From Alteromonas sp. RKMC-009 (GTDB lineage: Bacteria > Pseudomonadota > Gammaproteobacteria > Enterobacterales > Alteromonadaceae), in assembly GCF_003584565.2 (NCBI RefSeq), contig NZ_CP031010.1, positions 2,790,001 to 2,854,000 on the forward strand: DNA of 64,000 nt. The letters are read 5' to 3'. This document shows positions 1 through 64,000 of this stretch, in pieces. The notes beneath the pieces were generated by a model. The model was not told the origin of the DNA. It worked only from the letters and a program-made list of their open reading frames with translations, and searched no databases. Within the stretch, counting starts at the first letter, position 1. Each line of letters begins with the position of its first letter. The translations under genes and the position numbers were made by a program.

Positions 1-288
1 ATGAAAGTCATTCCTCTGATGGCAACGACACCGGCACTCATCATGGTGGGGATCCTGATGATGGATTCCATCCGCCAGCTTGATTTCGATGATCTCGGCG
101 CTTTGGCAACCGCTTCCGTGGCCCTGCTGGCAATGCCGCTAACATTTAGTATTTCAGAAGGTATTGCATTGGGATTCATTACCTATGTGGTCACCATGGC
201 CGGCAGTGGCAGATACAAAGAAGTGAGTAAAATAACCTATATTCTCGCGCTGGTTTTCCTGCTCAGATACATCTTTGATTTGAAATAA
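1..288 (+). CDS. NCS2-type purine (guanine/hypoxanthine) permease, C-terminal fragment
   Basis: Only the last 95 codons are in the window, and the frame is open at the left edge, so the ATG at position 1 is not the real start. The fragment has hydrophobic helices and the motif FSISEGIALGFITYV, which resembles the conserved last helices of the AzgA/GhxP/PbuG branch of the NCS2 family, inner-membrane proton symporters for guanine, hypoxanthine and adenine. A purine importer fits the xanthine-to-allantoate genes a few kilobases downstream. The exact substrate cannot be told from this tail. A good terminator follows at once. Confidence 0.75.
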   Translation: MKVIPLMATTPALIMVGILMMDSIRQLDFDDLGALATASVALLAMPLTFSISEGIALGFITYVVTMAGSGRYKEVSKITYILALVFLLRYIFDLK

Positions 289-295
289 AAGAAAT

Positions 296-327
296 AAGGA
301 GTCCCTCAGCGGACTCCTTTGTTTTTT
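296..327. terminator. Bidirectional Rho-independent terminator
   Basis: A 9-bp perfect stem AAGGAGTCC / GGACTCCTT (296-304 and 311-319) with loop CTCAGC is followed by TTTGTTTTTT on the plus strand. The other strand is also T-rich past the stem. It lies between the convergent permease and RidA genes and can end both transcripts. Confidence 0.9.
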
Positions 328-352
328 CACCCCACCGTCGCGGGCAACGCGT

Positions 353-796
353 TTATTCCATGTGCTTGTAGCCCATGCATTCCACTTCCAGCATAGCTCC
401 CATCGCCAGACCGTCAGCGCCGAAAGCGCTGCGCGCAGGTAACTTGCCTTTTTCAAAGTAGGTAACGTATACCTTGTTAAAGTCTCCCCATTGACTGATA
501 TCGTCAATCATTACCGTGCATTTAAAAATATCATTCATTGTCAGGCCGGCAACCGCTGCTGCCGACTTAACATTATCCATGACCTGGCGGGCCTGAGCCG
601 TCATGTTATCTGCCATCTTGCCTTGCTTATCCAGAGGTAGCTGACCGGACAGATACACGGTATTGCCCACCTGAGTGGCAACAGAAAAAGGCGCATCCGG
701 CGATGATGAGGCAAAACGGGTGATACCGGCTGCCATGGAACTGGTTACCAGAGGAAGAGTGAGGAGTAAGGTGACCATACTGCGGGTTTTAAACAT
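353..796 (-). CDS. Exported RidA-family (YjgF/YER057c/UK114) protein
   Basis: The 147-residue protein begins with a cleavable signal peptide (MFKTRSMVTLLLTLPLV, ending near SSMAAG), followed by one RidA domain. Cytosolic RidA hydrolyses reactive enamine/imine intermediates; exported members are common in marine gammaproteobacteria and mostly of unknown function. Family features are VGNTVYLSGQLPLD near residue 45 and the substrate-carboxylate arginine in the LPARSAFG segment near residue 120. The start is supported by AAGGAAA 6 nt upstream. It is convergent with the permease. The imine-deaminase role is assumed from the family only. Confidence 0.85.
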   Translation of the reverse strand: MFKTRSMVTLLLTLPLVTSSMAAGITRFASSSPDAPFSVATQVGNTVYLSGQLPLDKQGKMADNMTAQARQVMDNVKSAAAVAGLTMNDIFKCTVMIDDISQWGDFNKVYVTYFEKGKLPARSAFGADGLAMGAMLEVECMGYKHME

Positions 797-931
797 ACAT
801 TTTCCTTGATGAGATAAAAGTGCTGCCAGCTTTTTATTAAACCTTATCTAAAAAAACTTTTAATTTTTGATAAGCCAAACTATGTTTAAAAGTTAACAAC
901 AGGGATACAAGTCAAACAGACAGGATTAATT

Positions 932-3900
932 GTGCAGTGCAAAAATCCGGGAGCCGGTCCACTCATCAAACGTGAACACTTTCCGTTTTTTATTCCGGCA
1001 TTTTTATTGTTTCTTATCTGTTTACCATTCTTTGCACCGGCACAGGATGCAAAGATTGCGCCTGACTCCCATAGTCAGGATAAGCTGAAAATCGCCATCC
1101 TTCTTCCCAACGACACGCCATTCTGGATGCGCGTTCTCAGCATGACTGAGCAAGCTGCAGAAGATCTTGACGTCGAACTCATCGTTTACTCTTTCAATCT
1201 ATCGCCGGAAAAAATGCGGCAAATGACCAGAGAAGCCCTGGACAGTGATATTGACGGTTTGATTTTTCAGGCCTGGGGTGATGCAGAAAAAGAGGTTCTG
1301 GCGCTGGCAGAAGAGCGTAAAGTTCCGTCTATATTGATAAATAACCGGATGCCGGACTCAACCCTTAAGCCACGAAAACAATTCAAATACTGGCTGGGCA
1401 GCATAACTGCGGATGATTATTCCATCGGAGAGCGGTTGATCAGTGGTCTGAGCCGCTTTACACATATTCACCGCACCGTAGACAGCCATAATGTACTCGC
1501 CATAGCCGGAGAGCCCGGCGATCCTTCCTCTACACGCCGCCTTGCAGGTTTACAGGCCTATGCAGACAGGCATCCTGAAATACAGCAGATTCGGGTTGAG
1601 TACGCTTACTGGAGTGAAGCCGAAGCCGGTGAAATTTTTGAGAAAGCCTGGATGGATAACCCGGATATCACAGAAGTGTGGTGTGTGAGCGATCTGATAG
1701 CAAAAGGCGTGGCGGATAAAATAGCTGAAATGGGGATCGCTGACCCGCCGGCAGTCGGCGGTGTCGACTGGGATACACCGACGGCTGACTATCTTGAATC
1801 GGGCCAGATAGTGGTCAGTATAGGTGGTCACTTTATGGATGGCGCCTGGGCAGTCGTGATGTTGCATGATTATCTTAACGGAGTGGATTTTGACAGCCAG
1901 AGAATTGAATTTGATTCTCTGATGATTACAGCGACACCGGATGATCTCACCCGTTACCTGCCCTTTTTTCAACTGCAACCGGACGGTATTCATTTTGACG
2001 GTCGCTCACTGATCAGAAACCCGCGCCTGATCAGCCACGATTTTACCCTCAGCGAGATCCTGAACACAGATGCTGTTTCAGAACCACTCCGGCTGACTGC
2101 ACAGGAAAAAGCCTGGTTAACGGCAAATCCGGTGATAAACGTTGCCGGTGAAACCAACAATGTGCCATTCAATTACACAGATGAAAGCAACAACAGCACA
2201 GGTTTTGCCATTGAGTTGCTGCGCTATGTGGCCAGCCAGACGGGTTCGCAAATGAATATAATCCGCAGTGACAGCGCCGAATACCTCAAAGAGGCTACCG
2301 CTAAGGGGCAAATCCATATGATGCCGGTGATAAATCCAAAAGATACCCGGCCCGATAGTCTGCTGCTTTCCGACAATTATTTGTCTTTATCGCAGTATTT
2401 TTTTTCAAGACCCAATACAGCGCAAATAAGTCGTCTGCAGGATACCGGCAACCGCACACTGGCTGTACCTGAAGATGATGAGGTCCTCGCGGCCCGCGTA
2501 TCCCTGATCCCTGAACTTCGCATTATCGAAGTGCCGGATTTAGAAGCAGCCATTATGGCTGTATCCTCAGGACAAGCGGATCTGCTAGTCAGCAATTATG
2601 CATCTGTAGCCTGGTATCTGGATAAACATTTTATTTCCAATATTAAAGTGAATGGTCTTCTGACTGAATATGGCAATGCAGAACTTCATATGGCTGCCGG
2701 TCCTGAGGCCGCGCCGTTTATGCAGGTTGTGAATAAAGCCCTTGCCACTATGCCAGCCAGTACGCGCAGTGCGCTGATTTATAAATGGCTGAGAGAAAAC
2801 TCCAACGATTCATTTTATGCCGCAGAGCAAATCAGCCTGACAAGAGAAGAGCGTGACTGGTTAAAAACCAAAGAAACCATAAGACTAGGCGATGATTTTA
2901 AGACGCGGCCGTTAAGCTTCCTCAACAAAAACGGAGACTTCAGTGGTTTAAGTGCAGATTTCATCCGTCATTTTACCCGCCAGTTAGGAATACCGGCAGA
3001 ACTGACGATAACTAAAACCAGTGTACCGGCAGAACAGCGTCTGAAAGAAAGGTCTCTTGACATCATGCCGGCTCTGATTAAACCTCTGCAGCCTGCCACA
3101 GATATCCTTTATACCGATCCGTACTTGCTTTTTCCTGTGGTCATAGCCACCAGCACCAGTCAACCGCCGGTAAACAACCTGTGGCAACTTGCCGGAAAAG
3201 AAGTAGGCATTATGAATAACCATCTTGCAGAGAAGCTGGAGAAAGAGCACGCAGACCTCACATTCAGGCGCTTTAAAACAACCGGTCAGGCGTTCTCTGC
3301 GCTCTCAGCCGGTAAGATTGATGCTGTACTGGGCAATCTTGCGGTGATCAGTGCAGCAGCGGCTGACAGCGAAAATCAAAGCTTTGCAATAACCGGAGCT
3401 ACAGGTTATGCCGATGAAATAGTCATAGGCGTCAGAAGTGACTGGCCTGAATTTGTCAGCATGCTGAATAAAGCCATTGCCGCCATGGATATGCAGGAAC
3501 GGGAAGCATTAAAAAATAAATGGCTGCGTGTGAACGTAGAGATCGGCACCGATACCCTGACCATTGTTATGTGGGCGCTGCCTGCCACTATACTGGCCTG
3601 CTCTGTCATCTTTTATATCTATTTGTCGAACCGCAGGCTGAGCCAGGCTAAAGCCCAGATATCTGCCAGAACGAAAGAGCTGGAGAATACGAATCAGTCT
3701 CTTGAAGACACACTGTCAGAACTGAAATTTTCACAAAAACAGATGCTTGAACAGGAGAAAATGGCATCGTTAGGCAGCCTGGTCGCCGGCGTATCTCATG
3801 AAATTAATACGCCCCTTGGCATATCGGTAACGGCAATCAGTCATGTTGAACACCTCCTTGCAGAACTCGAACAGCGTTTTGACAGCAACAAGGTGACCAA

Positions 3901-4513
3901 AACCTTCATGCAACGGTTTATCAAAGAAGCGCAGGAAGGCAGCCTTGCCACATCACTGAATTTATCCCGTGCCGCAAACCTGGTAAAAAGCTTTAAAAAT
4001 ATCTCCATGGACCACAATCAGGATTCGGTAAGAACCATTGACCTTGACCAGTATCTCAATGAAGTTCTCACCTCGTTACAGCCGCAGATCAAAAAGTCCG
4101 GTCATGAAATCGTGTCCGGTTGCGCTGAAAATATTATCAGTGAGACCAGACCCGGTGCCATCGCACAAATTCTGACAAATCTCATAATGAACTCCCTCAC
4201 CCACGCTTTTTCATCCAATGAAAAGGGCATGATTACACTGCATGCCAGACAAATTGGAAGCACCATTGAGCTGATTTACAGTGATAACGGCTGTGGCATG
4301 AATGAAGAGCAGTTAAAGCGCATCTTTGAGCCTTTCTTCACCACCAAACTGGGTGCCGGCGGCAGCGGGCTTGGCGCCCATATTATTTATAATCTTGTCA
4401 CCAATGCACTTCAGGGGACAATAAAAGTGGAAAGCTCTCCGGGTATGGGAGCCAAATTTGTGATTTGTTTTCCGGTCAGACTGAATCAAACAGATAACGG
4501 CGTCACAGACTGA
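932..4513 (+). CDS. Periplasm-sensing histidine kinase with sugar-type PBP and two SBP_bac_3 domains
   Basis: This 1193-residue membrane kinase starts at GTG (no in-frame ATG exists before the signal segment FFIPAFLLFLICLPFF). Domains in order: type-1 periplasmic binding protein of the TorT/ribose class (about 50-340), two tandem SBP_bac_3 amino-acid-type binding domains (about 390-620 and 645-865), one transmembrane helix (about 875-898), a coiled-coil linker, HisKA with phospho-acceptor His956 in SHEINTP, and HATPase_c with N-box (NLIMNSLTHAF), G1 (SDNGCGM) and G2 (GSGLGAH) boxes. There is no PAS or receiver domain, and no response regulator gene is adjacent, so its partner is elsewhere. 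It is not obviously in an operon. The ligand is unknown; purine or solute sensing is possible given the neighbours but is only inference. Confidence 0.88.
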   Translation: MQCKNPGAGPLIKREHFPFFIPAFLLFLICLPFFAPAQDAKIAPDSHSQDKLKIAILLPNDTPFWMRVLSMTEQAAEDLDVELIVYSFNLSPEKMRQMTREALDSDIDGLIFQAWGDAEKEVLALAEERKVPSILINNRMPDSTLKPRKQFKYWLGSITADDYSIGERLISGLSRFTHIHRTVDSHNVLAIAGEPGDPSSTRRLAGLQAYADRHPEIQQIRVEYAYWSEAEAGEIFEKAWMDNPDITEVWCVSDLIAKGVADKIAEMGIADPPAVGGVDWDTPTADYLESGQIVVSIGGHFMDGAWAVVMLHDYLNGVDFDSQRIEFDSLMITATPDDLTRYLPFFQLQPDGIHFDGRSLIRNPRLISHDFTLSEILNTDAVSEPLRLTAQEKAWLTANPVINVAGETNNVPFNYTDESNNSTGFAIELLRYVASQTGSQMNIIRSDSAEYLKEATAKGQIHMMPVINPKDTRPDSLLLSDNYLSLSQYFFSRPNTAQISRLQDTGNRTLAVPEDDEVLAARVSLIPELRIIEVPDLEAAIMAVSSGQADLLVSNYASVAWYLDKHFISNIKVNGLLTEYGNAELHMAAGPEAAPFMQVVNKALATMPASTRSALIYKWLRENSNDSFYAAEQISLTREERDWLKTKETIRLGDDFKTRPLSFLNKNGDFSGLSADFIRHFTRQLGIPAELTITKTSVPAEQRLKERSLDIMPALIKPLQPATDILYTDPYLLFPVVIATSTSQPPVNNLWQLAGKEVGIMNNHLAEKLEKEHADLTFRRFKTTGQAFSALSAGKIDAVLGNLAVISAAAADSENQSFAITGATGYADEIVIGVRSDWPEFVSMLNKAIAAMDMQEREALKNKWLRVNVEIGTDTLTIVMWALPATILACSVIFYIYLSNRRLSQAKAQISARTKELENTNQSLEDTLSELKFSQKQMLEQEKMASLGSLVAGVSHEINTPLGISVTAISHVEHLLAELEQRFDSNKVTKTFMQRFIKEAQEGSLATSLNLSRAANLVKSFKNISMDHNQDSVRTIDLDQYLNEVLTSLQPQIKKSGHEIVSGCAENIISETRPGAIAQILTNLIMNSLTHAFSSNEKGMITLHARQIGSTIELIYSDNGCGMNEEQLKRIFEPFFTTKLGAGGSGLGAHIIYNLVTNALQGTIKVESSPGMGAKFVICFPVRLNQTDNGVTD

Positions 4514-4532
4514 AGCAGTAAGACGCCGTTAT
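4494..4532. terminator. Hairpin between convergent genes (possible terminator)
   Basis: An 11-bp perfect inverted repeat ATAACGGCGTC / GACGCCGTTAT with a 17-nt loop spans the kinase stop codon. No T-run follows on either strand, so intrinsic termination is uncertain; it may protect the 3' ends of the kinase and puuE transcripts. Confidence 0.4.
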
Positions 4533-4546
4533 GCAGTCACAACACG

Positions 4547-5467
4547 TTAATCTCCGCTATACGGGAAGTGTGTTTGCCAGTGTTTTGCAATCTCTTCCCG
4601 CGTTGCCAGCCATACCTTGTCATGACTTTGCACGTATTCAATAAACCGCTTCAAAGCTGCCATACGGGCCGGACGACCCACGATACGGCAATGTAAGCCG
4701 ATGGACAGCATTTTAGGCTGGCTGGCGCCTTCTTCGTAGAGAACATCGAAAGCATCTTTCAAATATTCAAAGAACTGCTGACCACTGTTAAATCCCTGCG
4801 GCGTGGCAAACCGCATATCGTTGGTATCCAGCGTGTAAGGCACCATCAGCAGCGGTGCACCGTTTTGGGTATCGTAATAAGGCAAATCATCCGCATAAGA
4901 ATCTGCGCAGTAGAGAATATCGTCCCGCTCTGCAATCAGCTTTAACGTGTTGGGGCTGGTGCGGCCTGTATACCAGCCTGCAGGCTTTTTGCCGGTGAGT
5001 TTTTCATGCAGATTTACCGCATCTTCAATTTGCGCCCGCTCGGTTTCGATATCCATATCCTGAAAATGAATCCAGCGCATGGCATGACTGGCGATTTCCC
5101 AGCCGGCATTCAGCATTGCCTCAACCGCTTCCGGATGACGCTCCATGGCCATAGTGACACCAAATACAGTGACCGGTACCGCTTTTTCTGTCAGCAACCG
5201 GTGCAGACGCCAGAAACCCGCACGGCTGCCATATTCATAAAGCGATTCCATGCTCATGTGGCGGTCAGGATACGGCTGCGCACCGACAATTTCTGACAGA
5301 AAAATTTCTGAATGGGCATCACCGTGAAGCACACAGTTTTCACCACCTTCTTCGTAATTAAGAACAAACTGTACTGCAATTCTGGCTTTACCCGGCCACT
5401 GTGGATCAGGAGGATTGGCACCATAGCCTTTCAGATCACGGGGATAACTGTCACTAACGTCACTCAT
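4547..5467 (-). CDS. puuE: Allantoinase PuuE (polysaccharide-deacetylase-like)
   Basis: PuuE hydrolyses allantoin to allantoate in the cytosol and belongs to the NodB/polysaccharide-deacetylase fold, unrelated to the amidohydrolase-type allantoinases. At 306 residues it has family length; recognisable segments are YPRDLKGYGANPPDPQWPG at the N-terminus, FVLNYEEGGE, the GWYTGRTSPNT loop and IGLHCRIVGRPAR near the end. I place the start at 5467 because its ATG overlaps the stop of the upstream TetR gene (ATGA), implying translational coupling; a longer in-frame reading from 5509 would add 14 unconserved residues. The gene closes the urate-to-allantoate route encoded by the divergent operon. No allantoate-degrading enzyme is present in the window. 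Confidence 0.9.
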   Translation of the reverse strand: MSDVSDSYPRDLKGYGANPPDPQWPGKARIAVQFVLNYEEGGENCVLHGDAHSEIFLSEIVGAQPYPDRHMSMESLYEYGSRAGFWRLHRLLTEKAVPVTVFGVTMAMERHPEAVEAMLNAGWEIASHAMRWIHFQDMDIETERAQIEDAVNLHEKLTGKKPAGWYTGRTSPNTLKLIAERDDILYCADSYADDLPYYDTQNGAPLLMVPYTLDTNDMRFATPQGFNSGQQFFEYLKDAFDVLYEEGASQPKMLSIGLHCRIVGRPARMAALKRFIEYVQSHDKVWLATREEIAKHWQTHFPYSGD

Positions 5468-6117
5468 GCTGTCACAATCCTGTATTTTTCCGGTACCGTT
5501 AAACCGCAACCGGTCAACGTAACGGTTACCAGATGTCTGGTGGCTTCTTCAAAATCTGCTTTTTTCATTTTCGCGCCGCGAAGACGGGTAATTTGCGTTG
5601 AAAAGTCCGCGTAGTGCTGGGTACTCGCCCAGATATTGAAAAGCAGATAATGGGGGTCGATGGCCTGCATTTTCCCCTGCTCTGTCCAGGCTTTCAAAAT
5701 AGCCACACGACCGGCCATCCAGTCGCTGTGTTCATCATCAAAATAGTGATTCAGGTTTGGCGCACCATTGATAATTTCCATGGCAAAAATCTTCGAAGCC
5801 AGCGGGTGTGTTCTCGATAACTCCATTTTTTCGGCAATGTAATCTGCCAGCATTTGCGCCGGATCATCATCTGCAGTGGCTTTATCGAAACTGGAATTCC
5901 ATAACGACATGGTTTCCTTAAGGACTGCCAGATAAAGTTCCTGCTTGGACTTGAAGTAATACAAAACATTGGTTTTAGGGAGTCCTGCTTTATCTGCTAC
6001 CTGCTGAACAGATGTCCCTCTGAATCCCTGAGCAGCAAATGCTTTCTCTGCTGCTGCCAGAATGATTGCCCTGTTACGGGCTCCCACACTGGCATCCACT
6101 TTTGATGCTTGAGTCAT
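5464..6117 (-). CDS. TetR-family regulator of the RutR type, likely purine-catabolism repressor
   Basis: The 217-residue protein has an N-terminal TetR helix-turn-helix (about residues 18-60, with TSVQQVADKAGLPKTNVLYYF) and a YcdC/RutR-like C-terminal ligand domain (HPLASKIFAMEIINGAP, LLFNIWASTQHYADF). E. coli RutR binds uracil or thymine and controls pyrimidine and purine degradation genes. Here it forms a coupled pair with puuE and is divergent from the xdhA-puuD operon, whose promoter region carries a RutR-type palindrome at 6492-6507. A perfect RutR half-site (TTGACCA on the minus strand, 6142-6148) lies in its own promoter region, which suggests autoregulation. The effector is not known from sequence; a purine intermediate is plausible. 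Confidence 0.87.
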   Translation of the reverse strand: MTQASKVDASVGARNRAIILAAAEKAFAAQGFRGTSVQQVADKAGLPKTNVLYYFKSKQELYLAVLKETMSLWNSSFDKATADDDPAQMLADYIAEKMELSRTHPLASKIFAMEIINGAPNLNHYFDDEHSDWMAGRVAILKAWTEQGKMQAIDPHYLLFNIWASTQHYADFSTQITRLRGAKMKKADFEEATRHLVTVTLTGCGLTVPEKYRIVTA

Positions 6118-6141
6118 GACGCCTTTTTGTTCCTTTTGAAA

Positions 6142-6165
6142 TGGTCAAACCTGACTATTCAGTCA
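6142..6165. promoter_or_regulatory. RutR half-site plus short palindrome upstream of the TetR gene
   Basis: TGGTCAA (6142-6148; TTGACCA on the other strand) matches one half of the RutR consensus exactly. It is followed by the inverted repeat TGACT-ATTC-AGTCA (6152-6165). Both lie 25-48 bp upstream of the TetR start codon, a fitting place for an autoregulatory operator. Confidence 0.45.
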
Positions 6166-6573
6166 TAGTGCCACAGTTGCTTAAATCAGTGATAAATTTT
6201 TCATTTATAGAATATTCTTGCGCGTATAAAACATTGCGCATACATCTTGCAGCGATTTTCAAAACAAAGGTCAGACGGGCTTTGTAAGGGTGAGTGAAAT
6301 GCTGCGCACTCATCTTTTAAACAGCTACTGAAGCGCAGTTGGTTAACAGAATCTGATTTTTAGCCGCTGACGACACGCTGATTAAAGAACAACCAACTTT
6401 GTAGGTGCGCACTATAAATGTGCACAAAATCGTGCAAATTGCACCGTAAAAATACACGCCACTCGCAATGGCCTTTTTTTAACATAAAAATCTGACCATA
6501 TGGTCTACTTTTTAATTTAGAATACAGATATAGTAATGCATTCAAGCATTTTGAAATCTACATGGAGTTCGGT
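6166..6573. other. Divergent control region between the TetR-puuE pair and the xdh operon
   Basis: About 400 bp without a gene. It contains the RutR-like palindrome listed separately and a cluster of GTGC/GCAC motifs at about 6403-6445 (TGCGCAC, TGTGCAC, CGTGCA, TTGCACC) that may bind a second regulator. I see no RNA gene or riboswitch. Confidence 0.5.
6492..6507. promoter_or_regulatory. RutR-type operator in front of xdhA
   Basis: The sequence CTGACCA-TA-TGGTCTA matches the known E. coli RutR consensus TTGACCA-NN-TGGTCAA at 12 of 14 defined positions and is centred about 75 bp upstream of the xdhA start. The adjacent divergent gene encodes a RutR-type TetR protein, so it is the natural binding site for that regulator. 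Confidence 0.7.
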
Positions 6574-8013
6574 ATGGTCCGTTTTCTGTTGAACAATGAA
6601 CCTGTCGAATTGCAGGTGAGCAACCCGAATATGACGGTGCTGAATTACCTTAGGGAACAGCAACGAAAAACGGGGACAAAAGAAGGCTGTGCAGCCGGCG
6701 ACTGCGGCGCCTGTACGGTAGTGGTAGCCAGTCCTTCCGACGATGGCAACAGCCTTAACTACACCACCATCAACAGCTGTATTGCGCTGATGTCTTCGCT
6801 GCACGGAAAACAGCTCATCACGGTAGAAGATTTAGCCTCTTTGCAAGCACAGCATCCGGTTCAGACTGCGATGGTGAACCATAATGGTTCCCAATGCGGT
6901 TTTTGTACGCCGGGTTTTGTGATGTCGGCCTTTGCTTTTTACCATTCTGATAATGCACCCGAACGGGAAAATGTGATAGATGCGTTATCAGGCAATCTTT
7001 GCCGGTGTACAGGTTACCGTCCCATTATTGATGCCACCATTGATGCCTGTTCAAATAAAACAGCAGACAAGTTCGATGAACAACAGGCAACCACCCTTGC
7101 CAGATTACAAGCGCTTAGCCGGGAAGACGTCACAGAGGACAGTCAGTTACTCATGCCTGAAACCCGCGAAGCATTGCAAAAAGCCATTGCAGACAACCCG
7201 GATGCAACGCTGGTTTCCGGCAGTACCGACCTGGCCCTTGAGATCACGCAAAAACATCAGTCTTTCAAAACACTCATCAGTTTAAGTCAGATGCGTTGCC
7301 TGCAGGAGGTGGACGTTTCTGAATCGCATATCATCATCGGCGCGGCTGTGCCTTTGTCGCGGGCAATGAAAACGCTGGTGAGCCACTATCCGGCATTAAA
7401 GGAATTATTCACCCGCTTTGCTTCTCTGCCTGTGCGTAATCAGGCAACCATGGGCGGAAACGTTGCTAACGCTTCCCCCATCGGCGATACACCGCCGCTG
7501 CTGCTGGCGCTGAACGCTGATATTGTAGCGGATAATGGCAGCGACACCCGCAGCATTCCGGCAAACGCCTTTTTTACCGGTTATCGCCAAACTGCGCTGC
7601 AGAGCAATGAATGGATCAGCGCCATTCATATCCCCTTACCTCAGCCGGACCAGTATCTGGCAGCGTATAAAATCTCGAAGCGCATGGAAGATGATATTTC
7701 TGCCGTGCTTGCCGTATTTAACGTGGGGATCAGCGATGGTGTGATCACCTCTGTTGCCAGCGGATTCGGTGGTGTGGCAGCCACACCTGTGGAATGTACA
7801 GCCCTGGCGGCGTCACTGGTGGGCAAGCCCTGGCGCGACGTACAAACACTCACAGAGGGAAGAAACCTTTTAACGCACGCTTTTAATCCTATTGATGATG
7901 TGCGCGCCACAGCAGCATACAGAAAACAGGTATTAGGCAATTTATGGCACCGGTTCTGGCTGGAGAATCAGCAAGACAACCTTATTCCGACGCGGGTGGT
8001 ACATCATGCGTAA
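6574..8013 (+). CDS. xdhA: Xanthine dehydrogenase small subunit (2Fe-2S and FAD domains)
   Basis: XdhA carries the two iron-sulfur clusters and FAD that pass electrons from the molybdenum centre to NAD+ during hypoxanthine to xanthine to urate oxidation. The plant-type ferredoxin motif GCAAGDCGACTVVV (Cys39, 44, 47) and the second cluster domain (CGFCTPGFVMS, NLCRCTGYRPI) are followed by a FAD_binding_5 domain (ATLVSGSTDLALEITQ, TMGGNVANASPIGD) and a CO_dehydrogenase-flavoprotein C-terminal domain, 479 residues in all. I choose ATG 6574 because GGAG lies 6 nt upstream; ATG 6562 would sit across that site. First gene of the operon; overlaps xdhB by 8 nt. Confidence 0.94.
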   Translation: MVRFLLNNEPVELQVSNPNMTVLNYLREQQRKTGTKEGCAAGDCGACTVVVASPSDDGNSLNYTTINSCIALMSSLHGKQLITVEDLASLQAQHPVQTAMVNHNGSQCGFCTPGFVMSAFAFYHSDNAPERENVIDALSGNLCRCTGYRPIIDATIDACSNKTADKFDEQQATTLARLQALSREDVTEDSQLLMPETREALQKAIADNPDATLVSGSTDLALEITQKHQSFKTLISLSQMRCLQEVDVSESHIIIGAAVPLSRAMKTLVSHYPALKELFTRFASLPVRNQATMGGNVANASPIGDTPPLLLALNADIVADNGSDTRSIPANAFFTGYRQTALQSNEWISAIHIPLPQPDQYLAAYKISKRMEDDISAVLAVFNVGISDGVITSVASGFGGVAATPVECTALAASLVGKPWRDVQTLTEGRNLLTHAFNPIDDVRATAAYRKQVLGNLWHRFWLENQQDNLIPTRVVHHA

Positions 8014-10363
8014 ACTCATTCAAACCCCGGCGGTTGCAGACGCCCGTCAGGCACCGGCATCCAGTCCGTTAGGTAAAAACAAAGCGCACGAAAGTGCAGA
8101 ACGCCAGGTAAGCGGTCAGGCAAGGTATGTGGACGATATGCCCGAACCGGCCAACACCGCGTACGCGGCCATCGGCGTAAGCAACTGCGCTGCCGGTGAA
8201 ATTGAACATATTGATTTACAGGCCGTCCGTGACAGCGAAGGTGTTATTGATGTTATTACCGTCAGCGATGTACCCGGACATACTGATATCGCGCCGGTAT
8301 TTGACGGCGATCCTGTGCTTGCTGACAAGCAAATCCTGTTTCACGGCCAGCCTGTTTTTGCAGTATTAGCCACAACTACGGAGCTTGCCCGGCGTGCAGC
8401 ACTTAGGGGCACCATTACTGTGAAGCCGGGATCTGCTGTGCTGTCAGTGGACGAAGCCCTTGAGAAACAGTCCTTTGTACGCCCTACCCATGCTTTCGGT
8501 AACCCGGACGCCATTAATACGGTTAACGCTTCACCTTACAAAGTGTCCGGCAGCCTGAACATTGGGGGTCAGGAGCACATGTATCTGGAAGGTCAGGTCT
8601 CACTGGCTGTGCCGGAAGAAGAAGATCGCATGATGATCTACACCTCCAGCCAGCATCCCAGCGAAGTGCAAAAACTGGTGGCTGAAGTGCTGGGCGTAAA
8701 GCTGCACCGGGTCACTGTTGATATGCGCAGAATGGGCGGCGGTTTTGGTGGTAAAGAAAGCCAGGCCGCACAGTGGGCGTGCATCGCCGCTATTCTTGCG
8801 CAGCGCAATCAGCGCGCAGTGAAATGCCGCCTGCCCCGCTCTCAGGACATGTGTGTCACCGGCAAACGCCACCCCTTTGAAAACCACTGGCAAACCGGTT
8901 TTGATGAAGCCGGCATTATTCAGGGCGCGGACATCACTGTAAACGGCAATTGTGGCTACAGTGCTGATTTGTCTGATGCCATTGTCGACCGCGCCATGTT
9001 TCACGTAGATAACGGCTATTTTTTAGGTGACAGTCATGTTGTTGGTCACCGCCTGAAAACCTCTTATGTATCCCATACGGCTTACCGCGGATTTGGCGGT
9101 CCTCAGGGCATGATTGTGGCCGAAGCCATGATAGATAGCATCGCAAGAACCTTAAAAGAAGACCCGCTCACTATCCGCAAGCGTAATCTTTATGCCAAAG
9201 CGACGGGTAATATCACCCCTTACGGCATGGACATTGGCGATAATCTGCTACCGGAAATGATTGGGCAACTGGAAACATCCTGCGAATACTGGCAACGCAG
9301 AGAAACTATCACCAGTTTTAACCAGTCCAGTCCGGTGATAAAAAAAGGGCTGGCTCTGACGCCGGTGAAATTTGGTATTTCATTTACTGCCAAACACCTG
9401 AATCAGGCTGGTGCGCTGGTGCATATTTATACCGATGGCAGCGTACAGGTTAATCATGGCGGTACGGAAATGGGCCAGGGACTTCACACCAAAATTGCCC
9501 AGATCGCAGCCCATGAATTTGGTATCGACCTCGCTGATATTGAAGTTACCGCTACACGCACTGATAAGGTGCCGAATACCTCACCTACTGCCGCATCATC
9601 GGGCACCGATTTGAACGGTAAAGCCGTGCAAAACGCCTGTCTTGAATTAAAAGCCAGACTGGTTTCCTTTTGGGCGAAACAAAAGGGTCTGCATGCAGAA
9701 GAGGCGGTGTTCGCCGACGGGCACCTGAGACTGGGTAATGAGCGTATTGCGTTTTCAGAGCTCATTCAGGCGGCTTACATCGGCCGGGTTTCGTTGTCTT
9801 CAACGGGCTATTACAAAACCCCTAAAATTTTCTACGACCGGGCCACAGGTTCCGGTCGTCCCTTCTTTTACTTTGCTTATGGTGTCGCCGCATCAGAAGT
9901 CTCCGTTGACACCCTCACCGGTGAATACAAAGTGGACCGCGTAGATATTCTTCATGATGTGGGCGCCAGTCTGAATCCGGCTATCGACAAAGGCCAGATC
10001 GAAGGCGGCTTTATTCAAGGCATGGGCTGGCTGACATCGGAAGACCTGAAATGGGATAAAGAAGGCAAATTGCTGTCGAATAACATGGCGACCTACAAAA
10101 TCCCTGCCATTGGTGATACACCGCCGGTGATGAACGTGGATTTATTCGACCGTCCTAACGACGAAGACAGTATTTATCATTCAAAAGCGGTGGGCGAGCC
10201 CCCCTTTATGCTGGCGATATCGGTGTGGTGTGCGTTGAAAGATGCCATTTCATCACTCAGTGATTACACCGTTGACCCTGTTCTGCCAACGCCTGCTACC
10301 CCGGAAAATGTACTCAATGCCATTACTGCTTTGCAGCAGGCTGAAGCGGAGACATTATCATGA
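8006..10363 (+). CDS. xdhB: Xanthine dehydrogenase large, molybdopterin-binding subunit
   Basis: This 785-residue subunit binds the molybdenum cofactor and oxidises hypoxanthine and xanthine. Visible cofactor and active-site segments are RRMGGGFGGKES, SHTAYRGFGGPQGM with its conserved Arg, MGQGLHTK and the catalytic-base region AVGEPPFM near the C-terminus. Length and organisation match the bipartite bacterial XdhAB enzyme. It overlaps xdhA by 8 nt and xdhC by 4 nt (ATGA), so translation is coupled. Confidence 0.94.
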   Translation: MRKLIQTPAVADARQAPASSPLGKNKAHESAERQVSGQARYVDDMPEPANTAYAAIGVSNCAAGEIEHIDLQAVRDSEGVIDVITVSDVPGHTDIAPVFDGDPVLADKQILFHGQPVFAVLATTTELARRAALRGTITVKPGSAVLSVDEALEKQSFVRPTHAFGNPDAINTVNASPYKVSGSLNIGGQEHMYLEGQVSLAVPEEEDRMMIYTSSQHPSEVQKLVAEVLGVKLHRVTVDMRRMGGGFGGKESQAAQWACIAAILAQRNQRAVKCRLPRSQDMCVTGKRHPFENHWQTGFDEAGIIQGADITVNGNCGYSADLSDAIVDRAMFHVDNGYFLGDSHVVGHRLKTSYVSHTAYRGFGGPQGMIVAEAMIDSIARTLKEDPLTIRKRNLYAKATGNITPYGMDIGDNLLPEMIGQLETSCEYWQRRETITSFNQSSPVIKKGLALTPVKFGISFTAKHLNQAGALVHIYTDGSVQVNHGGTEMGQGLHTKIAQIAAHEFGIDLADIEVTATRTDKVPNTSPTAASSGTDLNGKAVQNACLELKARLVSFWAKQKGLHAEEAVFADGHLRLGNERIAFSELIQAAYIGRVSLSSTGYYKTPKIFYDRATGSGRPFFYFAYGVAASEVSVDTLTGEYKVDRVDILHDVGASLNPAIDKGQIEGGFIQGMGWLTSEDLKWDKEGKLLSNNMATYKIPAIGDTPPVMNVDLFDRPNDEDSIYHSKAVGEPPFMLAISVWCALKDAISSLSDYTVDPVLPTPATPENVLNAITALQQAEAETLS

Positions 10364-11211
10364 GACATCCCCGTAACTGGTTTGATGCCGTAAGCTGGTG
10401 CCACCGTCATGCACAGGGTTACGTGCTGATCACCGTACTCACGGTGGCGGGTTCTGTGCCAAGAGAACAAGGTGCGAAAATGGTAGTTACCGGCGACCGT
10501 CAGTTCGATACCATCGGCGGTGGTCATCTGGAATTTGATGCGGTAAAAAAAGCCCGTACTTTTTTAGCCACCGGCCAGTCACAACAGCATATTGAATCCT
10601 ACCCGCTTTCAAGTAAATTAGGCCAATGCTGTGGCGGAGCCGTTAAGGTGCTGTTTGAAATCAACGTCAGCCATTGTCAGACACTGGCCATTTTCGGTGC
10701 CGGACATGTTGCTCAGGCGCTGATCCCTGTTCTGGCACAACTGCCTTTAACTATTAAGTGGATAGACAGCCGCCCGGATGCCTTTGCAGAACTGGATGTG
10801 CCGCCAAACGTGACCACAGTCTGCGACCCCCAGCCCGAAGGTGAAATCCCTCTTCTTCCGGCGGACAGCTGGCTGCTTATTCTTACTCACGATCATCAGT
10901 TGGATTATTTACTGGCAGAAACAGCGCTGAAGATAAATCAATTTCCTTATGTGGGCATGATTGGCTCTGACACAAAAGCCAGACGCTTTCGTACCAAACT
11001 CGCCCATCGCGGGCTTGGCGAAGCTGCGGATAACCATTTTGTTTCACCGGTAGGTAACCTGGCTATTCCCGGCAAAACGCCCATAGAAGTTGCTGTGTCG
11101 GTCAGCGCTCAGATTATTGAACGACTGCACAGCCGGCCGGCGCCCGTTGCACCTGCCGGCATACAAAGCCGGACTCAGGAAAACGATAACAAGGATAACG
11201 TATCAGCATGA
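10360..11211 (+). CDS. xdhC: Xanthine dehydrogenase accessory protein XdhC
   Basis: XdhC binds molybdenum cofactor and supports its sulfuration and insertion into XdhB; it is not part of the mature enzyme. The 283-residue protein has the N-terminal XdhC/CoxI domain with the conserved LGQCCGGAVKV motif and a C-terminal Rossmann domain starting at FGAGHVAQAL. It overlaps both neighbours by 4 nt. It may also serve the second molybdenum hydroxylase at 14.6-17.3 kb, which has no XdhC of its own in the window. Confidence 0.92.
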   Translation: MRHPRNWFDAVSWCHRHAQGYVLITVLTVAGSVPREQGAKMVVTGDRQFDTIGGGHLEFDAVKKARTFLATGQSQQHIESYPLSSKLGQCCGGAVKVLFEINVSHCQTLAIFGAGHVAQALIPVLAQLPLTIKWIDSRPDAFAELDVPPNVTTVCDPQPEGEIPLLPADSWLLILTHDHQLDYLLAETALKINQFPYVGMIGSDTKARRFRTKLAHRGLGEAADNHFVSPVGNLAIPGKTPIEVAVSVSAQIIERLHSRPAPVAPAGIQSRTQENDNKDNVSA

Positions 11212-11714
11212 ACATAAACACGCTTAACGCCCTGCCCTGGCAGGACGCCATGCGCTGGTTTTCACAAACCTGTGCAGCAGAAAAATGGGCATCCATGATG
11301 ACGGACAAACGCCCTTATTGTGATGTGGCCAATATACAAAATCACGGGAAGGCAGTCTGGGAGACCATGGAAAAGGACGATTTGTTGCAGGCATTTGCCG
11401 CCCACCCCATGATTGGTGACATTAATTCATTACGCAGCAAATATGCCAGCACCCGCGCTTTAGCTGCCGGAGAACAAAGCGGCACGGCTGACGCTGACGA
11501 AGCCACCCTTTATGCGCTGAAAGAAAAAAACGAAGCGTATCTGGCCAGGCACGGCTTTATTTTTATTATTTGTGCCTCAGGTCTGCCGGCAACAACCATG
11601 CTGGAGGCGCTGGAAAACAGGCTGAACAACAGCACGGAAGCAGAGCTTAAAAATGCCGCAGCAGAGCAGATTAAAATTACCTGCCTGCGTATCAGCAAAG
11701 CGATTAACAGTTAA
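11208..11714 (+). CDS. uraD: OHCU decarboxylase
   Basis: It decarboxylates 2-oxo-4-hydroxy-4-carboxy-5-ureidoimidazoline to S-allantoin, the last step of urate breakdown to allantoin. The all-helical 168-residue protein carries the catalytic-His motif FAAHPMIGD and the conserved LRSKYASTRA and EYLARHGFIFIICASG-type segments. It overlaps xdhC by 4 nt and is followed by uraH after 9 nt. Confidence 0.92.
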   Translation: MNINTLNALPWQDAMRWFSQTCAAEKWASMMTDKRPYCDVANIQNHGKAVWETMEKDDLLQAFAAHPMIGDINSLRSKYASTRALAAGEQSGTADADEATLYALKEKNEAYLARHGFIFIICASGLPATTMLEALENRLNNSTEAELKNAAAEQIKITCLRISKAINS

Positions 11715-11723
11715 GGAACGGTT

Positions 11724-12047
11724 ATGATTTCTTTATCCAGTCATGTTCTGGACACCACATCAGGTAAACCCGTAAGCCAGTTACCACTGACACTGACTTT
11801 TCCCGACGGAAAACAGGTTGACGGCATGACTGACAGCGACGGTCGCTGTAAAAGCTGGGGTGACGCAGATTTCCCTAAGGGAACTTACTCATTACGGTTT
11901 CACTGCCAGGATTACCTGACAGAAAAACACGGCGAAAGCTTTTACCCGTTTGTCGATATTGCTTTTACCATGCAGGAAAGTGGCGGTCATTATCATGTAC
12001 CTCTGCTCATTTCACCCTTCGGCTTCAGCAGTTACCGGGGTAGTTAG
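11724..12047 (+). CDS. uraH: 5-hydroxyisourate hydrolase (transthyretin-like)
   Basis: It hydrolyses 5-hydroxyisourate, the product of PuuD, to OHCU. The 107-residue protein is a transthyretin-like beta-sandwich that normally forms a tetramer. It begins with the short family motif LSSHVLDTTSGKP and ends with the diagnostic C-terminal YRGS; a conserved His lies in LSSHVLD and another in HYHVPLL. No signal peptide is present, so it is cytosolic. RBS AAGGAACGG precedes ATG. Its stop shares one base with the guaD start. Confidence 0.94.
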   Translation: MISLSSHVLDTTSGKPVSQLPLTLTFPDGKQVDGMTDSDGRCKSWGDADFPKGTYSLRFHCQDYLTEKHGESFYPFVDIAFTMQESGGHYHVPLLISPFGFSSYRGS

Positions 12048-13351
12048 TGAGTAATACGATTCAACTATTCCGTGCGAAGATACTGCATTTCCCGCAGCAA
12101 ACAGATTCACCGCAACAGGATGCGGTGTGCTACCCCGACGGCGGACTGGCGGTCCGCGGCGAGCGGATCCTGGCCATTGGTAACTTTGCCGATGTAGTAT
12201 CCGACTATCCTGAGAGCACGTTGCACGACCACAGAAATCACTGGATCATGCCGGGCCTAATCGACAGCCATCTGCACTTTCCGCAAACAGAAATGCTGGC
12301 CTGTTATGGCGAACAGTTGCTCACCTGGCTGGAAAATTACACCTTTCCCACCGAAAAGAAGTTCGCCGACCCGGACTATGCATCCGCGATGGCGGACGTA
12401 TTTTTGCGTCAGCTTTTAAAAAACGGGACAACAACCGGCTTAGTTTACCCCACCGTGCACGCCGGTTCCGTTGATGCGCTTTTTGCTGCCGCATCAGCAA
12501 AAAATATGGCGATGGTAACCGGTAAGGTGTGTATGGATCAGAACAGTCCTGCCGGCCTCGCCGATTCGCCTCAGCAAGCGTATGAAGCATCACAGCAACT
12601 GATTTCATCCTGGCACAACAAGGGGCGTAATCTGTACGCGATTACCCCCAGATTTGCGCCTACCAGCAGCCGTGAGCAATTGTCTTTACTCGGGTCACTG
12701 GCCGCTGAACACAGCGACGTATTTATTCAGACCCATTTGTCTGAAAATCAGAAAGAAATTCAGTGGGTACAACAACTGTTTCCCGAACGTAACGGCTATC
12801 TGGACGTATATGACCATTATGGTCTGGTGCGTGAGCGCAGCGTGTTCGGACATTGTCTTCACCTGACAGAACAGGAATGGCTGCGCATGGCAGATGCGCG
12901 GGCGACTATCGCCTTTTGCCCAACGTCAAACCTGTTTTTGGGCAGTGGCTTGTTTGATTATCAAAAAGCGAAGAGCTTGAAAGTCCCCGTTACCCTGGCC
13001 ACTGATGTGGGCGCAGGCACAACCTTTAACCTGTTCAGAACCTACGGTGAAGCCTACAAAGTGTGTCAGATGCAGCAACAGGCATTGTGTCCCTTAACCG
13101 GTTTATACCTGATGACCCAGGGTGCTGCCGTGGCGCATAAACTTCAGTACGAAATTGGCAATTTAAACCCCGGCACCTTCGCCGATTTTATTATTGTCGA
13201 CCCCGCCTTTGATGAATTGACGTCCCACCGGTTACATGACCGTGATACCGCAGAAGAGGTGCTGTTTGCACTGTCCATGCTCGGTGATGACCGGATGATA
13301 ATAGAAACCCGGATTGCCGGCACTGCGCAATACCGCAAAGAGGAGAGATAA
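12047..13351 (+). CDS. guaD: Guanine deaminase
   Basis: GuaD converts guanine to xanthine with release of ammonia and so feeds guanine into the XdhAB pathway. The 434-residue amidohydrolase starts at GTG overlapping the uraH stop by one base. Zinc-site motifs are DSHLHFPQTEM, FIQTHLSEN, VFGHCLHL and ATDVGAGTTFN, all in the expected order. RBS would lie inside uraH, implying coupling. Confidence 0.93.
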   Translation: MSNTIQLFRAKILHFPQQTDSPQQDAVCYPDGGLAVRGERILAIGNFADVVSDYPESTLHDHRNHWIMPGLIDSHLHFPQTEMLACYGEQLLTWLENYTFPTEKKFADPDYASAMADVFLRQLLKNGTTTGLVYPTVHAGSVDALFAAASAKNMAMVTGKVCMDQNSPAGLADSPQQAYEASQQLISSWHNKGRNLYAITPRFAPTSSREQLSLLGSLAAEHSDVFIQTHLSENQKEIQWVQQLFPERNGYLDVYDHYGLVRERSVFGHCLHLTEQEWLRMADARATIAFCPTSNLFLGSGLFDYQKAKSLKVPVTLATDVGAGTTFNLFRTYGEAYKVCQMQQQALCPLTGLYLMTQGAAVAHKLQYEIGNLNPGTFADFIIVDPAFDELTSHRLHDRDTAEEVLFALSMLGDDRMIIETRIAGTAQYRKEER

Positions 13352-13353
13352 GT

Positions 13354-14562
13354 ATGGAAGGACTCGACTGGTTATCCCTTTTTGTCCGCTGGTTTCACGT
13401 AATTGCAGGCGTTGCCTGGATTGGCGCATCGTTTTATTTTATCTGGTTAGATAACAGCTTACGCACTCCGCCTGAATGGAAGCAGGAAAAAGGTATTAAG
13501 GGCGATCTCTGGGCGATACATGGCGGCGGCTTTTATGAAGTTGCCAAGTATGCCTACGGCCCGGAAAGTATGCCTGCGACATTGCACTGGTTTAAATGGG
13601 AAGCGTATACCACCTGGTTAAGTGGCTTTGCCCTGCTTATCATCGTGTATTACTTCGGCGCGTCTGCCTATCTTATCGATCCGTCAGTAAATGCACTGAG
13701 TTCGCAAACGGCCATTTTGTCGGGTCTCGGGATCATTTTTGGCGGGCTGGCCCTGTATGAACTGGCATGCCGCAGTCCGCTGGCTAAATCGCCAAAACTG
13801 TTTGCGCTGTTTCTTATCATGATGATTTGCTTTGCCAGCTGGCTGACCACCCAGTTGTTTAGTGGCCGTGGCGCTTATATTCATGTAGGCGCACTGGTGG
13901 GCACCATCATGGTGGCAAATGTATTTTTAAACATCATGCCGAATCAGCGAAAAATGGTAGCAGCGGTGGCAGCAAAAGGTGAAATCGACCCTGCCTGGGG
14001 CGCCAGCGCAAAATTACGCTCTGTGCACAACAACTACCTGACGTTGCCGTTACTGTTCATTATGATCAGCAACCACTATCCGATGACATATCAGCATCCG
14101 CAAAACTGGCTGGTACTCATTGCCATCATGGCCCTGTCTGCATGGATAAGACACTTTTTTAATTTGAAACATCAGGACATTAAAAAGCCGTCTATTCTGG
14201 TATCCGGTGCGGCGGGCATGTTGTTACTGGCAATTTGGGTATCTGTGCCCGTCAGCCAGCAGGAAAGCACGGCAGCGGCTTCAGCGCCACAGAATGACCA
14301 GACGGCATTGTCTGCTGATGACAAAGCCGTACAAACGCTTATTACCACCCATTGCACAAGTTGCCATGCTGCGAGCCCGACAGATGATATTTTCAAGGTT
14401 GCGCCACTGGGAGTGAAATTTGACAGCTGGCAGGATATTAAGCGTTATGCGCCGCAAATTTATCAGCGCTCAGCCGTAAGTAAAGACATGCCCTTTATGA
14501 ATAAAACCGGCATGACAGACGAAGAACGTCAGGTCATTGCTAAATGGTTCAAAGAGCAATAA
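13354..14562 (+). CDS. puuD: Membrane-bound urate hydroxylase PuuD with cytochrome c domain
   Basis: PuuD is an integral-membrane urate oxidase that makes 5-hydroxyisourate and passes electrons to the respiratory chain instead of making peroxide. The 402-residue protein has about eight transmembrane helices (from WLSLFVRWFHVIAGVAWIG onward) and a C-terminal periplasmic cytochrome c domain with the heme-binding CTSCH near residue 335 and probable axial Met in MPFMNKTGM. It replaces soluble uricase, which is not in the window. It is the last gene of the operon, followed by a strong terminator. Confidence 0.93.
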   Translation: MEGLDWLSLFVRWFHVIAGVAWIGASFYFIWLDNSLRTPPEWKQEKGIKGDLWAIHGGGFYEVAKYAYGPESMPATLHWFKWEAYTTWLSGFALLIIVYYFGASAYLIDPSVNALSSQTAILSGLGIIFGGLALYELACRSPLAKSPKLFALFLIMMICFASWLTTQLFSGRGAYIHVGALVGTIMVANVFLNIMPNQRKMVAAVAAKGEIDPAWGASAKLRSVHNNYLTLPLLFIMISNHYPMTYQHPQNWLVLIAIMALSAWIRHFFNLKHQDIKKPSILVSGAAGMLLLAIWVSVPVSQQESTAAASAPQNDQTALSADDKAVQTLITTHCTSCHAASPTDDIFKVAPLGVKFDSWQDIKRYAPQIYQRSAVSKDMPFMNKTGMTDEERQVIAKWFKEQ

Positions 14563-14565
14563 AAC

Positions 14566-14593
14566 AAAACGCCCGCGTTTCAGCGGGCGTTTT
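14566..14593. terminator. Bidirectional Rho-independent terminator
   Basis: An 11-bp perfect stem AAAACGCCCGC / GCGGGCGTTTT with loop GTTTCA separates the convergent puuD and IorB-like genes. U-runs exist on both strands. Confidence 0.95.
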
Positions 14594-14597
14594 ATTA

Positions 14598-16865
14598 TCA
14601 GACATTCAGTGATTCAAGCTTATGCACAAAAGGCTGCTCATAGAACCGTTCGCCGGTGTGCTGATACAAGGCGTTAGCCAGTGCAGCAAAAATTGGCGGG
14701 AACGGCGGTTCGCCTAACCCGGTTGGATCGGTATGACTTTTCACAAAGCTGACATCAACAGATGAAGGAATTTCGTTCATTCTGATCATGCGGTAGCGGT
14801 TAAAATTGTCCTTATCCGCCTGACCGTCTGTAAACGTCATTTCCCCGAACATCGCATTACCGATACCGTCGATAACCGCGCCCTGCACCATGTTAGATGC
14901 CGCTATGGGATTCACCACAATGCCGCAATCCACACAACTGAACACTTTATCAGCCCGTGGCGACCCGTTCTTCTCAGTCACAGTAACAACGTGTGCAGCA
15001 TAGGAGTTGTGGCAATAATAAGCGCCGACGCCTTTTTTCACCGACGCCGGTAACGTATCCCAGCCGGATTGCTCCCGCACCTGCTTTAACACACCTGCAT
15101 AACGGACTGCATCGTAATCATTGTGATCGCCCACCGGGGACGATATAGCTTTTTCAAACAATGCCAGCCTGAAATCTATGGGATCTGTGCCGGCAAGTTC
15201 TGCCACTTCATCAAGAAACGCCTGTTCAGATGCTCCCATGAAATTAGAACGCGGAGCACGGAATGCGCCGGTAGTAATATTCGACTGTACCGCATCACCA
15301 CGGGCCAGATAATTGGGTACCGCGCCTGCCGGGAACCGGTCTGCGTGAACAGAATGCTCAGGCACGCCCACCCCGTCGACCTGATAAGCAATTAACTGAT
15401 TATTTTCATCCAGCGCCGCTTTGAAACGTGCCATGTAGGTTGGCCGGTAAATGCCCATGGTCATGTCATCTTCCCGGGTATACATCAGCTTCACCGGCTT
15501 TTTCACTCTGGCTGAAATAGCCGCCGCTTCTACCAGATAGTGTGAATAGGCACGACGCCCGAATCCACCGCCCATCCGGGTCATCTCGATACGCACTTTG
15601 CCCGGCGGCACATTTAACCGGCTGGCTACAGAGTTGACGATAAAGCCGGGTGCTTGCAGCGGGCCCGCTACGTGGACACCGTCATCAGTCACATTTGCAT
15701 AGAAATTCATTGGCTCCATAGTATTGTGAGCCAGGTATGGTGCATAGTAAGTGCGCTCTATGACTTTTTCATTGTTTGCAAATGCAGCTGCCGTATCGCC
15801 ATCCTGCCGTAATACCGGCAAATCAGACGCTAACAGAGCTTCCATTTTTTCACGATGGGACGCCGTGCTTTCCAGTCCGCCGGGAATAGCCGTATCGACC
15901 AGAGTACCGAAACGATCCATTTTCTCTGAATAGCTGTCGAAGGTTTTCCACTTAACCTGCAGGGCTTTTTTCGCTTTTAATACCTGCCATGTTTTCTCAC
16001 CCACAATAGCAATGAGTTTGGTAAACGCCGTGGTATCAAAATAATTGCGGGTGTAATCCGGCTCCATGGCATCAAACACAAACGCATCCACAATGCCGGG
16101 CATGGTCTTAATGGTTTCCAGGTCCGCGCTGTCCAGGGTTTTACCAAACGCAGGCGGGTGGACTAAACCGGCAATTAACGTCCCTTCTGTTTTATAGTCA
16201 ATACCGAATAATGGCTGGCCGGTGACCACTTTATGCCCTTCCAGATTGGTTTTCGACTGACCGACAATGGAAAAATCTTCAGGCGCTTTCAGGGCAATTT
16301 CTTCTGGTAGAGTCAGTAATGCGGCGTCCTGCGCCAGTTCTGCAAAGGTGGCTGACTTTCCGCCGGGTCCGGATACCACGCTGTTTTGGGCTGTCAGTGA
16401 GGCAACAGGCACTTGCCACTTCGCGGCGGCCGCCATCAACAGGAGTGTCTTTGCGCCCGCACCGGCCATACGCAGGCTTTGCCATCCCTGCCGGATAGAC
16501 TGGCTGCCACCGGTAAACTGGCGCTGATAATCATCAGGGCTGTAATCCGCCGTTTTCGCGGTTATATCTTCCCAGTTTGCGTCCATTTCCTCAGCCAGGA
16601 TCATGGGCATTGACGTCATCACGTTCTGGCCAAACTCCGGATTCGGGACCATAGCGGTAATACCGCCGTCCGGTGAGACAAGAATATAGGCATTTAAACG
16701 CACAGGTTGAGCGTCTGTGGCCGTTTGTGCCTGCGCAGTGCCCAACCAGCTGAAATTAATCATCAGACCGCCTGAGGCTGCCGCAGAGGCTTTAAGAAAT
16801 TGACGGCGCCCCATTGAGGTACGGAATAACCGCTGGCCCGTTTTTGACATAATATTTTCTGACAT
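14598..16865 (-). CDS. Tat-exported molybdopterin-binding aldehyde dehydrogenase/IorB-like large subunit
   Basis: The 755-residue protein belongs to the isoquinoline 1-oxidoreductase beta/aldehyde dehydrogenase group of the xanthine oxidase family. A Tat signal (MGRRQFLKASAAASGG, about residues 20-50) sends it folded to the periplasm. Molybdopterin motifs include RMGGGFGRRAY, TTGAFRAPRSNF and GLGEPPFPP at the active-site end. I choose the start at 16865 because AAGGAG lies 6 nt upstream; an in-frame extension to 16955 has no conserved sequence. It is 10 nt downstream of the 2Fe-2S subunit gene. No cytochrome c subunit is adjacent; the electron acceptor and substrate (aldehyde or N-heterocycle) are unknown. 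Confidence 0.9.
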   Translation of the reverse strand: MSENIMSKTGQRLFRTSMGRRQFLKASAAASGGLMINFSWLGTAQAQTATDAQPVRLNAYILVSPDGGITAMVPNPEFGQNVMTSMPMILAEEMDANWEDITAKTADYSPDDYQRQFTGGSQSIRQGWQSLRMAGAGAKTLLLMAAAAKWQVPVASLTAQNSVVSGPGGKSATFAELAQDAALLTLPEEIALKAPEDFSIVGQSKTNLEGHKVVTGQPLFGIDYKTEGTLIAGLVHPPAFGKTLDSADLETIKTMPGIVDAFVFDAMEPDYTRNYFDTTAFTKLIAIVGEKTWQVLKAKKALQVKWKTFDSYSEKMDRFGTLVDTAIPGGLESTASHREKMEALLASDLPVLRQDGDTAAAFANNEKVIERTYYAPYLAHNTMEPMNFYANVTDDGVHVAGPLQAPGFIVNSVASRLNVPPGKVRIEMTRMGGGFGRRAYSHYLVEAAAISARVKKPVKLMYTREDDMTMGIYRPTYMARFKAALDENNQLIAYQVDGVGVPEHSVHADRFPAGAVPNYLARGDAVQSNITTGAFRAPRSNFMGASEQAFLDEVAELAGTDPIDFRLALFEKAISSPVGDHNDYDAVRYAGVLKQVREQSGWDTLPASVKKGVGAYYCHNSYAAHVVTVTEKNGSPRADKVFSCVDCGIVVNPIAASNMVQGAVIDGIGNAMFGEMTFTDGQADKDNFNRYRMIRMNEIPSSVDVSFVKSHTDPTGLGEPPFPPIFAALANALYQHTGERFYEQPFVHKLESLNV

Positions 16866-16875
16866 AACAGGCTCC

Positions 16876-17331
16876 TTACGCTTTTGCTGCGGTTTTAATG
16901 GCTTCTTTGATCCGCAGATACGTACCGCAACGGCAAATGTTCCCCGACATAGCACTGTCTATTTCTTCATCGGAAGGGTTCGGGTTACGTTTTAGCAGTG
17001 CTGCCGCATTCATGATCTGTCCGGTCTGACAATATCCGCACTGGGCAACATCCTGCTCTACCCAGGCAATTTGCAACGGGTGATCGCCTTTCTCTGACAA
17101 CCCTTCAATGGTAGTGACAGCATTACTGCCTACGGCAGAAACCGGCACAGAGCATGAGCGGACAGCATTCCCCCCCACATGAACGGTGCAGGCACCACAC
17201 ATCGCCATACCGCAACCGAACTTAGTACCGGGCAAGTCCAGGTCGTCTCTCAAAATCCAGAGCAAAGGGGTATCTGCGTCAGCATCCACTTCTCTGGACG
17301 CGCCATTTACGTTGATTTGATAGGTAGGCAT
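16876..17331 (-). CDS. 2Fe-2S small subunit of IorAB-type molybdenum hydroxylase
   Basis: A 151-residue two-domain ferredoxin-type subunit with first cluster motif [14 protein letters not shown] and second cluster motifs [10 protein letters not shown] and [12 protein letters not shown]. It transfers electrons from the molybdenum subunit encoded immediately downstream. The start at 17331 (MPTYQINV) follows GAGG at 6-nt spacing; a start 4 codons upstream is also open. It has no signal peptide and is probably exported together with the Tat-signal large subunit. Confidence 0.92.
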
Positions 17332-17602
17332 TAAAAACCTCATTTTTGTGGTGGTAACCTGTTGTTAACAATTTACTGCTTTGTGTCACGGTCTCAATTG
17401 ATATTAATGGCATGAGTTAATGAATAAAGCTCATGAATAAAATACACCCCCTTCACGTTGCTCTTCTGAGGGTGCATCTGAGGGTTCAGACGGATTAATC
17501 TGAAAAATTCATTACTGCTTTCACAAAGCATCACTAATACTTCAAACCAGTACACGCTAGTGTAGTTAACAATTTGTGAAACGTCTTAATACAGGAGTCA
17601 TG
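17332..17602. promoter_or_regulatory. Divergent promoter region of the IorAB-like genes and the aldo/keto reductase
   Basis: This 271-bp spacer lies between divergent genes and must hold both promoters. It contains a short direct repeat TCTGAGGGT (about 17466 and 17479). I cannot assign a specific operator. Confidence 0.45.
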
Positions 17603-18745
<1,143 letters not shown>

Positions 18746-18751
18746 GCAGGT

Positions 18752-19645
18752 CTACTCCGGCTTTTCTCTCATCGCTTCTACAAAAAGAGAAAATGCCGGA
18801 GAATACTGACTCCGGTTGGGGAAGTAGAGATAGTAGCCCGGGAACTCATCACACCATTCATCTAAAATACGTTCAAGCCGGCCAGCTTTGATATCTTCCA
18901 GCACCATGCCTTCCGGCAAATAGGCAATACCCACTCCTGCTAACACAGCATCATGAATGAAGGTGGTTTTGTTTGAGGTAAATTGCCCCTCAACCCGCAC
19001 GTTTACGTCGTGGCCATCTTTTTCAAAATCCCACACCAGCAGGCGTCCGTAGGTTGGCAAACGTAAATTAATACAGTTGTGATCTGACAAGTGGCGGGGT
19101 TCAGCAGGCTTTCCCGCTTTTTCGAAATATTCCGGTGTGGCCACCACCGCCATGCGAAGCGGCGGCGAGATGCTCACCGCAATCATGTCTTTTTCTACAC
19201 TTTCTCCCAGGCGGACACCCGCATCATATTTTTCCGCCACAATGTCAGTCAGGGAGTAATCAATGGAAAGTTCGATATTGATATCCGGATACTTCACCAT
19301 AAAACTGCGGACTTTGGGCCAGATGACGGTGCGGGCCGCATGTTCTGCGGCTGAAATTCTGATGGTACCGGCCGGCTTATCTTTCAGGGCGTTCAGTGAA
19401 TCCAGTTCGTTCTCAATTTCGAGTAATCTGGGCGCCACGGAATCGTACAATTTTTTACCAATTTCAGTGAGGGACACACTGCGGGTTGTGCGGGTAAGCA
19501 GACGTAAACCCAGCCTTTCTTCAAGCCCCTTAATGGTATGACTTAACGCAGATTGAGAGACGGATAAACGCGCCGCTGCACGGGTAAAACTTTCTTCCTC
19601 GGCAACGGCGGTAAAAGCAATAAGATCATTCAGTTTTGTTTTCAT
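18752..19645 (-). CDS. LysR-family transcriptional regulator
   Basis: The 297-residue regulator has the typical N-terminal winged helix-turn-helix (SFTRAAARLSVSQSALSHTIKGLEERLG, about residues 18-45) and a periplasmic-binding-like effector domain. It sits 6 nt from the convergent aldo/keto reductase and likely controls that gene and/or the IorAB-like pair, as this LysR subgroup is often next to aldo/keto reductases. No clear T-N11-A box could be assigned. Confidence 0.9.
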   Translation of the reverse strand: MKTKLNDLIAFTAVAEEESFTRAAARLSVSQSALSHTIKGLEERLGLRLLTRTTRSVSLTEIGKKLYDSVAPRLLEIENELDSLNALKDKPAGTIRISAAEHAARTVIWPKVRSFMVKYPDINIELSIDYSLTDIVAEKYDAGVRLGESVEKDMIAVSISPPLRMAVVATPEYFEKAGKPAEPRHLSDHNCINLRLPTYGRLLVWDFEKDGHDVNVRVEGQFTSNKTTFIHDAVLAGVGIAYLPEGMVLEDIKAGRLERILDEWCDEFPGYYLYFPNRSQYSPAFSLFVEAMREKPE

Positions 19646-19723
19646 AATTCAGATAGTTATCCGGAATTAGCTGGAAACCTGCAAGACCCGAATTTTAGCA
19701 CAAAACCGTGTTTTCTCTTATCG

Positions 19724-21004
19724 TTATTTGTCCAAATTTTCCTTTTTCAGCGCAGAAAACCAGGGAACAAGCGCCTGTGCCCAAATCCGGTATCCTGCTT
19801 CATTCGGGTGCAATAAATCGGGCATGATATCTTTACTCAATTTATTGTCTCCGCTCAAAAAAACATCGTTGATATTGGTGTAATGAACGCCTTTTTCTTT
19901 AGCAAGATGTGCCAGAAGACCATTTGTTTTCTGATTATTAATTCGTTCGGGAGACGTGGCATCTTCTCCCCTGGGAAATATGCCGGTAAGTAAGACAGCA
20001 CTGTCCGGCATTTTCTGCTTTATCCGGTCAATAATGTGACTTACCCCACGGGCAATATGTTCCGGCGGCTCCATCCGGTGACCTGTATTGTTGGTGCCGA
20101 TCATAAGAACCGTGATAGCTGGAGACAGGCCGTCTAATTCACCCTGTTCAATGCGCCAGAGCACATTTTCGGTTCTGTCGCCGCCGAAGCCCAGATTTAA
20201 CGTGGGAACATCCGGAAAATACGCTTTCCAAACCGTTGCGCCCTTGTCTTCCCAGCCATGGGTAATTGAGTCGCCAATGAGCACAACCTCTGGCCGGATG
20301 ATCTGCTTTTCTGCCAGTTTCTGTTGATGGCGCTTCATCCACCATTCATCAGCCCAGAATGCCCGTAGCGGGGCCGGCGTAATGCTTTGGGTATCCTGAT
20401 CCGGACACAGGATATTTCCCGGCTCATTCGTGGTAATGTTTACCCCTGACACGGCAATATCTCCGGAACCGTAAAAGAATAATCTGAAAGGCTCGCTGAC
20501 ATTAGAAAAGTCGGCAAATTTGCCGGAAAAACACTTAACCGGGATGCTAACGTGCTGCCATCCTGCACCTTGCCATTTTACTGCATCAGGCCATAAATCG
20601 ACGACATAGTGGCAGTTCTCACCACAATCTATGCCCGCCTGCAACCCGGCCTTGTTGACATCGTCTACCCTTAAGTCAAACGTCAATGCTGCCGCTTCCG
20701 GTTGATGTATCAGATTCAGGTTAACAGGGCTATTCACTTTAAGATAAGCCCGTCCCTCCCAGGCTTCAGTAAACACGATCCTGCTCACCGGCTGTCCGGC
20801 CGGATGGCTACTTTCCTGTGTAACGGTCACTCCGGGGATCTCAGTGGTGAGGCCGGACACCGCCACGCTCTCACCGCCGTTTTTTATTTGCAAATCGGAT
20901 AACGAAAAAGTGACTTCTTCCGGTACTTCATGGGTGTCGGCACTCCTTTGCGCCGCACAGGCACAAAGGAGCAGTACCCCGCTAAGACAAATTAACGTCC
21001 GCAT
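19724..21004 (-). CDS. SGNH/GDSL esterase lipoprotein with beta-sandwich domain
   Basis: The 426-residue protein has a lipobox signal (LSGVLLLCAC), then a beta-sandwich region (about 30-185) resembling the galactose-binding-like domain found at the C-terminus of ExoP-type GH3 glucanases, and a C-terminal SGNH hydrolase domain of the PAF-acetylhydrolase IB type. Blocks: Ser in IGDSITHGW, Gly in NLGFGGDRTEN, Asn in IGTNNTGH, and Asp/His in DLLHPNEAGY. It is 2 nt downstream of the GH31 gene, so it belongs to the glycan operon. Likely role: removing acetyl groups from xyloglucan fragments at the outer membrane or in the periplasm; specificity is inferred from context. Confidence 0.83.
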   Translation of the reverse strand: MRTLICLSGVLLLCACAAQRSADTHEVPEEVTFSLSDLQIKNGGESVAVSGLTTEIPGVTVTQESSHPAGQPVSRIVFTEAWEGRAYLKVNSPVNLNLIHQPEAAALTFDLRVDDVNKAGLQAGIDCGENCHYVVDLWPDAVKWQGAGWQHVSIPVKCFSGKFADFSNVSEPFRLFFYGSGDIAVSGVNITTNEPGNILCPDQDTQSITPAPLRAFWADEWWMKRHQQKLAEKQIIRPEVVLIGDSITHGWEDKGATVWKAYFPDVPTLNLGFGGDRTENVLWRIEQGELDGLSPAITVLMIGTNNTGHRMEPPEHIARGVSHIIDRIKQKMPDSAVLLTGIFPRGEDATSPERINNQKTNGLLAHLAKEKGVHYTNINDVFLSGDNKLSKDIMPDLLHPNEAGYRIWAQALVPWFSALKKENLDK

Positions 21005-21006
21005 GG

Positions 21007-23931
21007 TTACTTCGTCCGTTCCACAGTAAGGGCATCACCGGAATAAGTGACAGTGACGTCCGGCTTCGCTTCGTAATTTAATAGGGTTTCACCTTCGGAA
21101 ATAAACCTGACATGCCAGGTACGGGAAGTGACCATATTATCAAACTGCCCTTCACGTTTGCCGATGGTGAGCTTACCTTCACTGTCATCATACTCAATGC
21201 GGGTGTACGAATACGCCCCGTTCTCGTAGTCGTATGACTTGCCGTCGTCGTGATAGAGTTCAAATTCGCCGTCAGCACCGGTAAATACGTTTATGGTATA
21301 GTCGCCATCCGGCTTATCGTAAACATATTGAATGGCTTCACCCGCCGGAATAATTGATCCGGCTTTTACGTATAGCGGCATTTGCGTTAACGGCGCACTG
21401 GCATTAATCGTTTGCCCTCCCTGATACGTTTCACCGGAGTAAAAGTCGTACCAGCTTACGCCTGCGGGCAGATAAACATCCCGTTCCCGCGCCTTGTACT
21501 CATACACAGGGTTAACCAGAATGGCCGGCCCGAACATGTAGGCATCATCGATATCCTGCGCTTTTTCATCTTCAGGGAAGTCCATCACCAGACCGCGCAT
21601 TAAGGTACCGTCTTTATGGAACATGTCCCCTGCCTGCGAATAAATATAAGGCATCAGACGGTAGCGTAATTCGATGGTGGATATCAGTGCGTTATACACT
21701 TCCGATCCTTCATCGGCCAGATTAAACACTTCCCTGAAAGGGTTTTGACCATGGGAGCGGAACAGCGGCACAAATGCGCCGAACTGGAACCAGCGCATAT
21801 TCAGCTCCTGCCATTCCTGCTGATATTGTTCAGCCATTTCACTGTAGTGACCCACAACCACATCGCCGTTGTAACGATAGTGATCTTCCGGTGTGAAGCC
21901 ACCGATATCCATGGTCCAGTTCGGCATACCGGACAATCCTGTACCTACACCAGCAGCAATCTGCTCTTTAAGATTTGACCACCGCGGCACGGTGTCTCCG
22001 CTCCAGATTGCACTGCCCGTACGCTGAATGCCGCCGAACCCGCTGCGGGTAAGAATAAAACTACGCTTGTCAGGGTCTGACTGCCGCTCACCTTCATACA
22101 CGCCTTCTGCGTTTGCCAGCGCATAGGAGTTAAAATACTCAGCACCTGAACCTATCGGTAACGGCGTCATGATTTCTTTTCGTTTGGTATACGACAGGTT
22201 CGAATGGATGTCCGGCTCGGATGCGTCCAGCCACCAGGCATCAATACCGAGCACATTCAAATTTTCGTCTAATTGCCGCCAGAAAATTGCCTGTGATTCT
22301 TCAGGGTAAGGGTCGTAAAACCCGTTCAGATAACCCTCCCCAATCCAGTCCAGATTGCCCTCCTGATCCACGTTCTTATTCAGCATGTAGCCTTTGGCAT
22401 TCAGCTCTTTGTAATTGTCAGTTGTGCTGTAGAATTTCGGCCAGACGGAAATCATAATATTGGCATTTAGTGCATGAACTTCGTCTATCATGCCTTTAGG
22501 ATCGGGGAAACGGGCCAAATCGAACTTATGGCTTCCCCATGCATCTTCCGGCCAGTAAGACCAGTCGAGCACAATATTATCAATGGGGATCTGCTTTTCA
22601 CGGTAGGTTTTCAGCGCCCCTAACAGTTCATCCTGCGTTTTGTAACGTTCACGACTTTGCCAAAACCCATAGGCCCATTTGGGCAGCATCACGGCTTTGC
22701 CGGTAAGTTTGCGGTAACCGCTTATTACCTCGTCGGTGTCGTCACCGGCTACAATGTAATAGTCCAGCGACTTTCCGGTTTCTGATGCCAGCGACAAGCT
22801 GTTCTCGTCGGCCTTCGACTGAGGATTATTGTGTAACAGACGGAAGTATCCACCCTGCGAATCCCAGTCGACTTCAATGTCCACCTTTTCACCGGCGGTG
22901 AGCATCATTTCAGTATTGTGAAACCAGGGATTCCAGTTCATCCGCCACCGGTCCAGCAGCTTTTCACCGTTTATGGTCAGTTTGGCATAGCCACTGGAGT
23001 ACATACGGAACTTGTGAAGTCCGCTTTGCTTCGCGCTTATCTGCCCTTTCCATACGACCCGGGGCTGGCTGACATCACCAAGCTCTGCAGGAAATGGTAT
23101 TTCCCGGGTGGTATTGTGAGCAAGAAACTGATAATCAAGATCGGCTTCTGTGCGTTTAAGCAGCAATTTATCTCTATCGTAGTAATACGCGGTTAATCCC
23201 CCGGCGTTGCCGTCTTCATCATAAAGCGTAAAGCCTGCGTTCAGCGGCGCTGACTCCACCGGATTTCCGAACCGTGTAATGGCGGCGTTGTCCCATAAAA
23301 TCCCGTAATGTTTGGTAGAGACAACAAAGGGAATCGAGATTTGCAGGTTATGGGTGCTCAGCTCAACATTATCTCCGGCATGATTAATACGGCCATCCTG
23401 ATGCTGCCCTAACCCGTAAAAACCCTCATCTGAACCAGTATTCCACTGCTGGTGAATAGCGAAATTGTACTTATCGGCACCGGCAGGATCGGCGGTCACC
23501 GGCGCAAATTCGCCGCTGTTCACACTCTCAAGCAATACCTCTCCGGCACGGTTTTTTACCACCAGATTACCGTCAGTCAGCGATACTGAGGCTGTCATAG
23601 CGGGTGTAGACAATATCACCGCACCGGCGGATTCTTTGATATCGTAAGGGGTATTCCCCGCAGAGGCAGTCACCATCAGGCTCTCTGCAACCCGACTGAA
23701 ATCGTCATGTGGCAGCGCCGTGACGCGAATGATTCCTTCATCAAATACTTGTAGGCGCACGGCTTTAGCCTGCCCCTGAGCAGGCAAAACAAGCAGGCCG
23801 TGTTCTGTCGCCTGATAGCTTCCCGCTTGAATAACTTCAGCACTGCCGGTGCTGTTTTCGCAGCCACTGAGTACGGTTGCTGACATTAACGCAACGGCCA
23901 CACTGGCTGCAATTCGATGGATTTTTTTCAT
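21007..23931 (-). CDS. GH31 alpha-xylosidase lipoprotein with PA14 insert
   Basis: This 974-residue protein begins with a lipobox (SATVLSGCEN) and carries an N-terminal GH31 beta-sandwich, a PA14-like insert (about 285-375, WKGQISAKQSGLHKFRMYSS), and the GH31 barrel with nucleophile Asp569 in WWLDASEP and acid/base Asp646 in WSGDTVPRW. A PA14-containing GH31 next to GH35 and GH95 is the arrangement of the characterised Cellvibrio japonicus xyloglucan genes (Xyl31A, Bgl35A, Afc95A), where the enzyme removes non-reducing-end alpha-1,6-xylose from xyloglucan oligosaccharides. Start 23931 is chosen because AAGGA lies 8 nt upstream and the signal peptide begins there. Confidence 0.9.
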   Translation of the reverse strand: MKKIHRIAASVAVALMSATVLSGCENSTGSAEVIQAGSYQATEHGLLVLPAQGQAKAVRLQVFDEGIIRVTALPHDDFSRVAESLMVTASAGNTPYDIKESAGAVILSTPAMTASVSLTDGNLVVKNRAGEVLLESVNSGEFAPVTADPAGADKYNFAIHQQWNTGSDEGFYGLGQHQDGRINHAGDNVELSTHNLQISIPFVVSTKHYGILWDNAAITRFGNPVESAPLNAGFTLYDEDGNAGGLTAYYYDRDKLLLKRTEADLDYQFLAHNTTREIPFPAELGDVSQPRVVWKGQISAKQSGLHKFRMYSSGYAKLTINGEKLLDRWRMNWNPWFHNTEMMLTAGEKVDIEVDWDSQGGYFRLLHNNPQSKADENSLSLASETGKSLDYYIVAGDDTDEVISGYRKLTGKAVMLPKWAYGFWQSRERYKTQDELLGALKTYREKQIPIDNIVLDWSYWPEDAWGSHKFDLARFPDPKGMIDEVHALNANIMISVWPKFYSTTDNYKELNAKGYMLNKNVDQEGNLDWIGEGYLNGFYDPYPEESQAIFWRQLDENLNVLGIDAWWLDASEPDIHSNLSYTKRKEIMTPLPIGSGAEYFNSYALANAEGVYEGERQSDPDKRSFILTRSGFGGIQRTGSAIWSGDTVPRWSNLKEQIAAGVGTGLSGMPNWTMDIGGFTPEDHYRYNGDVVVGHYSEMAEQYQQEWQELNMRWFQFGAFVPLFRSHGQNPFREVFNLADEGSEVYNALISTIELRYRLMPYIYSQAGDMFHKDGTLMRGLVMDFPEDEKAQDIDDAYMFGPAILVNPVYEYKARERDVYLPAGVSWYDFYSGETYQGGQTINASAPLTQMPLYVKAGSIIPAGEAIQYVYDKPDGDYTINVFTGADGEFELYHDDGKSYDYENGAYSYTRIEYDDSEGKLTIGKREGQFDNMVTSRTWHVRFISEGETLLNYEAKPDVTVTYSGDALTVERTK

Positions 23932-23971
23932 GGTGTTATTCCTTTTACCTTTGTTCATAGTTGCAAGGTAT

Positions 23972-25666
23972 TCATTCTTGCCAGGTGGTCATTTTTACTT
24001 TGAGAATATGCGGCTCATCGTTGAAGTTAAGTCCCCAGTCAGTTTGATCGCCATTCCAGACGCGTTCAAATATCCAGTTACCTTGATCATCAAAATGGCC
24101 TTCTTCCACCCTTTCAATCATTACAGGGAGTGATGCGATTTCTTTTGACGGTGTAAAGGTGACCCGTGCACGCAGCGCAGTCACTAAAAACTCATCGTCG
24201 GATAATTTAGCGATAAGTGCGCCGCCGGAAGCCGGATGATTTCCTGCAGGCGGGTCAATCCAGAACATAGGTCGTCCGTAGGAAACTTCTGCATCCCAGT
24301 TTCCGAGATCCAACAGTTGACTGTAAGCGGGAGACTCCCCTTTTGCTTGCGACACATTGGCATTCCACACTTTTTCATCTTTTGACGAGTCGTGAGGCTC
24401 TGCGACTCCCCAAACCTGATGCTCGAGGCTGAGCGTTGCCCATACGCCGGACCATGACTGCATCAGCCCGTATATTTCAGCAAAAGGAGCGATGGTGTCG
24501 TCGTTAACCGTTTTCGCGCCGAGGGGATAATTGGCATAACCGGTGTAGTCCATGCCGAATGGCGCAAACCCGAACCCCTGATGCCCCAGGGTACTGAAAA
24601 AGTAGCGGGCATAGGGCTGGTCGTTGCCAATCTCCGCTACAAACAAGGGGTTATCTTCACGGCTGTACAATTCCAGCACCCGTTTTACCGTTTTATGGTC
24701 ACGAAAATAAATATCTGGCGAAATCATATCGATGTGCGGGGCGCCGGCTTTCCAGACGTCGATAACATTGTCTGTAGGACCGCCCATGGAATAGCCCGAG
24801 CCGGGATTGAAAGGATTTCTCAGCGCCACATTAACGTTCATCGGCAAAGGTTTAATTGCTTTACCGGCCTGTGCAATCTCATCGACATAACGGGCAATAG
24901 ACCAGGCATGAAAGATTTCATCAGCGTCATCACCGAATACCTCAGCCCATGTACCCGGCTGTTTGTTCATCCGGGCCAGTAAAGTGTCAGGGACAGGCTG
25001 TTTAAAAAGAGAATTTGCCAACGGGGAGTAATCACGTTTTGAGCCGTAGGTGCCGGTTTCATTTTGCACCTGTACCATGATGACCTGATGAGCCGGATCA
25101 TTATCACGCAAATATGTCATCAAGGCTTCAAAGGCGCGCTTGTCAGCGGCCAGCGTCTGTTCGCCGTGAGGCGACAGAGAGTTCAGGGTTCGCCCGTCGC
25201 GTGTGATCACTCTGGGGAAACGCTGATTATTCAGTTTGATCCAGGCCGGCGCGTAATGAGGCGCGTTGTTTTTCCAGGTGGCAAACCACAGCAATACCAC
25301 TTTCACTTCCCGTTCTGCGGCCTGGCGGATCAGGACATCAAGGTAGCTGAAGTCGAAATGTCCTTCTTCCGGTTCGATTTGCTCCCACGCCACCGGAATA
25401 CCCAGGGTGTTAGCATGCATGGCATCAACAACCGGCCACACTTTATCCAGCGCTGCAGGATAGTTAGCGGAATTATTCGTTTGCGCACCCAGCATCAGAA
25501 AAGGCTTACCATCGACGAGAAAGGCATGGCGGCCGTTTTGAGTGACCACTTGAGGTAAGTCGTGCCGGGATTGAGAAGCTGCGGCGGGCTTTACCCCCGC
25601 ATTCTGGCAGGCACTTAGCGTACACATTGCACAAAGAAGAAGACCTGCAAAATAATAGATTTTCAT
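23972..25666 (-). CDS. GH35 beta-galactosidase lipoprotein (DUF5597 type)
   Basis: A 564-residue lipoprotein (lipobox TLSAC) with a GH35 barrel and a C-terminal DUF5597-like region, the architecture of C. japonicus Bgl35A, which takes galactose off xyloglucan side chains. Acid/base is Glu203 in QVQNETGTYG and nucleophile Glu345 in FVAEIGND. The substrate-binding start motif is AFLVDGKPFLMLGAQTNNS. It lies 41 nt upstream of the GH31 gene in the same direction, so the two are probably cotranscribed. A TTG three codons upstream (25675) is an alternative start. Confidence 0.9.
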   Translation of the reverse strand: MKIYYFAGLLLCAMCTLSACQNAGVKPAAASQSRHDLPQVVTQNGRHAFLVDGKPFLMLGAQTNNSANYPAALDKVWPVVDAMHANTLGIPVAWEQIEPEEGHFDFSYLDVLIRQAAEREVKVVLLWFATWKNNAPHYAPAWIKLNNQRFPRVITRDGRTLNSLSPHGEQTLAADKRAFEALMTYLRDNDPAHQVIMVQVQNETGTYGSKRDYSPLANSLFKQPVPDTLLARMNKQPGTWAEVFGDDADEIFHAWSIARYVDEIAQAGKAIKPLPMNVNVALRNPFNPGSGYSMGGPTDNVIDVWKAGAPHIDMISPDIYFRDHKTVKRVLELYSREDNPLFVAEIGNDQPYARYFFSTLGHQGFGFAPFGMDYTGYANYPLGAKTVNDDTIAPFAEIYGLMQSWSGVWATLSLEHQVWGVAEPHDSSKDEKVWNANVSQAKGESPAYSQLLDLGNWDAEVSYGRPMFWIDPPAGNHPASGGALIAKLSDDEFLVTALRARVTFTPSKEIASLPVMIERVEEGHFDDQGNWIFERVWNGDQTDWGLNFNDEPHILKVKMTTWQE

Positions 25667-25761
25667 AGTGTCCAAATATCAATTCAGGGTTGGGAAAAGC
25701 GTTGCACTGCACCGGCAGGTAATACCAATATAAAGCCGGTGCAGTGCGATACGCGCGGGTA

Positions 25762-28620
25762 CTAGAAATTGCCCCGCAGAGACAGCGCATAACGGATATC
25801 GTTGACGTGATAAGCACTGTAGTGATTACCCGGGCCGTTCTGACGCATCTCATTTTTGGTCACCGCATCATTGAGATTGTTCGCTTCCAGAACCACCGCG
25901 TAATTGTCGTTGATACGATATGTCACAGAGCCGTCCAGGTAAGCAGTCGCCGCATTGAACAGCGGCAAGCCATAAGTGATGCCATTTTCCGTGCCGGTGA
26001 AACCATTTGCATTAGTTGCAATCAGGAATTCATCCCGCCAGTTGTAGGCCAGGCGCGCGGAAAACGGACCTTTCTCGTACATTAATACCAGGTTTACCGC
26101 ATTTTCTGACAAGCCTCTGAATGGCATATCCTCGTAGCCTGAACCGTCTGTATCCACCGGCTGAGAGCTTGAATCAGCATCAATTTCACTGTCTATCCAG
26201 GTGTAGTTCATTTGCACGCCGAAACCGTCAAAAGGTGCAGGAAGTGAAGAGAAAAAGTGGTTCAGAGAAAGCTCGACACCCGTGATTTCAGCATCAGCAC
26301 TGCTAACTGGCCACCTGGCATTATAGGTATAACCACCAAATTCAACCTGAGACAATTGGGGCACCTGATAGCCGGAAATATCCTTAGTAAACAATGCCAC
26401 ATAAGCAGAACTGTCTTCGGCGTAATACCATTCCAGAGACACATCAAACTGGTTGGACTCCATAGGGTCGAGATACGGATTTTGTGTGGAGTCCAGTGTC
26501 AGCACGTAATCTTCCACTTTAGGCGGATTGCCGGCATTCTGGCTGGCCTCTCCTGCACTGGATAAATTCGCGTTCAGTACAATATTGGCACCTAAATCTG
26601 CAAAATTTGGCCGCGCCATCGCTTTGGCGGCAGCAAAACGCAGCAGCAAATCATCGGTCAGTTCTACTTTTACGTTTAAGCTGGGAAGCCAGTTACTGTA
26701 ATCATGCTCCGCATCCAAGGCGGTGAAAGCACCGTTGCCAAACAGCGCATTGTTCGGATATTGCAGATAACCATGAGCGGTATTTTCGGTTTTAACGTAA
26801 CGCACACCCACATTGCCCGACACGGGTTTGCCCAGTGCGTCAGTAAAGAAGTCGAGCATCACATAGGCGGCGGCCGTTTCCTCTGTCTGATCATTGGTAT
26901 ACTGATCATCATTTAAATCACGGCGGTTCCAGTACGCCCAGGCAGACCAGTCTGCATACACGAACCGGTCCTGTAACGCCTGAAAACTCTGCGGATAACC
27001 AAACGCAAAACTGGCATCAGGTGCATACACGTTTGCCGGCGCCGGCACATCACCACCAAAGAAGTTATCAAAGGAATTCAGGTTCAGCTCACTGACATCA
27101 GGGACAATATTCTCCTGCCCTTCCACAATGGCAGCTTGTAACCAGCTTGGTGCTAACGGACTCCAGTTATAACCGGTATCGGCGTTATCAGATGATGTTT
27201 TGCTATAGCGGGCGCCAAACTTCACGGCTTCGAAGAAACCGTCAGATAAAAAGTACTGAACATCAATATCTGCCGCAGTCATATCCGCCTGACGGTCGTA
27301 CTGATTATCCATGATGAAATTCCAGACATAGTTGTCCGGGTTTCCCAGATAAGAAGCATCTGATGTCACAGTGGGCAAGCTGCCGGTTAAATCGACATCT
27401 ATGTAAGGTACGCTAATCTGTGTGGCCACCGTGTTATCAAGCCCTGCAGAATCAGAACTTACCCGCTGCAGCGACGTTTCCACCAGAAATTGCTCACCGG
27501 CGTACCGGTAACGCAGCGCGATATCTTCCGTTTTCGCCTGCTGGGAAGAGGCCCTGACATCGGCCCCCATGGGAATACCGCCATCCTGTACCAGCCGTCC
27601 TTTTTCCAGTACACCGCTGTCACTGAACTGTGCACCGCTTTCCACCTGCACACCATAGGGCCAGTTATCTACGAATATGGCATCCTCATTCCACTGCATA
27701 TCGTAGTCGCTGGAAAAGTATGTCAGGGTAAATTCGTGGTTTTCAGACGGAGCATATTGCAGGGCCGCATAAGCGCCGTTACGTTCGCGGTTAAAATACA
27801 TGGTACGCCAGTCTGCACCTCTGGGCACATAGACCGTTGACCCTTCGTATCCGGCAATGTCATCACGGTAGAAAAAAGGTCTTACGTACATGGAATCGTT
27901 ACGGGTAGACAATTCAGAGACGGCAATATCAAACAAAAAGCCGACTTTACCGGCAGAGGTATCCCAGTTATTGGAATATAAAAAAGAATAGCCCGGCTTG
28001 GTTTCTTTTATCACATCACCATAGTTGGCACTGATATCAAACGCGATTTGCTGACCGTCGCGGTGAAAAGGCAGACGGGTTTCCAGATCGATGGTACCGG
28101 CAAGGCCGCCTTCAATCTGATCCGCCGACGGACTTTTATACACATTCACAGCATTTAACAGTTCAGGCGGCACATCACCAAAGCTCAGCGTCCGGCCCCC
28201 GTCAGCACTGAACGTTCCCCGTCCGTTCAGTTCCGACCGGACCTGGGTAAGCCCGCGCACAATCACACCATTACCTTCCACCGAGAAATGTTCAGGATCA
28301 CCTAACGACATGTACCGGTCGATAGCAACACCCGCCACCCTTTGCAAAGTTTCAGTGATACTGCGGTCAGGCAGTGCGCCGATGTCATCGGCACTGATCC
28401 CGTCCATGATTTTATTGGAGTTCATTTTTGTTGCCTGAGCAGAAATGACGCTGGCCCGCATGCCTTTTACTTCTATAACTTCAAGTGCCTCACTGTCTTC
28501 TTCCTCAGAGTCAGTCTGTGCCAGACCCGTGGCGGGACAGGCCAAACCTAAGGATGCCAGTAGAAAAGCGGTAAGTTTTGCGTGCTTAAACTGTTCAAGT
28601 CCTGAATGTGTAGTTTTCAT
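25762..28620 (-). CDS. TonB-dependent outer-membrane transporter for xyloglucan oligosaccharides
   Basis: The 952-residue protein has a signal peptide (LTAFLLASLGLACPATGLAQ), a TonB-box-like segment EALEVIEVKGMR, a plug domain (about 60-190; ADDIGALPDRSITETLQRVAG, VNVYKSPSADQIEGGLAGTIDL), and a 22-strand barrel ending in the typical aromatic terminus ALSLRGNF. The plug motifs are those of the carbohydrate-type TonB receptors of Alteromonas, Xanthomonas and Caulobacter. It is flanked by GH35 and GH95, so the likely cargo is xyloglucan oligosaccharides produced outside the cell. It needs TonB-ExbBD from elsewhere. Confidence 0.92.
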   Translation of the reverse strand: MKTTHSGLEQFKHAKLTAFLLASLGLACPATGLAQTDSEEEDSEALEVIEVKGMRASVISAQATKMNSNKIMDGISADDIGALPDRSITETLQRVAGVAIDRYMSLGDPEHFSVEGNGVIVRGLTQVRSELNGRGTFSADGGRTLSFGDVPPELLNAVNVYKSPSADQIEGGLAGTIDLETRLPFHRDGQQIAFDISANYGDVIKETKPGYSFLYSNNWDTSAGKVGFLFDIAVSELSTRNDSMYVRPFFYRDDIAGYEGSTVYVPRGADWRTMYFNRERNGAYAALQYAPSENHEFTLTYFSSDYDMQWNEDAIFVDNWPYGVQVESGAQFSDSGVLEKGRLVQDGGIPMGADVRASSQQAKTEDIALRYRYAGEQFLVETSLQRVSSDSAGLDNTVATQISVPYIDVDLTGSLPTVTSDASYLGNPDNYVWNFIMDNQYDRQADMTAADIDVQYFLSDGFFEAVKFGARYSKTSSDNADTGYNWSPLAPSWLQAAIVEGQENIVPDVSELNLNSFDNFFGGDVPAPANVYAPDASFAFGYPQSFQALQDRFVYADWSAWAYWNRRDLNDDQYTNDQTEETAAAYVMLDFFTDALGKPVSGNVGVRYVKTENTAHGYLQYPNNALFGNGAFTALDAEHDYSNWLPSLNVKVELTDDLLLRFAAAKAMARPNFADLGANIVLNANLSSAGEASQNAGNPPKVEDYVLTLDSTQNPYLDPMESNQFDVSLEWYYAEDSSAYVALFTKDISGYQVPQLSQVEFGGYTYNARWPVSSADAEITGVELSLNHFFSSLPAPFDGFGVQMNYTWIDSEIDADSSSQPVDTDGSGYEDMPFRGLSENAVNLVLMYEKGPFSARLAYNWRDEFLIATNANGFTGTENGITYGLPLFNAATAYLDGSVTYRINDNYAVVLEANNLNDAVTKNEMRQNGPGNHYSAYHVNDIRYALSLRGNF

Positions 28621-28681
28621 ATTTTAAAAGTCCATGTTGCGTTGAACCATGCCACTATGCACCTCTTCGTGGCTATTGTTG

Positions 28682-31177
28682 TTACTCAGCAGCAGAAACG
28701 GCATACTCCTGCTGCGCTGAGGTGGTGAAACTAATGACGCCCTGCTCAGGCGAAGTAAAAGCAACGTGTTTTCCGTTAGCTGTTACTATAATCTTGTCGT
28801 CAAAACTGTCACAACGAATGCGGATTTCGCCGTCTGTGAAGGTTTTAATAATCGCTTTATTAAGGCGCCCGTCAGACCATCCCATACTGACTTCACGATT
28901 CCCCCGCGCCTTGAGGCCGGTTACCCTGCCGTGCTCCCACGCATCGGGCAGCGCTGGCAACAAATGCAGTTCACCTCTGTGACTTTGCAGCAGCATTTCC
29001 GCAATACCAGCCGTTGCACCAAAATTACCGTCGATCTGAAAAGGCGGATGAGAACTCCAGAGATTACTTAACGTGCTGTCCCGCAATTGTGCCCGGAGCA
29101 ATTTATGGGCACGGTTTCCGTCTGCCAGGCGGGCCCAAAAGTTGATTTTCCAGGCACGGCTCCACCCTGTGCCGCCATCGCCTCTTGCGTTAAGTGATAC
29201 CGCAGCGGCTTTCGATAAGACCGGTGTATCAACCGGCGAGATATGATTGCCCGGATGCAATGCAAACAGGTGGGAGATATGACGGTGGCGGTTTTTCCTA
29301 TCATCAATATCCTGACGCCATTCCTGCAACTGACCCCAATTACCAATCCGCAGTCCGGGTTCGAGCCTGTCAAGTGCGCTCTTTAACGCAGCGGCAAACT
29401 CCCCGTCGCCAACCTGCTCTGCAAGTGTTAGCGTGTTTGCAAACAGATCCGTGACGATTTGCTGAGACATAGACGCACCGGCCGTAAAATCACCGTGTTC
29501 CGGAGAATAAGAAGGGGAAATCAGTAGCGTGTCTGAATCCGCGCTTTCAACCAGGTTGTCCAGCCAGAACTGACTGGTTAATTTGAGAAGCGGCCAGGCC
29601 CGTTCTTTCAGGAAGCTTTCATCAGCATTGAATGCGACTTCTTCATAGAAGTGTCTTGCTATCCATGCAGCCGCTTCCGGTTGCCAGAATGCGGTGGGCC
29701 AGTCAATTAACCCCGTTGAGCCCCAGGGATTGGTATTCAGGAAGACCACCCAACCTGCTGAACCAAATAAGCTTCCGGCGACTTCCCGTCCGGGTATTGT
29801 GAGGTTCTCTACAAAATCGAAAAGCGGCGGCAGTGTTTCGGGCAGGTTTGTGGTGTGAGCCAGCCAGTAATTCATCTGTAAATTGATATTCAGATGATAG
29901 TCAGCACTCCAGGGAGCCTGAATGTCTTTATTCCATATTCCCTGCAGGTTCGCCGGCAGCGAGCCCGCTCTGGATGAGGCAATTAAAAGATAGCGACCAT
30001 AGTGAAAATAGAGACTTTCCAGCGCGCGGTTCTGCGACTCATTTTTAGAAGGATAAGCTTTGAGCGCAGCGGTCAGTTCACCGGTTTCACCATCACCAAG
30101 GTCCAGCTTGACGCGGTTAAATAAAGGCTGGTAATCATTGAGGTGGCGGGTTAAAAGCTCATCAAAAGAGAAGTTTCGAAGATGAGCGAGTTGCGAGGTG
30201 GCTTTATCTTTTGCATGTCCCAGCCGGTAATCCGGGTGACGTAATGCATAATTGGTAGCCGCGGTAAGCAAAATGGTCACGCTGTCAGCGTTTCTTACGC
30301 TGAATTCTGCGTCTTTCACATCTGTGTTGCCACCCTCATGCAAAATACGCATGCCGGCTGCAAATTCAAGGCCGTTGTCGGTTAATGCTCCGCTGTATAG
30401 TAACGAATCCTGACCGCGCCCCTCTGCCGACCAGGTTCTATTTTCAGGAAAGCGTAACTTGCCGGATACGTTCAGCGCGCCTTTTTCAGATGCCTTCAGC
30501 CTGATGACAATGCTGTTGTCGGGATAAGTAACAAAATAATCTCTTTTGTAGTCAATTTTGTCTGCGGAATAACTCACTGTCGCCACAGCCGTGCTCAAAT
30601 CAAGGCTTCGATGGTAATCGTGAATTTCCCCCGTCATGTCAGGAAACGACAGCACCAGATTAGCGAAGCTCTGATAGCTGCCATAGTCCGGCTGTTGATG
30701 ACCCAGTTTGCCAGCCACATACTCAGGTGACAGCGAGCCTTTTTCCGCAATCTCTTTGACTACGGCTTCTACCTGCTCAGCATAACCGGATGTATCGTCA
30801 GGTAAGCCGGATTGATACGGACCGTTTTTGCCGGGGCCGCCTGTCCAGAGTGTTTTTTCATTAAACTGAATAACATCTTCTGTTACGCCACCGGCTATGG
30901 TTGCGCCGAGTAAACCATTGCCCAAAGGAAGCGACTCAGACTCCCAATCTTCGCCGGGAGAATTAAAAACAAGAACTGCATGTTGGTTAAAAGCGGTTTT
31001 ATCCGGAGGGCTGACCGGCGAATTCTGCCCGTAGCTTAGCGGCGAACCGGACGCAAAAAAGAAAGCGATGGCAACGGCGATAAGCAGACGACCATTGTTT
31101 ACTTTTTCTTTAAAGGCTTTTGCTTTTTTCATTTTATTTGCCAGTAAACCCAAAACATAAAAGTTATCTTTGAACAC
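28682..31177 (-). CDS. GH95 alpha-L-fucosidase (1,2-alpha-fucosidase type)
   Basis: The enzyme of up to 831 residues has an uncleaved basic leader, a signal segment RLLIAVAIAFFFASG, the N-terminal GH95 beta domain (GNGLLGATIAGGV, FNEKTLWTGGPGKNGPYQ) and the alpha/alpha-barrel. Catalytic-region motifs are HLNINLQMNYW, SPSYSPEHGDF and IDGNFGATAGIAEMLLQS, corresponding to the Asn pair, Glu and Asp of characterised GH95 enzymes. It would remove terminal fucose from fucogalactoxyloglucan. GTG 31177 follows AAGG at good spacing; ATG 31132 (MKKAKAF) is an alternative that gives a shorter signal peptide but has a weaker ribosome site. First gene of the minus-strand operon. Confidence 0.9.
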   Translation of the reverse strand: MFKDNFYVLGLLANKMKKAKAFKEKVNNGRLLIAVAIAFFFASGSPLSYGQNSPVSPPDKTAFNQHAVLVFNSPGEDWESESLPLGNGLLGATIAGGVTEDVIQFNEKTLWTGGPGKNGPYQSGLPDDTSGYAEQVEAVVKEIAEKGSLSPEYVAGKLGHQQPDYGSYQSFANLVLSFPDMTGEIHDYHRSLDLSTAVATVSYSADKIDYKRDYFVTYPDNSIVIRLKASEKGALNVSGKLRFPENRTWSAEGRGQDSLLYSGALTDNGLEFAAGMRILHEGGNTDVKDAEFSVRNADSVTILLTAATNYALRHPDYRLGHAKDKATSQLAHLRNFSFDELLTRHLNDYQPLFNRVKLDLGDGETGELTAALKAYPSKNESQNRALESLYFHYGRYLLIASSRAGSLPANLQGIWNKDIQAPWSADYHLNINLQMNYWLAHTTNLPETLPPLFDFVENLTIPGREVAGSLFGSAGWVVFLNTNPWGSTGLIDWPTAFWQPEAAAWIARHFYEEVAFNADESFLKERAWPLLKLTSQFWLDNLVESADSDTLLISPSYSPEHGDFTAGASMSQQIVTDLFANTLTLAEQVGDGEFAAALKSALDRLEPGLRIGNWGQLQEWRQDIDDRKNRHRHISHLFALHPGNHISPVDTPVLSKAAAVSLNARGDGGTGWSRAWKINFWARLADGNRAHKLLRAQLRDSTLSNLWSSHPPFQIDGNFGATAGIAEMLLQSHRGELHLLPALPDAWEHGRVTGLKARGNREVSMGWSDGRLNKAIIKTFTDGEIRIRCDSFDDKIIVTANGKHVAFTSPEQGVISFTTSAQQEYAVSAAE

Positions 31178-31453
31178 GTATCGCCTTCATGTTGTTACCA
31201 CGATCGGGATACGATGTTTGTTTTTTGTTAATGACGATAAAACTAATGAGAATGCGGGTCCGGAGATATCTGAAAACGCAAAAAAGCTAGCAATGTGCAA
31301 AAAATAGAAGAAATTGTGGCAGAAAATATAACTATGTTTAGCATGTAAATATTCTTACATGTCGCACCCTTGCGCTCATTGACGAATGGTTGTGAGTTTG
31401 ATTATATAAACCTATCCCTATTTGCAGACTGGCACGTGGTTACAACGGAAAGT
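31178..31453. promoter_or_regulatory. Divergent promoter region of the xyloglucan operon and its regulator
   Basis: About 276 bp, AT-rich, between GH95 and the AraC regulator; it must contain both promoters. A short repeat of ACAT/ATGT (AACATG-type) motifs is seen near 31339-31361 (GCATGTAAAT, TTACATGTCG), giving an imperfect palindrome. I could not assign a specific operator. Confidence 0.45.
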
Positions 31454-32635
31454 ATGTTTGGCTACCATAAAAAAGTTATTTATTCGTTAACGGCATACGC
31501 TATTTTCGCCGTAATACTGGTAGCCATTGCATATCATCAGTCTTTCCCCGAAGAGTCTCTGCTTCCCCGCGCTGCTGAGGAAAACAAACTGAAGTGGAAA
31601 AGCCTGACTTACGATGATTCGCAGGAAGGTGGCGCATCCACTATTTCGGTTATCGATGACGGGTTCAGTTACACACTCAGCATGTTACTGAACGAACAGA
31701 AAGACTATCCCTTTGCCATGGGCGAAATGCTGTTTCTGAACAGTCAGGGACAGCCTGGTCTCGTGGACCTGAGTGCGTTTGATACCTTGTCGTTTATGGC
31801 AAAATGTTCACCGGAAAGTACCCTGACCTTCTCTTTATTCACTCTCGATAAAAATGCCAGCAAAATTGATGATGCAAGGTCTGATCGTATTTCCACCCGG
31901 TATTTTCACTGTAAAAGTGAGTGGCAGCGTTACGACATTGATATCACCCGGCTGGAAACACCGGAATGGTGGTACAAGTGGTATAATCAGGCGCTCAGTG
32001 AGCAGGAATACAGCCTGGCAAGAGTAAAGAAAATTTCATTTGGCAGTTCCATTCAGAGTCCGCTGAATGTGCAGTCCACCATCAGTATCCGCGAAATTGT
32101 GTTTAACGGTAAAGACTGGTCTTACTTATATACTTGCGCTGCTATTTTACTTGCCTCAGGTGCAATGCTGGTCGCATGGCTGTTTAAAGCCCACAGCAAA
32201 TATCTGATGAAAGAAGTGAAAAATAAACTTCAGAAGGACCGGCCGTTAATTGACTGCGAACACCTTTCACTGGAAAGCCACAGAGACAAAGATAAAACGG
32301 CCATTTTGAAATTCCTTGCCAAAGAGTACGCAAATCCGGGGCTAAATCTGGAGTTTATTGTCCGGGCGTTAGGCATTAACCGGAATAAAATTAACGACAT
32401 TCTGAAAAGTGAGTGCGGGTACACGTTTTCAACCTATTTAAACAAGTTGCGGCTGAACGAAGCGGCACGCCTGCTGACGGAAAATAAGGATGCCAACGTC
32501 TCTGAAATCGCATACTCGGTAGGTTATAAAAACGTGCCTTATTTCAATAAGCTTTTCAAAAACGAATACGGATGCAGCCCCGGCATGTTCCAACATGGAA
32601 GTGACCATTTCCACGCCAAAACTGCGTCCGGATAA
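31454..32635 (+). CDS. Membrane-anchored AraC-family regulator with periplasmic beta-sandwich sensor
   Basis: The 393-residue protein has a transmembrane helix near residues 9-27 (YSLTAYAIFAVILVAIAY), a periplasmic domain (about 45-245) whose pattern resembles a carbohydrate-binding beta-sandwich (LSFMAKCSPESTLTFSLFT, KSEWQRYDIDITRLE, SISIREIVF), a second helix (about 250-270, TCAAILLASGAMLVAWLF) and a C-terminal double AraC helix-turn-helix (FIVRALGINRNKINDIL, ANVSEIAYSVGYKNVPYFNKLFK). This is a one-protein transmembrane sensor-activator. It is divergent from the fucosidase operon and probably activates it on binding a glycan fragment. Start 31454 has GGAA upstream; a TTG at 31370 would add 28 residues without support. 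Confidence 0.87.
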   Translation: MFGYHKKVIYSLTAYAIFAVILVAIAYHQSFPEESLLPRAAEENKLKWKSLTYDDSQEGGASTISVIDDGFSYTLSMLLNEQKDYPFAMGEMLFLNSQGQPGLVDLSAFDTLSFMAKCSPESTLTFSLFTLDKNASKIDDARSDRISTRYFHCKSEWQRYDIDITRLETPEWWYKWYNQALSEQEYSLARVKKISFGSSIQSPLNVQSTISIREIVFNGKDWSYLYTCAAILLASGAMLVAWLFKAHSKYLMKEVKNKLQKDRPLIDCEHLSLESHRDKDKTAILKFLAKEYANPGLNLEFIVRALGINRNKINDILKSECGYTFSTYLNKLRLNEAARLLTENKDANVSEIAYSVGYKNVPYFNKLFKNEYGCSPGMFQHGSDHFHAKTASG

Positions 32636-32660
32636 ACGAATTCGCGTAATCGCAAATACG

Positions 32661-33743
32661 TTACCAGTTCATCATTTCTTTCAAATAATCCGTCAGCTTC
32701 GCGGCATTTTCTCTGTGCTGTTCCACACGCGGATGAGCACCGTAACCGGTAAAATCAAAGATCAGGGTATGGACTCTTTGCCCGTCTCCGGATGAATCAG
32801 GTGACGCTTTAATTGCATCAACAGCACTGGCAATGTAATCCGGCCACACACTGGTTTTTGTTGCATCCATACTGCCGATAGCACACACGAACTCAGCATC
32901 AGGATGATGCTTCATCAACGTGCGGATGAATTCTTCATAGGATTTTTTGATCTCCTCAGGCCCGGCGTTTAAACGCTTTTCGTTTTCAATCAGCCAGCGA
33001 TCATTCTGGCCAAGATTCACCACCACCACATCCGGCTGCCAGTCATCAAAATGCCATGAAGAGTTGTTGTTACTTTCCGCTGTAAGCTGGTCATAATATT
33101 CCGGCATCGTAAAATCAAACCAGCTGATCATAAAACCGATACCGCTTTTCGCAATTGAATGGAATTCCGCATCGAGATGCCGGGCCGTGATAGCCGCATA
33201 GGAAAGATAGTGATTTTTCTCAGAAGGCTTATTATCCGGGTCATTATGGGCAGCTTCATTGCCCATGCCGACGGTAATCGAATCGCCATAAAACAGGATG
33301 CGTCTTGACGGCGGCACCGGTTTTGCCAGCAGCTTCCCGTCGTCTGCCAGCGTCACGCCCTGAAAATAGGTTCCGCCTTCTTCGCCTTCAGTACGTTTGA
33401 ACAGTGTCACCTGCGTTGTATCGTTGCGGACCATGTGACTCAGATCATACTGATGCAGACCCCTTTGCGTATGAATGACATAGGGTGAAATGTCCTGACC
33501 ATCAAAAATGACGTTGTAATAATTCCTGCCGGTTTGATCGTCTAACGTCAGTACCAATTTATTGCCGGAGAAAGAAAACGTAACACTGTTACCCGGCCAG
33601 CTTAAAAAGGCACCCTGCTCTGTATAAGCCACTCTGCCAGAGTAAGTAAACCCATCATTTGCAGAAGTGACGAAACGGTCAGCGAAAGCCCGTACAGGGT
33701 TAAACAGTATGAAAAAAAGAAACAGAAGGTGTGAGTAACGCAT
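32661..33743 (-). CDS. CE2-family acetylesterase
   Basis: A 360-residue exported protein (signal peptide MRYSHLLFLFFILFNPVRAFA) with the CE2 layout: an N-terminal jelly-roll domain (about 25-140, GRVAYTEQGAFLSWPGNSVTF) and a C-terminal SGNH domain with Ser in FYGDSITVGMGNEA, Asn in NLGQNDRW and His in GYGAHPRVEQH. Known CE2 enzymes deacetylate plant hemicelluloses. Convergent with the AraC gene (25-nt gap), it belongs functionally to the xyloglucan locus, which would thus hold two esterases. Confidence 0.88.
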   Translation of the reverse strand: MRYSHLLFLFFILFNPVRAFADRFVTSANDGFTYSGRVAYTEQGAFLSWPGNSVTFSFSGNKLVLTLDDQTGRNYYNVIFDGQDISPYVIHTQRGLHQYDLSHMVRNDTTQVTLFKRTEGEEGGTYFQGVTLADDGKLLAKPVPPSRRILFYGDSITVGMGNEAAHNDPDNKPSEKNHYLSYAAITARHLDAEFHSIAKSGIGFMISWFDFTMPEYYDQLTAESNNNSSWHFDDWQPDVVVVNLGQNDRWLIENEKRLNAGPEEIKKSYEEFIRTLMKHHPDAEFVCAIGSMDATKTSVWPDYIASAVDAIKASPDSSGDGQRVHTLIFDFTGYGAHPRVEQHRENAAKLTDYLKEMMNW

Positions 33744-33846
33744 TGTTGTAAGTCATTCCCTTAGCGTCTGAGTAATCCGAAATACTATCGTTACCCGCAT
33801 CGACTTACCATACACAACCACTCACATCCCGTTTTAGTTTCTTATT

Positions 33847-34977
33847 TTAACTCTGCTGCCCGTTTACCACGCGAACCACGTCTCCATTTTCAATGCCATC
33901 AGGTGGATTGGTGATCACCCGGTCAGTGGCATCTATCCCGCTGGCTATTTCAATATCGCGGCCCAAATCTCTGCCGGGTTCAATGGCTTTTAGTGAAACA
34001 GTGGTATTGTCGCCGGCACCGGACACTGTCGCCACAGACAAGCCGTTGGCATTAAAAATTAAAGCACTCACGGGGACGGTGAGCATGGCTGCATTAGCTG
34101 ATAATGGCAAATTGACACTGGCATAGCCCCCCGGCAATAAGCTGTTATCCTGATTATCGAGTATTAACTGCACCAGCATGGTCCCGGTATGGCGGTCCAC
34201 CGCTGAATTTGAGCGCACCACTTCCGCCTCATAACGGCTTCCCGGGCTTTCCGGTACTGACACCTCAGCCTGAGTACCTTTTTGGATTTGACGGGCAAAT
34301 TTTTGCGGCACCTGAACATTTAAGCGCAACGGGTGGGTCGACGCCAGCATGAATAAAGGCTCGCTGTCATCCGAACCGGCATTAATAAGATCGCCAATAT
34401 CCTTATTTCTTGCCACCACGACGCCGTCAAAAGGCGCAGGGATCATGGCTAAATCCTTTTGTACCTGTAAACGGTTAACATTGGCTTTGGCTGATGCCAG
34501 CTGCGCCTGTGCAGCGCGGTAACTGTTTTCACGCTGCTCCAGTTCCTGAGCAGTCACGGCATTGGTCGCCACCAGCTTTTTCCATCTGTCCAGCGTTGAC
34601 CGGGCAAGAGCAACATCAGCGCTGAACCTGTCTACATCGGCCTGCGCCTGGATAAGCTGCTGATCCAGCTCTGGTGTATCGAGCTCTGCCAGCACTTCGC
34701 CTTCTGTTACAAGCGCGCCGATATCGTGATGCCACTCTTTCACATAACCGTCCACACGGGCGTAGATAGACGCCTGTTTAAACGCCTGGAGCCGTCCGGC
34801 AAGGGTTAACGACTGTGTTGCCTCGCCGGTTACCGGCTGCGTCACGGAAACAGCCGGGAGCAAACGCGCCTGCGTCCATTCAGCGACCTGTTCACTGTTC
34901 GCCTGACGGCTCATGATCCCCGTTACAACAATAATGGCGGCTAACAGCAGTAGACCAATAAATGCAATTTTTCCCAT
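33847..34977 (-). CDS. RND efflux periplasmic adaptor (membrane fusion protein)
   Basis: A 376-residue HlyD/MexA-type adaptor: N-terminal membrane anchor (IAFIGLLLLAAIIVVTGIM), lipoyl half-motifs (AFKQASIYARVDGYVKEWHHDIG and MIPAPFDGVVVARNKDIGDLI), an alpha-hairpin with coiled-coil character (about 100-175), and beta-barrel and membrane-proximal domains. It links the RND pump encoded just upstream to an outer-membrane channel not present here. Start 34977 is preferred because AGGA lies 6 nt upstream; ATG 35013 is also in frame and abuts the pump's stop. Confidence 0.9.
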   Translation of the reverse strand: MGKIAFIGLLLLAAIIVVTGIMSRQANSEQVAEWTQARLLPAVSVTQPVTGEATQSLTLAGRLQAFKQASIYARVDGYVKEWHHDIGALVTEGEVLAELDTPELDQQLIQAQADVDRFSADVALARSTLDRWKKLVATNAVTAQELEQRENSYRAAQAQLASAKANVNRLQVQKDLAMIPAPFDGVVVARNKDIGDLINAGSDDSEPLFMLASTHPLRLNVQVPQKFARQIQKGTQAEVSVPESPGSRYEAEVVRSNSAVDRHTGTMLVQLILDNQDNSLLPGGYASVNLPLSANAAMLTVPVSALIFNANGLSVATVSGAGDNTTVSLKAIEPGRDLGRDIEIASGIDATDRVITNPPDGIENGDVVRVVNGQQS

Positions 34978-35015
34978 AACCGTTCCTGATGTATGTCTGT
35001 TCGTGCCGGTCATGC

Positions 35016-38000
35016 TTAGTTCTGCCCGGTGTGTTTGATTGATTCGTCGTTATCGTTGCGGTGTAAGACACTGAAGATAACGGGTACAAAAAATAATGTG
35101 GCAACCGTCGCAAACAGCAGCCCGCCAATAACGGCTCTGCCCAGCGGCGCATTCTGTTCACCGCCCTCCCCCAGGCCCAGCGCCATGGGCAGCATGCCCA
35201 CAATCATAGCAAGGGCTGTCATTAGTACAGGGCGAAGTCTTGCAAACCCTGCTTCCAGAGCTGCCTGCGTAGCATCTTTCACTTCTGCCAGACGCTCTCT
35301 GGCAAAACTGACGACCAGCACACTGTTCGCAGTAGCCACTCCCATACACATAATCGCGCCGGTCAGTGCCGGTACACTGAAGGTAGTGCCCGTGGTAAAT
35401 AGCATCCATACAATGCCGGCGATAGCAGCAGGCAATGCCATGATGATAATGAAAGGGTCCCGCCAGGACTGAAAATTAATCACAATAATGAAGTAGACCA
35501 GTCCGATGGCACCGATTAATCCGGTAAGCAAGCCCTGATAGGCACTTTGCATGGTACTTACCTGCCCTTTCATCTCAACCGTTGCACCACGGGGCTTCTC
35601 AGCGTCATACCGGTTGATGATTTGCTGAATATCTTCAGCTACAGCACCCAAATCCCGGCCCTGTGTGGTAGCAAAAATTTGCACCATGGGCTCGATATTG
35701 TACTCCGTAAACACGCCGTTCAACTGCGTGCGGCTGAACGTCGCCATGCCTCCAAGAACTGACGGCTCACTGGCATTACCGTTAACCGGAATATTGTTCA
35801 GCTCAGCCAGTGAATCAACTTTATATTGAGGTGTTTGCATAACAATGGGGTAAGACACGCCGTTGGCAGGGTTCAACCAGAATGTGGGAGAGACCTGTGC
35901 AGAGCCGGCCAGGTTCACCACCAGACTATTACTGATATCCCGCTGGGTAATGCCGGACAGCGCTGCCTGTTCACGGTTAATATCTATCTTGATTGCCGGT
36001 GCCTGCCGCGACTGATGAATACGGGCATCAACAACACCGGGCACAGCGCGGATATCTTTCAACATATCGTTTGCAAAGTCGAAGCTGGCATTCAGATCCC
36101 TGCCCCGTATCTGAATATCAATGGGTGACGGTGCACCAAAATTGAGGATCTGGCTGACGATGTCAGCGGGTAAAAATGAAAACGTCATATCAGGAAAGCG
36201 TTCCGGCAACACTTCTCTGAGTGTTTTGATGTACTCCGCGGTGGGCGCATGCTCCTGTGTCAGCGAAATATTGATATCGCCGTCTGAAGAACCAATCATG
36301 CCGGTATTGGCGTAAATGGTATTCATACTGGAAATATAGGTACCCACGTTATCAACCATGGCCGCCAGCTCTTCAGGCGGAATCACTTCTCTGATCACAT
36401 CCTGGATCTCAGCAAACCTTGCAGCGGTTTCTTCTACCCGCATACCCACCGGGCCTCTTGCGTGCAGGGCTATTTGTCCGCTGTCCACATCAGGAAAGAA
36501 ATTACGGCCGATGAAAGGCAACAACGCAAACGACAGCATGACGGCGAGCATGAACAAGGTAATGAACCGTTTTCTGCTTACGAGTGCACGGTGCAGTGCA
36601 GACTGATAGCGGTGCCTGAACCGGTGAAAACCCCGCTCGAAACCTTGTTGAAACCTGGCAAAAAATGAAGACGACAAATTGGCATCATCGTGTGGCTTTA
36701 ACATGTACTTTGCCAGCGTAGGCACCAGCGTGCGCGACAGCAGGAAAGAAAACAGCATGGACAACATCACCGCTTCTGCCATCGGCACAAACAGATACCG
36801 TGGTACCCCTTCCAGGAAGTACATAGGTACAAAAACCACGCAGATACACAACAGTGAAACAAACGCCGGCACAGCTATCTGCCCTGCACCGTCTAAAATG
36901 GCTTTTTCTACCGGCTTGCCCTGTTCCAGGTGGTAATTAATGCTTTCAATGGTCACTGTGGCCTCATCAACCAGGATCCCTACGGCAAGTGCCAGTCCTC
37001 CTAATGTCATGATATTCAGGGTGTGACCCAGTAAGGACATCACCAGAATCGCACCGAGAATCGACAGCGGAATGGACAACGTCACAATCAGTGTAGAGCG
37101 CCAGCTACCGAGGAAAAGCAAAATCATCAAACTGGTCAACAGCGCCGCAATCACGCCTTCCACCACTACGCCATGCACAGCATTAAGCACGAACATTGAC
37201 TGATCGCCAATTTGCTTAACTTCTAACGCTTCAGGCAACGCATCTTTGACTTCTTCGATACGCTGCTTAATGCCATTGATCACATCCAGCGTTGAGGTAT
37301 TACCGGATTTAAATATGCTCATTAATACCGAGCGTCCGCCGTCCACATGCACGATATTCGTTTGTACCGCACTGCCGTCATAAACATGGGCAACGTCGCG
37401 GATGTAAACAATGGTGTCATTAATGGTACGAATGGGTAAATCACCAATCTCTTCGATGGTGGCAGGCGCGTTATTGATTTGAATGGCGTATTCATATTCG
37501 CCAATTTTTTGCGTGCCGGCAGGAATGATCACGTTCTGATCGGCCAGAGCATTGGCCACATCCTGACCTGAAAGCCCTCTTGCGCGAAGTGCGTCCGGGT
37601 CTAGATCTATCTGAATTTGCCGCGACTTCCCGCCAAAGGGCCAGGGAATTGATGCGCCCTGAACGGTAACCAGCCGTGAGCGGAGCTGATTCATGCCCAG
37701 ATCGGCCAGTTGCTGTTCTGTGAGTCCTTTACCCGATAACGCAAGCTGAAGCACCGGTACAGTAGAGGCATTGTAGTTCATGATCAGGGGCGGCGCGGTG
37801 CCCTGTGGCATCTGGCGCAGCAACGTTTGCGCCACGCCTGTCACCTGAGCGTTGGCCATGTTGATATCCACAGTATCGTGGAAGAATATCTTAACAATGC
37901 CGAATCCCGTGTACGACGTGGCTTCAATATGCTCCACATCATTCACAATACTGTTCAGCGCCCGCTCGAAAGGCGTAGTAATACGGCCGGCCATTTCATC

Positions 38001-38174
38001 AGGCGGCAAGCCCCGCCACTGCCAGGCAACCGCAATCACCGGAATATCCACATTCGGAAAAATATCCGTCGGCGTCCGCATGGCCGACAACGGCCCCAAA
38101 ATAAGAATAAGTAACGCCAGCACCACGAAGGTGTAGGGTTTACTTAAGGCAATTCTAACCAGTGCAAGCATCAT
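35016..38174 (-). CDS. RND efflux permease (AcrB/MdtB-like)
   Basis: A 1052-residue inner-membrane, proton-driven pump with 12 expected helices and two large periplasmic loops. Visible family segments: FPNVDIPVIAVAWQWRGLPPDEMA, GILVDEATVTIESINYHLEQG in helix 4, NFFPDVDSGQIALHARGP at the second half, and GVATANSVLVVSFARERL. It is first in a two-gene operon with the adaptor. No TolC-like factor or dedicated regulator is adjacent, so substrate and control are unknown. Confidence 0.93.
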   Translation of the reverse strand: MMLALVRIALSKPYTFVVLALLILILGPLSAMRTPTDIFPNVDIPVIAVAWQWRGLPPDEMAGRITTPFERALNSIVNDVEHIEATSYTGFGIVKIFFHDTVDINMANAQVTGVAQTLLRQMPQGTAPPLIMNYNASTVPVLQLALSGKGLTEQQLADLGMNQLRSRLVTVQGASIPWPFGGKSRQIQIDLDPDALRARGLSGQDVANALADQNVIIPAGTQKIGEYEYAIQINNAPATIEEIGDLPIRTINDTIVYIRDVAHVYDGSAVQTNIVHVDGGRSVLMSIFKSGNTSTLDVINGIKQRIEEVKDALPEALEVKQIGDQSMFVLNAVHGVVVEGVIAALLTSLMILLFLGSWRSTLIVTLSIPLSILGAILVMSLLGHTLNIMTLGGLALAVGILVDEATVTIESINYHLEQGKPVEKAILDGAGQIAVPAFVSLLCICVVFVPMYFLEGVPRYLFVPMAEAVMLSMLFSFLLSRTLVPTLAKYMLKPHDDANLSSSFFARFQQGFERGFHRFRHRYQSALHRALVSRKRFITLFMLAVMLSFALLPFIGRNFFPDVDSGQIALHARGPVGMRVEETAARFAEIQDVIREVIPPEELAAMVDNVGTYISSMNTIYANTGMIGSSDGDINISLTQEHAPTAEYIKTLREVLPERFPDMTFSFLPADIVSQILNFGAPSPIDIQIRGRDLNASFDFANDMLKDIRAVPGVVDARIHQSRQAPAIKIDINREQAALSGITQRDISNSLVVNLAGSAQVSPTFWLNPANGVSYPIVMQTPQYKVDSLAELNNIPVNGNASEPSVLGGMATFSRTQLNGVFTEYNIEPMVQIFATTQGRDLGAVAEDIQQIINRYDAEKPRGATVEMKGQVSTMQSAYQGLLTGLIGAIGLVYFIIVINFQSWRDPFIIIMALPAAIAGIVWMLFTTGTTFSVPALTGAIMCMGVATANSVLVVSFARERLAEVKDATQAALEAGFARLRPVLMTALAMIVGMLPMALGLGEGGEQNAPLGRAVIGGLLFATVATLFFVPVIFSVLHRNDNDESIKHTGQN

Positions 38175-38354
38175 ATCCAGCCACTCAATGTGAATAATGA
38201 CACTTTATCAGTGAGCACAATTCATGATTAGTAGGGTAAATCTGCATGTACTTATGAAGGTAATTAATGAATGGCTAGCTTTACGGAAACTCTACCGGGG
38301 TACGGTTGGTATATTCCCTGATTCATTTAGCATTAACCTGTTGTTCGCGGTCGA

Positions 38355-38391
38355 GCATTCATTTATATTCATATTGAATATAAATGAATGC
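38355..38391. promoter_or_regulatory. 37-bp palindrome upstream of parDE (probable autoregulatory operator)
   Basis: Two 17-bp arms form a perfect inverted repeat (38355-38371 starting GCATTCATTTATA, and 38375-38391) around a 3-bp centre TAT. Each arm contains two ATTCA units, so four half-sites are available. It ends 15 bp before the parD ATG, the usual place of the ParD-ParDE operator that represses the module. Confidence 0.8.
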
Positions 38392-38406
38392 ATAACGGGA
38401 ATTCTG

Positions 38407-38658
38407 ATGGCAAATACAAGTTTAACGTTGGGTAAACATTGGGAATTATTCATTAAGGAAGAAGTAAAAAGTGGCAGATATGCGTCAGCCAGTGAGGTTG
38501 TCAGAGATGCTTTGCGTACATTGGAAGCAAAGAAAAATTATCAGCAGACCGTTCGGGAGCATCTCATTGAAGCTGAAAAAAGCGGTTTCAGTGAGTTGGA
38601 TCGCGATAGTCTTCTCAAAGAGATAAAACAAACATTACAACGGAATGACAAATTATAA
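38407..38658 (+). CDS. parD: ParD-family antitoxin
   Basis: An 83-residue type II antitoxin with an N-terminal ribbon-helix-helix (MANTSLTLGKHWELFIKEEVKSG) and the family motif RYASASEVVRDALRTLE. It binds and neutralises ParE and represses the operon. ATG 38407 follows GGGA; the longer open frame from 38224 crosses the operator and is not used. The stop overlaps the parE start by 14 nt. Confidence 0.9.
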   Translation: MANTSLTLGKHWELFIKEEVKSGRYASASEVVRDALRTLEAKKNYQQTVREHLIEAEKSGFSELDRDSLLKEIKQTLQRNDKL

Positions 38659-38944
38659 GATTTCAAATAAAGCAGAAAAGGATATCCGGGGCATATATTT
38701 ATACGGATTTCAGCGATTTGGTGAAGCCAGAGCCGATGCTTACTACAAAGCCTTGTTTGAACGCATAGAGCAAATTGCAACACATCCCTACCGGTATCCG
38801 AAGGCGACGAATATAAGACAAGGCTACCGTAAGTCGGTTATTGCTAGTGAAACCATCTATTACCGCATTGCCGGAAATGATACAGTTGAAATTATGGCTG
38901 TGCTGAGGCGACAAAATATCCGGGATAATCTAGATGGACAGTAG
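38645..38944 (+). CDS. parE: ParE/RelE-superfamily toxin
   Basis: A 99-residue toxin (YKISNKAEKDIRGIYLYGFQRFG, ARADAYYKALFERIEQIA, HPYRYPK, YYRIAGNDTVEIMAVLRRQN). ParE toxins poison DNA gyrase; the assignment to ParE rather than RelE rests on the ParD partner and the C-terminal VLRRQN pattern. The module ends 31 bp from the left attachment site of the neighbouring satellite and lies outside it. Confidence 0.9.
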   Translation: MTNYKISNKAEKDIRGIYLYGFQRFGEARADAYYKALFERIEQIATHPYRYPKATNIRQGYRKSVIASETIYYRIAGNDTVEIMAVLRRQNIRDNLDGQ

Positions 38945-38975
38945 AAATTGAATTTAAAGTTGGTGCCTGGATATT

Positions 38976-39023
38976 TGGTGCGTCTACCCTGACTCGAACA
39001 GGGGACCTCTACCATGTCAAGGT
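38976..39023. repeat. attL: 48-bp copy of the tRNA-Val 3' part
   Basis: Positions 38976-39023 are identical over 48 bp to 49932-49979, which is the 3' half of the tRNA-Val(GAC) gene including anticodon arm, T arm, acceptor strand and CCA. The identity stops sharply on both sides. Only the partial copy is here, so this is the distal attachment site of the element and not a functional tRNA. Confidence 0.96.
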
Positions 39024-39162
39024 TATTTCAATGATTAACCATATAAACAACTAAAAACATAGGGAAACCACAAAACCAACAAAAACAACAACTTAAATAT
39101 TAACCTTAGACCTCTACATGTTTTAGGTAGTATTTGATTGTATTTAGTTATTCATCCATAAT
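39024..39162. other. AT-rich attL-proximal spacer
   Basis: Short AT-rich stretch between the core site and the arm repeats, rich in AAAAC/CAACAA runs. No gene is visible. It probably contains host-factor (IHF-type) bending sites, but none can be called with confidence. Confidence 0.35.
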
Positions 39163-39183
39163 GTTCCCACTTCGTTCCCACTT
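39163..39183. repeat. Left arm-type integrase sites (tandem GTTCCCACTT)
   Basis: GTTCCCACTT occurs twice with an 11-bp period (39163 and 39174), 140 bp from the attL core and just before the integrase ATG. A related pair with the same period and orientation lies near attR (49858-49878). Paired arms at both ends are typical of lambda-type tyrosine integrase arm-binding sites. Confidence 0.65.
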
Positions 39184-39200
39184 TTGGAAAAGTTAGCGAT

Positions 39201-40574
39201 ATGGCGAAAACTAGTGACACCTCAATCTCTAAAACATCCGCTGCCAAATTCATAAGTTCAGCAGTTAAAGACGCAGAACTCAGCTGTGAGAAGATCAAGG
39301 GATTCCATCTAAGGAAAACACAAAGGGGCGGTACCTGGCGCATTCGCTATACAGACTTTTCTGGCAAGGTTAGAAAACTCAGTTTAGGAAAATATGTTGA
39401 TGGCACTACTGATCGTATTAGTGCCACGCAGGAAGCACTGAATTACCGAAATGAACTTAACAAAGGCTTCGACCCTAAACAGGAAATTGATGCTCGGAAA
39501 AAAGCATTTGTAGAAGAAGATTCTAGCCGTGACAGTAGATTAGTTGGAACTTATCTGAATGGGCCATACACGCGACACCAGGCTACTAAAGAGAACGGCG
39601 GCAAGCACACACTAGATATTATCAAAAGAGCTTTCACCAGCTTTCTTGATAAACCTATGAATGAAATTTCCAAGGTCGACATTCACCAATGGCAGGAAGA
39701 TTACACAAATAGCCGAATTGACAAACAAACCAAGGAAGTTCAGCCGCGGTCTTACGAAACTGTTAGCCGGGCTTACTCAGCATTTAAGACAATGCTACGC
39801 CACGCCTACAAAAATAAAGTGATCGACGCTTTCCCTTTGGCAGAAGTTAGCCTTATAGAAATGAGTGCTTCAGAGAAAGAGGCCCTTCACAATAAAGAGT
39901 CGGTCAAGCGAAGAATGCTGACCGAATCAGAGATAAAAGGTCTTAACCGGGGCTTAGAGGTTTACAAGCAGCAGCTTATCGACGGAAGAGAGAATAGCCG
40001 TAATCACGGCAAGTCTCACCTACCCTCTTTTAAAGATGTAGCATATCCAAACTGGTTCTTCCCGTTCTTCAGGCTTGCGGCATACACCGGAATGAGACCC
40101 GGTGATCTTTATTCTCTTCAATGGCACCAGCTTAACCTTCAATTCAAACGGCTTGTGAAAGTGCCAAACAAGACACGCCATCACAAAAGCCCAGCCAAAT
40201 TGGATATACCTCTTAACGAAGGAATCGTAAATGTAATGCTTGCATGGAAAGAGCAGATCCGGCCAAACGCAGAAAACGCCCTAGTATTTCCTTCTCCGGT
40301 AACTGGCAACGCTTTGTCTAAGGACGCACACGAAAAGCCTTGGGCTAATGTCTTGCGACTTGGCGAAGTAGAAGCAAAGCTGGACTTTTATTCATTAAGG
40401 CATCACTACATCAGCAAGCTTGTATCTAACGGCACCCCGCTTTTTACTGTTGCCAGGCTAGCCGGTCACAAGTCCACAAAGATGATTGAAGAGCATTACG
40501 GCCACCTTTCGCCACATCACGCAGCTGAAGCGCTGGATTCGATTTCAGCAGACTTTCAAGAGGCCGCATTATGA
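39201..40574 (+). CDS. int: Tyrosine-type site-specific integrase
   Basis: The 457-residue integrase has an N-terminal arm-binding region (TWRIRYTDFSGKVRKLSLGKY), a SAM-like core-binding domain (about 110-220) and the catalytic domain with Arg in AYTGMRPGDLYSLQW, Lys region TRHHKSPAKLDIPL, His-x-x-Arg-type box YSLRHHYISKLVSNG, GHKS and nucleophile Tyr in IEEHYGHL. It catalyses recombination at the tRNA-Val site. It is 178 nt inside attL and reads into the element. The stop overlaps the next start by 4 nt (ATGA). The ribosome site is weak (AAAG), and the arm sites next to its start could give self-repression. Confidence 0.95.
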   Translation: MAKTSDTSISKTSAAKFISSAVKDAELSCEKIKGFHLRKTQRGGTWRIRYTDFSGKVRKLSLGKYVDGTTDRISATQEALNYRNELNKGFDPKQEIDARKKAFVEEDSSRDSRLVGTYLNGPYTRHQATKENGGKHTLDIIKRAFTSFLDKPMNEISKVDIHQWQEDYTNSRIDKQTKEVQPRSYETVSRAYSAFKTMLRHAYKNKVIDAFPLAEVSLIEMSASEKEALHNKESVKRRMLTESEIKGLNRGLEVYKQQLIDGRENSRNHGKSHLPSFKDVAYPNWFFPFFRLAAYTGMRPGDLYSLQWHQLNLQFKRLVKVPNKTRHHKSPAKLDIPLNEGIVNVMLAWKEQIRPNAENALVFPSPVTGNALSKDAHEKPWANVLRLGEVEAKLDFYSLRHHYISKLVSNGTPLFTVARLAGHKSTKMIEEHYGHLSPHHAAEALDSISADFQEAAL

Positions 40575-41368
40575 GCTTTAAAATTCCCGAAGTTCTGAAC
40601 TGGTCCTTAACCAATCATAGTTACGACCTGATGGATTATTTAGATAAGCCGCAAATAATCTATCCTGATTTGTGGAGGAAATTTACAAGCCAAAATCCTC
40701 TTACAGAGAAATTTTGGCGGTTAGCTGAAGCGTTCGTGACAACAGGTAACTTTGTTCACCCAAATTTTGGTTGGAAGCTGTTTTTGCAACAAATTGAGAT
40801 TGGATACACCGGGCTAGACCACTGGAGCCAAAAAACACCAGATGAGCGAAATTCGCATTTGAACGAGTTAGCCACGCTCAGCAAAACTCTAGCAAAAAAG
40901 ATTGCAGTTACTCCGTTAAATCACGAGACACTGAAACTTTTTAATCATGAAGTTTATTACGCTGAAGCGGCCAGAAGGCAAAACACAAAATTACTTGAAG
41001 CTGAGCTGCCACATGACCGAAAAATAGAAACTCTAGGCTTTCATGCGCCAACTCTGGAACACTTCTTATCAGACTTAGCTGAATTGCTCAAAAGCTATTC
41101 TGAACGAGAACATGTGAGCGTTTCCAAAGTAAATGCTGATGATTCTAACGTAACCTATTTCGTGAGAAGCATTTCGGACTTCCTAGTCACAACTGGTGAG
41201 AAGCCTAGGCATGAGCTTGTAGCACTGAGTGCCGGCATAGCATTCGATTTGGATTTCGACACAGAAAATGTGCGAACGAAGTTAAAGAGATACTCAAGAT
41301 CTGACCGGCTCCAGGAAAACGAAAAATACAACAAACTAATCTTCCAGGCATACAATCCAGTGACATAG
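40571..41368 (+). CDS. Unrecognised satellite protein, coupled to the integrase
   Basis: A 265-residue soluble protein that I cannot assign. It has no signal peptide or membrane segment; it is rich in charged helices (LSDLAELLKSYSERE, RTKLKRYSRSDRLQENEKYNK) and aromatic residues in its first third. Its ATG overlaps the integrase stop (ATGA), so it is translationally coupled and may take part in or regulate integration, excision or helper interaction; this is inference from position only. Confidence 0.7.
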   Translation: MSFKIPEVLNWSLTNHSYDLMDYLDKPQIIYPDLWRKFTSQNPLTEKFWRLAEAFVTTGNFVHPNFGWKLFLQQIEIGYTGLDHWSQKTPDERNSHLNELATLSKTLAKKIAVTPLNHETLKLFNHEVYYAEAARRQNTKLLEAELPHDRKIETLGFHAPTLEHFLSDLAELLKSYSEREHVSVSKVNADDSNVTYFVRSISDFLVTTGEKPRHELVALSAGIAFDLDFDTENVRTKLKRYSRSDRLQENEKYNKLIFQAYNPVT

Positions 41369-41370
41369 AT

Positions 41371-41441
41371 GGGACAAAACCCACCATTTAATTAAATTTT
41401 GTCCCTCTCCTATCGTTTGAAGTTTTTGGTTTACTTAAACC
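41371..41441. promoter_or_regulatory. Two inverted repeats upstream of the AlpA-like gene
   Basis: GGGACAAAA (41371-41379) pairs with TTTTGTCCC (41397-41405), and a 14-bp palindrome GGTTTA-CT-TAAACC occupies 41428-41441. They lie between the integrase-coupled gene and the AlpA-like start at 41465. The first could terminate the upstream transcript or act as an operator; the second is a good operator candidate for regulation of alpA. Confidence 0.5.
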
Positions 41442-41464
41442 GTCAAAACGCAGGAGATACAAAA

Positions 41465-41695
41465 ATGACACCAAACGATACAAATACCGAGTTAAAGCTT
41501 TTACTAAGCAACAATGAGGCAGCTACTGCTTTAAATATTGCCCCTATTACTTTAAGAATTTCAAGAAGCACTGGTTCACTTCTTGGGGTGCCCGCTCCGA
41601 AACACATCAAGTTTGCTAAGGCCGTACGTTACCGATTAAAAGACATACAAGAATGGCTAGACGCCTTAGACACAGATGGAAAGGAGGGTATGTGA
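41465..41695 (+). CDS. AlpA/excisionase-like winged-helix DNA-binding protein
   Basis: A 76-residue protein with a MerR/AlpA-type helix-turn-helix (LLSNNEAATALNIAPITLRISRS) and a wing region ending in YRLKDIQEWLDALD, the signature of HTH_17/AlpA proteins that act as excisionases or integrase activators in satellites and P4-like elements. Start 41465 follows CAGGAG at 6-7 nt. The stop overlaps the next ATG (ATGTGATG). Confidence 0.82.
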   Translation: MTPNDTNTELKLLLSNNEAATALNIAPITLRISRSTGSLLGVPAPKHIKFAKAVRYRLKDIQEWLDALDTDGKEGM

Positions 41696-41967
41696 TGGAG
41701 AACGTTATCCCAAACTTTATCCGCAATGCGAGAAAGCGTTTTGAAATTTTTGGCGCCGGCCTATCACCTAATGATCTGAAAATGGTCGCAGAGAAGAACC
41801 ATGAAGATGCTTTAAATCACATAAAAGCAGAAGCAGCCAACTACAAATTACTTACTCAGGAGCTGGAAAACTCTGAACAGCGTCTAACGGCTTTACGGCT
41901 ATTTATAGCTGAGAACTTCGAGCAACTTATTGAAGCAGAAAACCAGATGGCAGAACGGGAGCAATAA
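41695..41967 (+). CDS. Small coiled-coil satellite protein
   Basis: A 90-residue protein not recognised. Its second half is a predicted helix or coiled coil (AANYKLLTQELENSEQRLTALRLFI). RBS AAGGAGG is very strong and the start overlaps the AlpA-like stop. Function unknown. Confidence 0.7.
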   Translation: MENVIPNFIRNARKRFEIFGAGLSPNDLKMVAEKNHEDALNHIKAEAANYKLLTQELENSEQRLTALRLFIAENFEQLIEAENQMAEREQ

Positions 41968-41968
41968 C

Positions 41969-42343
41969 ATGAAAAATGAAGCCACCCCTAAGAGCGGCAA
42001 CACTGAAATGAGCACTTCAGATAATACCGCAATCAAACCACCAATCAAGAAAGAACTTTGTTTGGCTCTGCTTATTCAGCGAGGCCAAAAAGGTATCACA
42101 CAACCAGAGGCATACACTGCCTATCATGAGTCATGTCTTCATACGTCGATAAGCACCCTACAGCAACAGCATGGCCTGCAGATTAACCGGCTACCAGATA
42201 AGGAAACCATTGTTCACTACAGGCAGAAAGCTTTCAGCCGCTATTGGCTGGCTGATAACAATCAGATTGAGAAGGCTACTAACCTGCTTAATTACTATCG
42301 TTCTAAGCGTGGTTTAGCACCAATTACCCAGGATGCAGCGTAG
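41969..42343 (+). CDS. Small satellite protein with probable winged-helix fold
   Basis: A 124-residue protein. The segment GITQPEAYTAYHESCLHTSISTLQQQHGLQINRLPDK looks like the DNA-binding helix-turn-helix plus wing of a small phage family often located before replication genes. Start 41969 has GGGAG upstream. Exact family not assigned. Confidence 0.68.
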   Translation: MKNEATPKSGNTEMSTSDNTAIKPPIKKELCLALLIQRGQKGITQPEAYTAYHESCLHTSISTLQQQHGLQINRLPDKETIVHYRQKAFSRYWLADNNQIEKATNLLNYYRSKRGLAPITQDAA

Positions 42344-42357
42344 CCCTTCGGGGCTAC
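42340..42357 (+). other. UUCG-capped intercistronic hairpin
   Basis: GTAGCCC-TTCG-GGGCTAC is a perfect 7-bp stem with the extra-stable UUCG loop. It overlaps the upstream stop codon, and GAGGGGGC with ATG 42371 follows directly. With no T-run it is more likely an RNA processing or stability element than a terminator. Confidence 0.6.
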
Positions 42358-42370
42358 TTGAGGGGGCATT

Positions 42371-43123
42371 ATGTGCGTTGAATTAGTTATAAGGGCGCTT
42401 CATACACAGATTCCTAAACCAGCAGGATCATCTGTTCAATCGCTTAAATTGATTCTCACCTTATTGTGTGAACATGCGAACAGCGATGGTGGCTCTTGCT
42501 TCCCTTCTCACAAGCGTTTAAAGCAATTTTCAGGTATGGGAAATGATGCCGTTAATAATGCGCTGAAGGCCCTGCAGGAACTTGGATTCATAAAAAAGAA
42601 GAGGACACAGTCCTCAAATCAGTATTTGATTTGCGTTGAAAAGCTAACTGCAGAAATTCCCAGAATCCTAAGAGCGGAATCCCATACTCCGGTAACCGGA
42701 ATCTCAGAATCCGATAACCGGAATTCCAGATTCCCGAATTCAGGAAACGAACCTGTCATTAAACCTGTCATTAAACCTGTCATTAAACCTGTCATTAAAC
42801 CTGTCATTAAACCTGTCAAGGAACCTGTCAAGGAACCTGTCATAAAGAATCACTCCATACCTGATGATTTTACTGTAACTGATGAAATGAAAAGTTGGTT
42901 TGCAGAAAAAGGGTTCACCTTGGATATACAGGAAGAGACAGAGGAGTTTATTGAATACTGGAAATCAGAAGGCGGCAAAAAGAAAAACTGGCAATTGACC
43001 TGGAAGAACCGCATGAGGGATCAGCAAAAAAGATATGGCACCAGCAAACCCAAAAGAGCAACGAAGGCCAGACCTGAAAACTTTGCAAATAAAGATTATG
43101 GCGAAACAAAGGTGAATTTCTAA
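42371..43123 (+). CDS. Replication initiator, lambda O/DnaT-like
   Basis: A 250-residue protein with an N-terminal HTH_36 domain (CFPSHKRLKQFSGMGNDAVNNALKALQELGFI), a linker made of eight PVIK/PVKE-type tetrapeptides (about 127-158), and a C-terminal DnaT/DnaD-like region (FIEYWKSEGGKKKNWQLTWKNRMRDQ). It is followed without gap by a DnaC-like ATPase, so the pair is the functional analogue of lambda O and P. The linker DNA is a 12-bp tandem repeat listed separately as the likely origin. Start ATG 42371 has a GAGGGGG ribosome site. Confidence 0.85.
   Translation: MCVELVIRALHTQIPKPAGSSVQSLKLILTLLCEHANSDGGSCFPSHKRLKQFSGMGNDAVNNALKALQELGFIKKKRTQSSNQYLICVEKLTAEIPRILRAESHTPVTGISESDNRNSRFPNSGNEPVIKPVIKPVIKPVIKPVIKPVKEPVKEPVIKNHSIPDDFTVTDEMKSWFAEKGFTLDIQEETEEFIEYWKSEGGKKKNWQLTWKNRMRDQQKRYGTSKPKRATKARPENFANKDYGETKVNF
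42751..42846. repeat. Eight 12-bp iterons within the initiator gene (probable replication origin)
   Basis: Units are ACCTGTCATTAA x5 (42751-42810), ACCTGTCAAGGA x2 (42811-42834) and ACCTGTCATAAA x1 (42835-42846). They encode the Lys-Pro-Val-Ile linker in frame. Iterons inside the initiator gene are how lambda places its origin inside O. Just upstream are a repeated TAACCGGAAT (about 42702 and 42715) and two GAATTC sites. Tandem iterons adjacent to a helicase loader gene support an origin role. Confidence 0.75.
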
Positions 43124-43914
43124 TGCGATACAAAAAACAAAAAGTCACATGCGCAACTCATGGTGAAATGGAAGTTGATGTTCATCTAAGGCCTGATGGA
43201 ACCCCTTGGTGTAAAGCTGAGTGCCCTATTTGCTTAGAAGCTAGGCACAAAAAGCAGCTGGAAGAAGAAAGGCGCATAGAGGCACAGGAGCGCAAGGAAC
43301 AAGCCCTGAAAAGCAGGCTTAGCACGCTGGCTATCCCGAAGCGCTTCAACACGGCTAGATTCGATAACTACCAGGTGGGAAGCAAACAGCAATCAGCGTG
43401 TCTGAATATTTGCAGAGACTATGCAAGCACCTTTGAAAAGCATAGAGAGCAAGGCACTAGCTTATTACTGCTAGGCTCAGTCGGAACAGGCAAAACGCAC
43501 CTTGCCTGTTCAATAGGCCGGACAGTAGTTGAAAGCGGCTTTCATGCCCGATATGTGACACTGGCAGAGATAATCGGCGATATTCGCGCCACATGGTCAG
43601 GCACAATTACCCGCCGCTGTTCAACGTGGGGAATTGAAGAGAAGTTGACGGAAAGAGATGTTCTAGATGCCTATGAGCAATGCGACTTGCTTATCATTGA
43701 CGAAATAGGCGTTCAGTCAGGAACGGATAACGAGAGAAACATTATTTTCGGGATAATAGACGCTCGTTACCGTGAAATGTTGCCGACCATAGCAATATCG
43801 AACCTGAATGAATCTGAGGTTGCCAGCCTGATCAGTGAACGCTCTGTTGACAGATTAAAGCAAGGTGGCGGCACACTTGCTTTCAACTGGCACAGTTACC
43901 GGGGCGCGGCTTAG
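43123..43914 (+). CDS. DnaC-like helicase loader ATPase
   Basis: A 263-residue AAA+ protein with Walker A GSVGTGKTHLACS (about residue 122), Walker B LLIIDEIG and an arginine-bearing SERSVDRLK sensor region. The N-terminus has a zinc-finger-like CATHG...CPIC arrangement followed by a charged helix. It would load host DnaB at the satellite origin. Start shares one base with the initiator stop. The C-terminus overlaps the convergent repressor gene by 4 nt. Confidence 0.9.
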   Translation: MRYKKQKVTCATHGEMEVDVHLRPDGTPWCKAECPICLEARHKKQLEEERRIEAQERKEQALKSRLSTLAIPKRFNTARFDNYQVGSKQQSACLNICRDYASTFEKHREQGTSLLLLGSVGTGKTHLACSIGRTVVESGFHARYVTLAEIIGDIRATWSGTITRRCSTWGIEEKLTERDVLDAYEQCDLLIIDEIGVQSGTDNERNIIFGIIDARYREMLPTIAISNLNESEVASLISERSVDRLKQGGGTLAFNWHSYRGAA

Positions 43915-44102
43915 TTGCTTTGCCCTAATTTCATTCTGCAGGCATCTTTAACCCACTCTGAAAAGCTGTCCGGCTTCCCACTATCAGTACAGTTCCTGGC
44001 ATGGTCGATTTGCTCAATCATGTCATCTGGAAACCGGATGAATTTTTTTGTGGAACCTGGGCGATCATCACCCCATTTATTTTTTGTTTTTTTCTCTTGC
44101 AT
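43911..44102 (-). CDS. Ribbon-helix-helix-like repressor (YlcI/YnfO type)
   Basis: A 63-residue basic protein with KKFIRFPDDMIEQIDHARN and SFSEWVKDACRMKL, the pattern of YlcI/YnfO-type prophage proteins with an Arc-like ribbon-helix-helix. It is the only minus-strand gene in the core of the element. ATG 44102 is preferred over a TTG at 44117. A perfect palindrome TGGTGCGCACCA lies 2 bp upstream of the ATG, overlapping the ribosome site region, so the protein probably represses itself and the gene at 44194. Confidence 0.78.
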   Translation of the reverse strand: MQEKKTKNKWGDDRPGSTKKFIRFPDDMIEQIDHARNCTDSGKPDSFSEWVKDACRMKLGQSN

Positions 44103-44104
44103 GT

Positions 44105-44147
44105 TGGTGCGCACCAATGTAGTTTAAAAAATGTCTGGTGCGCACCA
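44105..44147. promoter_or_regulatory. Twin TGGTGCGCACCA operators
   Basis: The 12-bp perfect palindrome TGGTGCGCACCA occurs at 44105-44116 and 44136-44147, 31 bp apart (about three helical turns, same face). They lie between the divergent repressor and the small gene at 44194. Confidence 0.8.
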
Positions 44148-44193
44148 CTTTACACAACAAATTAGAAACTGACAAACGAGAAGGATTTTAGAA

Positions 44194-44406
44194 ATGAACA
44201 ATGCAACATCTAGTACAAGCAAGTTGGACCTGGCAGACAAGCGTTCAGCCAGTATTGCGAAAGCATTGGGCCTTGTTGCTATTTTGGGAGAGGCATCAAA
44301 GTCACCGGATGCTTTGACGGATAAAGACATGTCTAGTGCGTTATGGGCAATTGAAGATATTCTTCGTGAAGCAGCTGATGCTGACCACGCTTTAGAAACT
44401 GAATAA
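44194..44406 (+). CDS. Small satellite protein, unrecognised
   Basis: A 70-residue acidic, mostly helical protein (DKRSASIAKALGLVAILGEASKS, SSALWAIEDILREAADADHAL). RBS GAGAAGGA upstream of ATG is good. Related short proteins occur in prophages as accessory genes; function unknown. Confidence 0.65.
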   Translation: MNNATSSTSKLDLADKRSASIAKALGLVAILGEASKSPDALTDKDMSSALWAIEDILREAADADHALETE

Positions 44407-44417
44407 GGGGATTCATT

Positions 44418-44624
44418 ATGCAACCTGTAGCCGTTAAATCATTAACTGAAGTTCAAGAGCCTGATATCAGAGATATCGGTTTGCGGTCAGTTGAGGAATT
44501 AGCCAGGGGCCTCCGTCTGTATTTGGATGAGCGTGCTTCTAATATACCAACGGAAAATTTAAGCGTTATTGATGCAATTCTTTCTCAGATCATAGTGGAG
44601 AGCAGCCAGTTGAACACCAACTGA
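44418..44624 (+). CDS. Small satellite protein, unrecognised
   Basis: A 68-residue acidic helical protein (SVEELARGLRLYLDERASN, LSVIDAILSQIIVESS), 11 nt after the previous gene with RBS AAGGGG. The two small genes form an operon under the twin operators and end at a terminator. Confidence 0.65.
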   Translation: MQPVAVKSLTEVQEPDIRDIGLRSVEELARGLRLYLDERASNIPTENLSVIDAILSQIIVESSQLNTN

Positions 44625-44641
44625 TTGCAATGGAACCAAAC

Positions 44642-44672
44642 AAACCGTCCACATCAGGGCGGTTTTTTGTTT
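44642..44672 (+). terminator. Rho-independent terminator
   Basis: Stem AAACCGTCC / GGGCGGTTT (one G-U pair), loop ACATCA, then TTTGTTT. It ends the small-gene operon and insulates the capsid operon. Confidence 0.9.
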
Positions 44673-44675
44673 CTA

Positions 44676-44821
44676 CTTACCCGAATAAAGGTAAGTTTTT
44701 ACCCATTGTCGGGTAAAGAATCCTTATATCGAGACTGTTCTGTCCTGAAAACGGGACAGGCAACTTGAGGTTAGTACGACTTAAACGAGTATTGAAAGAA
44801 AGTGTGTCATATGCGTGACAC
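44676..44821. promoter_or_regulatory. Cluster of hairpins and palindromes upstream of the capsid promoter
   Basis: Four inverted repeats: CTTACC/GGTAAG (44676-44695), TTTACCC-ATTGTC-GGGTAAA (44698-44717; also TTACCCGA 44677 with TCGGGTAA 44709), CTGTCCTG-AAAA-CGGGACAG (44740-44759), and GTGTCA/TGACAC (44804-44821). No gene fits. They may be operators for satellite or helper regulators, a packaging signal or part of an origin; the sequence does not decide. Confidence 0.55.
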
Positions 44822-45025
44822 GGAGCATTTCGAAAATTGATGTATATCCATTAATTTCATTGAGTTAGAGGGTTTTTGGGGTTTTCCAATAAGGAACACA
44901 CCAGAGTCACAGGCATGGACAGAATATAATTCACAAAAAGCTATTAAAACCCACATTTAATACTGTTAAATGCCATTTTTGCAGGCTTTTATACCCCAAA
45001 AGTCTATAAAACACACAATTAAACA
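44822..45025. other. AT-rich intergenic stretch
   Basis: About 200 bp of AT-rich DNA without a coding frame of bacterial character or a further inverted repeat that I can support. It precedes the capsid promoter. Confidence 0.4.
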
Positions 45026-45053
45026 TTGATACTGTATATAAAGCCAGTATAAT
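45026..45053 (+). promoter_or_regulatory. Sigma70 promoter of the capsid operon
   Basis: -35 TTGATA (45026-45031) and consensus -10 TATAAT (45048-45053) with a 16-bp spacer. Transcription should begin near 45060, giving a leader of about 165 nt. Confidence 0.75.
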
Positions 45054-45059
45054 TAAAAA

Positions 45060-45225
45060 TGCTCACACACGTTGTGAAACGTCGAGCAACAATATTTTGC
45101 GGATACTTCCTGCTAAGTAGGTTAGTAAGGCGACACAAGTCCTTGCTTGGATGTGACAAGTGTCGCCGCCCTTTCTTCGATTTTGTTGCTCGAAGGGTTT
45201 ACTTACTAAAATTACAGGAAGGTAC
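45060..45225 (+). ncRNA. Structured 5' leader of the capsid mRNA (candidate cis-regulatory RNA)
   Basis: Nested complementary segments: A, CTTCCTG (45106-45112) with CAGGAAG (45215-45221), which contains the Shine-Dalgarno AGGA; B, TTAGTAAG (45122-45129) with CTTACTAA (45202-45209); C, GGCGACAC (45129-45136) with GTGTCGCC (45160-45167); D, CTTCGA (45175-45180) with TCGAAG (45190-45195). A to D are compatible (B and C share one base). An alternative, E, TCGAGCAAC (45082-45090) with GTTGCTCGA (45185-45193), excludes D and crosses A and B. This is the pattern of a two-state translational switch. Not matched to any named RNA family. Confidence 0.65.
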
Positions 45226-46386
45226 ATGAAGACACTTCTCGCCCTACGACAAGCCAAACAAGAAAAGCTGGAAACTCTAAATAACCTCATTTCCGGCGCA
45301 CAAACTGAAAAACGTTCCCTCTCTGATTCCGAAATCTCCCAACAAGAAGCGCTGACAAGCGAAGTTCGCAATCTGAACAAGCAGATTGAAGCCGCTGAGT
45401 TGCTGGCAGACGAAGAACGCAGCCTGATCGGTGGCAGCAAAACAATCACCGAGAATGGCAAGCCCACCAACACAGAAGTACGAAACTTTGTCATGTCCGG
45501 CGAATCACGAAGCCTGAGCGCAGCGGTTGACGCAAGCGGCGGTTATACCGTTATCCCGGCATTGGATAAAGAAATCTACAAGCTGTTACGCGATCAGTCA
45601 GTCTTCCGCCAGAACGCAACGGTTAAAACAATTTCCACCCAGACCTTTGAAAAGCTGGTCAGCGTTGGCGGTACCACAGCAACATGGGCAGCTGAGAGTG
45701 ACGACCGAAACGAAACCAGCACAAGCCAACTTGAAAAGGTTACCTGGTCACTGAATGCGCTTTATGCCTACCCAATGACTACAGAAGAATTGCTGGATTG
45801 GTCTGACTTTGATGTCTCAGGCTGGTTAACCTCAGAAGTGGCAGACGAAAGCGGCCAGAAAGAAGAAGCGGCATTTTGGAACGGTGACGGTGTTAAAAAA
45901 CCAACTGGCCTTCTGACCTACACCACGACAGCTGAAAATGACGCGGTACGGGCTTTCGGTACAATTCAGGAAATCGAAACCGCATCCACGGCCATTGCAA
46001 GCGATGACCTGATCACCCTGGCACATACACTGAAGAAAGGTTACCGGGGTTCTGCTAAGTTCTTCATGAACGATGCAACCCAGGAAAAAATCCGCAAGCT
46101 TAAAACGTCCGATAATGATTATCTCTGGCGGGCTGGCCTGATGGAAGGGCAAGCCAATACGCTACTTGGAAAAGTCGTAGAAACGGCAGAGCAAATTCCC
46201 GATGATTACATCGTGTATGGTGACTTGGCAAAAGCCTATTACATCACCGATCACACTTCGGGCGTGCGGATGCGGAAAGACAACATCACGAAGCCCGGCT
46301 TTGTGAAAATGTACACCTCACGTTATGTCGGTGGCGGTCTGGTAGACAGCAACGCTATCAAGTTCATGAAAGTGGCCGCAGCATAA
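45226..46386 (+). CDS. HK97-fold major capsid protein
   Basis: A 386-residue capsid protein. The first about 100 residues form a charged coiled coil (RQAKQEKLETLNNLISGAQ), the scaffolding delta-domain removed by the protease in this family; the mature part starts near SLSAAVDASGGYTVIP, followed by E-loop (TTATWAAESDDRNETSTS), P- and A-domain motifs and the end YTSRYVGGGLVDSNAIKFMKVAA. ATG 45226 follows AGGA at 6 nt, with no in-frame alternative of family type. First gene of the structural operon. Confidence 0.95.
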   Translation: MKTLLALRQAKQEKLETLNNLISGAQTEKRSLSDSEISQQEALTSEVRNLNKQIEAAELLADEERSLIGGSKTITENGKPTNTEVRNFVMSGESRSLSAAVDASGGYTVIPALDKEIYKLLRDQSVFRQNATVKTISTQTFEKLVSVGGTTATWAAESDDRNETSTSQLEKVTWSLNALYAYPMTTEELLDWSDFDVSGWLTSEVADESGQKEEAAFWNGDGVKKPTGLLTYTTTAENDAVRAFGTIQEIETASTAIASDDLITLAHTLKKGYRGSAKFFMNDATQEKIRKLKTSDNDYLWRAGLMEGQANTLLGKVVETAEQIPDDYIVYGDLAKAYYITDHTSGVRMRKDNITKPGFVKMYTSRYVGGGLVDSNAIKFMKVAAA

Positions 46387-46395
46387 GGGGCCACC

Positions 46396-46953
46396 ATGAA
46401 AATTGAACGCAGAGCCTTAGAGGGCTTGGAAGTAAAGAGCCGGACGATCATTGGCCGTCCAGTAGTTTACAACTCACGTTCTGAGGACTTAGGGGGCTTT
46501 GTTGAAGTCATTGCCCCTCATGCGTTCAGAGAATCAATGGGGCGTGATATACGCGCCCTCATTGAGCATGATCCCTCAAAACTGATTGGAAGAACCAGCT
46601 CCGGCACCTTGAGAGTAAAAGAGGATAGCCAGGGCATTCTGGTAGAAATCGACCCGCCAAACACCCGCACCGCAGACGAATTACTAGAAAGCATACAACG
46701 CAAAGACATTAGCGGCATGTCATTTGGCTTCAGTGTCCCGTCTGGTGGTGACCATTGGGACGTTGAACAAGCCCCGGCACTGAGAACGGTTAACGCCGCA
46801 TTGCTTCACGAAGTCACAATAACAGCCCTGCCAGCTTACAAAGCGACTGATGTCAGTATCGCCATGCGAAGCTTGGAGCAACATCAAGGTGAGAAGCCGG
46901 TAGATCACACGCTCAACAACTTGTTGCAATTCATTGAGGTAAATAGCTTATGA
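46396..46953 (+). CDS. HK97-family prohead maturation protease
   Basis: A 185-residue serine protease that cuts the capsid delta-domain during maturation. It has the family start (RRALEGLEVKSRTIIGRPVVYNS), catalytic His in ALIEHDPSKLIGRTSSGTL and Ser in ISGMSFGFSVP, and the end HEVTITALPAY. It comes after the capsid gene, whereas most HK97-type phages have portal-protease-capsid; the order is inverted here. It overlaps the portal by 4 nt. Confidence 0.94.
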   Translation: MKIERRALEGLEVKSRTIIGRPVVYNSRSEDLGGFVEVIAPHAFRESMGRDIRALIEHDPSKLIGRTSSGTLRVKEDSQGILVEIDPPNTRTADELLESIQRKDISGMSFGFSVPSGGDHWDVEQAPALRTVNAALLHEVTITALPAYKATDVSIAMRSLEQHQGEKPVDHTLNNLLQFIEVNSL

Positions 46954-48155
46954 ACCCACTAAAACGATTATTCAAACGTTCAGAGCCTCAGACCCCCGAG
47001 CAACTAATGTCCTTGCTAAACAGTACACATACAACCGCATCTGGCGCGGCAGTAAACAAAGAAACGGCCCAAACATTGCCGGCGGTATATTGCGCAGTAA
47101 ATACGATTGCCGAGGCTGTAGCCAGTATGCCTCTCCATGTGTTCAAACGGTCTGATGATGGGGAGAAGGAAAGGCAACGAACCCACATTATTGAAAAGCT
47201 GTTTAACCTGACGCCAAACAGCTATCAGACTTCCTTTGATTTTAAAGTCGCTCTAATGCGTTCAGTTTTGCTCACCGGTAACGGTTACGCTGAAATCATT
47301 TACGACAATGCCGGCCGCATTCAAAAACTCATACCACTCCACCCGAATGAAGTAACGGTTAAGAAGCTGGAAAACTATCGGCTTGGTTACCAGGTGACAG
47401 CGAACGGTAAGATTCGAGCACTCCAACAAGAAGAAATCCTTCACATCCGGATTAACTCTGATGATGGTGTTTTAGGTAAGAGCCCTATCACAGTTTGCCG
47501 TGAATCAATTGGATTAGAGATCAGCTCTAAAGAATGCGGAGCTGACTTATTTAAAAATGGCTTAAGGCCCTTCGGAGTCATTGAGGCTGAAGGTACTGTC
47601 AAAGAAGAACTTGCCAAACTAATTAAAAAACAGCTGTTACAGTTAGCTGGCAAAGGTGAAAGGTTCGCGCCTTTGGTTCTGACCAACGGATTGAAATATA
47701 ACCCGGTTCAGATATCACATGAAGATGCAGAATGGCTGGAGTCAAGGAAGTTTGGAATAGCAGAAGTAGCCCGAATGTTTAAGATTAGTCCGATATTCAT
47801 CATGGACTACTCAAACAGCACATACAGCAACTTTGCAGAAGCAACGAAAGCCTTTCTACAGCAAACACTTCACCCATGGCTTACCAACATCGAGTTAGCA
47901 GTGTTAACCACGCTGGTCCCCGAACGTAATCAATCCATGCTCACCATTGAGTTTGAGACAAAGAACACGTTAAGGCTAACCACCCGTGAACGCTACGACA
48001 TTTATGATATCGCCATTCGTAACGGCCTTCAGAACCCGAACGAATGCCGACGAGCAGAGAACCTACCACCAAGAGAAGGCGGCGATGAGTACAGTCAGAG
48101 TTGGTTGCAGCAATCGCAACAGCAAGAACCGCAGACGGATCAGGTACCACTTTAA
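46950..48155 (+). CDS. Phage portal protein (HK97 gp3-like)
   Basis: A 401-residue portal, the dodecameric ring through which DNA enters the head. Family segments: TLPAVYCAVNTIAEAVASMPLHVFKR, LTGNGYAEIIYDNAGRI, HIRINSDDGVLGKSPI, and FKISPIFIMDYSNSTYSNFAEATKAFLQQTLHPW. Length is slightly short for the family but complete. Start overlaps the protease stop by 4 nt; stop shares one base with the HNH start. Confidence 0.95.
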   Translation: MNPLKRLFKRSEPQTPEQLMSLLNSTHTTASGAAVNKETAQTLPAVYCAVNTIAEAVASMPLHVFKRSDDGEKERQRTHIIEKLFNLTPNSYQTSFDFKVALMRSVLLTGNGYAEIIYDNAGRIQKLIPLHPNEVTVKKLENYRLGYQVTANGKIRALQQEEILHIRINSDDGVLGKSPITVCRESIGLEISSKECGADLFKNGLRPFGVIEAEGTVKEELAKLIKKQLLQLAGKGERFAPLVLTNGLKYNPVQISHEDAEWLESRKFGIAEVARMFKISPIFIMDYSNSTYSNFAEATKAFLQQTLHPWLTNIELAVLTTLVPERNQSMLTIEFETKNTLRLTTRERYDIYDIAIRNGLQNPNECRRAENLPPREGGDEYSQSWLQQSQQQEPQTDQVPL

Positions 48156-48529
48156 TGCCAAGCCGCCCGGGTAAAGCCTGCAGAGTTCCAACCTGCAAAG
48201 AGATAGCAAAGGCAGGTCAACACAACGGCTTCTGTGAAAAGCATAAGGACCGTTCAGGATGGTTTAAGCGAGAGAGAGACAGAGGCAACCGGCATCAGCG
48301 TGGTTATGGTAGTGACTGGGATAAGTTACGCCAGCAAGTAATCAAGCGTGATGCTGGTTTGTGTCAATCGTGTAGACGACAGAACAAATACACTAAAGGC
48401 TCTCACGTTGACCACATCAAAGCGAAAGCGCATGGAGGTAGTGATTCATTATCTAATTTGCAATTGCTTTGTGTGGCTTGCCACAACCACAAGACAGCCA
48501 CAGAGGGTACCCGTTATTTTAAAGACTAG
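48155..48529 (+). CDS. HNH endonuclease
   Basis: A 124-residue protein with an N-terminal zinc cluster (CRVPTCKEIAKAGQHNGFCEKH) and an HNH domain CQSCRRQ...HVDHIKAKAHGG...NLQLLCVACHNHKT. In HK97-type phages an HNH protein next to the terminase genes is required for specific cos cleavage. Its start overlaps the portal stop; its end is next to the candidate cos region. Confidence 0.93.
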   Translation: MPSRPGKACRVPTCKEIAKAGQHNGFCEKHKDRSGWFKRERDRGNRHQRGYGSDWDKLRQQVIKRDAGLCQSCRRQNKYTKGSHVDHIKAKAHGGSDSLSNLQLLCVACHNHKTATEGTRYFKD

Positions 48530-48602
48530 GGGCTGAGTTAGCAGGACCGCCGCTCTGGGAAAATTTACGCACCGTCAGTCTCAAAATTTGGAAATCAGAA
48601 CA
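48530..48602. other. HNH-TerS spacer, candidate cos region
   Basis: A 73-bp spacer, unusual in an otherwise overlapping operon, with GGACCGCCGCTCTGGG (about 48543-48558) followed by an AT run and ACGCACCGTCAG. HNH-TerS junctions are where HK97-like cos sites usually occur. No cleavage site can be proven by reading. Confidence 0.4.
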
Positions 48603-48989
48603 ATGACAGCACGAAAATCAGCATTAGAACTTGCACTTCAAGGAACAGCCAGAAGTGATCGAGCGACAGCCAAAGTCAAGCAGGATAAGGAATACAGCTT
48701 TCCACGTTGCCCGCGACACATTAAGGGCCAAGCCAAATCTGTTTGGCAAGATGTGTCAAAGGAAATGGACAAATATCAGGTGATTACCGGGGCAGACAAA
48801 GCTTTATTAGAGCAATACTGCCAACTTATGAGCCAGTTCAGGGCTAAACCGGAAGAGTTCACCGCATCGTTGCACGCGCAGTTGAAGGGCCTTGCTAACG
48901 ATCTTTACCTGACACCAGCCAGCCGGACAAAGCTCTCATTTGAAGAGCCGGACGCAGCTGACGCGTTAAATAAAAAGTATGGGTTGTAA
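48603..48989 (+). CDS. Small terminase subunit, P27 family
   Basis: A 128-residue TerS (FPRCPRHIKGQAKSVWQDVSKEM, ITGADKALLEQYCQLMSQF, LYLTPASRTKLSF), which recognises the packaging site and recruits the large terminase motor. ATG 48603 follows GGAAATC; a TTG at 48588 would add five residues. No terL follows, which is the key gap in this module. Confidence 0.92.
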   Translation: MTARKSALELALQGTARSDRATAKVKQDKEYSFPRCPRHIKGQAKSVWQDVSKEMDKYQVITGADKALLEQYCQLMSQFRAKPEEFTASLHAQLKGLANDLYLTPASRTKLSFEEPDAADALNKKYGL

Positions 48990-49000
48990 CTTGCTCGCAC

Positions 49001-49789
49001 TCAAAAGTGTCTTAACACATCTTTGTTTACTGTTTTAAAGTATCCAATCGTTCTGTAAACATCTGCAATCTCAATGACTCTAGGGTTGATGGTCCAAATA
49101 ACTGCTCTATGGTAACCATCATTTAGTGAGGATGATATTGAGGCCAGAGTGCTATCAATTATTACAATCCTTTCCAGAATTGAATCAAGTACTTTGAGAA
49201 GGTTGAGCACATAATTCAGATCACCTGGCAATTTTGGAGTTTTCTTATCGAAGTCTCCAGCCTTGACATGTAAACTTATATGGTTGGTAAGTAACTCAAC
49301 GGTAATCTTTATATCTTTCTGCTCGAAGATATTGTTTTTAGTGAGCGTGGACATGTTAAAAGTATCGTAGTCAATTGTGGTATAAGAAGCTTCCGATACC
49401 CACTTGCATTCGATCATAGAGCAAATATTTCTAGCTTCTTCTACAAGACTAGCCTGCCTGCGAAGGTTCGAGTCGATTTCTAGCTGAACAGCTAGATTAC
49501 TTCGCATCCCTTCAAATTCTGTTTTTTGCAGATAATAAGAGCGAACGACAAACCAAAGAACTGCGGCTGCTATTAAGGGGTTTAAAAAGTTAGAGAATAT
49601 TGATGAAAAATCAGCCCACGCTGCGGGATCTTCACTTCTATCCAATTTGACAATAAAGCCAAAGTAAATCGAATAGCTTAGGAATATTGTGACTACAATT
49701 ACGCCAATCCCCGCCAACAAATAATTCGAGGAGTATTTTAACTTAGCTAGGGCCGCTTCTGACTGTCCGTTTTCCTTTGCATCCGACAC
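49001..49789 (-). CDS. Putative abortive-infection (AbiC-like) membrane protein
   Basis: A 262-residue protein with two N-terminal membrane helices (LLAGIGVIVVTIFLSYSIYFGF and NPLIAAAVLWFVVRSYYL) joined by a short loop DPAAWADFSSIFSNFLNPL, followed by a charged helical cytoplasmic domain (KTEFEGMRSNLAVQLEID, ARNICSMIECKW). The loop-helix pattern resembles the putative phage abortive-infection family (putAbiC), but identity is weak by eye. It is oriented opposite to the capsid operon at the attR end, the usual cargo spot of satellites, and the stop is 11 nt from the TerS stop. AT-rich. Defence role is inferred. Confidence 0.6.
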   Translation of the reverse strand: MSDAKENGQSEAALAKLKYSSNYLLAGIGVIVVTIFLSYSIYFGFIVKLDRSEDPAAWADFSSIFSNFLNPLIAAAVLWFVVRSYYLQKTEFEGMRSNLAVQLEIDSNLRRQASLVEEARNICSMIECKWVSEASYTTIDYDTFNMSTLTKNNIFEQKDIKITVELLTNHISLHVKAGDFDKKTPKLPGDLNYVLNLLKVLDSILERIVIIDSTLASISSSLNDGYHRAVIWTINPRVIEIADVYRTIGYFKTVNKDVLRHF

Positions 49790-49931
49790 TATAACTCTCC
49801 CTGTTTAAAAGTCGATTTTACGTGCAAAAAGCAGGGATTTTCAACCAGAATAAAAACGTTCCCAAAACATTCCCACTTCTGGCATTTTGATTTTTTTGTT
49901 AGTAGATACTTCGGCCGAAAGCCTTTAAAAA
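49790..49931. other. attR-proximal spacer with accessory-gene promoter
   Basis: About 140 bp holding the promoter of the reverse-oriented accessory gene and the right arm-type integrase sites. No gene. Confidence 0.45.
49858..49878. repeat. Right arm-type integrase sites
   Basis: GTTCCCAAAA (49858-49867) and ATTCCCACTT (49869-49878) repeat the left-arm unit GTTCCCACTT with the same 11-bp period and orientation, 54 bp from the attR core. Confidence 0.6.
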
Positions 49932-50009
<78 letters not shown>

Positions 50010-50045
50010 TTTGAGGACGTTCCGCGATTGCTTGGAACGGCGCGT

Positions 50046-50074
50046 ATAATAGCGATGCAGTCTGGCTGGCGCAA
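50046..50074 (-). promoter_or_regulatory. Sigma70 promoter of tRNA-Val
   Basis: On the minus strand: -35 TTGCGC, 17-bp spacer, -10 TATTAT, followed by a GC-rich discriminator ACGCGCC typical of growth-rate-controlled stable RNA promoters. Confidence 0.8.
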
Positions 50075-50213
50075 GTAGTTTTTTTAAAGAAAAGCGCGGT
50101 CGCCGGTATAATGACCGCTTGTAGTTCATTCTGTACACACTTCTACTCTGCCCTGCTATCTTGTGCTAGTGTTCCCCTTGATTCTTTTCATTTTTCAGCA
50201 ACGTTACACACCT

Positions 50214-50702
50214 ATGAATTCAGATATTATTGACAGCCTGCTTGCGGACTGGGCGAAACAAAAGCCGGATATGGCGGGAACGGGAATGGCAGCCAGTGCG
50301 CGCATCATTCACCTTGGCAACCGTTTTGAACAGAACGTAAACCAGTTTCTGAAAACACATGGCATCAATTATACCGACTTCGACATTCTCGCTACATTAC
50401 GTCGCAAAGGTAGTCCTTTTCAGTTGTCACCCGGAGAATTGCAAAAATCCGTTATTTTAACCTCAGGCGCAATGACAGCCTGTCTGAAGCGGCTGGAAAA
50501 TAAAGGGCTGGTGAAACGCACGGTGTCAGACGGTGATCGCAGAGGCGTTAAAGTCACGCTGACAACAAAAGGTAATACACTGATAGAAGAGTCCATTGCC
50601 GGCCGGTTTGCGCTGGCAGATAAATCGGTCTGTGCGCTGGATGAATCAGAACTGTCCACGTTAATTACCCTCCTCAGAAAAATATCCCTCAGTTCCGGTT
50701 AA
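50214..50702 (+). CDS. MarR-family transcriptional regulator
   Basis: A 162-residue MarR protein: dimerisation helices at both ends and winged helix FDILATLRRKG...LSPGELQKSVILTSGAMTACLKRLENKGLVKRTVSDGDRRGVKVTLTTKG. Start 50214 (MNSDIIDS) is chosen because the 17 residues added by an upstream in-frame start are hydrophobic and unlike the family. It precedes the RidA/D-serine dehydratase-like genes by 130 bp containing a 22-bp palindrome, likely its operator. Confidence 0.9.
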   Translation: MNSDIIDSLLADWAKQKPDMAGTGMAASARIIHLGNRFEQNVNQFLKTHGINYTDFDILATLRRKGSPFQLSPGELQKSVILTSGAMTACLKRLENKGLVKRTVSDGDRRGVKVTLTTKGNTLIEESIAGRFALADKSVCALDESELSTLITLLRKISLSSG

Positions 50703-50750
50703 AGTACGGCGGCAGCACACTGTGCTGAATAGTTAATTCAATTGCGCACT

Positions 50751-50772
50751 TTTATCTTCATATGAAGATAAA
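50751..50772. promoter_or_regulatory. 22-bp palindrome, probable MarR operator
   Basis: TTTATCTTCAT / ATGAAGATAAA is a perfect inverted repeat without spacer, 60 bp before the ridA-like start and 49 bp after the MarR stop. Size and symmetry fit MarR operators, and TTGCGC upstream could be the -35 of the downstream operon. Confidence 0.7.
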
Positions 50773-50831
50773 TAGCTCGAATCACTTTTATTTTGTGATT
50801 ATGATAGAAAAAAAGACAAAGGTTAAAGTGA

Positions 50832-51230
50832 ATGAATATCGTAACTGAAAACGCACCATCTCCCGGCGGGCATCATGTACAGGCGTTCAGGTCCGGCAAT
50901 ATGCTGTTTATTTCCGGACAGCTCTCCTTTCCCCCGGCAGGTCCTGCGGCAATCGCACAGGACTTCAAAAGTCAGGCCATTCAGGCTTTCCGGAATGTTG
51001 AAGCCATTTTAAAAGAAGCAGCATTACCGCTCTCCTCACTGGTTCAACTGCGAGCATACATAACAGGCGTGGAAAACTGGCCTGTATTCGACGAAGTCTG
51101 CGAAGCTGTGTTGGGAACGCATAAGTGTGCCCGTGCTGTAGTACCTGTGCCGGAACTGCACTATGGCTGCAAACTCGAAATAGAAGCAGTGGCGAGTTAT
51201 GAAAATGCCACAGCGGAGACAGCACAATGA
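50832..51230 (+). CDS. RidA-family protein (cytosolic)
   Basis: A 132-residue RidA-like protein (NMLFISGQLSFP, QAFRNVEAILKEA, CARAVVPVPELHYGCKLEIEAVA). The usual substrate-contacting Arg is in CARAVVPV. It overlaps the next gene by 4 nt. RidA removes 2-aminoacrylate and related imines made by PLP-dependent dehydratases, which suits the downstream D-serine dehydratase-like enzyme. Confidence 0.88.
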   Translation: MNIVTENAPSPGGHHVQAFRSGNMLFISGQLSFPPAGPAAIAQDFKSQAIQAFRNVEAILKEAALPLSSLVQLRAYITGVENWPVFDEVCEAVLGTHKCARAVVPVPELHYGCKLEIEAVASYENATAETAQ

Positions 51231-52372
51231 CAGAGAAGCGAACACTCAACACCATAGACACGCCGTCTCTGATCCTCGATATCAGAAAAGTTAACGCCAA
51301 CATTAAAAGGCTGAAAGACCATCTTTCCTCCTTCAATGTTTCGTTCCGTCCACACCTGAAGACCTCCAAATGCATTGAAGTCGCGCGGATGATGATGACA
51401 ACGCCTTCTGGGCCGGCAACCGTTTCCACATTGAAAGAAGCGGAGCAATTTTCTGCAGGTGGTGTGACTGATATTTTATACGCGGTGGGCATTGCGCCGG
51501 GTAAGTATCAGCGTCTGGCTACCCTCGCAAGAAATGGCACAGGAATAACAGTGGTACTGGACTCCGTTGCACAGGCAAGAGATCTTGCAGCGTATTGTAC
51601 CGCCAGTGATTGTGAGTTTGGTGTGCTGATTGAAATAGACTGCGACGGTCACCGCTCAGGCGTAAAACCTCATGATTCAGCCACGCTGTCCGCTATCGCC
51701 GGTGAACTGGCAGGAACGCCGGCAAAGCTTAAAGGGGTGATGACACATGCCGGTGCCAGTTACAGTGAGTCAACATCACAGGCGCTGATTGAATGTGCTG
51801 AACAGGAAAGAAAAGCAGTGGCCGGGGCTGCTGATATTCTCAATGAGGCCGGCTATCCCTGCGAAATCGTCAGTGCCGGCTCCACACCGACCGCCCATTT
51901 TGCCCGTGACCTGACCGGCGTGACAGAAATCCGCGCCGGCGTATTTGCGTTTTTTGATCTGGTCATGGCGGGGATCGGCGTATGCCAGCCTGAAGATGTT
52001 GCTCTGTCTGTGCTGACAACGGTTATCGGCCACCAAAAAGAAAAGAATTGGATTCTGGTAGACGCAGGCTGGATGGCTATGTCCCGGGATAAAGGCACAT
52101 CAAAACAAAAAGTGGATCAGGGATACGGCGTAGTATGCGATATCCACGGCCATATTTATGAAGACTTACTGATGGTCGATGCTAATCAGGAACACGGTAT
52201 ACTGTCCCTTCGTAGCAGCAAAGGCACCCTGCCGGATTTACCAGTGGGCACCAGGCTGAGAATTTTACCCAATCACGCCTGCGCCACAGCAGCACAACAT
52301 CCTCGCTATGAAGTCACAGAGGGTGAAAATTTAGCGGTAATTCATCAGTGGCAACGTTTTTATGGCTGGTAA
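51227..52372 (+). CDS. DSD1-family PLP enzyme (D-serine dehydratase / D-threonine aldolase-like)
   Basis: A 381-residue fold-type III PLP enzyme. The alanine-racemase-like N-terminal barrel begins DTPSLILDIRKVNANIKRL with the PLP lysine in FRPHLKTSK; GVMTHAGASY and SAGSTPTAHF are cofactor-phosphate regions; the C-terminal metal motif PNHACATAAQH (His, Cys) is that of zinc-dependent D-serine dehydratases. It probably turns D-serine or D-threo-3-hydroxyamino acids into a 2-oxo acid and ammonia. Coupled to ridA by ATGA overlap, consistent with 2-aminoacrylate removal. Substrate remains open. Confidence 0.87.
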   Translation: MTEKRTLNTIDTPSLILDIRKVNANIKRLKDHLSSFNVSFRPHLKTSKCIEVARMMMTTPSGPATVSTLKEAEQFSAGGVTDILYAVGIAPGKYQRLATLARNGTGITVVLDSVAQARDLAAYCTASDCEFGVLIEIDCDGHRSGVKPHDSATLSAIAGELAGTPAKLKGVMTHAGASYSESTSQALIECAEQERKAVAGAADILNEAGYPCEIVSAGSTPTAHFARDLTGVTEIRAGVFAFFDLVMAGIGVCQPEDVALSVLTTVIGHQKEKNWILVDAGWMAMSRDKGTSKQKVDQGYGVVCDIHGHIYEDLLMVDANQEHGILSLRSSKGTLPDLPVGTRLRILPNHACATAAQHPRYEVTEGENLAVIHQWQRFYGW

Positions 52373-52748
52373 TAAATGCATCGTATAATTTCCGGATACC
52401 AGTAACACCTCTTTTCAATGAAAATGGTGCTGAATCAGTAAAAAAGTTGTCATCAACCTTTTGTGTTAATGACATTTTTCAAATTGATTTTTGAAACTGG
52501 TCGTAGATAACCATCACCTCATCGCACAAATCGTCTGCGAAGCTGCAGAAGCATAAAATGCCGCGAATACTCTCGCGTTAACATTTTTGGCTGTTTGCAG
52601 CGCGTCTTTCGACGCATTTCCAGCGACTACCTTCCCGTATACTGATTGTGGAAGGTTAGTCCGGGTGACAATCAGACTGCAAAAGCAGCGTAAAAACATA
52701 ACACCGGAGTCCTTTTGCCGTTGAATATAAATACATGGAGAACAACGC
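52373..52748. other. Intergenic region before the siderophore-type receptor
   Basis: About 376 bp. A 7-bp inverted repeat TTTCAAA-TTGATT-TTTGAAA (52477-52496) is present. I see no Fur box of good quality and no gene supported on either strand. It must hold the receptor promoter. Confidence 0.4.
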
Positions 52749-54884
52749 GTGATGAAGAAACCCGGAATTTTTATGGTGTCTGTGCTGACAGCCTCTGTCA
52801 GCATGGCGCTTACGGCAAGTGTAAATGCTCAGGAAAAAAATGCATCAGCAGATGATGTTGAAAAAATTGAAGTCGTCACCCAGCGTCAGCCTTATCGTGG
52901 CGACGTTCCGTTAAAATCATTACCCCAGAATGTGGATATCGTATCCGGCGAGCTGTTAGAAGATACCGGTATTAATGATTTACAAAATGCACTGGACTTT
53001 ACCAGTGGTATCGCCCGCCAGAACAGTTTTGGTGGCTTGTGGGACAGTTTTGCCATTCGCGGATTTGCCGGCGATGAAAACTTACCTTCAGGCTATATCG
53101 TTAATGGTTTCAGTGCAGGCCGTGGTTACAGCGGTCGCCGTGACACCTCCAACATTCAGTCTATTGAAGTGTTGAAAGGCCCGGGTTCAGCCCTCTACGG
53201 CCGCAGTGAGCCCGGCGGTACGATTAATATCATTACCAAAAAACCTCAGTTTGATGAAGAAGGGTATATTCAGGCGACAGTGGGCTCTTACGATCTCTAC
53301 CGGATTGAAGGTGATTATACGAATGCCATTAACAAAGACGCCGCTTTTCGTGTAAACGGCTCCTATGAAGATGCCGGCAGTTTCCGTGATACTGTAGAAA
53401 GCAAGAAACTCGCCCTGACACCTTCTGTAACCTATAATTTTGACAGCGATACCAGTGTTACCTACGAACTGGAACTGTTGGATCAGGAAGCGCCGTTTGA
53501 CCGCGGTATTCCGGTTCTCAACTACGAATTTGGTGCTGTACCCATAGAAAACTTTTATGGTGAACCAAACGACGGTCCCATGCAAATTGAGGCACTGGGC
53601 CATCAGTTAACAATTCAGAACCGCATTAACAGCGACTGGAATTTACTGGTTGGTCTGAATTACCGTGAGTCTACATTCGAAGGCTATTCCACAGATATCG
53701 AGCTTTCTGCCGGACGTCAATTGTTGTACACAGACGGTGAAACAGTTTCACGTCAGCGACGTTACCGTAATTATGAAGCGGACGATCTCTCCGGTCGTTT
53801 TGAGTTCAGCGGCACAGTAGAAGCTGCAGGCCTGACCCACCACATTCTCTTTGGTGCTGATGCCTACGATTACCAGTTAGACCAAATCCAGCAACGCTGG
53901 AGAACAGCCTGGCGTACAGGCGACACTACCTACTCTGTCGATTTGCAAAATCCGGTTTACGGACAGGAATTACCGGAAACATCTCCCATGTGGGATAACC
54001 GTGAAGAACAGAGCGCATACGGGCTTTACTTTCAGGATCAGATTGACTTAACAGAAAGCTGGAAACTATTGGGTGGCATACGTTTTGACGATTTCGAGCA
54101 AACCTTTTACACATACCTGACTGACACAGTTGCAGAGCAATCGCAAACGGCGCTCAGCCCACGTGTAGGTCTGGTGTATGAAATGTCTCCTCTTTATACC
54201 TTTTATGCCAGTTATTCTGAAGGGTTCAGACCAAACTCAGGTGCAGACATTAACGGCATGGCTTTCGAGCCGGAAGAAAGTAAATCTTATGAAACGGGCA
54301 TGAAATTCAGCAATGAAGATGAAAGTTTCAGTGGTACGGTTGCACTTTTCCGTGCTGAAAAAACGAATGTACTCACAGCGGACCCTGTGAACTCAGGCTA
54401 TTCAGCCGCACTTGGTGCAGCGGAAAGTCAGGGTGTTGAAATCGACATTAATGCTTTTATAGGCGCTGATACTACGCTGACGCTTGCTTACGCATACGTG
54501 GATGCAGAAACGTCGAATGATATTATCAATTTTGACTGGGGTGTTGAAATTCCCGCAGGCAGTCAGTTAATTAATATCCCAAAAAATAAAGCTAACCTCA
54601 CTGCCATGCACTTTTTAAATGTGGCCGGACACGACGCTAAAATCGGCGCCAGTGTAACCTATGTCAGTGACAGATTAGGTGAGACCATCGATCCGGATTA
54701 TGTGCTGCCCGCCTATACCACGGTGAAGCTGTTCGGCAGCATAAGCTTCTCTGAGCAGCTGTCGGTCAACGCCGATATTGATAACCTGTTCGATAAGGAA
54801 TACTACGCCAGTTCCTACTCCGCACTGTGGACCCAGCCGGGACCTCCCCGTACAGCAAGGATCAGTGTGAACTACACGTTTTAA
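52749..54884 (+). CDS. TonB-dependent siderophore-type receptor
   Basis: A 711-residue outer-membrane receptor of the FhuA/FoxA-like class. Signal peptide MMKKPGIFMVSVLTASVSMALTASVNAQ-like, TonB-box region DVEKIEVVTQRQ, plug (NDLQNALDFTSGIARQNSFGG, IQSIEVLKGPGSALYGRSEPGGTINIITKKP) and a 22-strand barrel ending RTARISVNYTF. Ferric-siderophore uptake is the usual role. GTG 52749 gives an 8-nt spacing to GGAG; ATG 52752 directly after it is an alternative. Its link to the neighbouring amino-acid genes is unclear. Confidence 0.9.
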   Translation: MMKKPGIFMVSVLTASVSMALTASVNAQEKNASADDVEKIEVVTQRQPYRGDVPLKSLPQNVDIVSGELLEDTGINDLQNALDFTSGIARQNSFGGLWDSFAIRGFAGDENLPSGYIVNGFSAGRGYSGRRDTSNIQSIEVLKGPGSALYGRSEPGGTINIITKKPQFDEEGYIQATVGSYDLYRIEGDYTNAINKDAAFRVNGSYEDAGSFRDTVESKKLALTPSVTYNFDSDTSVTYELELLDQEAPFDRGIPVLNYEFGAVPIENFYGEPNDGPMQIEALGHQLTIQNRINSDWNLLVGLNYRESTFEGYSTDIELSAGRQLLYTDGETVSRQRRYRNYEADDLSGRFEFSGTVEAAGLTHHILFGADAYDYQLDQIQQRWRTAWRTGDTTYSVDLQNPVYGQELPETSPMWDNREEQSAYGLYFQDQIDLTESWKLLGGIRFDDFEQTFYTYLTDTVAEQSQTALSPRVGLVYEMSPLYTFYASYSEGFRPNSGADINGMAFEPEESKSYETGMKFSNEDESFSGTVALFRAEKTNVLTADPVNSGYSAALGAAESQGVEIDINAFIGADTTLTLAYAYVDAETSNDIINFDWGVEIPAGSQLINIPKNKANLTAMHFLNVAGHDAKIGASVTYVSDRLGETIDPDYVLPAYTTVKLFGSISFSEQLSVNADIDNLFDKEYYASSYSALWTQPGPPRTARISVNYTF

Positions 54885-54909
54885 GTAGCAGATTATGCTG
54901 GTAAGCGTT

Positions 54910-54942
54910 GCTTTACGTTACTTAATACAGGTAACGTAAAGC
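54910..54942. promoter_or_regulatory. Inverted repeat upstream of the Lrp-family gene
   Basis: GCTTTACGTTAC / GTAACGTAAAGC, a perfect 12-bp inverted repeat with a 9-bp spacer, ends 27 bp before the Lrp start. With no T-run after it, it is more likely an autoregulatory operator than the terminator of the receptor gene. Confidence 0.6.
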
Positions 54943-54968
54943 CAGTTAAGTAGTAATCGGAGTATTTT

Positions 54969-55460
54969 ATGGCGGGTACAAAGCTGGATCGTATCGACAT
55001 CAACATTCTGGCCGAATTGCAGAAAAACGGCCGTATCACCAACACAGACCTGGCTGATGCTGTGGCATTGTCTCCGAGTCCCTGTCTTGCGAGGGTCAAG
55101 CGGCTTGAGAAAGCCGGTTACATCACCAGTTACAATGCAAAAATCGCCCTGCACAAATTAGGCGAAACAGCGACGGTATTTACCGAAGTAACGCTGGCAG
55201 ATCACCACATGGAAGATTTTGCCAAGTTCGAACGGAATATCCGCACTATCGACGAGGTGATTGAATGCCACCTGATCAGTGGCGGATACGATTATCTGCT
55301 TAAGTTTGTGACCCGGGGTATTTCTCACTACCAGTCACTGATGGAAGAAATTCTGGAAGCCGATTTCGGGATATCCAAATATTTTAGTTACATCGTGCTG
55401 AAATCCCCCATCGAAAAATTGCATTATCCTCTGTCTACTTTATTTAAACCGGAAAAATAA
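54969..55460 (+). CDS. Lrp/AsnC-family transcriptional regulator
   Basis: A 163-residue feast/famine regulator: winged helix-turn-helix DRIDINILAELQKNGRITNTDLADAVALSPSPCLARVKRLE (about 7-47) and RAM/AsnC ligand domain (ECHLISGGYDYLLKFVTRGISHYQ). It overlaps nothing but is 1 nt from the dehydrogenase gene, so the two are cotranscribed. Possibly responds to an amino acid related to the D-serine dehydratase locus. Confidence 0.92.
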   Translation: MAGTKLDRIDINILAELQKNGRITNTDLADAVALSPSPCLARVKRLEKAGYITSYNAKIALHKLGETATVFTEVTLADHHMEDFAKFERNIRTIDEVIECHLISGGYDYLLKFVTRGISHYQSLMEEILEADFGISKYFSYIVLKSPIEKLHYPLSTLFKPEK

Positions 55461-55461
55461 C

Positions 55462-56394
55462 GTGCCGCTGACGCTACTCTATAAAGGACCCGCTGCCCGC
55501 GGAGAATGCTGGCAAACAGCAATGGCTAAGGCGTTACCGGAAGTAAACTGGCTGACCTGGCCGGATGTGCCCGATGATAGTGCCGTGGACGGTATTATCA
55601 CCTGGACGCTGCCGGAAAATGCGTTGTCGCGGTTTACAAATTTGAAAGCGATTTTCTCCGTTGGTGCCGGGGTAGATCAGTTCTCTCCGGCATCACTTTC
55701 TTCTGATATAAAGCTGGTAAGAATGGTCGATCCGGCCATCGCTCAGCAAATGAAGACCTATGTTGCCTATGCCGTGTTAATGCTGCACAGGCAACATCTG
55801 GACTATGCACAGGAACAACAACGTAAAACCTGGTCTCCCCTGCCTGTGGCCCTGCCACATGAATGCACAGTGGGTATTCTGGGCCTTGGAAATCTGGGCA
55901 ATGAAGTCGCCACCATGCTTTCCGGGCTGGGCTTTACGGTAAGAGGCTGGAGCAGAAGCGCTAAAAACTTACCGAAAATTACGACATTTCATGGTGAAGA
56001 AAGTCTTCCGGCATTTCTTTCCGGATGTCATGTGCTGGTTTGCTTACTGCCACTCACAGAGCAGACACGGGGCATTCTTAATCATGACACGTTGTCGGCA
56101 CTACCGGCCGGAGCGTCATTGATCAACACCGGACGGGGTGGACATCTGGTTGAAAAGGATTTGCTGGCCTTACTCGACAACGGTCATTTAAATTACGCCG
56201 TGCTGGATGTGTTCGAACAGGAGCCGTTACCAGAGTCACACCCGTTCTGGGCGCATCCGAAAATTCATATTACTCCCCACATCGCTTCATCGACAAGCAA
56301 TGACACTGCTGCTTTGCAGCTTGTTGCTAACATAAAACGCTGGCTCAATGATGAAGCTATGGAAGGGGAAGTGGATTGCAGGCAAGGCTATTAG
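55462..56394 (+). CDS. D-2-hydroxyacid dehydrogenase, glyoxylate/hydroxypyruvate reductase A-like
   Basis: A 310-residue NAD(P)-dependent dehydrogenase of the GhrA type. Nucleotide-binding VGILGLGNLGNEVATMLSGLGF (about 135-157), LINTGRGGHLVEKDLL, catalytic Glu in DVFEQEPLPESHPFW and His in ITPHIAS. Starts at GTG directly after the Lrp stop. It would reduce glyoxylate or hydroxypyruvate; the latter is a serine-linked oxo acid, fitting the local amino-acid theme. Confidence 0.9.
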   Translation: MPLTLLYKGPAARGECWQTAMAKALPEVNWLTWPDVPDDSAVDGIITWTLPENALSRFTNLKAIFSVGAGVDQFSPASLSSDIKLVRMVDPAIAQQMKTYVAYAVLMLHRQHLDYAQEQQRKTWSPLPVALPHECTVGILGLGNLGNEVATMLSGLGFTVRGWSRSAKNLPKITTFHGEESLPAFLSGCHVLVCLLPLTEQTRGILNHDTLSALPAGASLINTGRGGHLVEKDLLALLDNGHLNYAVLDVFEQEPLPESHPFWAHPKIHITPHIASSTSNDTAALQLVANIKRWLNDEAMEGEVDCRQGY

Positions 56395-56455
56395 CCCTGC
56401 CTGCATGTGACAATTTGAAAAGAATAGAGCACCCTCTTCAAACTAAGCGGAATAT

Positions 56456-59113
56456 TCAGGATTCCACGGCAGATTTAATCACATCTTTCGTCAGCGGTTT
56501 AACCAGGTGTTTTTCAAAACCGGCGTTTTTGGAGTCTTCCAGATAGCGGTCTGATCCCCAGCCACTTTGTGAATAAAACTTGACCTGATACGCCTCCGGC
56601 TGAATCTTCAGCACCTTACACAATTCATAGCCGTCAATGCCGGGCATGCCGATATCTAAAAACACACAGTTGGGTCTGAATGCCCTGAATGTTTCCAGCG
56701 CTTTAGTCGGGTCTGACACGCCTTTGGTTTTGTATCCCATGGACTCGGCCAGCATGCAATAGGTATCAACAAGGTCTGCATTATCGTCGACAAACATTAC
56801 CCTGGTTTCTAACGTGACCTCATCTTCGTCAGAACCCACGGTGGTTTCATCATAGGCAATACGCGAAATTGGAAGACGGATAAAGAAGGTGCTCCCCTTG
56901 CCCGTGCCTTCACTTTCTACGCGGATATCGCCATGGTGCAGAGCCACAAGCTTGCTCACCAGAGTCAGACCGATCCCCAGCCCGCCCTTAGTATGGGTAG
57001 AATGGGCTTCAATTTGCGTGAACATATTAAACACATCTGCAAGCCGTTCCTGAGGGATCCCCATGCCATTATCGGCGATTTCCACCACAACCAGTGAGCC
57101 TTCTCCCCGCACCAGGATGCGAATATGTCCGCCATCTTCTGTATATTTGGCAGCATTATGAATGATATTGGAGAATATCTGGCTGAGCCTTGCTTTATCG
57201 CCGTAAACAGTGACATGCTCATTCGGGTATTCCACATCAATATGATGATTTTTAGCAGTAAGATGTTCGTTGACCATTTCCAGTGACTGGGAAATCACTT
57301 CATGAATAAGTAGTTTTTCGAACTCCAGTTTTACTTTCCCCTGCGTGATCCGCGACACATCCATGAGGTCGTTGACCAATTTGGACATGTAGTTTGCCTG
57401 ACGACTTATAATGGCTGTCACACGCTTTCTGGTGGCTTCGTCGTCTACGGATTCCAGGATACTGGCACCGGACGTAATCGGCCCTAACGGATTGCGCAAC
57501 TCATGGGCCAGCGTAGCGAGGAATTCGTTGCGGTAGCGATCCTGTTTTTCAAGCTCCTGAATACTGATATGCATTTTTTCCTGCACATCCAGTGCGTATA
57601 CCAGGAACATACGATTCAGCCGGTTTGCTGTTTCAATATCGGCTTTGTCGAAGGCATGTGAATACCCGTTAATACGACGTTCGTTCACGGCAAAAGAGGT
57701 TCTGGGTTTTAACCGCTCCTCTTTAGGCGCATCTTCGTCTTTTTCATTTTCAACACCAACCCAACGCTGAATACGCGTCGTTTCCTTCCGGAACCATGCC
57801 GTAAAGTAGCGTTTCTTTTCGAACAATGGGATGATCATGATCCCCGCGATGCCAAGCTCACGGGCTTCCGGCCACTCTTCATATAGGTGGTCATTGGTAT
57901 AGGGAAAGCCGTAACTGTGACTCACCTTAGTAAAAATAGATTTAACCAGTTCAACAGGCAGAACGTTCCCTAAAGAGATGGTTTCGTACTGAGAAAAATA
58001 CAAAAAACCATCTGAATTTAACGCATCGAGAAACGCTTTCTCACCGCTTTTCACGACTCTGCCAATAGGGTTTGAGGGCCCGATTTTGTCCAGCATTAAA
58101 TCAACGGCTTTATCCGTTTCTTCTTTTTTAATACGGGCAATTTCTTCTTCTTTCGCCCGCAAATGCCAGCTGAAAAGCTGACTTAAGTTCTCACATTGCA
58201 GGCGCACATCCTGAGGAATATAGCAAGGTTCGCGGTGATGGCAGGATATCAGTCCGTACAGCTCACCTTCGGTTACCAGAGAGACGGAAAAAGAGGCCCG
58301 CAGCCCCTGGTTACGGATGTACTGCAAATGAACAGGGGAAAAACGGCGCAGCAGAGAGCGGGTTAAATCCAGCGGTTCACGGCCGGTTTCTTCGCGCGAC
58401 GGGATGAGTTCAGAGGCAGGTAATTCTGTATCCGGTGTCAGACGAACCCAATTAGTTTTATACAGCTCCCTCGCCTGTTTGGGAATATCAGTAGCTGGAA
58501 AATAGAGGTCCTGATATGAAGACATATCTTCCGCTTTTGCTTCTGCGATTACCTTACCGGAAAAATCGTCATTAAACTTATACAGTACTACTCTGTCCAT
58601 GTTGGTGAGGTAGCGGATAGTTGATACCATTTCCGCAGCCATTTCATTTAACGTGGACATTTCTTTAAAACGGGGAGCCACAGACATGGAATACAGTTTA
58701 ATAAACTGCTCTGCGCTGTACGTATCACGGAATTCAGTAGCCGGTTCCAGTTCAACCACGTAGTGATCTCCACTGTTATAAACTACTGCAAGATATTCGG
58801 CTTCGGCCCCTTCACAAAGCAACTTTTCATTTAACCGTATCTTAATAGGCAGCCTGATGTTGTTTTTTGAGACACGCTCAAAGGTATCCGTCAGAAATGA
58901 TTTACTGTCAGTTTCCGGAGAGAGCAAAGACAGAAAAGCTTTACTTATAATAGAGTCAGCGAACAGGTTTTTTATATTCTCACTGACTATCGATACATCT
59001 AACGTCTCTTTCCCGAACGCGATGAGGAAGCCGTAACTCTGAATAGTTTCAGGGATATGGATAGGTTCATCTTCACAACGTTGAAATGAAAATGACGAAT
59101 TTTGTGTTTGCAT
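56456..59113 (-). CDS. Bacteriophytochrome hybrid histidine kinase
   Basis: An 885-residue red/far-red light sensor. Domains: PAS with chromophore-attaching Cys13 (SFQRCEDEPIHIPETIQ), GAF with FPATDIPKQARELYKTNWVR and the bilin-contacting His in ISCHHREP, PHY domain (about 320-500), HisKA with phospho-His in LAHELRNPLGPI, HATPase (NIIHNAAKYTEDGG, IADNGMGIP, GGLGIGL) and a C-terminal receiver (FVDDNADL, Asp in CVFLDIGMPG, Lys in KHLVKPLT). Start 59113 is chosen because GAGGGG lies 6 nt upstream; the longer open frame to 59374 is not phytochrome-like. No heme oxygenase (bphO) gene lies nearby to supply biliverdin. Convergent with the dehydrogenase. Confidence 0.94.
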   Translation of the reverse strand: MQTQNSSFSFQRCEDEPIHIPETIQSYGFLIAFGKETLDVSIVSENIKNLFADSIISKAFLSLLSPETDSKSFLTDTFERVSKNNIRLPIKIRLNEKLLCEGAEAEYLAVVYNSGDHYVVELEPATEFRDTYSAEQFIKLYSMSVAPRFKEMSTLNEMAAEMVSTIRYLTNMDRVVLYKFNDDFSGKVIAEAKAEDMSSYQDLYFPATDIPKQARELYKTNWVRLTPDTELPASELIPSREETGREPLDLTRSLLRRFSPVHLQYIRNQGLRASFSVSLVTEGELYGLISCHHREPCYIPQDVRLQCENLSQLFSWHLRAKEEEIARIKKEETDKAVDLMLDKIGPSNPIGRVVKSGEKAFLDALNSDGFLYFSQYETISLGNVLPVELVKSIFTKVSHSYGFPYTNDHLYEEWPEARELGIAGIMIIPLFEKKRYFTAWFRKETTRIQRWVGVENEKDEDAPKEERLKPRTSFAVNERRINGYSHAFDKADIETANRLNRMFLVYALDVQEKMHISIQELEKQDRYRNEFLATLAHELRNPLGPITSGASILESVDDEATRKRVTAIISRQANYMSKLVNDLMDVSRITQGKVKLEFEKLLIHEVISQSLEMVNEHLTAKNHHIDVEYPNEHVTVYGDKARLSQIFSNIIHNAAKYTEDGGHIRILVRGEGSLVVVEIADNGMGIPQERLADVFNMFTQIEAHSTHTKGGLGIGLTLVSKLVALHHGDIRVESEGTGKGSTFFIRLPISRIAYDETTVGSDEDEVTLETRVMFVDDNADLVDTYCMLAESMGYKTKGVSDPTKALETFRAFRPNCVFLDIGMPGIDGYELCKVLKIQPEAYQVKFYSQSGWGSDRYLEDSKNAGFEKHLVKPLTKDVIKSAVES

Positions 59114-59520
59114 CGATACCCCTCTGCAAAGATATTTCATTAGACAAAAGTCTAATACGGAGAAACACGCTAACACATCGACACTCAAATTGATAAGAAA
59201 AAGGGAAATGAAAGCCTGCTTTATAGCCCGGCAACCTGTACATACGACGATTTCCGGTTTCAAACAACAGGAATGCTCATGTAGATGTTTCAGGGGGTAT
59301 GAAATTGCTACCCTGAAAGGGATAACCATTTTGCTATTGAGTCTATAAAACATCTTATACCGGGCCACGTTCAAATACTCCCTCCACCGCGCTGTCCGCC
59401 TGCTGTGTGGCCTTTATACAAATGTTCTTTTTTATGGTCTGGTCATTTTTACAAGAAGGAACAAAAGATGCTTTTGAGAGATGATTTTAAAGTCCCGTAA
59501 ATTAATAAAGGTAATGCAAA
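59114..59520. other. Divergent intergenic region
   Basis: About 407 bp between the phytochrome and SDR genes, holding both promoters. No gene, RNA or clear operator is visible. Confidence 0.45.
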
Positions 59521-60423
59521 ATGTCAGAAAATAGTAATATTGAGCTACAGGATCCACGCTATAAGTTTGACTCAGGTAATACCCGAAAAAATACTGGGCA
59601 ACCTGACCCGGCATTGGATGCTAAATTGAAACCGGAAGCTGATCATGGAGAGTCGGACTATGTGGGATACGGCAGGCTTAAAGGCAGAAAAGCTTTAATT
59701 ACCGGCGGTGATTCAGGTATCGGTAGGGCTGTAGCAATAGCCTATGCAAGAGAAGGCGCTGACGTAGTCATAAATTATCTTGAGAGTGAACGTATCGATG
59801 GTGAAAACACCCTTGCTATTTTAAAACAGGAAGGTATAAGTGCCTTTGCTATAGAAGGGGATTTGAAGGACGAAAAATTCTGTAACCAACTCGTCCGGGA
59901 AGCAGCCAATTCACTCGGTGGTTTGGATATCATTGTAAACAATGCCGGCAAGCAAATTTTTGTAGAAAATATTGAGGATCTGAGCACGGAACAATTTCGT
60001 TCAACCTTTGAGACCAATGTATTTTCAATGTTCTGGATAACAAAAGCTGCTGTCCGTTTTCTCCCCCCCGGTTCAAGTATAATTAACACTACATCAATAC
60101 AGTCTTATCAACCTTCCGCCGGCTTACTGGACTACGCTTCCACGAAAGGAGCAATCACATCCTTTACAAAAGCTTGCGCAAAAATGCTCATTGAAAAGGG
60201 CATAAGGGTAAATGGTGTTGCTCCGGGCCCGATATGGACCCCGTTGCAACAAAGCGGAGGTCAGCCTGCCGACAAACTGGAAACTTTCGGTCAGAACACG
60301 CCCATCGGACGCCCCGGGCAACCTTCCGAGCTCGCTTCCATTTATGTTTATCTTGCGTCCGGTGAATCCAGCTACGTCACTGCAGAAATCATGGGCGTAA
60401 CCGGCGGCCAACATTTACCATAA
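59521..60423 (+). CDS. Short-chain dehydrogenase, YghA-like
   Basis: A 300-residue SDR with the N-terminal extension of the YghA/GsiB group (LQDPRYKFDSGNTRKNTGQPDPALDAKLKPEADHG is family-like), nucleotide-binding TGGDSGIG, NNAG, catalytic Ser/Tyr/Lys in TTSIQSYQP and LLDYASTKGAI, and the GVAPGPIWTPLQ loop. Related genes are general-stress proteins in many bacteria; substrate unknown. RBS AAAGG. It overlaps the next gene by one base. Confidence 0.9.
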   Translation: MSENSNIELQDPRYKFDSGNTRKNTGQPDPALDAKLKPEADHGESDYVGYGRLKGRKALITGGDSGIGRAVAIAYAREGADVVINYLESERIDGENTLAILKQEGISAFAIEGDLKDEKFCNQLVREAANSLGGLDIIVNNAGKQIFVENIEDLSTEQFRSTFETNVFSMFWITKAAVRFLPPGSSIINTTSIQSYQPSAGLLDYASTKGAITSFTKACAKMLIEKGIRVNGVAPGPIWTPLQQSGGQPADKLETFGQNTPIGRPGQPSELASIYVYLASGESSYVTAEIMGVTGGQHLP

Positions 60424-61049
60424 TGATGAGTGATACGTTGCTGTTATTCCTTAATCTGGCAGGGATCGGATTTTTTGCCATCTCCGGCACGCTTCTGGGC
60501 GAAAGGAAAAGTGTAAACGGTTTTGGTATTACTGTACTCGCCACATTGACGGCAACAGGTGGCGGAACAATCCGCGACCTGTTGCTCAATAAACCTGTGT
60601 TTTGGATCGAGGACTCCATCTATCTGCTTACCAATTTTGTAGCAATTATGGTGAGTATTCTGTTTATCCGCCGCTTTCCTTCACCGGACAACCGGTATTT
60701 TCTTATAGTCGATGCAGCAGGCCTCGCTCTGTTCAATATTATCGGTATTTTTAAGGCCACTCAGGCAGATGCAGATTTAGTGGTGGCATTGACAATGGGT
60801 GTTATCACCTCGGTCTTCGGGGGAATTTTGCGGGACGTAATTTGCAGAGAAGTGCCGGTTACGTTGAAGAACCAGCTGTATGCCACAACCTGTATAGCCG
60901 GCGGGCTGACCTATGTCGTTACAACGAATTTAGGTTGGAACACTTATATTTGTGTAGGTATGGCTTTCAGCACCACGTTTGTCATGCGTATGTCTGCAAT
61001 ATATGAAGGATGGCGACTGCAAATTTTTAGTCAAAAGTCTAATGGCTGA
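60423..61049 (+). CDS. TRIC/UPF0126 family membrane protein
   Basis: A 208-residue protein with seven membrane helices made of two repeats carrying the conserved GGGTIRDLLLNKPVFW and GGILRDVICREVP motifs. Bacterial members are trimeric potassium-permeable channels (YicG-like). ATG 60423 overlaps the SDR stop; a second ATG at 60426 is possible. Presumably cotranscribed with the SDR. Confidence 0.92.
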   Translation: MMSDTLLLFLNLAGIGFFAISGTLLGERKSVNGFGITVLATLTATGGGTIRDLLLNKPVFWIEDSIYLLTNFVAIMVSILFIRRFPSPDNRYFLIVDAAGLALFNIIGIFKATQADADLVVALTMGVITSVFGGILRDVICREVPVTLKNQLYATTCIAGGLTYVVTTNLGWNTYICVGMAFSTTFVMRMSAIYEGWRLQIFSQKSNG

Positions 61050-61099
61050 TTTAAATAGCTACTGCTAGATTCAATGTGGGCTATAGATTAGGTGTGTTT

Positions 61100-61381
61100 A
61101 TGAGCAGTAAGATTGAAAGTCCCGCAAGTAATCAAAAAATGTCAGTTTTAGATGGCGTCTCATTCTTTTGTAAAAGTAAACTTGTTCACATTAAAGAGTT
61201 TACCGGAGATGTGATTGGCAATAATCTCGAAGCCACATTGACTGATTCCGGCCGTGTCCGTTTTGTATCTGCAGGCCATAATGTACTGGCAGTATCGATG
61301 ATATCTAATTTTGTCAGTCAGCGATTTTTACTCAAGTTTAATGAGAATAAGTGGGTAATAGAGTCTGAAGAGGCTGCATAA
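61100..61381 (+). CDS. Small hypothetical protein
   Basis: A 93-residue soluble protein (SVLDGVSFFCKSKLVHIKEFTGDVIGN, RVRFVSAGHNVLAVSMISN) with no recognised domain. Start 61100 (MSSKIE) is preferred to a 24-nt longer reading because AGG lies upstream. Position and codon usage look genuine, but its function is unknown. Confidence 0.6.
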   Translation: MSSKIESPASNQKMSVLDGVSFFCKSKLVHIKEFTGDVIGNNLEATLTDSGRVRFVSAGHNVLAVSMISNFVSQRFLLKFNENKWVIESEEAA

Positions 61382-61408
61382 ATCACATACAGCCGTTTAT
61401 CTGTAAAA

Positions 61409-61987
61409 TCAGATAATTTCGTATTGGATGGGTTTATATTTGAAATTGTTCGACTCGCCGGCAGAACAGGCTGTCAGCCCTACTATCATATCCATTTTAG
61501 CTTCGAAAACTGTGTAATCGCCCTGCCCGGATTTTGGTGGCAACACACTTAATTTGCCGTTTTTAGCAATTTCTACATTCATAAATGTGTTAAAAGTTGT
61601 TCCGATAAGATGAGCAGGTATACCGTATTCCCTGAATGCGTTTACGAGGTTACCGTGGCAGCCGGGTACCGGCTCTTCTTCGGGGTAAAAATGTATAAAA
61701 GTGTCCACGCTGCAAGGAGTAAGCAAAAAGTCGTGGTCTTCAACGGTGTCCTCACAAATTTCAAACATCACATGACTTTCATTTGAATATAAAAGCGATG
61801 ACTTTCCGAAATTAACGCTTTCATTGTAGTCGAGAGAGCGACCTGAAGATAAGTACTCATTATGATTGTCGCTGTTAAAAGCGTACAAGTCTGCTACCTG
61901 CTCGCCTTCGGGATCAATCACTTTCAACTTCTGTCCTTTCTTAAGTTCAAACGCTACACCACTTCGCGGTGGAATCGTGTTAATCAT
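61409..61987 (-). CDS. DUF1989 (urea carboxylase-associated / CgdA-like) protein
   Basis: A 192-residue DUF1989 protein (IPPRSGVAFELKKGQKLKVIDPEGEQVADLYAF, TPCSVDTFIHFYPEE, CHGNLVNAF, TFNTFMNVEI, DMIVGLTACSAGESN). Known family members include urea-carboxylase-associated proteins and the carboxyguanidine deiminase subunits CgdA and CgdB; metal-binding Cys/His are conserved (CHGN, ACSAG). It overlaps the upstream YqcI/YcgG gene by 4 nt, so the two are coupled. Function here unproven. Confidence 0.85.
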   Translation of the reverse strand: MINTIPPRSGVAFELKKGQKLKVIDPEGEQVADLYAFNSDNHNEYLSSGRSLDYNESVNFGKSSLLYSNESHVMFEICEDTVEDHDFLLTPCSVDTFIHFYPEEEPVPGCHGNLVNAFREYGIPAHLIGTTFNTFMNVEIAKNGKLSVLPPKSGQGDYTVFEAKMDMIVGLTACSAGESNNFKYKPIQYEII

Positions 61988-62655
61988 AATTTGTCCTTCC
62001 TGAAATTAAACGGGCATTGCCAGTTGCCCTCTAAAAGTCTTCCGCTGTACTGCCTGGCTTCTGAATCTGTACCATGATTTTTAAGCATTGGATTAGGTTT
62101 GCCATTGAATTCTGCATCTTTTTTCCGGATATGGTCCCTGAAAGCTTCGAACTTTCCTTCATCCCGAAGCTGTTCAAATTGCTGGTGCAGATTGAGAACA
62201 ATCGCCGGCGAATGAAACCGGCGACTTTTTCGCTTGCTTGCCGGATTTAAACAAATGACAAAAAACGCTTTCCCTCCCAGGCTGTAACCAAAATCTGGTT
62301 TTTCCGGGTTATAGCTCACGGAGTCGTCCCAACTGTGTAACGCGATATCGATATCATGCAGTTGCTGTAATTTATTCCACAACATTTTCTCGTATTCTCT
62401 TTCACTGCAGTCGTCGGGTGTGTCGAAGGCGAGCACGAGGGATGAAAACATATGTTGCCGTATATCAAACTGCTCGATGAACCGGTAGATTTGATCAAGT
62501 ATGTCGGGATTTTCCCGTTCATCGGTAAGAGAGGAATATAACCGGACGGTAATTTGCTTTTTGTTAAGAGCTGTTCTGGCTCCGGCACAAGGAAAACCCT
62601 GTTGTAAGATGAAGTCTTTTACTGAGTGGCGGGCATCAACACTATCAATCAACAT
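61984..62655 (-). CDS. YqcI/YcgG-family protein (GntA-type heme N-hydroxylase)
   Basis: A 223-residue protein of the YqcI/YcgG family (HSVKDFILQQGFPCAGARTALNKKQITVRLYSSL, LWNKLQQLHDID, FGYSLGGKAFFVICLNPASKRKSRRF, CPFNF at the C-terminus). Characterised relatives (GntA, RohS) are heme-dependent N-hydroxylases acting on guanidino compounds. Start 62655 (MLIDSV) follows GGGAG; a start 6 codons earlier is open. Paired by overlap with a DUF1989 gene, suggesting guanidino-compound metabolism. Confidence 0.82.
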   Translation of the reverse strand: MLIDSVDARHSVKDFILQQGFPCAGARTALNKKQITVRLYSSLTDERENPDILDQIYRFIEQFDIRQHMFSSLVLAFDTPDDCSEREYEKMLWNKLQQLHDIDIALHSWDDSVSYNPEKPDFGYSLGGKAFFVICLNPASKRKSRRFHSPAIVLNLHQQFEQLRDEGKFEAFRDHIRKKDAEFNGKPNPMLKNHGTDSEARQYSGRLLEGNWQCPFNFRKDKL

Positions 62656-63035
62656 TGCTGACTTCTCCCGCAACTCTTATCAGCCGGCTGAGTTTGAGAT
62701 TTATCAGCCGGGTTGCAAAGGCAGAAATTACAAAAAAGTAAAAAATTTGTCTCTCGCTTCATAGCAAACCCTCATCCCGAATAGTTGCGAAGGGCCCTGC
62801 AAATATTTAGCCGCTGAGGAAAAATGCAAAATAACAAATTATAATCAACCACTTAATGAATTAGTTCAGAATCATACAAAATGAGGTTGTAGAAAATTTT
62901 TTCGCGGAACATGAATTTTTTTCAGTTTATTGCGGTTATCAATACAACCCAATTTTATTACAACTGAATAATAATCTTTTAAACACATATGAACGTAGAG
63001 GACAGGTTGGCTTAAAGAGAAAAAAGGATATTTAC
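62656..63035. promoter_or_regulatory. Divergent region with an 11-bp direct repeat
   Basis: About 380 bp. TTATCAGCCGG occurs at 62677-62687 and 62701-62711 (24-bp period), the first inside a palindrome CAGCCGGCTG, 20-55 bp upstream of the YqcI/YcgG start, so it is a good operator candidate for that operon. The rest, AT-rich, holds the promoter of the small gene at 63036. No guanidine riboswitch signature was found. Confidence 0.5.
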
Positions 63036-63266
63036 ATGAAAAATGCGGATGTTATTCCTGCGACTTATGCTTTTCCGGGCTCTGCCGCAGAGCAAATTTT
63101 ACAAATAAAGCAGGAGAGGATCTGGATTGAGAGTTTTCGCACTTGCTCTGCATGCAATAGTGTAGGAGAAACACTGACGTTGTACCGGTTTCATGACGGT
63201 AGTCAGATCCTCCTCGATTCAGCTTTCCCCTTTCCCCGCCCGGTCTTGTCTGAACAGGGCGATTAA
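63036..63266 (+). CDS. Small cysteine-containing hypothetical protein
   Basis: A 76-residue protein with no recognised domain; contains a CxxC (TCSACNS) that could bind metal, and TLYRFHDGSQILLDSAF. RBS AAGGA 7 nt upstream of ATG is strong, and a hairpin terminator follows, so it is likely a real single-gene unit. Confidence 0.6.
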   Translation: MKNADVIPATYAFPGSAAEQILQIKQERIWIESFRTCSACNSVGETLTLYRFHDGSQILLDSAFPFPRPVLSEQGD

Positions 63267-63273
63267 ATCTTAG

Positions 63274-63299
63274 ATGCGGAACCCTCAGTGGTTCCGCAT
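63274..63299 (+). terminator. Hairpin terminator of the small gene
   Basis: ATGCGGAACC / GGTTCCGCAT, 10-bp perfect stem with loop CTCAGT; only TTCC follows on the plus strand, so intrinsic strength is moderate. Confidence 0.6.
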
Positions 63300-63458
63300 T
63301 TCCCTGCAATGATTACAGTACTTACCGCAAATTTTCCATTTCACATTTTATAGCCTGTACGGTTAATTAATAAAAAACCCCGATATTTCAAAAGCTTTTC
63401 TAGTGGTACGCATATTGCTGATTGCTCACACAAGCAATTCAGGATCAGGACTACACCC

Positions 63459-64000
63459 ATGTTAAAAATTACAGCGATATATACAGAACAAGCATTGCAG
63501 GGAGAAGTTGATCAATCCGGTCTGTACGGCTCTTTGCAAGCATTCTTGAACGCATTTCCCGGAGGGACTGCTGTTATAGTGACAAATGCTGAATCGGGCA
63601 AAATACAGGACAAACTGGCAAACCAACATTGGTGTAAAGACAGATGTTTTATTGTGCCTTATGCGGGTAAATGCCCGGCCCTGGCATTCTGTCATGGCCT
63701 TGCTTATTGTTCTGAAGGCTATTTCACCATCCCCCAACTTTCTGCTTCTGACTTTACTTATTCAGTACACAATATCGCTGATGCATCTGGCCATTCACCT
63801 GTCATCACTCTGACCACCAGCGGACAGTCAAATCATAAACTCAGCACCCGGGAGTTTCTTTCTGGTCCTCTGGCATTCAGTTCTGCATTGCTGGCCAGTT
63901 ATCCTATTCGACGGGCAACTCCGGAAGGACTTGAAAAATGGCTCAGCACCATTATTGAAAATGAGCCCGTAGTGGATGCCTGCCAGATGTCAGAAGCTCA
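63459..64000 (+). CDS. Unrecognised protein, C-terminus beyond the window
   Basis: An open frame from ATG 63459 (RBS AGGA-type, about 13-18 nt upstream) runs to the window edge without stop, so at least 180 codons. It starts MLKITAIYTEQALQGEV; notable are cysteines and histidines in NQHWCKDRCFIVPYAGKCPALAFCHGLAYCSEG, which could form a metal or disulfide site. No family recognised; no signal peptide or membrane helix. Confidence 0.6.
   Translation, partial: MLKITAIYTEQALQGEVDQSGLYGSLQAFLNAFPGGTAVIVTNAESGKIQDKLANQHWCKDRCFIVPYAGKCPALAFCHGLAYCSEGYFTIPQLSASDFTYSVHNIADASGHSPVITLTTSGQSNHKLSTREFLSGPLAFSSALLASYPIRRATPEGLEKWLSTIIENEPVVDACQMSEA

Follow-up and report, generated by a model that had tools for sequence, protein, structure and literature searches.

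A satellite that carries its own capsid gene raises the question of how the timing of capsid production is controlled. At the RNA level this is apparently undescribed in the open-licence literature, in which we found no account of the capsid leader of such satellites. In the window, the entire 64,000-nucleotide stretch of Alteromonas sp. RKMC-009 DNA that was analysed, a leader at 45060-45225 precedes the capsid ATG at 45226. The base pairs, conservation, covariation and computed energies presented below make it fairly probable that this leader is a two-state translational control element of the satellite capsid operon; from them we infer the response of translation, the order of events in the cell and the trigger.

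The satellite element and its capsid promoter

The leader belongs to an 11-kb satellite element (38965..49979, unstranded) bounded by two att repeats. These form a 59-nt direct repeat (38965-39023 and 49921-49979) with 92% identity, the right copy of which lies inside a tRNA-Val gene (49932-50008). The element carries an integrase, replication genes and, on the forward strand, genes for the major capsid protein (45226..46386; Phage_capsid, 3.6e-66), prohead protease (46396..46953; Peptidase_S78, 1e-39), portal protein (46950..48155; Phage_portal, 9.2e-89), an HNH endonuclease with an uncertain start codon (48101..48529; HNH, 8.1e-14) and the small terminase subunit (48600..48989; Terminase_4, 2.1e-11). 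The Pfam family of the capsid has a single match in the whole genome.

No ORF of large-terminase size is found from the portal gene to the right att repeat, and no head-tail connector gene was seen in the element. Reading of the ORF lists revealed neither in two related elements (relatives are given L-numbers), L015 (8001-13334) and L041 (3520-8543). Capsid, protease, portal and small terminase genes are present in all three elements (48600-49979 being the end of the one in the window). In these elements, the large terminase of a helper may package DNA into the satellite's own capsid. The sole longer ORF near the right end of the window element (49001-49789) is on the reverse strand and encodes a membrane-like protein, for which no Pfam or PADLOC match was obtained at E 0.01. 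For 41465-41695, which we examined as a possible AlpA-type regulator behind the integrase, neither Pfam nor PHROG gave a match at E 0.001. The replication-initiator gene contains a 12-nt tandem repeat (AACCTGTCATTA and variants, 42750-42845), representing origin iterons or a peptide repeat, and a ParD/ParE toxin-antitoxin pair (38407-38944) lies immediately outside the left att repeat.

The near-consensus promoter claimed in an earlier note on this DNA is present as TTGATA-16-TATAAT (45026..45053, forward strand), with 11 of 12 consensus positions. A LexA-like box, TACTGTATATAAAGCCAGTA (45030..45049, forward strand), lies over it, with three mismatches to the consensus that we assumed for scoring (CTGT-N8-ACAG core) and 7 of 8 core positions; no box at three mismatches occurs in 100 shuffles of the window. 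Boxes with at least 7/8 core and at least 16/20 total positions are found in 8 of the 12 marine leaders examined, a set that leaves out L046-L048, which have none, or, with L041/L042 and L002/L044 each taken as one, in 6 of 10. The core is perfect in L043 and L200, L203 has 6 core and 16 total positions, and the marine L045, L201 and L202 have no box. None is present in the five enteric-type leaders examined, where L211 and L137 reach 7/8 in the core and 11/20 in total. In the host, two perfect boxes are located directly upstream of lexA and one upstream of recA. Judging by the predicted box, transcription in the clade of the window is probably under LexA as well, which suggests DNA damage as at least one input.

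Competing helices in the window leader

All parts of the leader lie on the forward strand. Folding gives a hairpin, P1 (45060..45088), at the expected 5' end of the transcript. Its 3' side overlaps the segment X (45082..45092), which pairs with a downstream segment X' (45183..45193). X was identified by sequence match, helix statistics and the marine alignment, and X' by these and by its conservation in close kin. The X:X' helix (TCGAGCAACAA with TTGTTGCTCGA) competes with the remaining structure; the earlier note had recognised this pair at a length of 9 bp, and we find 11 bp.

The four other segment pairs that had been claimed (7, 8, 8 and 6 bp) are all present. The outermost is formed by the anti-SD CTTCCTG (45106..45112), identical in L040-L042, and CAGGAAG (45215-45221) over 7 bp, and overlaps the Shine-Dalgarno sequence AGGAAGG (45216..45222) of the capsid gene, as had been proposed. 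The second SD-closing helix joins TTAGTAAG (45122-45129) to CTTACTAA (45202-45209; 8 bp), and the central hairpin P2 (45129..45167) has a stem of GGCGACAC (45129-45136) and GTGTCGCC (45160-45167; 8 bp). Since both 8-bp helices claim G45129, it can be used by one of them at a time. X' lies in the loop and the 3' arm of the P3 hairpin (45175..45195), which has a 6-bp stem of CTTCGA (45175-45180) and TCGAAG (45190-45195). A small hairpin, P2a (45109..45121), which appears in the minimum-energy structure and in growing-transcript folding, is a competitor of the anti-SD helix. In the window, the anti-SD is a segment other than X'.

The leader (45060-45225) folds to -51.7 kcal/mol (z -3.1), a value reached by 0 of 300 shuffles. 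The excess is smaller when 30-35 nt of coding sequence are included (z -1.9, 11/300 shuffles; z -1.94, 7/200). A Watson-Crick long-range helix of at least 11 bp occurs in none of 300 shuffles of 45060-45225 and in one of 300 for 45060-45255, and the stacking energy of X:X' is matched by 5 of 1000. A duplex test that allows bulges does not single out the window, with 131 of 1000 shuffles as good and a range of 121 to 978 in 19 controls.

The two states are nearly isoenergetic (-55.1 and -54.9 kcal/mol) in 45060-45255, which includes 30 nt of coding sequence, while in an RNA ending at the ATG the SD-hidden fold is ahead by 3.4 kcal/mol. Folding of the growing transcript, computed as equilibrium folds of truncated RNA and not as kinetics, gives X:X' a probability of 0.99-1.00 when X' has just been transcribed and anti-SD:SD a probability of 0.98-0.99 once the RNA reaches the ATG; P2 remains at 1.00 from transcript length 110 onward. 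With 33 nt of coding sequence X:X' regains 0.59 and anti-SD:SD falls to 0.38. The ribosome site is then just 0.24 open, because the coding sequence can pair with it. Computed folding of the window thus yields helices that exclude one another, and one of them covers the SD.

Related leaders and covariation

L040, L041 and L042, the closest kin among the matches listed, have capsids 73-74% identical to that of the window and share one leader from P1 onward; the part upstream differs in L040. Between these leaders and the window, the promoter, P1 with X, CTTCCTG, X', TACTTACT and CAGGA are conserved and the rest mostly is not. This block conservation supports the outermost pair, CTTCCTG with CAGGAAG. 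In L040 the anti-SD helix has 5 bp and a low population, and the last stage of folding does not favour X:X'.

Of 12 distinct marine leaders, 8 have a recognisable X:X'; among the others, L046-L048 have no such leader and L043 has a different helix. L002/L044, L045, L200, L201, L202 and L203 keep X:X' in partly different letters. In the eight marine rows, which were chosen by reading an X:X' match and in which the window and L040 have identical X, columns 2-9 are paired in 8/8, column 1 in 6/8 and column 10 in 7/8, and two-sided changes occur in columns 2, 4, 6 and 10. The marine X' ends 26-32 nt upstream of the start codon. In six of the eight, the SD region is a further partner of X' or its flank; in the window and L040 such pairing is not convincing. 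Among the best 80 of 219 matches of a further marine-capsid search, none was a new relative of marine type; the viral-contig relatives as a whole are the best 80 of 354, the best 80 of 394 and the best 80 of 219.

Many capsid leaders of related elements, found in Escherichia, Klebsiella, Proteus and Alteromonas among others, have a common layout and little shared sequence: P1 holding X is followed by P2 and then by X', which ends about 26-32 nt before the start codon. In most leaders of this layout X', or bases overlapping it, doubles as the anti-SD. The enteric type was aligned in 50 of 89 unique leaders, derived from the 121 of 168 positions that match a P1 pattern; the pattern includes X, and the other 47 positions are outside the counts. 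In these 50 leaders, P1, P2 and the SD hairpin have 97.3% of cells paired and two-sided changes in 14 of 27 pairs, compared with at most 44.1% and at most 7 pairs in slid controls. RNAalifold recovers all three hairpins unprompted.

The enteric X:X' is 96.3% paired. Its column 18:140 reads UA in 41 leaders, GC in 8 and CG in 1, and the P1 pair 13:18 reads AU in 41, CG in 8 and GC in 1. Column 18 changes with column 13 in P1 and with column 140 in X', so that one base covaries in two exclusive helices. The X:X' covariation comes from two leader variants, the L108 type (8 rows) and L211 (1 row). In L211, an E. coli O157:H7 element, X is CCAGGACGC, X' is GCGTCCTGG and the SD side is CCAGGAC. An int-alpA RNA (RF02996) is located at 376-442 in the enteric relative L108; none is reported in the window. 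A query with the enteric P1 matched 3 of 50,697 phage records, each of which carries this capsid.

Two further leader types on viral contigs, type a (L157, L163, L191) and type b (L137, L138, L139, L145, L158, L164, L181, L183), have a similar layout in other letters. The X' of type b is able to pair with the start codon region itself. The strict P1 pattern is absent in 48 of 162 relatives, which comprise 2 with small variation, 11 of types a and b and 35 without a recognisable switch. By reading, about 35 of the 168 relatives listed have no such switch, and three of these were used as test controls. A covariance model, R1, built from the 50 enteric leaders matches 1 of 394 genomes of the order under strict filters, at a leader outside the model alignment and immediately upstream of a capsid gene whose sequence resembles this family. 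Given the window and other marine leaders, R1 has no match at E up to 10. The marine and enteric leaders are therefore alike in layout and not shown to be one RNA family.

The ability of X' to pair with both X and the SD region was compared with 400 shuffles per leader. At most 10 shuffles are as good in 7 of 14 leaders (L002 1, L200 3, L201 10, L011 6, L108 7, L211 1, L157 3), and five controls range from 30 to 341 (L003 67, L048 132, L166 341, L141 30, L213 334). The window (300), L040 (392), L045 (171), L203 (136), L043 (239) and L137 (148) fail; the failure of L202 (62) is less clear. The strongest contiguous long-range helix is X:X' in nine leaders, where between 2 and 39 of 1000 shuffles equal it: the window (5), L040 (6), L045 (6), L200 (16), L201 (10), L202 (2), L203 (8), L108 (39) and L211 (9). 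It is P2 in L002 (0) and L011 (48), another helix in L043 (17), and a helix from X to the SD flank in type a L157 (153); 19 controls give 197 to 1000. Type b L137 passes neither this test (300) nor the previous one. The bulge-allowing test gives 0 to 39 of 1000 for L108, L002, L011, L201, L203, L137 and L200, 78 for L157, and 117 to 532 for L045, L202, the window, L040, L211 and L043, compared with the 121 to 978 of the controls quoted above; for the window we do not rely on it.

The earlier note had proposed a switch between an SD-hidden and an SD-open form, perhaps flipped by a protein of the helper or satellite, which would confine capsid synthesis to helper infection. Two competing folds are borne out by the energies, the conserved blocks in kin and the covariation in other relatives; switching between them is what we propose below. 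In a check of simpler form, without R-scape, neither outcome named there as counting against the claim was obtained: covarying pairs exist among homologues, and the folding energy differs from that of shuffled sequence.

Readings of the leader and known systems

In the mechanism that we consider probable, P1 would fold first and hold X. The emerging X' would then let X:X' displace P1, a state in which the anti-SD is unavailable for closing the ribosome site. After transcription of this site, P1 would reform and the anti-SD would hide it, so that the finished mRNA tends to OFF; computed folding indicates that the leader is probably mostly OFF in finished mRNA. Capsid would be made while X:X' lasts, on nascent transcripts or when some factor holds that state. 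The role of the anti-SD would fall to CTTCCTG upstream of P2 in the window, and to X' or overlapping bases in most relatives of the same layout.

The strongest competitor, which we regard as possible and clearly less probable than translational control by the RNA itself, is a protein landing site. Binding of the capsid, an AlpA-like regulator or a helper product to P1 or X:X' would fix one fold and result in autoregulation or helper-dependent release. No block is more conserved than P1: L040-L042 share an identical 31-mer, from which the window departs by one end base, and this near-identity persists at 73-74% capsid identity. The enteric P1 loop is GACG in 49 of 50 rows despite stem changes (GGCG in L150). 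However, the P1 sequence varies among leader types that share the capsid family, and its conservation may stem from the joint constraint on P1 and X:X'. The 31-mer has no second copy in 59 Alteromonas genomes besides the window's own site, and it occurs in three viral contigs (L040-L042), each time in a capsid leader. Within these genomes and contigs, where the matches lie at capsid leaders alone, we reject a P1 copy elsewhere as a trans-acting partner.

An ordinary stable 5' structure that does not switch is unlikely. Stable SD-closing folds would by themselves lower expression, and a favoured X:X' is missing in three of the ten leaders folded. In this set, which includes the window, X:X' reaches at least 0.97 early in 7 of 10; it is low and not ahead of the SD helix in L200 (0.23), L203 (0.03) and L137 (0.00). 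At the last stage anti-SD:SD is at least 0.69 in eight, compared with 0.38 in the window and 0.14 in L040. Among 87 unique enteric leaders, selected by a slightly different P1 pattern than the alignment, X:X' exceeds 0.5 just after X' in 80, and anti-SD:SD exceeds 0.5 in 81 at full leader plus 33 nt. At that length X:X' exceeds 0.5 in just one, yet it is kept with two-sided changes, which argues against a structure without a second state.

We consider it improbable that the element acts on transcription, as a terminator/antiterminator or by put-like antitermination. Downstream of P2 lies a pyrimidine-rich stretch, which contains TTTTT in L040, L043, L202 and a few enteric rows such as L021 and L194, and P1 lies at the expected 5' end of the transcript, where put sites sit. 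On the other hand, most enteric rows are C-rich after P2 and have no U-run, and it is the ribosome site that is conserved as the alternative partner. A terminator scan listed nothing in 45060-45225; it was limited to loops of 3-8, and P2 is therefore invisible to it. Finally, that the conserved stretches encode a leader peptide with the pairs as by-products is very improbable and was rejected: the enteric P1 translates as V-A-L-R-R-E-P-P, of which the L108-type P1 retains L-R-R-E-P, but P1-to-X' distances occur in all three phases, many variants have in-frame stops, and two translations, one of them an inexact query, have no Pfam match.

Returning to two-state translational control, we raise a tentative and somewhat doubtful extension: a folding timer common to capsid-carrying satellites, in which the ribosome site would be open on nascent transcripts alone, while X:X' lasts. 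At least three leader types with few letters in common, perhaps five, would have retained this logic or arrived at it anew. If so, capsid output would track ongoing SOS- or helper-driven transcription and stop on finished mRNA. A compact leader with a covariation-backed second state makes the question of capsid timing directly testable with reporters.

Rfam searches bear on whether the leader is a known RNA. At the gathering threshold, the window and 11 relatives contain only tRNAs and one int-alpA RNA, none in a leader. With the limit relaxed to E 5, sub-threshold matches alone were obtained for the window leader and one enteric leader region, C4 and CI RNAs not among them; as regards a riboswitch, the window leader has no match to any Rfam family. 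In hok/sok-type mRNAs, nascent-strand folds yield to a final fold that hides the ribosome site, and the nascent folds computed for the window leader likewise give way to one that hides the ribosome site. The window leader differs in that it precedes a capsid operon and is not known to involve a toxin, an antisense RNA or 3' processing. The P1/P7 C4 and P4 CI antisense RNAs, of phage or satellite origin, have short complementary segments around the ribosome site, as does the window leader; here, the partner of X is the anti-SD side rather than the ribosome site.

PLE 5' untranslated regions of 150-200 nt, located before satellite gene clusters and not conserved in sequence, were suggested to be regulatory in a passage of PMC7567579. 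Both systems have a long leader ahead of a satellite gene cluster, and that passage gives no structure for the PLE leaders. SaPI operon I is controlled by LexA (PMC5052747) and resembles the window in that a satellite packaging/capsid module is under LexA, in our case probably, by a predicted box. In contrast, operon I reshapes helper capsids, whereas the window satellite encodes a capsid of its own behind an RNA leader.

The definition of capsid-forming PICIs (cf-PICIs) includes an own large terminase and head-tail connectors; neither kind of gene was seen in the window element, nor on the ORF lists of L015 and L041. Further traits of cf-PICIs are an AlpA-type regulator behind the integrase and mobilisation by means of helper tails. 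According to PMC11773190, EcCIEDL933 is a characterised E. coli PICI, and AlpA acts in Gram-negative PICIs as the master regulator that the helper induces. The window element resembles cf-PICIs such as EcCIEDL933 in having capsid, protease, portal, HNH and small terminase genes in the same order, and the traits of an own capsid, protease and portal and an own small terminase are found in it. The likeness extends to the RNA: the leader of L211, the E. coli O157:H7 element that we take from its strain to be EcCIEDL933-like, has the same layout as that of the window.
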